From the NCBI GenBank assembly GCA_963681505.1, contig OY811990.1, positions 3,425,165 to 3,489,164 on the forward strand: 64,000 bases of DNA, written 5' to 3'. The notes beneath the pieces were generated by a model. The model worked only from the letters and a program-made list of their open reading frames with translations. It did no database searches and was not told the DNA's origin. This document shows positions 1 to 64,000 of this stretch, piece by piece (position 1 is the stretch's first letter; each line of letters opens with the position of its first letter). Origin of the DNA: Eunapius fragilis (Eukaryota; Porifera; Demospongiae; Spongillida; Spongillidae). The translations under genes and the position numbers were made by a program.

Positions 1-2167
1 CACACCTCTCGTCTCCTCTGCCGATATGAAACGTTTGACCTCCTCAACTGAACTCATGAATACTGAGCTGGGACCAGCCTGTCTTTTCATGTACTCCACA
101 ATACCTGAGGTAACAGGAGAAATGGTGACGTGGTATGGATGACACAAATCTCTATATACATATACACATAGGCTTGGATTTCTATGGTAGGTATCCAAAG
201 TGTTCACAGTTTTCTTCTGCATATACCTAACTTTGATCATTTCAAAGCTGAGGTGAAATCAACTACCAATGTTTGGAGTAATGGTGGAGGTGAGGATATA
301 GCCATACATGACAGAGAGCCATAACAGGGCCATGGACTGGATAGTTTAAAAAGTGGCTCCCAACAATAGCAATACACTGGATCACCTAAGCAAAACTAAC
401 ACATTCCACCAGAGAAAACCACCAGTGCAACACCATCACTATGTGTTGAAAGTACACCTTCACTATGGGGTGTCACCTTCACTATGCTGTCACACAACTT
501 TCACTCACACAACTTTCACTCACACAACTTAATTTTCCCTCCCACCCATCCATCTTCCCCATACCACCTCCCTCCTCCCCATACCATCTCCCTCCTCCCC
601 ATACCATCTTCCTCCCTTGGGCCAGTGTAGTTGTACGTCCTCCCATGATGGAACATGTACAGTAGAGGGTACCCTGATATCCCAAACCTCTTGGCCACCT
701 CCAGCTGGTCGGGCAGCTTCACCCTCCCCAGGAGGACTGGTGGGTCGTTGGCCAGAAGGCGCCGAGCAGCTGCTGCAAAGTGAGGCTCCAGATGTTGGCA
801 ATGAATACACCTATGGCGGGTCAATAGGGAGGAGAGGGGAGGAGGGAGAGGAAGGAGGGAGAGGAAGGAGGGGAGGGGAGTGGGGAGGAAGGGAGGGAGG
901 GAGGGGAGGAGGAGGAAGAGAGGAGGAGGGAGGAAGGAGGGGAGGAGGGAGGGAGAGGGGAGGAGGGAGGGAGAGGGGAGGAGGGAGGGAGAGGGGAGGA
1001 GGGAGGGAGAGGGGAGAGGGGAGGAGGGAGGGAGAGGGGAAGGAGATGAATGAGAATTAACATAGTCATGTTACTGTTAAATGCTTCCAAACATCTCCCT
1101 AGTGAATATGTGCAGCTTGTAAGGTACAACCTCACAGAGATGGGTCACTGGGATGCATGCTAACACACAATGTGGCCATTTTGGGGTGTGGAGGGTGAGG
1201 GTGAGGTCAACAAGCTTGAAAATGATAGTGTAACCTATCAAGGTTGCAGCCAAATGGGAGGTATGGGGAGGAGGGGGAGGGTGTAGGTGGAGGGGGTGGT
1301 TATATCATGCACCATGTGGAGGGTGAGGGTGAGGTCAACAAGCTTGAAAATGATAGTGTAACCTATCAAGGTTGCAGCCATATGGGAAGGTATGGGGAGG
1401 AGGGGGAGGGTGTAGGTGGAGGGGGTGGTTATATCATGCACCATGATGGTAGCACAACGTGGGGTACATGGCTGTGCAAACCTACCAATCAGCATAGAAC
1501 TCCACCAAGATCAGGTCTGCTTGGTTGATGGTTGCGTCAAAGTTCTCCTGCGTCAGTTCGAGCACAACGCTTTTCCCAAGATGGCGGAGTGCCTTCTGTT
1601 TAAGCATATAGTCCACTATGCCTGCAAAGGACGAAAGCGAAGGTACACACCCAACGACTAGCGCTGTCCCTCCGAGGGGAGGAGGGGAGGAGGGGGGAAG
1701 AGGAGGAGGAAGGGAGAGGCAAACCTTTCGCTCCCTTGTCTTCGTTAGGACCGTCGTAGTTAAACACTTGCTCCTTCCTAAACACCTTCAGGGTGGGGAC
1801 CTGGGCGATGTTGTACTTCTTCTTCAACGCGGTCTCCGTGCTGGTGTCCACTCGCGCCAGCCGCACTCCCCTGGGAGCTAGCTCTCTGGCCGCCTCCTTG
1901 AGGATACGGTCCAGCGAATGGCAGTGTGCGCACCTGCAGGACAGAGCCAGCGTGGCGTCATTGGGGGAGGGAGGAGGCCTGTGTACGTGCTCACCAGGGA
2001 CTGTAGAAGTCGACAAGCATGATTTCGGTTTTCTTCACGATGTCGTCAAAGTCGCCGTCGTGAAGGTTCAACACCACGTCCGCAGGCTCGGGGTCGTCGC
2101 AGAGAGCGGCATGAAAGCAGCAGACAGCTGCTACTGCTAACAGCGCGCATTGAGTCTTGCAAACCAT
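1..2167 (-). CDS. PDIA4: PDIA4-like protein disulfide isomerase, copy A (N-terminal part; 3' end runs off the window)
   Basis: An ER thiol oxidoreductase that forms and isomerises disulfides in secreted proteins. Five exons read in phase: 1995-2167 (ATG, hydrophobic signal peptide, then DDPEPAD), 1725-1933, 1486-1621, 605-810 and <1-104. The first thioredoxin domain is split at its active site: VDFYSPW spans the splice and continues CAHC. The second has ADW|CIHC, again split inside the Trp codon, then DPPVLL, ISGYPLLYMF and a GPREE-type end. The last visible exon starts GIVEYMKRQAGPSS, the usual start of the PDIA4 b domain. Both CxxC motifs have Ala or Ile where PDIA4 usually has Gly. All junctions are GT-AG and phases match. 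The neighbour upstream is TRIM-NHL copy 1 on the same strand. No breaks are seen in this copy. The family call is firm, the exact orthology less so. Confidence 0.88.
545..1040. repeat. Donor-proximal and purine-rich minisatellites in PDIA4 copy A introns
   Basis: Below the exon end at 605, the minus strand repeats the junction sequence (GGAGGAAGATGGTATGGGG and variants) several times, so decoy 5' splice sites follow the real one. From 828 to 1040, the intron above this exon is a GAGGGAGGGAGAGGGGAGGAGG tract. Equivalent repeats lie in copy B (8110-8265 and 8490-8585) and copy C (39840-39927 and 40150-40330). Confidence 0.75.
1185..1440. repeat. Two-unit tandem repeat of about 125 bp in PDIA4 copy A intron
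   Basis: The stretch GGAGGGTGAGGGTGAGGTCAAC onward at about 1190 recurs at about 1318, including the words AAGCTTGAAAATGATAGTG and TATCAAGGTTGCAGCCA. Only one unit is present in the matching intron of copy B near 8700-8840, so the duplication arose after the gene duplication or was lost in B. Confidence 0.7.
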
Positions 2168-3041
2168 CTCACTTATGTGAGATAATAAACTGAGGATAAT
2201 CTACGGAGGTATCCAGAGTCAATAATGTCCGTATTGATAAATGCATTTATTTTGACTAATTGATGAGCCATCTGATCGTGATCACTTCATACATAGCACC
2301 ATATCTGGAACATTCCCTCTTCAACATACCTTACCCCAACCCCTGTGTGGTCAACTGAAATGATGATGGGTAAACTGGCCATCCCAGTTGGCCAAACATT
2401 TTTAGGTGCTGTCCCCAGGCCGGTTGCCATCAGCTTCTGAATGCGATCATTGCCACATCTCCATTGATAGATATATCACATGGCTCAGTGAACTGACCAT
2501 CATACTCCCATTGATATCTATGCGGCCCACCCTGATCAACGAATGATTAATGCTATAACAGGCTACCTAATTTTATCACGATGACATTATATATTATAAT
2601 GGACCACCTTATGCTTCACATCAAGGTCATGAGGACTACCACACGAGTTTCCAAATGAATATCTTCCTTGATTAAGGTAGCAGCATCCGACTCATTCATT
2701 GTAAAACATATGGTAAGATGTTTTGAAAGAGAAATTACTGACTTGGTACTGGTCAATGGATGACCATTGCATGCAGTAGGCAATTCAGACCAGCAGTCCT
2801 TTGCTACTATGACTGAGTGAATGCAGTCCACCTACCATCCTTTATATATAAACTTATGCATGAGGACTATCATTGAGGGGATGGGGTTAGATCAGATATG
2901 GATGTGTTAGAATGGAGGTGAGAGTATTCCCCACAAGCTGTCATCATGTTATGAGGATTAAACCCAACCCCTTGGAGCTCACTTACACATAATTTGACAC
3001 CAATTTAAAAGATGATACATTACATCATGATTACTTAACCA
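2168..3041 (-). pseudogene. Decayed TRIM-NHL relic between PDIA4 copy A and TRIM copy 1
   Basis: No open gene is seen. On the minus strand, 2340-2530 resembles the NHL-repeat exon of the neighbouring TRIM gene (the words behind KKFGQLG and the GGPH-type turn), and 2605-2705 resembles its filamin-domain end (HDLDV region), with many changes. The duplicated relic lies at about 9790-10280. This looks like an older, dead TRIM-NHL copy that was carried along in the tandem duplication. Confidence 0.5.
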
Positions 3042-5479
3042 CTACACAAAATACTTAAATACAGTGTGTTCTGTATGGTTGGCTACATACAGACTACCTC
3101 TAATAGGATCCAGAGCAACACCATAGGGTTCACTGAGATTACCAACTGTGTGGATCTTGTTTCCCTGAGGATCGAAGATGGCAAGAGAATTGCCACTGCA
3201 CTCACAGACAAGGCTGTAACCTTCTTCATCAATTGCTATTCCAGTTGGATCATTTACATCTCCATAAGATCTTACATAGGTCCCATCTGGTGTGAAGACT
3301 TTGATGGTGTCAGAATCACGAGCAGCAACATGGATGTTCCCTTGAGGGTCCAAGGCAAGACCCATTGGAACCTTAAAACCCTGAGCACCAGAGACATCAC
3401 CATTTATGGTCAATAGCCAGCTGCCATTTTCAATATTACTACCCTGTCATTGCCACTATCAGCAACAATCATCCTATCTCTTTGGTCAACAATAACTGAT
3501 TCTGGTCCGCTAAACTGTCCCTGATCTGATCCATGTTGGCCAAACTTTTGTAGGAACTGTCCTCCTGTTGTCAGCTTCTGAATGCGATGATTGCCATAGT
3601 CAGCAACATACATCACATCTCCCTTGATGGATATACCATTTGGTGCATCGAACTGACCATCACCACTCCCACCACTACCTATGGTTCTCTTCTCATGACC
3701 ACCTTTGTCAAACACATGAACCATATCATGACAATAGCTGGCTACATAGATGTCTCCACTGTCATGGATGGCAATACCTAATGGATCATCACTACAACTG
3801 ATAACTTGCTGGGGGTCACATAAGGTGCTGTAGCAAGGCCTCACATCAAGGTCATGTGGACTGCCCTGTACATGTTCACCATCCATTGTGATGAGGAGCT
3901 GGTGAGGACCAGCAGCCTGAGGGGTGAGGGTGATGGTGTAGGTACCATCTCCATGGTCCTCCACCTTTCCTGGGACAACTGCTCCATTATGTGACTTGGG
4001 CCTCAGCTCAGCCTTCACCTGCAGACCACCATATGGGTACCTCTCTCCCTCTGAGCTCTTGGTCTCCACTTTTACACTATACACCTTGTCCATCCTGGCT
4101 GCTGACTTAGAAGACCATGTGCTTTGTGATGGAGATGGGGATAAGGCCAGTACACTACCAAATATGGAGAGTTCCTTCATCAGAGAATCAGTTGGTAGCG
4201 TTGCATGTATGATACTGGACAAACTGGGAGTGAGGGATACTTTCTTCATGATGGCCTTCAGTTCATTAGGTAGAAAATCTCCAAGAGCTACCACCTCATG
4301 GTCAGTGTGGGTCTGGAGGATGTGGGAGGTCATCTCAGTGTAGCGACCAATCTCATCTTGTATCTTCACTAACTGTTCCTTCTGGAGGGACAGAGCTGTT
4401 GTCTTGAAAAGTGAAATGGCCTCCATCTCTGACAACAGTGTCTTCTTCCTTTCCTCTATGGCTTGGTGGAACTGTTCAAAGGCTTGGTTTATGAGCAGTG
4501 TGGCATTCTCTCTGGAAGTCTCAACCAGTTCAGTCATCTTGTCTTTTTCACCAATGGAACTGGTCAGCTTAGAGGCCATTTCTTGTGCAGACTCAAGTGC
4601 CTCACTCATTTCATCTCTGTGGACCTTTGCAATATGCACACCTCAGCAATCCTATGGTCATTGTGAAGAACTAGGGTGCAGCCATCACATACTAAGCACT
4701 TGCAGGTCTCACAGTAGAATTTTAAGTTTCTTGTATCATGGTGAGGTTTGTAGCAGAAATGTTCAGTTGGTATCATGATGGATGGAAGTAGTCTGACAGA
4801 CTCCTGGTCTAGTCCAACCATCTGGTGATGATGGAATATTTTACTGCTCTTGTGGTGCTCATGACAGAAGGTACAGAGGAACTGACCACATGTACAACAG
4901 AACACCACTGCAGGCCCCTTGCCCCCATCAATACAAGCATCACATGACGTTTCACCACCACTGCCAATCTTGGACATGTACCCAGCCACCTCCACCTCAA
5001 AGCCAAGATGGAGGTTCTGAGGTATAGCATTGACTCCACCCTCTGGTATGGTGATACTTCTCTGACAGGTAGGACACTCCATTTTCTGCTTGTCCCCAGT
5101 CCTTACAAGCTCTGAGCACAAACACTGCACACAGAAAGAGTGTAGACATGGAAGGATCCTAGGGTCTGTGTAGGGCTTAGAGCACAGCTGACATATGGTG
5201 TGTGGAGGAAGGCCAGATCTGTGGAACAATAAACGCGATTAGTTTTGAATTAGACAGTTTATTGCAGTCATGATTTCCAAGAGCCTAACCCATTGGTGGT
5301 CTGGTGTACCCTAGTCTACATTACTACCGAGCAGCGTGATTTAGCCAGAGCTAACTAAGCCTACTTAAAAAGAAATGGAGCTTAAAAGAGGCCTATTCAT
5401 AAATTCTTTTCACTTTAAATGACGATACTTTTTGTGCTTACTCGTTGTCTAAGTCTTCTTGCTTGCACGCTTTCAACAT
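3042..5479 (-). pseudogene. TRIM2/3-like RING/B-box/coiled-coil/filamin/NHL gene, copy 1 (two frameshifts)
   Basis: Exon 1 (5442-5479) encodes MLKACKQEDLDN and ends in a split codon at donor GTAAGC. It joins acceptor CCACAG at 5219-5220 in the frame that gives SGLPPHTICQLC. Exon 2 encodes a RING finger (CQLC...CLHSFCVQC...CPTC), two B-box-like zinc modules (CDACIDGGKGP..CCTCGQFLC and HFCYKPHH...CETCKCLVCDGC), a coiled coil (EKDKMTELVETSREN region), a filamin/ABP280 repeat (GLQVKAELRPKSH...GPHQLLITMDGEHVQGSPHD) and NHL repeats ending VFKYF. Such proteins are E3 ubiquitin ligases or RNA regulators. Against copy 2, one base is missing near 4635, where B-box 2 passes into the coiled coil, and four are missing near 3430 inside the NHL region. 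It is either a recent pseudogene or carries assembly indels. Confidence 0.8.
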
Positions 5480-6104
5480 ATTCGCCTTCTTCAAATCCTA
5501 TTCGTCAAATCGGCAAATTAATGTTTTAAAAATTATACGGTCAGCATTACAATTACAATAAGCGCGCTTTTAAAATAACAATTGACATGCATGGTGGTAT
5601 ATGCTTGAGATTGCACGTTCATCCACTTAGATGCTACCGTACGCATGGTGTGAACGAGCATCGATGGAGACACTGTAGCCGAGGTCCGACCTGCTGCACA
5701 CTGGAGAAACAGCCCATCTTCCATCAACCTTGGCTTGTGCACACGTTCTGCCTAATCAACAATTCTGGCGTGGTAATATTAATAAATCATAGAGCATGTA
5801 CCGTTGAAGCACTAGAAGTGCACATCAGCCACCACTTGATGGCTATAAAGGTTAGAGATGGAGGCTAGTATGCTCACAGAGGGACCACATGATGAAGAAA
5901 GAGAACTCTGTTCGGAGAAATGCATGAACATATTGAAGAGGTGGTTTGTCCACTTGCTGAACAATTAATTCTCTCTGGAGAGGATGTGTGATGTCAAAGC
6001 ATTCACATGGGAGTATTGCCTTAGATATGTGTAGGCCTGTAAGGTGGTGTTCACTGATCAAGGATGACCTTAGGGAGGAGATGTTGCAAGAAAGACCACA
6101 CAAA
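5480..6104. other. Intergenic stretch with a dispersed repeat
   Basis: 5578-5790 matches 26705-26940 (shared core around GAGCATCGATGGAGACACTGTAGCCGAGG, split here by position only). On the minus strand both copies can be read as GLGYSVSIDARSH, so this may be a scattered coding fragment. I recognise no family. 5860-6104 holds no convincing gene. Confidence 0.4.
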
Positions 6105-9100
6105 GGCCACCCCTATACCTCCACACCTTGGAACTTCTCTGCCACCTTTGGGTACCACTCGGCAGCCATGTGACAGGCCTCCCCCGAGGGGACACACAGC
6201 TTCACCATGACGTTCTTCTCAGGGTTCAGAACAATCTTCTTGAAGGTGGACCCCCAGCCGTCTTGACGGGGGCATTCTTGGCCTCCCTTGGAGGCAGCTC
6301 TGACATGCGGTAAGGTTCCAGGGCACCCAAGAGGTAGTCACCCTCTACTCCCTCCCCTTACTCCTTCATACTTCAACTCTTCTCCCTCTTCCTCTTCCTC
6401 ATCTCCTCCCTCCCTCCCCTTCCCTCTCTCCTCCCCCTCTCTCATCCCTCTTCTCTCTCCTCCCTCTATCCTCTCATCTCTCCTCCCCCCCCCCTTTCAG
6501 CTACTCAGTACTGGCACAACATGGTAGCATCGGTTGCTAAGGACTTTGTCAACACTGACATTGTGTTTGCCGTTGTCAATGAGGGTGACTTCCCTGGTGA
6601 CCTGCAGATACTGGGCATGTCTGACTGGGGTGTGGACGTGGCTGTGGGCCTGTTTGCCACCAAGCCCGCCAAGTACCGCATGACTGAAGAGCTCACCCCC
6701 TCCTCCCTGCACCAGTTTGTCCAAGACTACCTCCTGGGTGACCAGGAACCTTACCTCACGTCAGAGCTGCCCCCAAGGGAGGCCAAGAATTCCCCTGTCA
6801 AGACGGTGGTGGGATCCACCTTCAAGAAGATTGTTCTGAACCCTGAGAAGAACGTCATGGTGAAGCTGTGTGTCCCCTCGGGGGAGGCCTGTCACAAGGC
6901 CGCCGAGTGGTACCCAAAGGTGGCAGAGAAGTTCCAAGGTGTGAACGACCTGGTGTTTGCTGAGATGAACGTTGGTCTCAATGACCCTCCGCTGGGTACC
7001 AAGTATGACCAACTTCCTGTCTTTTATTTCTCGGCCCGGGAGAGTGCACCGCATGCTCACCCTCCTCCCTGCACCAATGTGTCCAGGAGGAGAGATAGAG
7101 AGGAGAGAGGGGACTTCAGGAGGAGAGAAGAGAGGGAGGGAGGGTGGAGAGGGGAAAGAAGGGAGGGAGTGGAACAGAGGGAAGTGAGAGGAGGAAGGAT
7201 ATGTTGTATCAATTGAACTATTACCATCTTCCCATAACACATTGGTCGCATACCTTTGCGTCCTCCTCTGTTCCAGTTGACTTCAAAGTATGCCACCAGG
7301 AGTGGGCGGTGGGTGTACACTGTCCCCATGTTGTCCTTGGTTACCTGTCCCACCAGAGGATGAGCAGTGGAGTACATTTCACTCATGGCTGTAGCGTTGT
7401 TGGACAGGTCATGGAAGATGGTCCTACCACTCTCATACTGGGTCACCAGGTGACGTGGATGGAAGACGACTACACTGTTAAGGGGAAAACCCATATCCAT
7501 GGCGATGTCACCGTTAGTGACGTGTCCCAGCTTGATGAAGTCCCGGGCAAAGTTCCCGGACTCAATGAAGGCATCTACCAAGAGGCCCTTTGTCTCTTCA
7601 GAGAAGAAGGCCACACCTCTCGTCTCCTCTGACGATATGAAACGTTTGACCTCCTCAACTGAACTCATGAACACTGAGCTGGGACCAGCCTGTCTTTTCA
7701 TGTACTCCACAATACCTGAGGTAACAGGAGAAATGGTGACGTGGTATGGATGACACAAATCTCTATATACATATATACACAAAGGCTTGGATTTCTATGC
7801 TAGGTATCCGAAGTGTTCACAGTTTTCTTCTGCATACACCTAACTTTGCTCATTTCAAAGCTGACGTGAAATCAACTACCAATGTATGGAGTAATGGTGG
7901 TGGTGAGGATATAGCCATACATGACAGAGAGTCATAACAGGGCCATGGACTGGATAGTTTAAAAAGTGGCTCCCAACAATAGCAATACACTGGATCACCT
8001 AAGCAAAACTAACACATTCCACCAAAGAAAACCATCAGTGCAATACCATCACTATGTGTAGAAAGTACACCTTCACTATGCCTTTCACTCACACAACTTA
8101 ATTTTCCCTCCCACTTTACTCTCTCCCATCCATCTTCCCCATACCACCTCCATCCTCCCCATACCATCACCCTCCGCCCCATACCACCTTCCTCCTCCCC
8201 ATACCACCTTCCTCCTCCCCATACCACCTTCCTCCTCCCCACACCATCTCCCTCCTCCCCATACCATCTTCCTCCCTTGGGCCGGTGTAGTTGTACGTCC
8301 TCCCATGACGGAACATGTACAGTAGAGGGTACCCTGATATCCCAAACCTCTTGGCTACCTCCAGCTGGTCAGGCAGCTTCACCCTCCCCAGGAGGACTGG
8401 TGGGTCGTTGGCCAGAAGGCGCCGAGCAGCTGCTGCAAAGTGAGGCTCCAGATGTTGGCAATGAATACACCTATGGCGGGTCAATAGGAAGGAGAGGGGA
8501 GGAGGGAGGAGAGAGGAGGGAGAGGGGAGGGAGAGAGGAGGAGGGAGAAGGGTGAGGAGGGAGGAGGGAAGAGGAAGGAGGGAGAGATGCATGAGAACTA
8601 AATAGTCATGTTACTGTTAAATGCTTCAAAACATTTCCCTAGTGGTTATGTGAAGCTTGTAAGCTACAGCATCACTGAGATGGATGCATGCTAACACACA
8701 ATGTGGGCCATTTTGGGGTGGGGAGGGTGTGGGTGGGATCAACAAGCCTTTCTTAAACTTGAAATTGATAGTGTAACCTACCAAATGGGAGGTATGGGGA
8801 GGAGGGGGAGGGTGTAGGTGGAGGGGGTTATATCATGCACCATGATGATAGCACAACGTGGGGTACATGGCTGTGCAAACCTACCAATCAGCATAGAACT
8901 CCACCAGGATCAGGTCTGCTTGGTTGATGGTTGCGTCAAAGTTCTCCTGCGTCAGTTCGAGCACAACGCTTTTCCCAAGATGGCGGAGTGCCTTCTGTTG
9001 AAGCATATAGTCCACTATGCCTGCAAAGGATGAAAGCGAAGGTACACACCCAACGACTAGCGCTGTCCCTCCGAGGGGAGGAGGGGGGAGAGGAGGAGGA

Positions 9101-9349
9101 GGAGAGGCAAACCTTGCGCTTCCTTGTCTTCGTTAGGACCGTCGTAGTTAAACACTTGCTCCTTCCTAAACACCTTCAGGGTGGGGACCTGGGCGATGTT
9201 GTACTTCTTCTTCAACGTGGTCTCCGTGCTGGTGTCCACTCGCGCCAGCCGCACTCCCCTGGGAGCTAGCTCTCTGGCCGCCTCCTTGAGGATACGGTCC
9301 AGCGAATGGCAGTGTGCGCACCTGCAGGACAGAGCCAGCGTGACGTCAT

Positions 9350-9380
<31 letters not shown>

Positions 9381-9575
9381 AGGACGCCTGTGTACGTGCC
9401 CACTAGGGACTGTAGAAGTCGACAAGCATGATTTCGGTTTCTTCACGATGTCGTCAAAGTCGCCGTCGTGAAGGTTCAACACCACGTCCGCAGGCTCTGG
9501 GTCGTCGCAGAGAGCGGCATGAAAGCAGCAGACAGCTGCTACTGCTAACAGCGCGCATCGAGTCTTGCAAACCAT
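6105..9575 (-). pseudogene. PDIA4: PDIA4-like copy B, with a frameshifted first exon and an inverted 3' exon
   Basis: Tandem duplicate of copy A. Exons at about 9410-9575, 9113-9321, 8885-9020, 8265-8470 and 7254-7725 match copy A. The last carries the b/b' region (SSVEEVKRFIS, FHPRHLVTQYESGRTIFHDL, NWNRGGRK). Exon 1 lacks one A in the KKTEIM region, and its donor has changed from TG|GTGAGC to TA|GTGGGC. The next exon (TQYWHNMVASVAKDF onward) should follow below 7254 on the minus strand but lies on the plus strand at 6501-7045, behind its own CCTTTCAG acceptor. A partial minus-strand copy sits at 6105-6347. The rearrangement makes an ordinary full-length product impossible from this locus as assembled. 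Confidence 0.8.
6501..7050 (+). pseudogene. Inverted PDIA4 b'/a' exon of copy B
   Basis: An open plus-strand exon reads ATQYWHNMVASVAKDF, then GFPGDLQILG-like and KTVVGSTFKKIVLNP text, then the a' thioredoxin region VKLCVPSGEACHKAAEW, KFQGVNDLVFAEMN and YDQLPVFYFS. PDIA4 a' domains normally have APWCGHC at this place. Here the first active-site cysteine is gone (VPSGEAC). It is in the opposite orientation to the rest of the gene. The 3' flank at 7053-7090 repeats a piece of the same exon (compare 6690-6725), marking the rearrangement joint. Confidence 0.8.
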
Positions 9576-10374
9576 CTCACTTTACCCTTGTTACGGGATG
9601 ATAACACATTACAGTTCGATTCAGGACTGAAACTTTTTGGTTGTTTATGTGCGATAAACTACGAATAATCTACGGAGGTATCCAGAGTCAATAATGTCCG
9701 TATTGATTAATTAAAATGTAAAATTATTTATTCTGACCAATTGATGAGCCAGCTGATCGTGATCACTTCATACATAGCCCATATCTGGGACATTCCCTCT
9801 TCAACATACCTTACCCCAACCCCTGTGTAATTCTGTGGTCAACTGTAATTGATGCTGGGTAAACTTCCCATCCCAGTTGGCCAAACTTTTTTAGGTGCTG
9901 TCCCCCAGGCCAGTTGCCATCAGCTTCTGAATGCGATCTTTGCCACATCTCCCTTGATAGATATACCACACGGCTCAGTGAACTGACCATCATACTCCAA
10001 TTGATATCCATGCGGCCCACCCTGATCAACGAATGATCAATGCCATATCTGCAGGCTACCTAATTATATCACAATGACATTATATACCACCAGATGGACC
10101 ACCTTATGCTTCACATCGTGGTTATGAGTATCACCACACGAGTTTCCAAATGAACATATTCCTTGATCCAGGTAGCAGCATCCACCATTCATTGTAAACC
10201 ATATTGTATGGTGTGATGATTTGAAAGAGAAATTACTGACTTGGAAAAGTTCTGGTCAATGGATGACCATTGCATGCAGTAAGGTTTTATGATGAATGAA
10301 TTTAAACCCAACATCTTGTAGCTCACTTAAAAATGATTTGACGCCACTTTAATTAAATCATGATTATATCACTA
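9576..10374 (-). pseudogene. Duplicated TRIM-NHL relic upstream of PDIA4 copy B
   Basis: Counterpart of the relic at 2168-3041. The minus strand still shows HLKKFGQLG from an NHL repeat near 9880 and filamin-end-like sequence near 10110. It is interrupted and has no usable reading frame. 9576-9700 lacks homology to copy A in part and holds nothing recognisable. Confidence 0.45.
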
Positions 10375-12809
10375 CTACTCAAAATACTTAAATACAGTGT
10401 CTTTTGCATAGTTGGCTACATATAGACTACCACGTATAGGATCCAGAGCAACACCACTGGGTTCATTGAGATTGCCAACTGAGTGGATCTTGTTTCCCTG
10501 AGGATCAAAGATGGAGAGACAATTGCCACTGCACTCACAGACAAGGCTGTAACCTTCTTCATCAATTGCTATTCCAGTTGGACCCTTTATATCTCCATAT
10601 GATCTGACATAGGTCCCCTCTGGTGTGAAGACTTTGATGGTATTAGAACCATTGGCTGCAACATGGATGTTCCCTCGAGGGTCCAAGGCAAGACCATGTG
10701 GACCCTTAAAGCCCGGAGCACCAGAGACATTACCATTTATGGTCAATAGCCAGCTACCATTTTGATCCAATATTACTACCCTGTCATTGCCACAATCAGC
10801 AACAATCATCCTATCTCTTTGGTCAACAATTACTGATTCTGGGGAGTTAAACTGTTCCAGACCTGATCCATGTTGGCCAAACTTTTGTAAGAACTGTCCT
10901 CCTGTTGTCAGCTTCTGAATACGATGATTGCCCCAATCAGCAACATACATCACATCTCCCTTGATGGATATACCATTTAGCTTACTGAACTGACCATCAC
11001 CACTCCCACCACTACCTATGGTTCTCTTCTTCTTATGACCCCCTTTGTCAAACACATGAACCCTATCATGACAATAGCCGGCTACATAGATGTCTCCACT
11101 GCCATGGATGGCAATACCTAATGGTCCGTCACAGCTGATAACTTGCTGGGGGCTACATAAGGTGCTGTAGCTAGGCCTCACATCAAGGTCATGAGGACTG
11201 CTCTGTACATGCTCACCATCCATTGTGATGAGGAGCTGGTGAGGACCAGCAGCCTGAGGGGTAAGGGTGATGGTGTAGTTACCATCTCCATGGTCCTCCA
11301 CCTTTCCTGGGACAACTGCTCCATCATGTGACTTGGGCCTCAGCTCAGCCTTCACCTGCAGACCACCATATGAGTACCTCTCTCCCTTTGAGCTCTTGGT
11401 CTCCACTTTTACACAATACACCTTGTCCATCCTGGCTGCTGATGTAAAAGACCATATGATTTGTGATGGAGATGGGGATAAGGCCAGTACATTACCAAAT
11501 ATGGAGAGTTCCTTCATCAGAGAATCAGTTGGTAGGGTCACATGTATGTCACTGGACTCACTGGGAGTGAGGGATACTTTCTTCAGGGTGGCCTTCAGTT
11601 CAGTGGGTAGCAGATCTCCAAGAGCTACCACCTCATGGTCAGTGTGGGTCTGGAGGATGTGGGAGGTCATCTCAGTGTAGCGACCAATCTCATCTTGTAT
11701 CTTCACTAACTGTTCCTTCTGGAGGGACAGAGCTGTTGTCTTGGAGAGTGAAATGGCCTCCATCTCTGACAACAGTGTCTTCTTCCTTTCCTCTATGGCT
11801 TGGTGGAGCTGTTCAAAGGCTTGGTTTATGAGCAGTGTGGCATTCTCTCTGGAAGTCTCAACCAGTTCTGCCATCTTGTCTTTGTCACTAATGGCACTAG
11901 TCAGCTTTGAGGTCATTTCTTGTGCACACACGTGCCTCACTCATTTCATCTCTGTGGACCTTTGCAATATTGCACACCTCAGCAATCCTACGGTCATTGT
12001 GAAGGACTAGGGTGCAGTCATTGCAGTCCAAGCACTGGCAGGTCTCAGAGTAGAATTTTAAGTTTCTTGTAACATGGTGAGGTTTGTAGCAGAAATGTTC
12101 AGTTGGCGTAATGATGGATGGAAGTAGTCTGACAGACTCCTGGTCTAGTCCAACTATCTGGTGATGATGGAAAATTTTATTACCTCTGTGGTACTCATGA
12201 CATAAGGTACAGAGGAACTGACCACATGTACAACAGAACACCACTGCAGGCCCCTTGCCCCCATCAATACAAGCATCACATGACTTTTCACCACCACTGC
12301 CAATCTTGGACATGCACCCAGCCACTACCACCTCAAAGCCAAGATGGAGGTTCTGAGGTATAGCATTGACTCCACCCTCTGGTATGGTGATATTTCTCTG
12401 ACAGGTAGGACACTCCATCTTCCGCTTATCCCCAGTCCTTATTAGCTCTGAGCACAAACACTGCACACAGAAAGAGTGTAGACATGGAAGGATCCTAGGG
12501 TCTGCGTAGGGCTTAAAGCACAGCTGACATGTGGCGTGTGGAGGAAGGCCTGATCTGTGGAACAATAAACGCGAGAATTAGACAGTTTATTGCAGTCATG
12601 ATTTCCCAGAGCCCTAACCCATTGGTGGTCTGGTGTACCCTAGTCTACATACTACCGAGCAGCGTTTAGTCGCGTGATTTAGCCAGAGCTAACTAAGTCT
12701 AAAATGGAGCTGAAAAGAGGTCTATTCATAAATTCTTTTCCACTTTAAATGACGATACTTTTTGTGCTTACTTGCTGTCTAAGTCTTCTTGCTTGCACGC
12801 TTTCAACAT
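10375..12809 (-). pseudogene. TRIM2/3-like RING/B-box/coiled-coil/filamin/NHL gene, copy 2 (one frameshift)
   Basis: Same architecture as copy 1. Exon 1 at 12772-12809 (MLKACKQEDLDS, donor GTAAGC) joins acceptor CACAG at 12555-12556 in frame, giving SGLPPHATCQLC. RING, two B-boxes, coiled coil, filamin repeat (GLQVKAELRPKSHDG) and six or so NHL repeats (KLNGISIKGDVMYVADWGNHRIQK and similar, each seen as VADxGNxR) follow to the stop at 10375. Relative to copy 1, two bases are missing near 11930, at the start of the coiled coil. It is otherwise open where copy 1 is broken. This could be a dying duplicate or an assembly error, since the domain order and NHL sequence are well kept. Confidence 0.8.
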
Positions 12810-13520
12810 ATTCGCCTTCTTTTCAAATCAGTAAATTAATGTTAATATGCGGTCAATTTCACACTGCTGTTTGCGGCTGGACACAATTCAGATAATTAGC
12901 TAATACGGTATACCTTTTGAATGGTGTAAAATAATTTACTTTTAGAGCTCATTATAAATCGTACTTTTTGTGACCCACATTTCGTGCTTTTTTCAAGTCA
13001 TAGCTTTGAAATGATTTGATCATTCGTACTCCCTATCATCGCACTAATATAAATCTCCAACGCGCACAACCTACAATATTACTCGAATCGTTGCGCATCG
13101 TTTTTATACGACCATGCGATGGAGGCGGTAACTGAGAGGGGGTACTTTGATCGTGTGTAGCAAAGACAGCGACAATAGAATTTAGGTCAGCAAGTTACGA
13201 CATAAACACGACAGATCAAGAAGCATATTTATAACAATTAGAACAAGCCGCAGTTTTTTTTTACCAATCTACGCGGCGTGTGTATTTTTGGAATAATCGG
13301 TGCGGTTTGAATGGAGCATCACTACATTAACAAAGGTAAGGAGCGATGCAGGGTGTGTGGTCGCTTGCTTGTGGCACCTGATAATAAACCAAAGCGTTCA
13401 AATCAATGCACAGAGTTTGCAGCAGATTTACACTTGGTATTCTATTAACAACATCCACCCATGCACTCAAATTCTGTTATCAATGCAAACAAGTTATGAG
13501 GGTGGTATTAATAGCTGAGA
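12810..13520. other. Intergenic, no gene seen
   Basis: AT-rich upstream flank of TRIM copy 2. A promoter for the minus-strand gene may lie here. No ORF with family resemblance and no repeat structure were found. Confidence 0.4.
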
Positions 13521-13536
13521 TAAGGGTACAGGTGAC

Positions 13537-14170
13537 TGAGATGAGGCTGGTACTGTGGCTGAGATGAGGCTGGTACTGGTGGCTGAGATGAGGCTGGTAC
13601 TGGTGGCTGAGATGAGGCTGGTACTGGTGGCTGAGATGAGGCTGGTACTGGTGGCTGAGATGAGGCTGGTACTGGTGGCTGAGATGAGGCTGGTACTGGT
13701 GGCTGAGATGAGGCTGGTACTGGTGGCCAAGATGAGGCGAGATGAGCTGGTATTGGTGGCTGAGATAACAGGTGGCTGAAATGAAGCTGGTACTGGCTGA
13801 GATAAGACTGGTACAGGTGACTGAGATGAGACTGGTACAGGGGGCTGAGATGAGGTTGGTACAGGTGGCTGAGATGAGACTGGTACCATGGGTGCCCCCA
13901 GCTTTTCTGGAAGGGGGTGGGTGGGGGGGGGGGGGGGGGGGGGGCAGAATAGGGCAAAGGGGTGCCATTTTGTTGTCCACTTTCAGTGGATTCAACCAGC
14001 GTTGGGGGGGGGGGATGTTGCTGTCTGCTTTTGGCTGATTCAACTGGTACTGGTGGCCAAGATGAGACTGGTACAGGTGGCTGAGATGAGGCTGGTACTG
14101 GTGGCTGAGATGAGGCTGGTACTGGTGCCTGAGATGAGGCTGGTACTGGTGGCCAAGATGAGATGGTAGT
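13537..14170. repeat. 24-bp minisatellite (GGCTGAGATGAGGCTGGTAC type), split by a poly-G insert
   Basis: About nine near-identical 24-bp units run from 13537 to 13735, then diverged units to about 13890. A G-rich insert (13890-14040, with two long G runs) follows, and then five more units at 14044-14165. The repeat is open in several frames because 24 is a multiple of three (ASSQPPVP-like on one strand). That is not evidence of coding. Confidence 0.9.
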
Positions 14171-14910
14171 AAGACATAAGTAAGATCCAACAGTTGCTCT
14201 GAACTATGAAAGAACAACAGCTGTTCATTGCCCTACATAACACGCCGCCAATCCCACATTAGGACCTACTAGTAACCAAACATATTAACGATACTCCCGG
14301 TATTTCTTGCTAACTTTTAGTACAGTTGTTCGCCGTCAGAAAAAAACTGTGGCTACAAACCATTGCAAATATCTATTAGTACCTCTAGTTCCCTTTACGA
14401 ACCAACCTTTATTTCAGATTTCCTATTGTCGCAGGCGTGGAGAATCGCTTCTGTATCGAAGAGGTACGCAAAGACTAACCCGCTTTCAGGGTCCGTTATT
14501 AAGGGCATGACATAATCATTTCAATTTTTCGGAAAACGGATCTAGTGTCCACAAAACATTGGGCCGCAAACACCAGTGTTCAATGTATGGGGTGTGATTA
14601 GTGCCAAAAGTCGGTCATTTCTACTGTCATCAACTTTGTTCCGCTTGCCAGCTATGGCAGAATTTTGCTATGTGAGCAACCGACAGCACTTGCTCCCTTT
14701 TCCAAAGTAGCTCCCGCCCCCCCCCCCCCCCCCCCCCCCCCTCCCCTCGGCTATGGCTTTGTACAATGATGCTATCACGATTTTCATACCAGCTGCGCCG
14801 TGTGGTACTACATTTGTTGATTTTTCTTTTTTTTCAAAAGCCCTTCAAACTGAACAAGAAATCACATGCAATGGCAAATCATTTTACCTCTTATTTTCTT
14901 GTGTGGGATC
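14171..14910. other. Noncoding flank with a long C run
   Basis: A C homopolymer of about 30 lies at 14716-14742. No gene is recognisable. The sequence just before 14911 (TGTGGGAT) forms the left flank of the large integrase element. Confidence 0.4.
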
Positions 14911-15339
14911 AGGGGCGGATACAGGATTTTCCAAAAGGGGGGGTTGAGACCCACGATACGAAATGCGGGGGGGGGGGGGGGGGGGGTGGCCGCTTCAGGT
15001 CCGATACGAAAAGCGGGGCCGGGAGGGGGGGGGGGGGGGGGGGGGGGGGTGCTGTCTGCTTTAGGCCCGACACGAAAAGCGGGGGGGGGGGGGGGGGGGG
15101 GGGGGGGGTGCTGTCTGCTTCAGAGCCGATACAAAAAGTGGGGGGGGAGGCTGTCCGCTTAAGGCTCGATACGTATGGGAGGTGATCGCTGCCAAAATTC
15201 ACGTCCCGTATTCAATAATTGGGGGGGGGGGGGGGGGGGGGGGGTGTTATGAAATGTTGCAAATTATTACATAAGACAAGTACATTCCATATCAAGCTCC
15301 ATAATTGGCTATAATCCGTGTCTCCAAATCTCGTGATGG

Positions 15340-16645
15340 CTGCCGCTGCGAGAGTTCTTCCATCACTGAGAAGTGTTATTAACGCCCTAGTGGCACAGGA
15401 TGGTAGAAGCGTTTCATCTGACTAAATGGACGCGTTTATACTAACGATTGAGCTGGTGTATCGCGGGATTCTATAACTTATATTGATCAAGCATACAGAG
15501 GGTCTGAATATCAACGAAGAAAGTGCCAAGCAATACATAAGGATGGCGTTGAATGTATGTATTACGAGAGCTATGGACACTGCAAGACGTGTCCTTTATG
15601 CTTATCGACCACAGGTAGAAATGAGTGAAACCGCTGGGCGGCCGCGATTTTTTGTACCTCGAGACCATCTCGATTATCTCGTGGAAAACCGTTTTACCGT
15701 CCCTCAAATTGCCGAGATGATAGGCGCTTCCCCTCGAACGGTGCATCGGCGTATGGCAGAGTCTTATCCATATCGTCGCAGTATGCCGAAGTTACAGATA
15801 AGTACCCAGAGGTAGTTATGAGCAGCATCCAGAAGGAATATCCATGGTGTGGGAATCGGAAAATGTGCGGTCATCTATTGGCTCGAGGTCTCAGAGTCCA
15901 ACAACATCGTGTCCGCGAAATTCAGAGGAAGATTGATCCTAATGGATCGATATAAATACGTCGCCTCTCCAGTATAAATAGGCGTGCGTACCAGGTTCCG
16001 GGACCCAAATCTCTCTACCACATGTACATCGATGGAAATCATAAACTGATAAGGGACGTGTATTAAATGTACTGTATACCCATGCAATTGATTTCCGTTG
16101 CATTTAGGTGGCGATTTGTAATACATGGTTGTATTGATGACTACAGTCGCAGGATTGTTTACTTACATTGCTGTGACAATTATCGAGCTGACACAGTGCT
16201 CCATCTATTTATTGAGGGTGTAAGGCAGCTAGGGCTTCCTAGTCGAGTTCGTGGGACAGAGGTGGGGAAAACGTTGGAGTAGCTAGATTTATGGTGGAGC
16301 ATCCTTTAAGCTAGGGGACTGGGAAGAGGGAGCTTCATAGCTGGGTGCAGCTAGTGTTCACAATCAGCGTATTGAGTGGTTGTAGTTGGATGTATTTAAG
16401 CAGTGCACTGTTGTTTTTTACAACTTGTTTTATGCCTTGGAGGAAGAAGGGGTTCTAGTCTGTGCAAATGAAGTACATCTGTTTTGTCTCCACTATGTAT
16501 GTACAAGTCGCATAAACAGAGCACTGGAGGTATTTAAGCAAGCATGGAACCTGCATCCTCTAAGTTCTGAAGGCAACCTGTCACCCTGTCAGCTTTGGAT
16601 CACAGAATGTGATTCAGTGTCTATATATGACAGATGTAAGTAATT
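15340..16645 (+). pseudogene. Integrase (rve)-family gene remains in the left part of the element
   Basis: The longest open piece (15483-15815) begins HTEGLNINEESAKQYIR and includes a probable DNA-binding HTH (LVENRFTVPQIAEMIGASPR). Further fragments to 16645 carry core-domain words (DGNHKLI, IDDYSRR, RADTVLHLFIEGVRQLGLPSRV) and a C-terminal region (RINRALEVFKQAWNLHPLSS). Broken. The inverted arm at 21640-22210 repeats the first third (VMAAAARVLPSLRGVINAL, EESAKQYIRTS). Confidence 0.65.
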
Positions 16646-17647
16646 TACACTTTTGCAAATTCTAATGGTCTGTTACTGTGTTTGTGCATGCGTAGGATGA
16701 ATCACAAAGGTTTGGTATTGATTGGACTGGACCTCTTCCTGCCACTCCTGATGATGGAGAGTTGAATGCAGTCGTTATCAGCATACCAACCAACAAGTAA
16801 ACCATAATGATAGAGATATACTTAAGTTACAATGCTTACTTTTCTGCTTTAGTGTGTAACTTCAGGCCTAGCAGATACATTAATTGGTGCTATACGTATA
16901 ACGTATATGCTCTTTTAGCATTAATAATATAATTTCTGTTCAGGTTGACTTACAGAGTTGTAATGTGTGAGCAATGGTTTTGAATTAAGGCCTGCTCTTC
17001 TAAATAACCAAACAAAAATTCCATCTTCTTAAAAAGGGTACCACATGCATGGGATACCAGTATATGCATTTTAGGGGTTACTGTATTGAAGTCGGAAAAT
17101 TAATTCGATAGAGCAGCATATAGTTGTCGATAGGGGAAAATAAACATCAAATGGATCATGTTGCTTAACAAAACATGCAATGCAAGTACATTTATTTCAG
17201 AAACAGTCACAGCTTTTTCTATCATATGTGCCATGGCATATCTGGAAGAGAGGAAACACCTTTAAACATTTCTGTCTAGTTCATCCTTTCTTGGACTTTC
17301 TAGCAGTGAATGTCTCGCAAGGTGTACCTGTAATGCTAACTCAACAGCAGACAATGGCTCAGGCATAAGATGTTCAGCAAATTCTTGTATTACACAACAT
17401 ATGTGCACAAGCACTTTTCAAATGGAGCACGTAGCACTGCATGTTCTTGCAAGTGACATTGATATGTTGCTTAGTGTGTCCAAGTATAATGCAACAGGCG
17501 CCTCCTAATTGTAACATTATACTGGGACACACCAATGAACGACGCTGTTACAATTACATTGGATCTATTTCAGTGAATGGTACAAGAGGGGTGGTGCTAC
17601 CAATTCAATATCATGAACTAAATTCCGGCCTGATGGGAGTTTATCAA

Positions 17648-17870
17648 GATTGGTGGGATATAGGAATTGAAGGCAAAGGTGGTGTAAAAAGGAAGGGATC
17701 AAGGTTTTGAGAAAAGAAAAAATGAGACAAAAATCCTATATTTAGCACGTGTAAATGTACTAGAACCAAAAGAAGTGCAAAATATAGGGGGATTTTAGTC
17801 TCTTTTTCCCCCCAAAATCTTTGTTCCCTTCCTTTTTACACCACCTTTAACTCCTTCCAATTTCATTGTA
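17648..17870. mobile_element. Palindromic MITE, family P, copy 1
   Basis: The left arm GGTGGGATATAGGAATTG then AAAGGTGGTGTAAAAAGG is mirrored by CCTTTTTACACCACCTTT at 17833-17852. The inner pair CAAAAATCCTATATTTAGCAC and its complement is also present, degenerate. The same family occurs at 35931-36135 and 47074-47365, with partial copies at 20745-20805, 24318-24380 and 52756-52811. Confidence 0.8.
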
Positions 17871-18119
17871 GAATTTTAAAATCCAAATAGAATGCTGCAG
17901 GAATTTATGATATTGCTTCAGAAATGCAACTCGGTGCTTTTGTTTGCAAAATTGTGCTGAATTGCTTAGTATCTTCAACGATCAGAATTGTGTTTGCACA
18001 GTATCATAAGAATTAGATAATTATATGTGACATAAATTATGTGATACATGAAATGCATGAAATATAATGATAATGAATGAATATAAATACAATGTGCAAG
18101 AAGGTTTGTAAAATTAATA

Positions 18120-18780
18120 TTCAGGAATATTCGTTCACGATGGCAGGAGTGTTCACAATGGCCGGAGGAGACTCAGAACAGCTCATCCTTTTTTCAATTT
18201 TTGCATTGGTTTGTTTGCGTCTTTTGATGCAACTATGGCATTCCTTTTAGAATGCTGTACTGCCTTTAGTAAATCTGTTGAATGGTATAGGGGAAAAGAT
18301 TCTGAATTACATGTTGCTGTAATAAATTTTTAAAAACATGTCTGAAATTTCAAATTAAAAGAAATCATATGTAGCAATGCATTCTCATATACTATGTTTG
18401 GTGTATCTGAAATTTCAGAAATCATCAGCACATATGCATATATTCATTCACCAGAACGTCAATCACTGATTTTTATTTATACAATAATTATTATCAGACT
18501 TTTGAGTTACCTGAAATTTCAAATAAATCAAAAAAGGTATTGACTTAGGTCTGTCTGAATTTTCAGATACCCACATACACTATTGGAATTTTCAATAGCA
18601 TTATTTGAATCTGCATTTTCTTCAATTGAACAATACCACCTGAAATTTCAACTAACTAAATGCTTATTAACTGTTTGTACATAACGTTTACAGTTACCTG
18701 ATAAAAATATACATTAGGTATCATTTATTTATTTCTGATGTCTAAGTAAGTAATATGTACTTGGCTAATTAAAATACTGG
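18120..18780. other. AT-rich stretch with repeated TGAAATTTCA palindromes
   Basis: The 10-bp palindrome TGAAATTTCA or close variants occurs at least five times (near 18343, 18410, 18512, 18557 and 18640). No gene is seen. The function is unknown; it may be a decayed repeat. Confidence 0.45.
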
Positions 18781-19067
18781 ACATCTGATTATTATACTGA
18801 CTTTTCTTTATGTCTTACTTATGCTCTCTCCACAGAAAAGTATGCAGTCATTTTCGTGGCTCAGAAGTGATATGAGATCATTGTAAACATTGTGGTCACA
18901 GAAGTAATCATTTCATTTCTCGAAAATGCAGGCCTTCTGAGTCACGGCAAGAATGAAGAACTTTATAGCTTTTTGTACAAGTGCACCAGCAAATTAGCAT
19001 ATTATTAAGTTGATGAAAAATAGAATGATTGCATAAGATTACTATTTGAAGTTCCTTCAATACCCAC

Positions 19068-20430
19068 TCACACCCTACAAGCCTTCGACACCCACACACC
19101 CTACAAGCCTTTGACATCCACACGCACCCTACAAGCCTTCGACACCCACACACACCCTACAAGCCTTCAGCACCCGCACCCTACAAGCCTTCAACACCCA
19201 CACCCACACTACAAGCCTTTGACACCCACATACACCCTAAAACCTTTGACACACACACCCTACAAGCCTTCGACACCCACACTACAAGCCTTCGACACCC
19301 TCACTACAAGCCTTTGACACCCTCACTACAAGCCTTCGACACCCTCACTACAAGCCTTCGACACCCACACACACCCTACAAGCTTTTGACACTCACACAC
19401 CCTATAAGCCTTCGACATCCACACACCCACACAACAAGCCTTCGACACCCACACCCTACAAGCCTTCGACACCCACACACCCTACAAGCCTTCGACACCC
19501 ACACTACAAGCCTTCGACACCCACACTACAAGCCTTCGACACCCACACACACCCTAAAAGCTTTTGACACTCACACACCCTACAAGTCTTCGACATCCAC
19601 ACACCCACACTACAAGCCTTCGACACCCCCACACACATCTTACAAGCCTTCGACACTCACACACCCTACAAGCCTTCGACACCCACACACCCACACTACA
19701 AGCCTTCGACACGAACACACACCCTACAAGCCTTTGACACCCACACATCCTACAAGCCTTCAACACCCACACACCCTACAAGCCTTCGACACCCACACCC
19801 ACACTACAAGCCTTCGACACCCACACACACCCTACAAGCTTTTGACACTCACACCCCTACAAGCCTTCGACACCCACACACCCACACTACAAGCCTTCGA
19901 CACCCACACTACAAGCCTTCGACACCCACACACACCCTACAAGCCTTCGACACTCACACACCCTACAAGCCTTCGACACCCACACACACCCTACAAGCTT
20001 TTGACACTCACACCCCTACAAGCCTTCGACACCCACACACCCACACTACAAGCCTCCGACACACACACCCTACAAGCCTTCGACACCCACACACACCCTA
20101 CAAGCCTTCGACACCCACACGCCCTACAAGCCTCCGACACCCACCCTACAAGCCTTCGGACACCCACACACCCTACAAGCCTTTGACACCCACACACCCT
20201 ACAAGCCTTCGACACCCACCCTATACGCTACTAACACTCATACACCATTCACAACAAGCCTTCAACAAACACACCCCCTACAATTCAAGCCTCCAACATC
20301 ACATACCACAGCATCCAACACCCACACACCCTACAAGCCCATACAGACTCAAGCCTTTGACACCCACACACCCTACAAGCATCCAGCACCCATACACACC
20401 CAAGCCTTCGACACCTACAAGCTAACACCA
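19068..20430. repeat. Minisatellite, about 24-26 bp unit (CTACAAGCCTTCGACACC + CACACAC)
   Basis: More than 50 units built from a constant CTACAAGCCTTCGACACC core and a variable CA-rich spacer. The plus strand stays open for 290 codons at 19314-20186 (TSLRHPHTPYKPS-like), with no start context, signal or homology. I read it as a minisatellite by-product. Confidence 0.9.
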
Positions 20431-21401
20431 ACCACACACCCTACTTATGTGTGTGTCGTGTTGTACGCTAAATTTTAGAACACATGACTTACATATATGG
20501 TGTACATACCTCACATGTAGTAACTCATGCATAGTAGCACATGTCAGATCACATGCCCACAATGGCATACATAGCACTTACAATACAGTCACATTGATTA
20601 ATGCAGTGAACACTCCAACACAGCTTGCCAACAATAATGAATATTATAGCAAAAAAGACCACAAGTTTGCTGTATTCAAACAGATATCTTTGATTATACA
20701 GAGTTTGGAAATTCCATGATGTCATGAGAAGTGGTTCTTTGCCTTCAATTCCTATATCCCACCAACTTTCTCGTTAGAGAATTTTTTCTTTACTTCTATA
20801 CCAAGAAACATTCTAAAATTGGTAGCAATGCATATGGTTCACAACTATGTCAATCCAAACAATCACCCTTCGTAGTGTGGTACTAAAGATTTCCGGCCAG
20901 GACGAGTACTATACACTGGTTATCCATAGGACATAATGTAGTAATGTAGTGCCACATGTCTTCGCATTTGTGTGATGGTATCAGCATCATCCTTATTTGA
21001 ACCAATTGGGCCATCAAGTTTTCTACCTGCACAAAGAATTCACTCGCAATTTGCGGCAGCTGCAGAATGAACAATGAAGAAGCCCTAACACTGTATATCA
21101 TCACAGAAACTGCATACTTTGTACACAGACTCATCATTACCAGTTGTGCAAACTCTTCACACACACCACCACACTAACAGTTGTGTTATGTTGCATAACA
21201 TCACTTTTATAGACGATCTGCGGTACAACATTAACAAGTAACATCAAGGAAGGAGGGGTTAGACCTAGAGGCACTAAGCCATTCATGAGAGAAAAGGTTT
21301 AGAGAGGGAGGCACTGAGCCCTTCAAAGGGGAGGAGTTGCGAGGGGGGGGGGGGGGGAAACTAAGCATGGACCTGCACACCACCACACCACAGCATAATG
21401 T

Positions 21402-21520
<119 letters not shown>

Positions 21521-21843
21521 CCTGCGTGTAAACTCACCACTACATAGGAATAAAAGACAAAAAAGAATGAACAGTTGACTTACTGGAAGTCGGAACACTG
21601 TCAAATTAAATCAGTGCATGAATTGTTCCTCTCGCCGGGGTGTCCGAGACGGTCTCGAGGTGACCGTTCGAGGGGAAACGTCTATCATCTCGGCAATTTG
21701 AGGGACAGTAAAACGGTTTTCCACGTTCGAAGTACAAAATATCGCGGCCGCCCAGCGGTTCTACTCGTGTCTACCTGTCATAAAGAACACGTCTTGCCGC
21801 GTGTCCATAGCATCTCGTAATACATTCAAACGCCGTCCTTATG

Positions 21844-21965
21844 TAGTCTCGTCCCCAGACCCACCATGACGTAAGCGTTTATCGCTTACAGTATAAACAC
21901 TATCCGTAGTGATTATACTACCAGCGATAATCGCTTACGTCATTGTGGGTCTGGGGACGAGACTA
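21844..21965. mobile_element. Mutator-like MITE with 9-bp target duplication
   Basis: A 122-bp palindromic element. The ends TAGTCTCGTCCCCAGACC are mirrored at the right. The flanks GTCCTTATG (21835-21843 and 21966-21974) are identical 9-mers. The uninterrupted target is present in the other arm of the integrase element near 15537, which proves insertion. A 9-bp duplication is typical of Mutator-like elements. Confidence 0.88.
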
Positions 21966-22545
21966 GTCCTTATGTATTGCTTGGCACTTTCTTCGTTGAC
22001 ATTCAGACCCTCTGTATGCTCGATCAATAGAATCTCGCGATAAGCCAGCTCAATCGTGGGTATAAACGCGTCCATTTGGTTAGATGAAACGCTTCTACCA
22101 TCCTGTGTTGCCACTAGGGCGTTAATAACACCTCTCAGTGATGGAAGAACTCTCGCAGCGGCAGCCATCACGAGATTTGGAGACACGGATTCAGGAATAA
22201 TAATAGCCAATGGTACGGAATAGAGGTTAATATGGAATGACTTGTCTTATGTCATAACCTGCAACATTTCACAACACCCCCCCCCCCCCCGATCATTGAA
22301 TAGGGGACGTGAATTTTGGCAGCGATCACCTCCCATAGATACGAAAAGCAAACAGGGGGGGAAGGGGGGGGGGGGGGGGGGGGGGTTGCTGTCCGGCGCG
22401 TCAGGCCCGATACATACAGCGGGGGAGGCGGGGGGGGGGGGGGGGGGGGGGGGGGGTTGTTTAGCAGAAGAGGGGGGCGGTACCTTATATGAAAGGGGGG
22501 GTTGCAACCCCCCAAAACCCCCCCCCCCCCCTGGATCCGCCTCTG

Positions 22546-25500
22546 GGGATATTACTTTTTTTTAAAGGGTTTGAGTGCTAACCACAAGGAGAAAAGCCGT
22601 TTTTGATGTCCTTCAAACCCCAGACCACTTTCTGCTTCAACATGAGGACCCAGGCTAGTCCATTGGCAAGATTCTAAAAGGAAATCCCTGACTCTCTGTG
22701 ACATCTCCCTGTACTTGTATGTTAGGCGTGGTGACATAATGGATCCAAACCTTATTTTACCGGTCAGTAACCCGTTACATTAGAATGTTTACAGCACCAA
22801 GGACTCATGCAGAAGTTCAACATATAGGCACATCATTCACATATGGTGTACAAATAAAAACTCTGCCGGGCTGATACGCCAACATGGGGAAATCTTCTCT
22901 TAATGATATATAATATATACCTCAATTAACCAATCAGAATGTGAAAATTGTGTATAGCTGTTGTCTAATTAGAGTTATAACCTACCTAAAAATCATTGTA
23001 GAACAGTGGTGGAGGTACAGATCCGAGAAAAGCACCTCACCAATAACTCTCCTCCTTGACCTTAAATTAATAATTGTTGTGACTACCTTTTAAATGGCAC
23101 AGTACAGAAGTGCATTAACAATGATTCTCTATCCACAAGTGAATACTAGTGGATATACAACTTTAAATTGCCCAACATCATAGTGCTTGAATGAATGCAG
23201 GCCGGGAAAACTGGACATTGAGCGCACTCATAGATGATCTACGAGGCAGGCACATGTATGCAACAAAGGTATGCATGATATATCAGCCATCCAAATAATG
23301 CATGGCAAAAATAGGGATTTTAAATATGTAGTGAGATGATAATCATGTGTAGCCCATCAAATTAAAACTGGTTCATTAAAAAGTGGGGTTACAGTCAGAA
23401 CTGAAAAATATGTGTTAGTATGAGCTCTGAGAAAATGTGAGAGTGATTATAGCATCCAACTGGGCACAACACTTTTGCAGTCAGGGTGAGTTTAGTAAAG
23501 TCGGTATTCATCCAAATCCCAATCCTGGGGTTGAATGACACCCAACCCCCCCCCCCCCCCCCCCACACACACACAACACACACACACTTAAAGAAAAAAT
23601 GTTATTGCCCAAACTTGAATTGATAAACAAACAGATGATTATACAGACACTATATATGACCATTCATGGGAAGATATATAAAGATATATGCCTATATATG
23701 CTATATATGTCACACATAAGCCTTAAAAACCTGATTTGTGAAAATTGCAATGGAATTGGCGTGAAAAACATTGTGTTACAAGCTCAATTCATTACCATGG
23801 TGTTTGGTATTGTTGCCTGCCTCTCAATACCTATTCGGTATGCATTCTAAGTGCATGTGTTAGAAAATTCTCAAAGCATTCATACCTGGTCGACTGTATT
23901 GCACCATAATACAGAGTGTTCCGCATCAGCAAAAAATCATTATTAGTAATTATAAAAACATTCTGTAGCATATATAATACTAATCACTTTCAGGAAGAGG
24001 ATATCATGCAATTAAATCACAGGTTAATTGATTAAAGTTAATTAACATTAATACTGACAACAAGTTAATTTTTCGGAAACTTAAACTGATGGGAATTCTG
24101 AAATTAAAGAAAGAACTTTTTCCCGCTGTGGGGTTTATCAAAAGCACTTCATTCTTTCAGGATATATTTGATCTGGGCAGAAGGAGGTGGATAATAATCT
24201 GCATGGCCGTGGAGGAGGAGAAAGAGCAGCAGAATATTTAAGTTTAACTAACGTTAGGTAGTAGGAATGTGGTTTCAACAATATAATCTCAAGTCATGAA
24301 CATGAGTGACTTTAAATTGACCAAAAATGAGACAATAATCCTATATTTAGCACGTGTAAATGTACAATAGAAGTGCTAATCTAGCTTATAATACTGGGCC
24401 AGTACTTTTGGACCACATTAATTGTCCACAATACTTCCAAAAGCAAATTGTCATTTTCTCAGGGTGTTTTATAAGGGAGTTCCTGACTCCCCCCTGAATG
24501 AGCTTTGCTCGTGGAAATTTCTGAGGGAGCCTAACGTCTAATTTTACCTGTATAGCCAAGTATGAATTATTTGGTAATAACAATGCACACACCACCAGCT
24601 TCATTACTAGCACTAAAACATCATGCATCTTAACTCTGATCAACCTAACTATTGGCCTTTATTTGGGTCTGGATTAAGACATACAGTATACAGGAGTTTA
24701 GTGTTGATGTGAACATTAGCAAGATAGTTTATTGCAACTATTTAGATAATTGAGATACCTTGGAAAAGATATTGTTTTCAGTATCACGGTTATGGTTGTA
24801 TGTTCTCTCCAATAAAACAAAGGCAGGTCTTTGCCCACCCCCCCCCACCCCACAAAAATAAATAAATGAATATTCTTGTCTTGATCTACCATTGGCGAGT
24901 GTGTATTTGTGAAGTGGGTCCTTGTAAACATCAAGGCCATGCAAATTGAAAAGGTAGATGTCTCTTGCGCAGTCCTCCACATAGTACAGGAGCTAGCTGC
25001 AGGTGTAGACAGTATGACAAAGTATGCTTTCATGGCAACTGAGTCCTCCATGAATGACCTGAAGAAAGATGCATCCTTGGACATGAGAGACTTAACTGAG
25101 ACCTTTCAATTGCTAATCCAACTCCAGATACACCAGGCAGTGTTTGCATTCCATCCAATAAGATGGAAAACAATAAGGACATAAAGACGTATTAAAATAT
25201 GCATTTACAACAGACCAGGTACAGATATAAAAAACAATCACACCACACAAAATAACATATGCAAAAGTGTTCCTCAACTGAACAATGTCCTGATTAGTAG
25301 TGTGACGTGATTGTGAAGGATAAAAATGTTGCAGGCTAACTCCCCGGGCCCAGATTAACCATAGGACTGACTAAAATAATAAAAATAGGCTAAAATCTGG
25401 AGCTCTAAGCTACAGCCTATAGTCTAGGGACCTGGCATTATGTGGGCCCTCCATGGCCAGGAATACTATGCCAAATGACGCAATAACTGATCTAGTGGTT

Positions 25501-26700
25501 CTAACCCAATTTATGCAGTAGAATCTTTATTTAAAATCAGATCGATCCACTGCATTGGTGGGTGGAGATGGGGCCCCATGCATATATGTTTTTAGTCTAG
25601 TGCTCAAGTATCTTAATTGGGCACTGACTATCCCAATTAATTGCTAGCTACAAATGCTAACTATACTGATGAATTTTAATCCACTGACTTTTTCAAGAAG
25701 TTTCTGGGGCTGCCCTTCTCCCCTTAGCTGGACTGTTAACAAACGCACTGTATCTGCCCATGTGGTATATATCTTTAGAGCTAATCTTTCGCTGTCTCAG
25801 CATAGATTACATAATCCATGGTGGCAGCCAGGTATATGCATTTTTGTCTCCTGTCTTTTGTTTTGGACAATGCATGCATAGTTTCCATATAAACCTATCG
25901 CTGAACTAACAGTGGCAGTGGGGGCAATTGAACTCACATCTATCTCAGAGGGTCCGAGCTTTCCTCCCACCTCATGCACCTTTATAATATAAAGGGGGAG
26001 GGGAGTGCTTCACAAAATTCTCAAATATATAGGCCCTTCCCCCCTCCCAGCCAATAGACACGCCATATTATACCCCCCCCCCCCCCCCCCCCAACCTTCC
26101 TTCTTACACGTTAGATAACTGATATACTTCTACTAGTTCACAACACAACATATTCTTAAAAATCACGCATAATTCCTGGGTACGAAATTCTGAGATGCCA
26201 AGTTGAGCAGTAATACTTATTATGCACAATGTAACTATGGCACTGCCTGAGTGCCAAATAATACTGCAACCACAACATCCATCACCTCAAATTCAACATC
26301 ACCATGGGGTTGCCTCTCGAAAAGAACTACAAATACATGGATGTGCATCAAATACAGAAGTACCATTATTAGTATCTCTTTGTTATGACCTGTAGAGTGG
26401 CCATGCAGTTAAGGCCTCCCATGCAGTTACTGGTAGCGTTCATAGAATGCTGTAAGGCTCCTTTTATATATTCTTTTACGCCTATTTTTTTTCTGCATCT
26501 AGCTGTATACGGCCATGTCAGGCAGCCCGAACACCATCTAATAGTGTTTTTCTCAGCATATCGATATTACATATTCGATACACATATGATTTCTGGGCAC
26601 GAGATCGCTGCGCTGCGTCATGCACATCTGTCGTTGCACTGCGCGTGACCGACTTTTGGCACTAATCACATCCCATATCAATGCGTGCTTAATATGTATA
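22546..26700. other. Long noncoding stretch with small repeats
   Basis: No supported gene. It holds a C run with CA repeat (23548-23588), a partial family-P MITE (24318-24380), a second C run (26064-26082) and assorted AT-rich sequence. Open frames at 24716-25184 show no recognisable family on either strand. Confidence 0.4.
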
Positions 26701-26704
26701 CGTA

Positions 26705-26940
26705 GTAGCGTAATAACAATTAACATGTATGGTGGTCCATTGCATACTTCAGATTTGTAAGTTCATCATCTCGGACGCCACCGTCCATGCAAACGTACGC
26801 TTGGTGTGAACGAGCATCGATGGAGACACTGTAGCCGAGGCCCGACCTGCTGCACACTGGAGACACATCCCATCCTCCATCGACCTTGTGCACAGTGAAT
26901 CCACGTTCACTCTGGCTCTGTCTAATCAACTATTCAGGCG
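26705..26940 (-). repeat. Dispersed repeat, second copy of 5578-5790
   Basis: Shares long identical words with 5578-5790. The minus-strand translation includes WDVSPVCSRSGLGYSV and SIDARSHQAYVCMDGG, and the other copy shares GLGYSVSIDARSH. It might be a conserved protein fragment spread by a transposon. No family is recognised. Confidence 0.5.
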
Positions 26941-26994
26941 TACATGATCTTTACATAACCAATGGTAATATGTAATAAATCAACTGGACTGTTT

Positions 26995-28600
26995 GTAGCA
27001 ACATTTTTGTTGTTCCGTGGACAATGTCGGCAGAAAATGTGCCTTAACGTGCTGGTGAACAATATTCTTTCATAGGGTTCCCTGTCATTCATAGAGCAAT
27101 CCTGTCGAAAGGATTATATCCACAGCAAAAAAATAGCGCAAATCATATATTTTGATGTCACAAGTGATCTATTTTTTCATATCTGTACCAAAAAGATAAC
27201 CGTTTTGATACAGATATGAAAAAACAGATCACTTGTGGAATCAAATTATGATTTGCGTCTTTTTTTTGCTGTGGAATTTAGGTTTACAGTGTGCGGGACT
27301 TATGAGGGATAAAATGAACGATGAATTTGAAACAATTGCTCAACGATGTACGAGTTTGAAGGTTCTATGGGAACTCCTTGGCATGTACTGGCGAGAGCAG
27401 TACTACATTGTCACCTGCCTCCCCTTTGGTCATCCCTCATCTTAACAATTTTGCTAGCGCCCTACTCTGGATCTTGGAGAAAAAATATGGAGCACCTGTA
27501 CTCCACTTCCTCCTAGTTGGCCCCACAGACCAACTCACCTGCCAGGAGTCCATATCCACCACGATGCAGAATCCATCATCCAGCTGTACACGGATGCCTC
27601 AGGCACCTGTGGTTTTGGAGCCTACTTGGATGTTCAGAGGCAACTGGCAGCCACACCAGCAACTACCCGAACGGTCCATACAGTGGCAGGAACTATTTGC
27701 CACTTCTGCCAGGATGGCGCATCAGATTCAACCGTTGCAATCTGCCCATAGTCCAGGCATGGACTAACCAGTCCTCAAAAAATCCAGGAGTAATGAAACT
27801 CTTAAGGATTGCGGCCCAACAGAGCTTCACAGCTCCCTGATGCACCTCACAGGCAGACAGAATTGCATTGTGGATGCACTCACTACTCTCGCGCAACCAG
27901 ATATTGCGTTTCTTTTCCCTCACCCCACAGGCAAACCAGAGGTAAATCAGCTGCCCACACCAGTGCCTCAAGAGCTGGCAGAGCTCTAGAAGGTCGCCTG
28001 AGACACCTCCTCCACAGAGCTGTGGCCCCTCCAACGTCCACCACCTACAGGGCAGGGATCAGGAAGTACTACGCCTTCTGTCACCAATTCAATCTTACCA
28101 CTCTGCCTTGAACCAAGCACTCCATCAACCTTTTTGCTGCATATCTCAGTCAAATGCTTCAGGCCAACACCATTCAGGCGTACTTGGCATCTGTCACCCA
28201 GTGCTCGTAGGTTTAGCAGTCCAGCCCACAGCAACCCATCATTGAGCCTACTGGAGGCAACAGAATGGGGAGCATCCACTTCTGCTAGTCTCACAAGAAG
28301 GGCTTCAAAAACTACAGCAAGATGTCTCAAACGTTTTTTTAGGGATGCACATTAATTAGGTCTCCTTCCAACTCAAGCTCACTCTCCACCCACCCCTACC
28401 ACCATCTTACTTCTTTCCAGCCTACACATTCAGCCACAGTGATCTCTTCTTTCATATCACCTCATCCCCTACACAAGCCAACACATGATGTTTGCTGTGC
28501 AGACCATCAAACATATTGGTGACCAAACCTTTTCAGTTTGGCCACCATTATCTAGAATATGTAGGTCCTACACAGTTTTTGAATCATTTCAGTAAGTGAC
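26995..28600 (+). mobile_element. DIRS-like (tyrosine-recombinase) retrotransposon fossil
   Basis: Short coding pieces in order: an RT-end-like stretch (HFLLVGPTDQLTC), an RNase H-like part (IQWQELFATSARMA), then a region like the start of a DIRS tyrosine recombinase (TSTTYRAGIRKYYAFCHQFNL and on to about 28360). The element is broken many times. Its left part, including an inserted 157-bp palindrome, is repeated at 35398-35930. Confidence 0.55.
27119..27275. mobile_element. 157-bp palindromic MITE (TCCACAGCAAAAAA ends), copy 1
   Basis: TCCACAGCAAAAAAATAGCG is mirrored by the right end TTTTTTGCTGTGGA. The inner arms TCACAAGTGATCTATTTTTT and ATACAGATATG also pair. It lies inside the DIRS-like fossil, and the second copy of that fossil has the same insert. 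Confidence 0.82.
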
Positions 28601-29110
28601 TGCCTGTGATTGCAACTACATAGTAGCTAGAAACTCTATATATAGTGCCATTAAAAGCATCACTTAGGAGGACGATAGCCTTGATTACTTGGTGTCACCT
28701 GATCCAACTCTGTTGGACAGAAGAGTGTGGAAATAGTGAAGATGACAATTGGGAAGAGAATGAGGATGGTGAGAAGGTTTGGACGTCTGAAGTTACCAAG
28801 TATGCGTATGACATTATTCTACACATGATCACTGGTGTCTATACCGTGCATTTTTCTATGCCATAAATATTGGGCTACAAGTGGCTTTGCAAGACAATCT
28901 TAATAATGAACAGTGAATTTGGGTAGTATTTCTCGATCATCAGAAACACAGCTTATGACTGATAAAATGCCTTAAGTTCAAATCAAACTATAGTCACTAT
29001 ATATCTACAAGCAGCTACAGCAAACCATTCTGCATGTCCAAAAGGCTCCTTGACCGTTTCTGAGCCTGTATAGATGACGTGGTTTTATACATGAAAATAC
29101 ACATTACTCA
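28601..29110. other. Downstream flank of the microexon gene
   Basis: A plus-strand open frame at 28645-28866 (acidic middle NSEDDNWEENEDGE) has no recognised family. For the minus-strand microexon gene, this is where a terminal exon and 3' UTR would lie. No clear AATAAA was seen on the minus strand. Confidence 0.35.
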
Positions 29111-32100
29111 AACTTACAGTCATCACTATGGTGGTCATGTTAATGGTGTAGAGCATAGTAGCAAAACAAAATAGCATGACAGTATAATACATGAATTATA
29201 CAAATAACTTGACTTGAAACTTACCGGCTTCAGTATTGCACATCCATGGTGGCAAGAAATTATTGTTAGTTATATTGAAGTGCAATGAGAAATGCAGTCA
29301 TTGATACTTACGCACTACATTGTACACAGTGGCATCCATAATAATAAGGGATAAGTAGGTATGATAAAGTGGAATGCGAAAGCAACATCATTGATACTTA
29401 CACACTGCATTGTACAAAATAGTATCCATGGTGACAAGGAATAAGTGGTAAGTTAATGTACAATGGGAAATGCAAAGTTATTTACACTTACACACTGAAT
29501 TGTCCATAAAGTGTACATAGTGACAAAGAATGAGTTAATGTGCATTTGGCAATGAAACATCATATTGACACTTACATACTACAGTGTTCATAATGGTATC
29601 CATGGCATCATCAAAATAAGTAAGTACGGTAAGGTGCAATGGGAAATGTAACATCATTGATACTTACAAGCTGCATAGTTCATGGTCGTATCCATGGCAA
29701 CATCAAAATAAGTAGGTATGGTAATGTGCAATGGGAAATGCACCATCATTGATACTTACAGGCTGCATTGTTCATAGTAGCATCCATAGAAACAGAGAAT
29801 ATATAGGTATGGTAAGGTGCAATGGGAAATGGAACATCATTGATACTTACACCCTGCATTGTTCATAATAGCATCCATGGCAAAAGAGAATAAGTAGTAA
29901 GGTGCAATGGGAAACGCAACATCATTGATACTTACAAGCTGCATTGTTTATATTAGTATCCATGGCAACAAAGAATAAGTATATGATAAGGTACAATAGG
30001 AAATGCAACATAATTGATACTTACACCCTGCATTGTGCATAGTAATATCCATGGCAACAGAGAATAAGTAACTATGGTAAGGTGCAATGGGAAATGCAAC
30101 ATCATTGATACTTACAATCTGCATTGTTCACAGTAGTATCCATGGCAACAGGGAATAAGTAGGTATCGTAAGGTACAATGGGAAATGCAACGTCATTGAT
30201 ACTTACACCCTACATTGTTCATAGCAGTATCCATGGCAACAGAAAATAGGTTGGTATGGTAAGGTGCAATGGGAAATGCAACATCATTGATACTTACACC
30301 CTGCATTGTTCATAGTAGTATCCATGGCAACAGAGAATAAGTAGGTATGGTAAGGTGCAATGGGAAATGCAACATCATTGATACTTACACCCTGCATTGT
30401 TCATAGTAGTATCCATGGCAACAGAGAATAAGTAGGTATGGTAAGGTGCAATGGGAAATGCAACATCATTGATACTTACAGACTACAAAGTTCATAGTAG
30501 TATCCATGGCAACAGAGAATAAGTAGGTATGGTAAGGTGCAATGGGAAATGCAACATCATTGATACTTACACCCTAGATTGTTCATAGTAGTATCCATGG
30601 CAACAGAGAATAAGTATGTATGGTAAGGTGCAATAAGAAATGCAACAGCATCGATACTTACATACTACATTGTTCGCAGTAGTATCCATGGCAACATCAA
30701 AATCAGTAGGTATGGTAAGGTGCAATGTTAAATGCAACATCATTGATACTTACAAGCTGCATTGTTCGTAGATGTATCCATGGCAATAGAGAATAAGTAG
30801 GCATGGTAAATGGGAAATGCAAAACACATGATTTTGCATATCAATGGGAAATGCAAAACACTATCTGCATTTATCCATAACAACAATAAATAAGTAGGTA
30901 TGAAGGTGCAATGGACAATGCAACATCATTGATAATTTCAATACTTACACACTGGATTGCAATAGTACCCGTGGTGACAAAGGCCGGAAAGATTGAACAT
31001 GTCAACGTGCTATGTGAAAGGTGACATCATAGATACTTACAGGCTGATTGTTCATGATGGTATCAATGGTGAAAATGAATGAGAAGACATATTAAATAAG
31101 GAAATGCAACATAGTTGATACTTACAGCCTGCGTTGTTAGGAATAGAATCCAAGGCGACAAGAATGGCAAATGAATTAAAGCACAGCATCATTGATACTT
31201 ACTTTCTGCATCATTTGTAATAGAATTGGCAAGGAATACATTTGCATTTTATTGTGCAATTTAAAAAGCAACATCACTTATACTTACGCATGACTGTGTT
31301 CATAATAGCATCCATGTTGACCAGGGTAAGTAGCCATATGATGCATGGTACAATGAGAAATGCAATGTCATTAATACTGTCTGATTAATAGCATGATATA
31401 AAAGAATGCATTTGCATATTATGGTGGAATGCAACATGATTATTGATATAAGCTGGTTTGTTTTAACATGTGTTCATGCATGGTGATAAAGCCCGGGGAT
31501 AATTAAACATGTTAAGGCAACATCACAATGCACAAGTAGAGACATGCATGTTAAGGTGCAATATGGGAAATGCAACATCTTTGATACTTACATACTAATG
31601 TTCATAATGATAACCAAGGAATAAGTAGGCATGTTAAGGTGCAATGAGAAATGCAACATCTCTGATACTCACATCCTAATGTTCATAATGATAACCAAGA
31701 AGGACAAGGAATAAGTAGGCATGTTATGGTGCAATGAGAAATGCAACATCTCTGATACTCACATCCTAATGTTCATAATGACAACCAAGAAGGACAAGGA
31801 ATATGTATAGGCGTAAATGCAACATTGATGATACTTACACGCAGCTGCATTGTTCATAGTAGTACATAAGGTGCATGATGAGTAAAAATTAGGCATGTTC
31901 TGATGTGATGGGAAATGCAACAGCATTGATACTTACAAGCTGAATTGTTCATTGTGATTTTGATGGGGAGCCGAGAAATGCGTAGAGGTACAGTATGATA
32001 AGGTGCAGTGGAAACTGTAACATGATATAATCTTACAGTCTGCAGTTGTCATGAGTTGTCCATGGTTAAGTCGGTATCATAATGTATAATCTCAAACGCA

Positions 32101-32588
32101 GCATTATTGTATACTTACGCACTGCATTGTTCAGAGTTGACAAAGAATAAGCCAACAAGCACAGTAAGGTGCAGTGTAATTGCAGAGACTTACCTTCATC
32201 TAACAATTTCATGGTGATAAGAATAATATGTCAGAATGCAAGTTACGCGATGCTATAAATGGATTATTCATTCTGACCTGGAACGTCACACTGTCAGAAT
32301 TCTTTGCCCTCAAATAGCTGATCATTTCTTCAGATACGGGTACAACTATAAATTAATACACGCCTTTACAGCACCGATCTTATTCTCTTGAATGTCGTCA
32401 CGATTATCGAATAATTCGCTGTTATCAACCCTCAGGGGCTCTTCGATATCGACCTCCTCGCTCATCTTAAATGGATCTGCTGAATACCTAAATGACGTAC
32501 GCTTACAGTCGCAAACCTCATAGTGCTTGGGACGGGCGTCAGCTAGAAGCGCCAGCAAGGTCACAAGAAGAAACAGTTCCTTCAGCAT
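29108..32588 (-). CDS. Putative secreted-protein gene with a tandem array of single-codon microexons
   Basis: Exon 1 (32370-32588) is 219 nt, exactly 73 codons: a signal peptide (MLKELFLLVTLLALLADA), then a short cysteine pair (EVCDCKR) and an acidic region (SEEVDIEEP, NRDDIQENK). It ends in phase 0 at donor GTAAAG (32364-32369). Downstream on the same strand, about 32 tandem units of roughly 91 bp each show an acceptor AG, 3 or 6 nt, then a donor GTAAG (GTGAG in two, GTATT in one). The 3- or 6-nt segments begin at 32194-32199 (ATGAAG), 32119-32121 (TGC), 32037-32039 (ACT) and end at 29225-29227 (CCG). None of the 35 codons is a stop. The last candidate acceptor (near 29127) is followed at once by TGA TGA. 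Single-codon microexons flanked by introns of about 75-100 nt would be extraordinary. I recognise no protein family. Splicing is inferred, not shown. Confidence 0.55.
29200..32205 (-). repeat. 91-bp tandem repeat array (intron plus microexon units)
   Basis: Unit length is 91 bp in the homogeneous centre (30116-30660) and 78-100 bp toward the edges. In minus-strand order, a unit holds donor GTAAGTATCAATGATG, TTGCATTTCCCATTGCACC, a CTTATTCTCTGTTGCC pyrimidine stretch, a TACTACTAT branchpoint-like word, then AACAATGCAG and the variable triplet. Units at about 30850 and 31450 have lost the donor. A few units differ only next to the triplet. Confidence 0.93.
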
Positions 32589-33320
32589 TCTTTATATTTC
32601 AGCCGGCTGTCGCAAATGTATGAAATATCACGGAAACGATTTGCTTTTTAAATTAAACGGAGGGTTATGAAACTTTTGTCACTTTTCCGCCGCACTGATC
32701 TTCAAAACCGCGGATTCTAATACAAGTCCCAAGAACCCTTACTCTGGAATAACGAAACCTTAGGCATGTAACTCACTGTATGCAGGCTGTCGTTTATCCC
32801 TACATAACAGTGTGAAACCTATTCCTTTCCCCTGATGACAATCTATATGCAGACCGCGACTCGTCCAAATACTTGATCCAATTAAATATATTTTTATGTC
32901 CGGTTGATATTATGTGGTGCGGTGCCGGTTATGTTAGTATACCAGCGCTAGCTATGATGTTGACTCCCAATCCATGCCATACTTCGTCCATAGAATAATG
33001 CATGTTTTGTTCAAACACAGATCAAAGTTTGGCTTCAACGACTAGTTTAAAATCTTCAAGCTTGCTGTTTACCAATTAAAAGCGCATAGATATACGGCAT
33101 GGAAAACAGACACCGTTCAGAGCTATAATACTCACGGGATTAATGTATCGTACGATAACTGAACAACAATGTTTACATATGAAGTGTGAAGAAGACATCT
33201 GCCACTGTTAATTTGTGGCAATGTTACCAAATTAAGGATAAATTCTTTTCTGCCCTACTTGCGGGTGCTATTATATAGGGGTGTGAATTCCTGCGTCTTA
33301 ACACCTAAGTAACACCAGCT
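32589..33320. other. Upstream flank of the microexon gene
   Basis: Probable promoter side of the minus-strand gene. TATAAAG occurs just above the ATG (about 32594), too close to act as a normal TATA box. No other gene is seen. Confidence 0.35.
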
Positions 33321-33329
33321 AGTAGCAAT

Positions 33330-35060
33330 GACAGCAACAACTCGAATTAGAGTAGCACACTATATATGTACCTATGCTCATACATCACGGTTATGGCTAT
33401 ACTGGAGCGGGGGGGAATCTCTTCAGGAGGCCTCAGCACTTCAGTTAGTGGAACCTCTGGGGCTTAGTCTGTATCTTCAGTTGATGGCATCCAGACCGTT
33501 TCTCCTTCCAAATTGTCCTCCACAAGGTCATTCCGTTACTATTTCCAGGACCAACAGGTAAGATATCATTTCTAGCTTGCACCTCACCCATTTCCTCCCC
33601 CTTAGCGGGTTGTGTATCTTATAATTACCAACAGGTGCCCACGTACTTCAAGCGAATACGATGGGCTACAATGTATAACTTCTTCCTAGGCCATTTGTGT
33701 AATCGACTATTGTATTCACTGCCAAATAATCTTCACCACCCCAGAAGGTCCTTGCCATGGTTTGGGAAATTTACGTGACGGACCCCTGGGTATAGCAGGT
33801 CAATGTAGGAAACCATGTCATTTACATGACACGAATCACTTTGACACTTTGGTCATACACATCTTCTGAATATTCCCTTACTCTTGCATAGGCTTGATGC
33901 ACTGCCTCTTCAATTCACGGACTCAGTGGCGTAGCCAGCATTGTTTCCGCGTTGCCCGGAACAACCAACCCCCCCCCCCCCCCCCCCCCCCCCCACCACC
34001 ACCACTGTAATATACGGTATACATTTATTTCTAGTATTCCGTCGTTCTCGCTCGATCGGTCGGTAAAAAAGATGCCCAAAAGAACAAATAATCAGACGTC
34101 GTTAACAACGCTTGGGTTCTCAACATCAAGAAAGAGAGTTGCTTCGATCACGTCAGCAAGTGCACGTACTCGTGCAGAGAGCAGCAGTGGGATGGTGTGA
34201 ACTCCAAGATCAAGCAATCCTCCAATTAGCAGCATGGTGGTGCGTACTCCAAGCTATCTAGTTCCTACAGAAAGGTGGTGTTGAATCCAAGGCCAAGCAA
34301 TCCTCCAGAGATTAGCAGCATGGTGCCAATGGTGTGTACTCCAAGCTATGTGGTTCCTACAGAATGCAGCAGTGAGGTGGTGTAGAATCCAAGGCATAGC
34401 AATCCTCCAGAGTGTACTCCAAGCTATCTAATTCCTACAAAATAGTTTTAAATGGGTCATTGTCATTCTCTTGCAAACTGTAAAACATCATGCATTATTC
34501 CCCATAAAAAAAAAAAGAACCGTACATTGCACGCGCTCATGCATCATTGTCGGTGCTTCTTGATTGCTACTATACGGGATATAGTAATAAATGGCCACGA
34601 TTTTGGAAATGTTACTTCTGCCGGCATTATAAAAATAATTTTAAAATAATTTACCTGCGTGACAAAATGAAAGGATTTTATGACTTCATAATGATAAAGT
34701 TGCAAAGGGTCTGGGATCTGGGGAGCTTAAGCGCTCCCCCATACCCCCTAGCTGGACTGGGGGGCTATGCCCCCTCCCGCACCCACCCGTTCTGCCGGAA
34801 ACCCCCCCGTACAATTCCTGGCTACGCCACTGACGGTAGTACTGCCGGATGTTCTGACGTATAGCTCTCTACGATAAGTGAGTACACCACGTCTTTTGGT
34901 AACCATGGATCCCTTCCAAACTTATATATACAGGTAAGAAAGGAGCGGTCAAAGTAGTTTCGTGCATGCTTCCTTGTACGGTAGGCAAGCAGCAATGGTT
35001 GAAAGCTGAAAATCCCAATCCTCGTCATCGGAAACAGCCATACTGAGCATGACAATCAAC
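33330..35060 (-). mobile_element. Ty3/Gypsy-like retrotransposon fossil, 3' part, interrupted by a hAT element
   Basis: On the minus strand, 34833-35055 reads like the end of a Gypsy integrase (LLLAYRTRKHA, FGRDPWLPKDVVYSL), and 33620-33920 continues with a C-terminal integrase-like region (RKFPKPWQGPSGVVK). It is split by the hAT element at 33924-34832. 33330-33620 is repeated at 36160-36370 and 37167-37290 and is probably the 3' end of the same element. It is an old fossil, broken many times. Confidence 0.6.
33924..34832 (+). mobile_element. hAT-type transposon, non-autonomous, CAGTGGCGTAGCCAG ends
   Basis: Perfect 15-bp terminal inverted repeats: CAGTGGCGTAGCCAG at the left and CTGGCTACGCCACTG at the right. 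A C run (33968-33993) lies near the left end. An internal frame at 34071-34200 starts MPKRTNNQTSLTTLGF, like the N-terminus of ZMYM-type hAT transposases; the rest of the transposase is missing. Target duplications are not clean. It sits inside the Gypsy-like fossil. Confidence 0.75.
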
Positions 35061-35397
35061 ATTCTATAAGGTAACATTCTACTATAGGCCTTCCTTGTAA
35101 GGAGTTGTCTGAGTCTTACAACTACGTGTATATAGCAGTTGGCAGATGTCCTGTCTCAAAGTGGTTTGTGTGAATAATATATCTGAAATATACCGAGTCG
35201 ACAAATACTTCATAACCACCCGAGCGAGCAATCGAGCTTACTTCCATGTTAGGCCACTCCAACTGGTAATCCTGTTTCTCATCCCCCGCCCGCGTCTATT
35301 ATTGAAATAGCCGATTTTCAGAAACTGCGTCACTGCGCATGCGTAATAAGGTATGATTTACGTTTCAAAGAATGGAAGTACTGATCGATTTGTGTGT

Positions 35398-35930
35398 TTG
35401 TAGCAACAGTTTTGTTGTTCCGTGGACAATGTCGGCAGAAAATGTGCCTTAACGTGCTGGTGAACAATATTCTTTTATAGGGTTCCCTGTCATTCATAGA
35501 GCAATCCTGTTGAGAGGATTATGTCCACAGCAAAAAATAAAGCGCAAATCATATTTTGATGTCACAAGTGATCTGTTTTTTCATATCTGTACCAAAACGA
35601 TAACATTTTTGATACAGATATGAAAAAATAGATCACTTGTGGAATTAAATTATGATTTGCGTCTTTTTTTTTGCTGTGGAATTTAGGTTTACAATGTGCG
35701 GGACTTATGAGGGATAAAATGAACGATGAATTTGAAACAATTGCTCAATGATGTGCGAGTTTGAAGGTTCTATGGGATCTCCTTGGCATGTACTGGCGAG
35801 AGCAGTACTACATTGTCACCTGCCTCCCCTTTGGTCATCACTCATCTTAACAATTTTGCTAGCGCCCTACTCTGGATCTTGGAGAAAAAATATGGAGCAC
35901 CCGTACTCCTCTTCCTCCTAGTTGGCCCCA
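35398..35930 (+). mobile_element. DIRS-like fossil, second partial copy
   Basis: Near-identical to 26995-27525 (GTTGTTCCGTGGACAATGTC, CTCTGGATCTTGGAGAAA words) and ending abruptly at 35930, where a family-P MITE begins. It contains the 157-bp palindrome at 35524-35680. Broken. Confidence 0.7.
35524..35680. mobile_element. 157-bp palindromic MITE, copy 2
   Basis: Same ends and same position within the DIRS-like fossil as the copy at 27119-27275, so the insertion predates duplication of the fossil. Confidence 0.82.
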
Positions 35931-36135
35931 AAGGTGGTGTAAAAAGGAGGGGAACAAGGTTTTGAGAAAAGGGTAATGAGACAAAAATCCTATATTTAGC
36001 ACGTGTAAATGTAACAGAAGTGCTAAATATAGGATTTTTGTCTCATTACCCTTTTCTCAAAACCTTGTTCCCCTCCTATTTACACCACCTGTGCCTCCAA
36101 TTCCTATATCCCACCAATTTTCTCGTCAGACAATG
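35931..36135. mobile_element. Palindromic MITE, family P, copy 2
   Basis: AAGGTGGTGTAAAAAGGAGG and CAAAAATCCTATATTTAGCAC are mirrored nearly perfectly by 36013-36092. The right outer arm (CAATTCCTATATCCCACC) has no left partner, so the left end is truncated at the DIRS fossil. Confidence 0.85.
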
Positions 36136-36149
36136 TTTTTCTTTACTTG

Positions 36150-36380
36150 TATATATGTACCTATGCTCATACATCATGGTTATGGCTACTGGAGCAGGAG
36201 GGAATCTCTTCAGGAGGTCTCAGCACTTCAGTTAGTGGAACATTTGGGGCTTAGTCTGTATCTTCATTTGATGGCATCCAGACCGTTTGTCCTTCCAAAC
36301 TGTTCTCCACAAGGTCATTCCGTTACTATTTTCAGGACCAACAGGTAAGATATCATTCCTAGCTTGCACCCAGCCCCAAT

Positions 36381-36418
<38 letters not shown>

Positions 36419-37300
36419 GGGGGGGCAAAATCCCCGGGCCCGGGCCTCAATGGGGCCCGTGCCTTTAGAACCACGCCCTATATAAGTCACTAGGCCCCCT
36501 CAGGCCTGGTCGATAATGAATGGCTTAGTTGCTAATTAGTTTCGGGGCCCAGACCGTTGTAACCAATCAGCGTCTTGGTTAACACTTTCTATTTAACGAG
36601 CGGCAAGAATGAGCTACTATCACAAATCAGGCGCCCAGAAAATAAGGGAAAAGGCAATGCGTGCTGAAGGGGTCAAAGGGCAGAATACGCTAAAACAAAA
36701 TGGGTTTGATGTCGATGTAAGTGATAGCGTTTATAGATTTAATGAGATTGATGAGATTCGTGATAATCAGGGTCCGGTTACAGTAGCTGAAGCAGAACGA
36801 TCTTTTAGTGTTATAAAAAGAATTAAGAACTATCTCCGATGAACTATGTGCCAGATGCGGTTGACTTCTTTAGGAACATTCGAGTCAGAGTTGGCGAAGC
36901 AACTAGATTTTAATGAAATAATAGAAATCTTCGCAAACAAAAAAGCGCGCAAGGCTGCTGTCGGCACTCCCTTCAATTGATCATTTGTGCGTACTGTATG
37001 TTTATGCTTATGTTCTTTTTTAAAATTTGCTTTGTACATAATACAAATGGCAAACAACATAGCATGAATATATACAGTATTGTACACTAATGTAGTATTA
37101 ATTCATTAGGCTAGGGGCCCGAGAAAAAAATTTGCCCCGGGCCCGGGCTGGCTCTTGGCGGCCCTGCTTGCACCTCACCCATTTCCTCCCCCTTAGCGGG
37201 TTGTACACTATCTTACCAACAGGTGCCCACTTCAAGCGAATAAGATGGACTACAATGTATACCTTCTTCCTTAAATTTAGATTTAAAGACAAGGTAGCCA
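36150..37300 (-). mobile_element. Ty3/Gypsy-like fossil, second 3' fragment, interrupted by a hAT element
   Basis: 36160-36370 and 37167-37290 together correspond to 33365-33690, in the same orientation. The hAT element at 36371-37166 sits between the halves. Broken fossil; only the 3' flank is present. Confidence 0.6.
36371..37166 (+). mobile_element. hAT transposon, internal-deletion derivative with 8-bp target duplication
   Basis: Flanked by CTTGCACC on both sides (36363-36370 and 37167-37174). The uninterrupted site is at about 33574. The ends start CAGCCCC and end GGCCCTG, with GGGCCCGGGC blocks inside and a long G run at 36383-36414. An internal frame (36609-36842) joins a transposase N-terminus (SGAQKIREKAMRAEGVKGQN) directly to the hAT dimerisation domain (VAEAERSFSVIKRIKNYLR). 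A TGA then replaces the usual Ser codon, before TMCQMRLTSLGTFESELA. It is a deleted, dead copy. Confidence 0.85.
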
Positions 37301-37434
37301 TTTTAAGTCCCAATAGTCAAATCAGTTTATTGCCACGCACTTGTCTTATCATAACACGGAGCCACAGAGTATATATGAATATAATATCCAAGCTACATTC
37401 ACATCACACAGTTTACAGTTTATGCTCTTAAAGA

Positions 37435-37711
37435 AGCTATCATATTGGCAGAGGTCTGAGAGATCTACCTCCAGTAGATTCTCTTGCTCAGGGTACACAA
37501 AGGAGGATGCTGGGATTCAGGCATGTAGGAACTTGACAGTGATGGTATGTTCAGTCTCATGAGCCCCAACAACACAACCAAGCCAGCATTCTCCATTATA
37601 AGCCACGGTGACATATCCACCGATTGCTGTAACTAGAGGAAAGAGAACAGGTGTACTTCCTACTTCCATCTTCTCTCTTCTGGACACTACACTGGAAGAA
37701 AACAGCTTCAC
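37435..37711 (-). pseudogene. Fragment of a widespread invertebrate domain (YVTVAYNGECWLG)
   Basis: The minus strand reads GGYVTVAYNGECWLGCVVG and VKFLHA, then after a TGA continues IPASSFVYPEQENLLEVDL. The pattern YVxVxYxxxxWLGxV...VKFxHP...SFxWP is a small SH3-like domain found at the ends of many uncharacterised invertebrate proteins, often transposon-associated. Only this piece is present here, with one stop. Confidence 0.5.
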
Positions 37712-38862
37712 TAGCTGATATGAATAAATCAGTAACGCTTCTGTGTGCGGGGAACAGTTCTACTCATTGACAAGCGGTCATACTATTACTTCATTTCACA
37801 AAATAGAATTAAAAGAACATGAACAGACAGAACAGGAAGTGAAGTATTGGAATTCCATTTGTTTGGTGGTCATGTTGCAGGCCTCCCCCGAGGGGACACA
37901 CAGCTTCACTACGACATTCCTCTCAGGGTTCAGAACAATCTTCTTGAAGGTGGACCCCACCACCGTCTTGACGAGGGCATTCTTGGCCTCCCTTGAGGGC
38001 AGCTCTGACGTGAGGTAAGGTTCCAGGGCACCCAGGAGGTAGTCTTGGACAAACTGGTGCAGGGAGGAGGGGGTAAGCTCTTCAGTCATGCGGTACTTGG
38101 CGGGCTTGGTGGCAAACAGGCCCACAGCCACGTCCTCACCCCAGTCAGACATGCCCAGTATCTGCAGGTCCCCAGGGAAGTCACCCTGATTGGCAATGGC
38201 AAACATAATGTCAGTGTTGACAAAGTCCTTAGCAACAGATGCCACCATGTTGTGCCAGTACTGAGTAGCTAGAGGGGGGGGGGGGGGGAGGGAGGAGAGA
38301 GGAAAGGGAGGGAGGGAGAAGGGAGAGAGGGAGGAGGGAGAGAGGGAGAAGAGGGGATGGAGGGATGAGAGAGGGTTGGAGGAGAGAGGGGAGGGGGAAG
38401 AGGGGGAAGAGAGACAGGAGGAAGGGGAGGGAGTGGAACAGAGGGAAGTGAGAGGAGGAAGGATATGTTGTATCAATATAGCTATTTCCATCTTCTCGTA
38501 GCACATTGGCCGCATACCTTTATGTCCTTCTCTGTTCCAGTTGACTTCAAAGTATGCCACCAGGAGTGGGTGGTGGGTGTATACTGTCCCCATGTTGTCC
38601 TTGGTTACCTGTCCCACCAGAAGATGAGCAGTAGAGTACATTTCACTCATGACTGTAGCATTGTTGGACAGGTCATGGAAGATGGTCCTACCACTCTCAT
38701 ACTGGGTCACCAGGTGACGGGGATGGAAGATGACTACACTGTTAAGGGGAAAACCCATATCCATGGCGATGTCACCGTTAGTAACGTGTCCCAGCTTGAT
38801 GAAGTCCGGGGCAAAGTTCCCGGACTCAATGAAGGCATCTACCAAGAGGCTGTTTGAATCCA

Positions 38863-39112
38863 GAAGTCTGGCAGCGGTACCTTCCCGGTCTGTTTCAGCG
38901 TCAGTATTCATCCTCGTCCGTTTGGCATTAGCTTGTTTGATCACCCCAGGCACGCCATTTAACTCCACCAAGCCTCGCTGTTCAGTGTAATTATCTTTAA
39001 CGGACTTCAAGTGAAGTTATTGGCGTGCCTGGGGTGATCGAACAAGCTAATGCCAAACAGAGGAGGATGAATACTGACGCGCGTTCCGCCTGAAACAGAC
39101 CGGGAAGTTACC
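38863..39112. repeat. Large palindrome inside PDIA4 copy C
   Basis: The arm CCCGGTCTGTTTCAGCGTC through TTGATCACCCCAGGCACGCCA (38878-38956) is mirrored by TGGCGTGCCTGGGGTGATC through GAAACAGACCGGGAAG (39019-39104). The spacer is about 63 bp. It replaces the upstream part of the b exon. The origin is unclear; it may be a foldback element or a rearrangement scar. Confidence 0.8.
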
Positions 39113-39381
39113 GCTGTCAGACTTTCCTAGCGTATCGTTATCAGCCTCAGGTATTAACGAACATTTCCGTCCTTCGGCGATTAAAGACCCAGGCCAGGAA
39201 TAATGTTATGTTACCTCACGTGTATAAAAACCAAGTTGATTGCCTGGATCTCAGTGACATAGCGCAGAAGTTTTGATCCTCAAATGAAAGGAGAAGTACA
39301 TTTTTTGGAAAATTTTAGTAACCAAGCTAAATACACTGATTTGCATAGTTTTTTTCATTCATTGATCATTTAAATTAAAAA

Positions 39382-39384
39382 GTT

Positions 39385-39421
<37 letters not shown>

Positions 39422-39460
39422 CCTAAAATCGTTCCTACGCCACTGATATACATATACATA
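39382..39460. other. C homopolymer and hAT-like end remnant
   Basis: A run of about 33 C (39386-39418) is followed by CCTACGCCACTGA, which resembles the right terminal repeat of the hAT element at 33924-34832. The left end is not seen. Confidence 0.45.
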
Positions 39461-40879
39461 TAGGCTTGGATTTCTATGGCTGGTATCCAAAGTATTTCAC
39501 AGTTTCTTCTGCATACACCTAACTTTGCTCATTTCAAAGCTGAGGTGAAATCAACTACCAATGTTTGGAGTAATGGTGGTGGTGAGGATAGACCCATACA
39601 TGACAGAGCCATAACAGGGCCATGGACTGGATAGTTTAAAAAGTGGCTCCCAACAATGGCAATACACTGGATCACCTAAGCAAAACTAACACATTCCATC
39701 AGAGAAAACCATCAGTGCAATACCATCACTATGTGTTGAAAGTACACCTTCACTATAAGGTGTCACATTTCACTCACACAACTTAATTTTCTCTCCCACT
39801 TTACTCCATTTCGCATGCAATCTCCCTATTCCCCATACCACCTTACTCCTCCCATACCACCTCCCTCCTCCCATAACATCTCCATACCACCTCCCTCCTC
39901 CCATACCACCTTCCTCCTCCCCATACCATCTTCCTCCCTTGGGCCGGTGTAGTTGTACGTCCTCCCATGATGGAACATGTACAGTAGAGGGTACCCTGAT
40001 ATCCCAAACCCAAACCTCTTGGCCACCTCCAGCTGGTCGGGCAGCTTCACCCTCCCCAGGAGGACTGATAGGTCGTTGGCCAGAAGGCACCAAGAAGCTG
40101 CTGCAAAGTGAGGCTCCAGATGTTGGCAATGAATACACCTATGACGGGTCAATAGGGAGGAGAGGAGAGGAGGGAGGGAGAGGGGAGGAGGGAGGAGAGG
40201 GGAGGAGTGAGGGGAATGGAGAGGGAGGAGAGGGGAGGAGGGTGAGGAGGGGGAGGAGGGGGGAGGAGAGGGGAGGGGAGGGGAGGGGAGGGGAGGAGAG
40301 GGGAGGAGAGGGGAGGAGGGAGGAGTGGGGAGCCTCTCTTAACAATCCGGGTAATTTAAAGTCTTTTTGTAGCACTTACAATACATATCTATTAGCTCAT
40401 TTGATATAAGTTCTTCAAGTTCTATCATTGGCCTCCTCATCTGTTAAAGTTGTTGACATTAGCTGTAAAGATTACACTGTCTCTTCAAAATGAGGCATGT
40501 ATTTACCATCCCAAGAACATGGCCATGGTATTCATCGGTTTACAAATTCTTTTTCGTCTTTTAATTGTTGTAGTGCTTATCTTCCGATGAAGACTCAAGT
40601 ATAGTTACACGTTTTTGCATCCAAAAATGGCCATGCTCTCCTCCATTTAAAGATCACATAATTTTTTCTGTGCCATAAGGTATCTATGCTCATGTTTTTT
40701 CAGAGGGACAGCGCTAGTCATTGGGTGTGTACCTTCATGTTTGTCCTTTGCAGGCTTAGTGCACTATATGCTTCAACAGAAGGCACTCCGCCATGCTCGA
40801 ATTGAAACAGGAGAACTTTGACACAACCATCAACCAAACAGACCTGATCCTGGTGGAGTTCTATGCTGATTGGTAGGTT

Positions 40880-42680
40880 TGCACAGCCTCTCAACCAACT
40901 ACATCCATCCTCCATTTTGATATTTTCCACTATCTATTTCAAGTTTAGGATTCTGTCAACAGAAAGCCAGTTTGGTGTACCCTCGCTAATACTTCCACAG
41001 TATGGCAGTATTGATGACATTATATTGTCTTTGATGGCAATATATTAATGTTACATGTAATGCGCAACACTTAGCACTATACTGGTGCAAAAAGCAAAAA
41101 ATTTTATTTCATTGCAGAACAACAAAGTGTAGCGCATACGCAACATTTGAATTTGTATGGCTCCTTCCTGATTCTGAGAATATATTTAATTTGATGTTGT
41201 CAGTTGCCAAGCAGAAATTTGTTTATTCAGGTATTTTGCAAGGCAATAAAAAGTGGCCTCAAAATCTTTTGGTTTGGAGTATTTATTTGATATAGTTCAG
41301 GGGAAAGCAAAAGTTTCTTGTTTATGAATAAACATAAGGTATGTATGTGTTAACATATGAACATCTGATAGTTTTCCTTTCATTTGCATTAGGTACAGTT
41401 GCTCTGGCTATCTTCTTCATTAAAGAAGGCTGAGATCACATGTGTATCTGATGTACGTGTAATAGTGCCTTGAGATGTGTTCCTGTCACACAATTTCAAA
41501 AAATCGTATCACCTCTCACCAACTACAAATAGCTTCTGTGTTGCTCACATTTGATAAAATCTGCTCAGGGCTGAAGGCCTAGTCCTGGGGTCATAATACA
41601 AACATTGTGTTCTATATTATGTGTTGATGCCCTCATTAAATTGAGCGATGACGTCACATATACCATGGGCAATTTTAAATGAAAATTAACCTAGCTATGT
41701 CAGTTTATTATGAGCTAAACACGTGCGCATGCCATAGGATCTTTCGAAATATAACCTTATCGGGGACATGAATTTCAATTAATTACATCAGTTGAACTAC
41801 AATAACTAGGTAATTTTAAAAGCAATGCTACAGTTTAGCTACTATTTCTAATCGGACCAGGAGAAATGACCATTTTAATAGGGGTGTTTTTGAAGAACCG
41901 TGTTTTAGGTTCAATAACATATCCAGTATAGTGATTCTACCTTATTTATGGCGTATGCGTGATGCTTTTTTATCTGACCTAGGTTGGATGGGTAAGGACC
42001 GTACCGTTAACGGTACACTTTTTTGCTATGTCATTCTACATGCCATGAAAAGTGGATTTAATGATGTAGGGAAACATGTATCATAGGCGGATGTGCATAG
42101 CCGGCCCGAAGCCCATTTAGATTACACTTTTTGGCGTAGGACAGAGTTGCCTCGTCCCCAGGCCATCAATTAAAGTTTGAGAAAAAAAGTCCCAAACTTT
42201 AATTGACGGCCTGGGGACAAGGTTAAGGACAGAGCCGATCTTATCAGATGCGGATGTCACTACAGACCATTTTGGTAGCAGTGGCAAGAATCAAAGAGAG
42301 GTTTTTGTGGAAGGGCATCGAGAATGATGTGAAGGTGAAAAAAAAGTGATTCAAATATAGGTACAGAATGAAAGCAACACAATGTTCAATACATTATAGT
42401 TACACTGCATCTAAATCTAAACCAGCATAACCTATGATATATGTTGCATTGCCATAGAATATATTTGGAACGGGTATGCCCTTGAGTTTGGTTCCTTAAA
42501 TACATCTTTGATTTGGCGAGCCAAATCATGTAGTATTGTCGAGGCAACTTGGCAAAAGACACCTGATGTCTCGATAGCAATGGGGCAGAAATAGATGTGT
42601 TTGAGCTATAGTCTCCAATTTGTGATTAATTTTAAATTACTCTATGGTGTTTTCATGGTTATAATAATGTGAAGTCTATT
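40880..42680. other. Noncoding stretch
   Basis: No supported gene. It contains the small Mutator-like MITE at 42147-42225 and a short palindrome ACCGTTAACGGT near 42003. Confidence 0.4.
42147..42225. mobile_element. 79-bp Mutator-like MITE with 9-bp target duplication
   Basis: The arms CTCGTCCCCAGGCCATCAAT and TTAAAGTTTG pair with CAAACTTTAATTGACGGCC and TGGGGACAAGG. The flanks AGGACAGAG (42138-42146 and 42226-42234) are identical. Its termini share CTCGTCCCCAG with the 122-bp element at 21844-21965, so both belong to one family. Confidence 0.88.
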
Positions 42681-42689
42681 GCTTACCAA

Positions 42690-44163
42690 TATCTTTTTTG
42701 ATTGATTGATTGATTGATTGATTGCATACATATAAACAGACAAACATATGCAAAAAGGCAAGTAGTGGCACGATGTGTACGTGCACTTACAAACTGCCTA
42801 AACATGGGAGGGATATAACATACAATAGGGTGAAAGGTCCACAGATCTAAGTCGGGTACGAAAAACTGTAATGTTCAATGAAGTGACAACATCTTGCGGT
42901 AAGTGGTTCCATATAGGTACCACACGTTCTGTGAAAAAATGCGCTCGGAATGCATGATAGGGTAAATGTTTGGATCGCAGGATACAAGAATGACCTCGGA
43001 TGGAATACGGCCTAGCCGGTTTGGTGAAAAAACTCTCAAAAGGTAAATCAACCAGGTTATTATAGATCTTGTAGCACATGACAAGGTCGTAGAAGACTCT
43101 CCTGTACTCTAAGGACTGTAAACCCAGGTTCGCAAGGCGATCATCATAATCCATATATGGTGTACCAGCACGTTTGATAATGGCACGAGTGAAAAATCTC
43201 TGAACACGTTCAATACATTGAATATCTTTATGGAACCAGGGATTCCAAACTTGGGTATTACTTTCCAGAAGGGGACGAACATACACCTTATAAAGACGCA
43301 CAAGGAGAGACACATCGTTAGAATGAAAGCATTTTAAGAGAAGACAGCTCCTATTGAAAGCCATGGAAGCAATGTTTGAGCAGTGTAAGGTCTGAATTCA
43401 AACACACCCCAAGATCTCTTATAGATGATACGAATTGCAAAGGAATACCAGAAAGTGAGTAAGGTGAAGTAGGCTCATAACCACGAGAACCAAAGGAAAT
43501 GACAGAGCACTTGGAATAAGCAACAGTCAGTTGCCATGTCTTGGACCATGAACAAAATTGATTTAAGGATTGTGTAAGTGGTGTATTTTGATTTTCAGTA
43601 TAACCAAGATACAGTTTTGTGTCATCGGCAAAGATTTTAATGCCAGCTGGAGATTGGACATGGTTAGGAAGGTCATTGACATATATCAGAAACAAGAGAG
43701 GACCAAGGACAGAACCCTGAGGTACACCACTGGTGATGGATTTAGGAGATGATACATCAAGTCCTACATATACACATTGTGTGCGGTCGTTTAAAAAGGC
43801 TCTTATCCACTGAAGCAAGTTTGATTTAAAGCCATAAGCCTCAACCTTTAGCAATAATTTCGAGTGGGAGACAGTGTCAAAGGCCTTAGCAATATCAGTA
43901 TACACAACATCCACCTTCATGCCATTGTCAACATTCAATGTCCAATTGTTCAGAGTTATCAGTAACTGTGTACAAGCAGAACGGCGAGCGAGGAAACCAA
44001 ACTGATCCTGTGAGATAAGATTATGAGTACGAAGGAAGGATATCATAGAAGATGATATAATACTTTCCATAACTTTACAAAGGATACACGTTTGTGAGAT
44101 AGGTCTATAGTTACTGGGCTGTTTTCGTGAACCCTTTTTAAAGACAGGACATCTTATTATATT
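42690..44163 (-). mobile_element. Non-LTR retrotransposon (LINE, CR1/L2/Jockey-like), 5' truncated
   Basis: The minus strand encodes reverse transcriptase motifs in order: CPVFKKGSRKQPSNYRPIS, DQFGFLARRSAC, VYTDIAKAFDTVSH, GVPQGSVLGPLLFLIYVNDL and the catalytic FADDTKLY, then the thumb region. A second frame (42798-43364) carries on with YKVYVRPLLESNTQVWNP and the C-terminus. One frameshift near 43360 separates the two frames. The 3' end is a CAATCAAT microsatellite (42698-42724), as in many CR1/L2-type tails. The 5' end is cut at about 44163. Confidence 0.88.
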
Positions 44164-44189
44164 TTATTGGTGATCAGTCTTACTCAATC

Positions 44190-44360
44190 GTAAATTTCAT
44201 TGTTCATAATAGCATCCATGGCAACAAGGAGAAATGCGACTGATACAACCTGCATTGTCCTATACGCATGCACGGTAACATTGAATAGGTAGGCATGGTA
44301 ACGGTGCACATGACCGATCATTGATACTTATATCCTGCATTGTTCATAATAATGTCCATG
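44190..44360. repeat. Stray, decayed copy of the 91-bp microexon repeat
   Basis: TTCATAATAGCATCCATGGCAAC, CTGCATTGTTCATAATAATG and TTGATACTTATATCCTGCATTG match the 29-32 kb unit, about two units. One donor is lost (GTAAG to ATAAG). It lies directly beside the truncated 5' end of the LINE. Confidence 0.75.
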
Positions 44361-45149
44361 AGTCTATGCCGCAGCCTGATCAACTCATGCAGCGCCTCCA
44401 CTCTTCTTAGTCAGTCTTGAGGGGCGAGGATAATATTAAGTCCCATCCTGACAACATGTCTAAGCCACACCTACAGCGAGCTGTCTTTTTGAAGTTCCCT
44501 TTCCGCATCATCGCTTCCCATCGCCAAAGAATCTTCCGAATTGGGATTTTCAGACGTCCCCTATCATACAACATGGAGGACAAAGGCAATCTCAGTTTCC
44601 ACTATTAATATACGTAACAATAACCCAAACTCTGTCAGCCTGCATACATATACCGCGGCACACACAATGTGCACAATAGAGCCGCCATAGACAAAGCGCC
44701 ACCACAGCGCTGCGGCCAAGTCACCGCAGGGTAAACGTGGCCCGCGCACAATGGGAACCTCACAGGGGTAAGCACGGCTGTTTGCGGCTGGCACATTCAA
44801 TGTTGGACAATAAGACTCCTACGCCCCGAAATATTGAAACGATGACATCATGCATCATGACCTAACCAAGCACTTTGTATTTTTGACTGTACGTATAGAC
44901 ATACCATTTATCTATTCATCATATAAATTTTGGTAGCGCCCGCTAGCTATAGTGCTCGCAAGCCGAGTATACCTCAATCGGATATCCTACACAAATCTGA
45001 ACGGAACAGTGGACCACAGCCAATTTTCCTAGGAAAAAGCTAAACGTGAATAGGTAATGAGGGTTAAGTCCACCTAGACTAAGGGGGCTTGTCCAAACTA
45101 TGTTTGGAAAAATTAGCGTCACTGTGACGTTAACATATTAACCCCCCAG
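44361..45149. other. Noncoding stretch
   Basis: No gene with recognisable homology on either strand. Open frames near 44400-44800 overlap each other and look spurious. Confidence 0.35.
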
Positions 45150-45150
45150 A

Positions 45151-45413
45151 GGCGGATCCAGGGGGGGGGGGGGGGGGGGGGGGTAGCCCCCCCCCCCCCC
45201 CCTTTCGGATAAGTAACGAAAATAATTACAACTAATTAACTACATGTATATACGCGCTCAATTATTCCGATTCGTGAAAGTGAAGCATCGTTCCTACTTG
45301 AACCGAAATGGTATTTAATTAGTGCCCCATGCACAGATTTAGAATACAACTTTTTTTATAATAAGCCCCCCCCCCCCCCCCCCCCCCTTTCACAAATCCT
45401 GGATCCGCCCCTG
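45151..45413. mobile_element. Short hAT-like element with CAGAGGCGGATCCAGG ends and poly-G/C blocks
   Basis: CAGAGGCGGATCCAGG at the left and CCTGGATCCGCCCCTG at the right are inverted repeats. The termini resemble those of the large integrase element (14911 and 22545). G and C runs line both ends. No clean target duplication can be called because the flanks are C-rich. Confidence 0.6.
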
Positions 45414-46630
45414 CCCCCCCCCCCCCCCCCCCCTAAACGTCATAGAGGTTTTGTTAGATTAGTAGCATGAAACATTACTCAATGTGCAGTGCATGTAGTC
45501 TGAATAGACGTAACTGGAGTAACACAATAGGGTTGGTGTTTTGTTCAGTGTGTAGATGCCTGCGTGCCCGCGCTGGCCTGTGTGCAACTAATTGTTAGTA
45601 ACGGCTAGTTTTGAAGTTATTATAGCATCTATCCTTTCTGCGCATCGACGATCAAAGTTAGAGTGTTTTGTTAAAGAGTTTCGTCCTTAGGCGGCTGCAA
45701 GTTAGAGGTTGAAAATACCGGTACGCGTGAGATAGACAATAGTGAGGCTTGGGAGAGATATGTAAAGCGATTTAGAAGTAATATCGAGGCAGGTGAATAA
45801 TTCGTTACTAAAAACTGCATGTTCGTGATATTAACACACCGAAGCTTACATACAGTGACTTATTACATGCATGGTGAAAGGAACCACAGCGTGTAGCTCG
45901 GAACATTAATTCTATGAGCACTCATACAAAACCATCTGGGCCTATTTCAGTAAAAGGTAGATGTGTTGTAACAGAGGAAATAGGGGACAGAGCTAGATGT
46001 CGTTCATATGTCCACTAAAATGCACAAAGGAATGCACGCTTCTTAGTAATAATAAACTTGATTTAGTGCTGCGAATAAGATTAGCATTCCAAGCATGCAT
46101 TGAGGATATTAGATATTAGAGTAGAGCTTGCCAATCTAGATTCAGGGTGTAAGTTATGTCATGAGCTAGATAATCAAAACCCGCGCTTTAGTGAACTCAG
46201 TGGCCATCCTATCTGTTGTCCAAAATGAACGACCCTTTTCGTGACCTAGATACGTGCTACACAGCTGTCCAAAACGAATGATTCTGTCGTGCTGGACCAC
46301 TTCGCGATCTAAAAAAATATGGAAAAAGAGAATGGTTAGGTTAATGTACATATATAGATGTATATCTATAATATTTGTATATTGACTAGATGCATGTAGA
46401 AATATTCACCATTGATTCTATTTACCAGGCTGCTGATCCTTTACTGCCCCAGCAATGCCCTCCACGATCCCGGGAGGACGGCCTCCTAGATCACAACAGC
46501 GGTCTTCAAATGATGAAGGCGAGAGCCTCTCCGTTTCAAGGAAGGAGGCCTTACCAGTCTTACCGGCCATTATATGACAGCCGGAGAGGGCGAGATCGAA
46601 GAGCGGCTCGGGGAAATAACTAAAGCTTAT
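45414..46630. other. Noncoding stretch with one possible exon
   Basis: 46434-46621 is open after an acceptor-like TTTACCAG (AADPLLPQQCPPRS through RDRRAARGNN and a stop) and is rich in Arg, Ser and Pro. It is not recognised and may be a terminal exon or transposon debris. Confidence 0.3.
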
Positions 46631-47073
46631 TGTTAGTAATAACTTTTAGATATATGTATATATAATTGTATACTATCACCAACTGCTTTTATGATTATCG
46701 TGTTTATCTAAGTACTGAACGGTGGCAACATTTAAAACAACTCCGTCACAATAAAGAAAATATGGGGACAGTGTCCAGCAAAATCACCCTTATGATACTT
46801 TTTCAAATTTTCCAGGACAAGCAAAAGAAATATAACACTCGCATTGAAAGGTATGACTGTAATTATAAATGCAGTGCCTAATAACTTTATGACGGATAGT
46901 CCAATTTAGGATGCATATAAGGACCGCTGTGAGAAGCTCTTGGAGTTCACGGAAAATCAAAAACTTGAAAACTACCCATGCCGAAGGATGATTCTGCTCC
47001 ATGGACACTGTCCCATATAATATAATAATAATAATAATATGCATGCATTACTCTTTGACAATAAATAGAGGAA

Positions 47074-47365
47074 ACAAGTAATGAAAAAGATTCTCTAACG
47101 AGAAAGTAAGTGAGATATAGGAATTGGAGGCAAATGTGGTGTTAAAAGGAAGGGAACAAGGTTTTGGGGAAAGACAAAAATCCTATGTTTATAGCATGCA
47201 CTTCTCAGTTTTGGTTCTGTTACATTTACATGTGCGTTTTTTGTCTCATTTTTCTTTCCCCAAAACCTTAAGCATGTTCCTTTTCTTTTTACACCACCTT
47301 TGCCTCCAATTCCTCTGTATATCCCACCAACTTTCTCGTTAGTGAATGTTTTCTTTACTTGTGTT
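47074..47365. mobile_element. Palindromic MITE, family P, most complete copy
   Basis: Left AACAAGTAATGAAAAAGATT with CTCTAACGAGAAAGT and GAGATATAGGAATTGGAGGC is mirrored by GCCTCCAATTCC...ATCCCACCAACTTTCTCGTTAG and TTTTCTTTACTTGTGT at the right. The inner arms match the copies at 17648 and 35931. Confidence 0.82.
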
Positions 47366-48073
47366 AAGTTTTACATCAAGGTCGACTCATGTCAGCGGAG
47401 GGCCGAAAGCCATATACAAGCTCCTTATATAAGTAATCCTTGACCCTGCATTCCAATTTTGTTTATCACCACAACCATGCAGGGACGTAATTAATGGTAT
47501 TCATCGATTTAACCATACAAATTTTCCTTGTTTGGTGAGTTACATGACGCCTGCTCGAAATGCGTATTAGAGGTATTGATTTATAATCTGTAACTGCAAC
47601 CCCTCATATCGGAGAATTAGTGGGGGATTTGACAGGCTAATCAGATTATTGCGGTACGCATTTCATCGTACGCGGGGATTTGACCTCGACCGCGGAAAAA
47701 GAATTTTAATCGTAAACCAACGTGCTTGTGACCTCCCCCTATCAGTGTGTCTGGCAGCTCAAAACTTGGACGACCTTGGTAGAACACATTCACGGTAGGT
47801 ACGCAACATCATACCTAGCCTGTACCGTACCGGAAACAAGAACATATGCGCTTTAATACCAAACTACTAGTACAATTATAATTAACTACAATTCTTATAA
47901 CGGCACAATATCAGCGGTATACCTACAAAGGTAACGCCCGTTCATTTTGAATAGCAGGAACGAAACCGTAGGTTATAAAAGGTATCAAACATGTAACGGG
48001 ACTGGTCGAGGAGGGGTCATTTGACCAGTTATTATAGTCTCCAACAGTGGGGCATTTATATCCCGGAGGGAAG

Positions 48074-48109
<36 letters not shown>

Positions 48110-48262
48110 GGGGGTTGCAGTTACCATCCACAAGTGCATGAGTAATACTGATGTAATTTGAATTCCCTTATAATAATAAAAAGATCCCCCACACACGTCA
48201 CACTGGCGTTAATTGTCTTATTAGAACGATAGCGAAATCTGCATGCTTTGTATCTCATATAG

Positions 48263-50246
48263 ATGGCGACAAAAGTCACAGAACGTAATCTAGAAGTGAT
48301 GAATAGTCAACCAACGCGAGAAGGACCTCCATCACGAGATGAAGCCGCGCAGCTAAACGTTGTTCTTCCAGTACCAGTAAGCCGCGGGTATACATACAGC
48401 GTCTTGTACGACGTTATAACTATTGAAATTATCGGCAGCCAATGACCGGACCATGCCCTGACCTGCCTCCGGATTACTTGGATATAAACAAGGTAAATAG
48501 GCGCATACTGGTGGACTCATGCATGCTGACTATTCGTTTATAGCCTCCGCAAGTCGCCCCAATGCCTACCGTTGGACCCGCAACATCAGGTAATTATCAG
48601 ATTACGCCATATCGAAATTCTACTTTCACAACCTCTTCTGTATTGGGAAATGTATTGGGAAGGAGAGGGGGTGGGGGGTGGGGGGGGGGGGGGGGGGGAT
48701 GGTATTAGCGCCTTGGTATAGCGTTGCAACCAGTGAGCCGCGGCCAGCAATATACGATACGGTCACGTTCACGGCTGGCCTGATTTTGTCCGACGGTCAC
48801 GATCGCGTTCAAAGGCTGACCGCCCCTAAGCAATACGGTCACGTACACGGCCTGGCCGGATATCTTCGATGCGATCACGCGGACGGTCAGGCTTTACATG
48901 TAGGCATTTATAATACGTCATCGCGTAACAAGAATTATTATTTAAAACGTATCATAAAAAACGGAGAGCTTTAATCGTGCTTTACAGGCTTAGCAATGCA
49001 GTGGCAACAGCCTCGAGCTCAAAAGCTACAAAGAAAATTTAATATCAAAGTGATCTCTTGCATTCAGAATCAGTCGTAGGGTAAGTATTTTAGAAACAGT
49101 TAGTAGACATATTTATACAATCGGGCCACGCGTTCAAAAACACATGCACGTGACAACTTTGGTCCAACGCTCTGTTGAGTGCAGGCCATGCAGCTAGATA
49201 GAATGAGAACTCGGAAACAAAAATGGTTCAGTCATGTGCAAAATAGCGAAGAAAGCCAAACTTGAGATACTGCCACGTCGGAGGACCTATAGCGGGGCTG
49301 CTCAATGACACCAGAACCAAAAAATACATGCACTGAATAATTAAAATTTATATATACCATCACGTGAGTAAAACTGGTCGTCCGTGAAAGTTCCTGACGG
49401 CCACGGTCAACAGTCCAAAATTTTGACGGCCAGCAAAATTCATACGGTCAGATCACGTGCTCCCGTTTAGTGACGGTCACGGTCACGGCTGGGCCGTCTG
49501 AGCCGTCAAATCAATACGGTCCCGCACGGCCAGCCAGTGCTGGCCGCGGCATCACTGGTTGCAACGTCCGATACCCCCTCAAGTTTCAAAACCCACATCT
49601 ATCAGCAGGGGGGAGAAAGCGTGTTTCCTCTTATTATGCCTAATACTGATATCTTTATCCATCATGATAATGCGTTTTATTTACATATTTATTTTTACCG
49701 ACATTTGGTGCGCAAGCACTGACAAGTACACAGGTCAGTCCCGACAAATGGAACCCACAATGGCAGTTCAACACGCAACTTCCCCGGAGCCACCCGCTGA
49801 ACATCTGGCATGGTTGTTGCTATGCGGAGGATGAAAGATGCGGCACGGAATGGTTTGTCCCTTCAAAGAAGGGGCCGCTACGTGCACTATGTCTGGTATT
49901 ACTGGACACGATAATAGCACTGGTGTGCCTCTTAGTGCTAACACCAGTCATAATTCTTTTACCAGTAATTGCGATATTCTGGATTATTGGATTTTGCTGT
50001 TTGGCGTGTGCAGAGGACGGTTGCGAAGCTTACATTGAGGATGGGTGTGAAGATGCGTGTGAAGATGATGGTGATTGTTGCTTCCTGGCCCCGTGCAAAA
50101 AAGGGTGTCTATGTACGGTGACCGTACTTCTGGTGTGGTCGCTCATCTGCCCCTGCCCTCCTGGTTTAGCAACGGTGGTGTGCTTAGGGCTGTACTGTTG
50201 TTATAACTGCATCTATTATAAGGAGTGCCGTTTAGAATTCGATTAG
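48263..50246 (+). CDS. Novel multi-pass cysteine-rich membrane protein with a PPxY motif
   Basis: Exon a (48263-48376) encodes 38 residues starting MATKVTERNLEVMNSQ. Exon b (48439-48492, 18 codons, phase 0) holds PPDY, a PPxY motif of the type bound by WW domains of NEDD4-like ligases. Exon d (49734-50246) joins in phase 0 and encodes 170 residues: WHGCCYAEDERCGTEWF, a long hydrophobic stretch (about two membrane spans, TPVIILLPVIAIFWIIGFCC), an acidic Cys loop (EDGCEDACEDDGDCC), then a second hydrophobic block (TVLLVWSLICPCPPG, VVCLGLYCCYNC). An exon c (48544-48589, 46 nt) has good splice sites but would shift frame and end at 49834. I recognise no family. It is probably a plasma-membrane or endosomal protein. 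Confidence 0.6.
48660..48700. repeat. Poly-G run in intron
   Basis: Runs of G with two T interruptions. The duplicated position at 52971-52993 also has a G run. Another long G run is at 48077-48108. Confidence 0.9.
48731..49557. mobile_element. hAT-type non-autonomous element, 827 bp, 8-bp target duplication
   Basis: The ends CAGTGAGCCGCGGCCAGCA and TGCTGGCCGCGGCATCACTG are inverted repeats. GTTGCAAC flanks both sides (48723-48730 and 49558-49565). The duplicate locus has the empty site GCGTTGCAACGTCCGATACC at 53217-53236. The inside is full of ACGGTCACG-type subterminal repeats. There is no coding sequence. Confidence 0.92.
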
Positions 50247-51282
50247 TACAGAGTTTCTTTGTGAGCATTGTTTTATGTTTTTGTACTGCATACAAGATGT
50301 TAACTATATATATATACCCACATTACATCACTCAGGGGACGGCAAGGAGGCAACCAGCAACTCACTCTGTGTTTTATAGATGTAAAGTCAGTGTTACATA
50401 TCTTCTTATCCACGCGGCAGTACACAGCTTAGTCTTACATAATCAATTGGGGATTCGGAACCCAAAGCGTGAATCATTACATGATTATTTCACTGTGACA
50501 ATGGAAACTGTGCACACAGGTGACTTTATATCTACAAACTAGTTAGCTGGTGACCTCCCTGAGAACCCCTGTCGCTACTCTAAACTATATGTAGAGGGTC
50601 CCGATACCTAGCCCGCTGCACCTGGTTATCTGTCCCATGCTATAAACGATTACCGCCGAGAGACGCACATGCATCGGCGCATGTGTCAATCATATCCAGA
50701 AATGGCCCATACACAGGCGGTCATCTTGATTTTCTTATTCGATTAGAATTTAACTTTATAATGTACTATAAGCATGCAGGTCTGATTAACCATACATCGA
50801 GGACATTGTTATGGCACTCCCAGGGAAGCGCCACCTTAAATAGGAAAAATACGGTGACCCCACTAAAAATCATGGCAAATGTAGTGTACTAACAATCTAT
50901 CATGGCAAATGCAGAGAAAAATCTGGCGTGCTTGGTATTGAAGTACCCCATACATGTCTATGGGAAGATATATATGGGAATATTTGTTGATTCGCAAACC
51001 ACGAATTAACTACTTCTGACCTTTGACCACTCATTTCTGGATGTGTAATGTGTTTAACGATCGATACAAAGAATTCTTCCAGACCCTTTGAAATATTATA
51101 CCAATTTGAAGTTATTCATGTTCACGGCCGATTCAGAGTATATTGTTGAAAAACCCCCTTCCTGCTACCTAAACATTCTCTGCTGCTGCCTCATTTTATT
51201 GATTTTGAACAGTTGAACAAAAATATATTCCGGCGGCGTTAATCGATTAGCAAAGGGTGCATGCATGTGGAAACATTTAGGA
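50247..51282. other. 3' flank of the membrane protein gene
   Basis: Part of the segmental duplication. No second gene is seen. It ends in the conserved block 51130-51283 that appears inverted in copy 2. Confidence 0.4.
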
Positions 51283-54711
<3,429 letters not shown>

Positions 54712-54712
<1 letters not shown>

Positions 54713-55157
54713 TAAACAGATACGTTATAACGTTCACGGATTTTCTTGAGTTACACGGATTTGGCATTGCATCTCACGGTCTCACAGACAAAACAATTGC
54801 ATCTCGTACACACACAAAATGCAATGGGCTATTCCATAGAATGAGATGACAATATAAATTGCGAACGTAACCCCCCAGGACAATATATAATTAAAATCAA
54901 CCGTGAATAGGCATCCGGTTTATCTACCCCCCCCCCCCCCCCCTCCCCCCCACCCACCCCGCTTTTAAAGTACACCCTGGACTAGCGTCTATATATAAGT
55001 ATTGAAGTATTGGATTACACCTACCCTGGACAAACGTATGTTTTACCTGCAAAACCCCCGGACAGGCATTTTTACCACCACCCCGTACGTGGGACTCAGT
55101 CCAATAACCCAATAATCAGCAATAACTTAACCAGTTATTGTATTTTCGAGTCGCGCC
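54712..55157. promoter_or_regulatory. Probable promoter/5' region of DDX42
   Basis: A gene-free interval just upstream of the DDX42 start. It contains a C-rich block (54927-54960). No clear TATA box near the ATG. The role is inferred only from position. Confidence 0.3.

Positions 55158-64000
<8,843 letters not shown>

Follow-up and report, generated by a model that had tools for sequence, protein, structure and literature searches.

Chains of predicted single-codon exons in a family of putative secreted-peptide genes of the sponge Eunapius fragilis

Precursors of the conotoxin kind combine a conserved signal peptide with a variable mature part, in which the cysteines are fixed and replacement changes occur in excess. 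At the ratchet points of recursive splicing, an acceptor directly abuts a donor (AG/GT), which leaves a zero-length exon and allows stepwise intron removal. Micro-exon genes (MEGs) of schistosomes are summarized as fast-evolving multigene families with secreted products and mostly tiny, symmetric exons (PMC5825161, PMC4350168), for which lengths of 6-36 bp are given (PMC5825161). Aphid bicycle genes are presented as a large, strongly divergent family whose putative effectors are encoded by numerous small exons sharing one phase; a gene has about 17 exons on average, and almost all internal ones start in phase 2 (PMC9168663). Furthermore, plant microexons of 1-15 nt, including the 1-nt exon of APC11, are reported as evidence that the spliceosome is able to include exons as short as 1-3 nt, with sequential intron removal as a suggested mechanism and GTRAGT donors at the 1-nt exon of VPS55 (PMC4674806, PMC8831610). 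Genes built of single-codon exons are not described in the titles and abstract openings of the top matches in the open-licence PMC literature.

The window analysed here (64,000 nt of Eunapius fragilis contig OY811990.1, positions 3,425,165 to 3,489,164) contains an array of tandem units on its minus strand (Table 1). We propose, with a probability of roughly 0.9, that this array represents the coding body of a gene from a large sponge family, and that its triplets are real single-codon exons that would be spliced in turn into small, secreted, cysteine-rich peptides that evolve rapidly. The features on which this proposal draws, namely the lengths and phase of the exons, the kept AG and GT, the constraint on cysteines, the diversification of other codons and the size of the family, are read directly from the genome.

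In agreement with a preliminary description of this DNA, the array consists of 32 units in which an acceptor AG, three or six bases and a donor follow one another. The strict pattern AG-(N3 or N6)-(GTAAG or GTGAG) has 31 non-overlapping occurrences, 28 of 3 nt and three of 6 nt, to which the unit with a GTATT donor adds one more (29 + 3). The exceptions to GTAAG are also as described (two GTGAG, one GTATT), stops are absent among the 35 codons, and in all 31 strict units the 18 nt preceding the acceptor are free of AG. All three 6-nt units reported exist, but the second is located at 31839-31844 and not at 31849-31854. The branchpoint-like word TACTAC, said to precede each acceptor, is present within 40 nt upstream in just 7 of the 31 units, and more loosely branch-like words in 19. 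The array contains AG-N3-GTRAG 28 times, whereas 300 dinucleotide shuffles gave 0.08 occurrences on average and never more than 1; spacers of 1, 2, 4, 5, 7 and 9-12 nt are absent, and the single 8-nt spacer is the terminal exon; AG immediately before GTAAG is rare. The central units are tandem 91-bp repeats with 87% matches. Read in order, the array would encode MK C T L LR D D Y (T) SC K A P C L Y G S G G G I G L G P L Y C C C P. This copy lacks the exon-2 donor, contains at least two decayed units and may be in partial decay.

Upstream of the array, the single exon of 73 codons ending in phase 0 that was originally assumed is probably wrong, as paralogues and gene models of E. muelleri suggest three exons ending in phases 0, 1 and 0. 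The hydrophobic N-terminus MLKELALLVTLLALFADA is conserved across paralogues and resembles a signal peptide by sequence appearance. In the E. muelleri models P0133 and P0134, exon 1 ends at the corresponding place, and 17 codons of the unspliced frames P0144 and P0131, which correspond to the intron 1 stretch, are missing from models P0134 and P0133. This stretch contains stops in three paralogues (L017, L024 and L026); in the window copy it is in frame and may therefore be retained. A cryptic G/GTGCTG site 9 nt downstream of the lost exon-2 donor could possibly substitute, preserving phase 1. The residues of exon 3 have likenesses in the E. muelleri models P0134, P0135, P0137, P0143 and P0153. 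A+T-rich words similar to that of the window are found upstream of the ATG in several paralogues, with a putative promoter role.

At the 3' end, the TGA TGA reported after the last acceptor is present, but constitutes the start of an 8-nt terminal exon. Terminal exons of paralogues read AGATGACT, CCATGACT and, in a 17-nt version, CCATTAAAGCTGTAATT, and several relatives likewise stop in phase 0 within this exon. The start of the last exon is similar among paralogues; a phase-0 coding reading (AQKRSRSLLDMQNGLL in the window) was considered and rejected, because the frame is not maintained in the paralogues.

Table 1. Features of the window copy, in minus-strand order
Feature	Position	Strand	Remark
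TATA-like A+T-rich word TTTAATTTAAAAA	32645..32657	-	about 60 nt upstream of ATG
Exon 1, signal-peptide-like, 24 codons, MLKELFLLVTLLALLADARPKHYE	32517..32588	-	from paralogues and E. muelleri models
Predicted intron 1, 51 nt, GTTTGC...TTTAAG	32466..32516	-	in frame in the window copy
Exon 2, acidic propeptide (MSEEVDIEEPLRVDNSELFDNRDDIQE + 1 nt, phase 1)	32384..32465	-	from paralogues and E. muelleri models
Lost exon-2 donor, ATAAG	32379..32383	-	GTAAG in paralogues; by-eye comparison
Exon 3 (AA ATG ATC AGC TAT TTG AGG GCA AAG ... TTC CAG)	32278..32327	-	phase 1 in, phase 0 out
Single-codon exon array	29225..32199	-	29 of 3 nt and 3 of 6 nt; median intron 88 nt
First microexon, 6 nt, ATGAAG (MK)	32194..32199	-	
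Microexon TGC (Cys)	32119..32121	-	kept in four C20 copies
Microexon CTGCGT (LR), 6 nt	31839..31844	-	
Unit with degenerate donor GTATT (ACA)	31378..31380	-	probably decayed
Microexon TCATGC (Ser-Cys)	31288..31293	-	TCG/TCA and TGC/TGT synonymous in paralogues
Microexon TGT, Cys of P-C motif	30949..30951	-	
Decayed unit (AG ATA GTGTTTT)	30862..30864	-	
Microexon TGT, first Cys of CCC	29492..29494	-	
Microexon TGT, second Cys of CCC	29402..29404	-	
Microexon TGC, third Cys of CCC	29312..29314	-	
Final codon microexon CCG (Pro)	29225..29227	-	
Terminal exon, 8 nt, TGATGACT	29118..29125	-	immediate in-frame stop
Predicted 3' UTR intron, GTAAGTTTGA...TACAG	29066..29117	-	
Start of last exon (GCTCAGAAA...TAGTGACTATAG)	28980..29065	-	coordinates cover its start

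Across the sponge genome, 40 scored matches to the signal-peptide exon were found. Recurrence of the array in many places without a gene had been named as a sign of a plain satellite; arrays do occur in many places, and 27 of the 28 exon-1 loci examined carry one (the window and 26 of 27 others; of the 12 C21 exon-1 matches, two were read), with successive phase-0 exons of one codon each behind a signal-peptide-like exon. At the remaining locus, L019, exon 1 is present and no array was found. Four further arrays were identified by motif alone, two of which (L033 and L034) have a diverged signal-peptide-like frame upstream; no such frame was recognised upstream of the other two. Genome-wide, AATGCAG-Nk-GTAAGTATCA occurs 411 times with N3, once with N4, never with N5 and three times with N6, and the reversed-pattern control yielded no occurrence for any of these four lengths. 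Four copies (L020, L021, L023 and L025) have ATTG instead of ATG, and L015 and L016 look like frameshifted pseudogenes.

Exon lengths were modelled by a profile chain across the 28 loci (27 with arrays), in which AG and GTAAG were fixed by the training rule and exon length was free between 1 and 18 nt. Multiples of three accounted for 688 of 699 exons (650 of 3 nt, 23 of 6 nt, 12 of 9 nt), and 7 of the 11 non-multiples are 8- and 17-nt terminal exons, six of them with an in-frame stop. A second chain, with the profile trained on the other subfamilies each time (leave-one-subfamily-out, 27 loci, 1-30 nt, zero length disallowed), gave 670 multiples of three among 684 exons, 631 of exactly 3 nt. 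Stops are nearly absent in phase 0 (1 of 696), compared with 10 of 669 in phase 1 and 76 of 669 in phase 2; among the 650 triplets, one stop was seen where position composition predicts 17.7, and the TGN triplets comprise 83 TGT, 36 TGC, 5 TGG and 1 TGA. Exon positions 1-2 carry as little as 0.04 and 0.13 bits of profile information, compared with 0.62-1.25 bits at -10 to -3 and 1.07-1.21 bits at +6 to +10, positions that were unconstrained in training.

Between close paralogues, GT columns are invariant (0 of 118 variable) and AG columns nearly so (2 of 118), and the cysteine codons of kept microexons show synonymous changes only. The region from -3 to -20 upstream of AG diverges at about the same rate as the inside of the intron and thus lends no support to a conserved branch or pyrimidine signal. 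Exon positions 1-2 are more variable than introns in one paralogue group (13/30 vs 82/847 columns, P 3e-6) and in a second (21/40 vs 259/1210, P 2e-5), without significant excess in a third (9/50 vs 198/1469, P 0.40). One group also has elevated variability at position 3 (5/15, P 0.012), and no group shows a significant difference between positions 1-2 and position 3 (P 0.74, 0.75 and 0.17). Adjacent units with flanks at least 93% identical differ in their codon in 36 of 44 cases (5.6 expected), never synonymously, and the third base is the least changed in such similar-flank pairs (0.35 vs 0.73 and 0.61). Codon blocks repeat within some arrays. In the group L022/L026/L040, changes are mostly of a single base and codons are conserved one-to-one. 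These patterns suggest purifying selection on the cysteine codons and diversification of the others. Taken together, the lengths, near-absent stops, synonymous cysteine changes and kept AG and GT support the view that the triplets behave as phase-0 coding exons behind a signal-peptide-like exon, as first proposed; the boundary originally given for exon 1 probably does not hold.

From the genomic sequence we infer transcription, splicing and its order, secretion and peptide function alike. After exons 1-3, encoding the putative signal peptide and acidic propeptide, the reading frame would enter the array in phase 0, each 91-bp unit contributing one intron of about 88 nt and one exon of a single codon. 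About 15-50 such exons would be joined in order until the terminal exon supplies the stop, yielding a secreted, cysteine-framed peptide of roughly 25-50 residues; the clearest family members share a C..C..PC......CCC framework. Since a 3-nt exon is too short for both of its splice sites to be occupied together, the introns are likely removed one by one through intron definition. The next donor, GTAAGTAT, would then be used at the end of the growing exon, with one codon added per splicing step; this donor is complementary to the 5' end of U1 snRNA, which would compensate for the variable exon side. That the family represents a new architecture, in which the spliceosome builds a secreted peptide residue by residue with each mature amino acid on its own exon, has in our estimate slightly less than an even chance.

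Nearly all units are multiples of three in phase 0, so skipping would keep the frame, and the arrays could be used combinatorially to generate many peptide variants per gene, as described for schistosome MEGs (PMC5825161, PMC4350168). We consider extensive skipping unlikely, as the order of the cysteines, the one-to-one codon conservation in L022/L026/L040 and the strong donor consensus speak against it; the conserved order and cysteines point to a usual product that contains most exons. Slightly less likely again is that most copies, including the window, are now pseudogenes of a once-functional family. The ATAAG donor and two decayed units of the window, the frameshifts in L015/L016, the four ATTG starts and the missing array of L019 all point in this direction, yet close paralogues retain GT, AG and the cysteine codons, and relatives in E. 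muelleri have exons 1-3 in gene models.

A dedicated process that mutates the triplet alone would account for flanks of 93-100% identity around triplets that differ in 36 of 44 pairs, often at two or three bases, and for the raised positions, which in pairs selected by flank similarity coincide with the three exon bases and no others. It is nevertheless very improbable: the same arrays keep their cysteine triplets and change is lowest at the third base, as expected from selection on the protein, changes in L022/L026/L040 are mostly of single bases, and gene conversion of introns together with selection would suffice without a new process. Marginally less probable still is a platform for recursive splicing, with a long intron removed stepwise via the AG/GT pairs and the triplets as by-products. 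In its favour, each acceptor lies almost directly against a donor, removal in steps makes mechanistic sense, and intron definition with recursive splicing has been suggested for a 1-nt exon (PMC4674806). Strict recursive splicing through zero-length exons, as the preliminary description had considered, fails because three bases separate the sites (631 of 684 exons), and by-products were rejected because the triplets are constrained as codons, with a phase-0 stop avoidance and cysteine conservation unexpected of by-products; a stepwise scheme adding one codon per step is likely instead. Least probable of all is a plain minisatellite with chance splice-like words. Tandem 91-bp units with 87% matches and repeated codon blocks would fit, but AG and GT are kept between paralogues while intron columns vary, lengths are multiples of three, phase 0 is nearly free of stops, and a signal-peptide-like exon precedes the array at 27 of 28 exon-1 loci and at the diverged L033 and L034. 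A plain satellite was therefore rejected on exon-1 context, frame and cysteines, barring a hidden bias common to these tests.

Protein searches identified 37 homologues, and every named match is from E. muelleri. Exons 1-3 resemble gene models of this species, which, where read, end at or shortly beyond exon 3; the microexon-coded region was found in none of the 33 homologues read of these 37, and P0153 has a YCCCFRIC tail resembling the last exon. Concatenated predicted mature peptides gave no match and no spliced protein, and searches for retrocopies found none, an empty result that shows little. Predicted proteins, which are approximate (the L022 model omits most of exon 2 and the L018 end is uncertain), had no Pfam match below E 0.17 and only non-significant PDB profile matches (UspA1, E 1.9; hongotoxin 1, E 5.8). 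Rfam searches at the gathering threshold and tRNA searches yielded nothing relevant.

If the single-codon reading is correct, the practical limit for split genes would move to dozens of consecutive 3-nt exons per gene, in a family of dozens of loci so built (40 scored exon-1 matches), and a family of secreted peptides would be absent from the sponge gene models read, those of E. muelleri. Such genes would challenge exon definition and offer a natural setting in which to test intron definition and splicing in steps. Duplication of a tandem unit would insert one residue and loss of a unit delete one, selection would act on intron-insulated codons, and a minisatellite would thereby have a route to evolve a protein residue by residue, with introns as built-in controls. 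Freshwater sponges could in this way evolve, and perhaps combinatorially splice, a large repertoire of cysteine-framed peptides.

Among known systems, recursive sites share the near-juxtaposition of acceptor and donor, whereas the sponge units keep three bases between them. Conotoxin-like precursors have a similar plan; no sequence relationship was found, and the sponge mature part is split into single codons. In the plant accounts cited above, microexons are single or in adjacent pairs within conserved genes, whereas the sponge exons form chains of dozens that would make up a whole peptide. Unlike those of bicycle genes, the sponge exons are in phase 0 with one codon each, and phase 2 meets stops in 76 of 669 cases. 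The comparison with schistosome MEGs made in the preliminary description is apt as an analogy: exons are short and symmetric in both, but 631 of 684 sponge exons are 3 nt long, under the 6-36 bp range of MEGs, and the sponge genes differ in their cysteine-framed predicted product, in their tandem units with introns of about 88 nt and in lacking any Pfam match below E 0.17. The sponge genes thus look as if they work like MEGs, but as a separate and more extreme invention.

The minus strand of the window was read between 28500 and 33600 and then scanned for acceptor-donor units, which yielded 29 units with 3 nt and three with 6 nt between AG and donor, and no stop among the 35 resulting codons, as the preliminary description had counted. 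Its position for the second 6-nt unit was wrong (the true site is 31839-31844), and the word TACTAC, which it had placed before every unit, was found ahead of only 7 of 31 units. AG-N3-GTRAG occurs 28 times in the window array, compared to a mean of 0.08 and a maximum of 1 in 300 dinucleotide shuffles. Among the other spacings of 1-12 nt, 6 nt was found three times, 8 nt once (the terminal exon) and the rest not at all. The exon-2 donor of the window copy is lost (ATAAG where GTAAG is expected) and two units have decayed; thus, judged from its sequence, this copy may be a weak or dying member of its family, and the architecture proposed here is drawn from the family rather than from this copy.

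The searched Eunapius fragilis assembly comprises 218.9 Mb in 24 contigs, one of which (C24, 28,504 bases) was taken to be the mitochondrial genome. The exon-1 region has nine full-length copies on C20, including the window, and its signal-peptide part also matches outside these copies: a 72-base query returned 44 candidates, and each of the 40 that were scored proved to match (at least 40 matches), on C1, C3, C6, C7, C11, C12, C13, C19, C20, C21 and C22. Of the listed exon-1 matches, 28 loci (27 plus the window) were examined, some being truncated by the fetched stretch (e.g. L011), and 27 of the 28 carry an array. The exception is L019, where the 9.9 kb that were read contain no array; it is one of two matches read out of 12 on C21, the other (L027) having an array. 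Five more stretches (L030-L034) were picked through the array motif alone. L030, L031, L033 and L034 contain 18, 21, 11 and 19 exons, respectively, 65/69 with lengths in multiples of three, and L032 has a single unit (its search covered close exon-1 words only). Diverged signal-peptide-like frames (MLREVALLLTLLVLFADARP... and MIKQLAILAALLAALFAAVDA...) lie upstream of the L033 and L034 arrays, and none was recognised upstream of those of L030 and L031. In four C22 paralogues (L020, L021, L023, L025) ATTG replaces the start ATG of exon 1, with arrays still well formed, and L022 has ~0.9 kb extra between exon 1 and the first triplet relative to L026.

Exon length was left free in a chain search whose profile was built from 494 3-nt units and spans 36 nt on the upstream side and 10 nt on the downstream side; in the window outside the array this profile yields one candidate exceeding the same score. 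With 1-18 nt allowed, the chain contained 650 exons of 3 nt, 23 of 6 nt, 12 of 9 nt, one each of 12, 15 and 18 nt, and 11 in total of 5, 7, 8, 13 and 17 nt. Three 8-nt and four 17-nt exons are terminal exons, six of these seven with an in-frame stop and the seventh (L026) with its stop in the following exon. When each subfamily was excluded from training and 1-30 nt allowed (held-out chain; 27 loci, L019 not entered), 670/684 exons were multiples of three and 631/684 exactly 3 nt. Genome-wide, AATGCAG-Nk-GTAAGTATCA has 411 matches for k=3, one for k=4, none for k=5 and three for k=6, and the reversed control has zero. Concatenated 3- and 6-nt microexons contain 1/696 stops in phase 0, 10/669 in phase 1 and 76/669 in phase 2. 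From position-wise composition, 17.7 stops would be expected in the 650 triplets; the single one observed sits in a degenerate stretch ~2.7 kb past the CCC end of L028. TGT and TGC together account for 119 codons, TGG for five and TGA for one. This frame test is confined to exons of up to 6 nt; among the longer ones, two hold a stop (L024 AAATAAG.. and L027 AAATGAGAG) and look like terminal exons. Triplets ending in T make up 68% of the 650 3-nt exons, and none of these exons is ATG.

By-eye comparison of loci places a signal-peptide-like exon 1 of 24 codons, a 51-nt intron 1, an acidic exon 2 with a phase-1 end at G|GTAAG, and an exon 3 (AA ATG ATG ATC AGC TAT TTG AGG GCA AAG..CAG) ending in phase 0 upstream of the arrays; in L026, exon 2 runs directly into the first triplet. 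This model is consistent with Ephydatia muelleri gene models: P0134 joins ..RPQPSK to LKDTLIEMSDEVEENSDSLTNSNDILE and EMIVSYLRAKNAGSLK, P0144, an unspliced frame, retains 17 codons of intron 1, and P0133 differs in missing the ISYLRAK part. P0143, P0148 and P0153 continue from the end of the exon-3 region with one residue and then VSI.., a pattern that a predictor would produce by meeting the first triplet and reading on through GTAAGTATC. According to Kenny et al. (2020), the predictor was AUGUSTUS with RNA-seq used in training, and these models are therefore not direct transcript proof. The terminal exon provides a phase-0 stop: TGA in the window, L013 and L014, AGA TGA in L009 and L010, CCA TGA in L028, and CCA NNN AAG C(T/C)G TAA in L020, L021, L023 and L025, while in L022 and L026 the stop falls in the exon after it (confident readings, for loci other than L015-L018). 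Beyond it, a predicted 3' UTR intron is followed by a last exon similar between loci.

The predicted mature parts have a common cysteine frame (window MKCTLLRDDYSCKAPCLYGSGGGIGLGPLYCCCP; L018 CHTRPACPLSGNCRSGVKIGGQTYCCC; L026 CSWKQPR(L)C.RPCRIV...VKLCCC), with C57, C60 and C79-C81 (numbering of the first member) invariant across six hand-chosen aligned members. In the strict held-out chain, which misses weak-scoring units, CC occurs at 19/27 loci and CCC at 8/27; L024, L027, L029, L036 and others may in reality be without the frame. The L024 array has 51 single-codon exons in which the codon-order blocks DPSKVIN and FCPPDK each occur twice, apparently through duplication of blocks of one-codon exons. 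Predicted proteins had no significant match in Pfam or PDB, no spliced protein was found by the protein search or among the 33 of 37 homologues read, and searches for retrocopies found none.

Selection was tested on close paralogues, arranged in three groups of four, with sites defined in one member and microexons kept where flanks were alignable (25/29, 15/25 and 19/25 in groups one to three). Variable columns numbered 0/118 at donor GT, 2/118 at acceptor AG, and 198/1469, 82/847 and 259/1210 in introns. Exon positions 1+2 varied at 13/30 in group two (P 3e-6) and 21/40 in group three (P 2e-5), with no significant excess in group one (9/50, P 0.40). Position 3 varied at 3/25, 5/15 (P 0.012 vs intron) and 6/20, and differed significantly from positions 1+2 in none of the groups. 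Cysteine codons among the kept microexons changed only between TGT and TGC. Over all ordered pairs, with the flank filter off, positions -3 to -20 diverged at much the same rate as the intron interior (0.062-0.064 vs 0.067, 0.063-0.071 vs 0.052 and 0.106-0.129 vs 0.119 in groups one to three), and donor GT (0-0.004) and donor +3 to +10 (0.019-0.038) diverged slowly. Within arrays, where the flanks of adjacent units are at least 93% identical, the codon differs in 36/44 cases vs 5.6 expected, and never synonymously. In 62 adjacent pairs with flanks at least 90% identical, exon bases 1, 2 and 3 differ in 0.73, 0.61 and 0.35, compared to maxima of 0.16 at -35 to -1 and 0.15 at +3 to +44, although pairs inside one array are not independent and the low flank values partly reflect pair choice. 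Introns can be homogenised by gene conversion or unit turnover even as selection maintains differences between codons; we therefore read the codon differences as diversifying selection plus homogenisation, and not as proof of targeted mutation.

The window also contains two TRIM-NHL-like genes, the first with Pfam RING, B-box, filamin and NHL domains and the second with 1427 protein matches; among the best 120 of these, identity is 72-75% to NCBI-named E. muelleri proteins, 47% to a EukProt match and up to 88% to unnamed ENA proteins. Thioredoxin/PDI-like pieces, one of which matched Thioredoxin_6 under its cut-off, suggest local duplication; G/A-rich minisatellites break them up. A reverse transcriptase fragment is probably a LINE-like element in two overlapping frames. 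The 11 poly-G/poly-C tracts measure 26-43 bases, some being imperfect.

Coordinates of features in the window
Feature	Position	Strand	Remark
Decayed array units	31378-31380, 30862-30864	minus	
TRIM-NHL-like genes	3042-5238, 10375-12577	minus	tandem, ~7 kb apart
Thioredoxin/PDI-like gene pieces	516-2034, 6338-9581, 37796-40338		repeated; CRCAHCHSL, HRCIHCQHLEPHF
Reverse transcriptase fragment	42798-44163	minus	RVT_1, E 3e-30 in 43351-44163
Poly-G/poly-C tracts	9352, 13913, 14713, 15021, 15081, 22421, 33969, 36383, 39387, 48073, 48667		

The donor consensus GTAAGTAT (+7 A 0.86, +8 T 0.91 in the unit profile) would presumably lengthen U1 pairing on the intron side. Introns of ~88 nt (per-locus median 82-90 in the held-out chain) would fit intron definition. 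According to PMC4674806, both sites of a 1-nt exon can hardly be bound simultaneously; since sites 3 nt apart would hardly both be bound at once either, the introns would be expected to be removed successively, one by one. No description of such genes was found among the open-licence PMC papers listed. In schistosome MEGs, exons measure 6-36 bp (PMC5825161), and those of aphid bicycle genes are mostly of phase 2 (PMC9168663).
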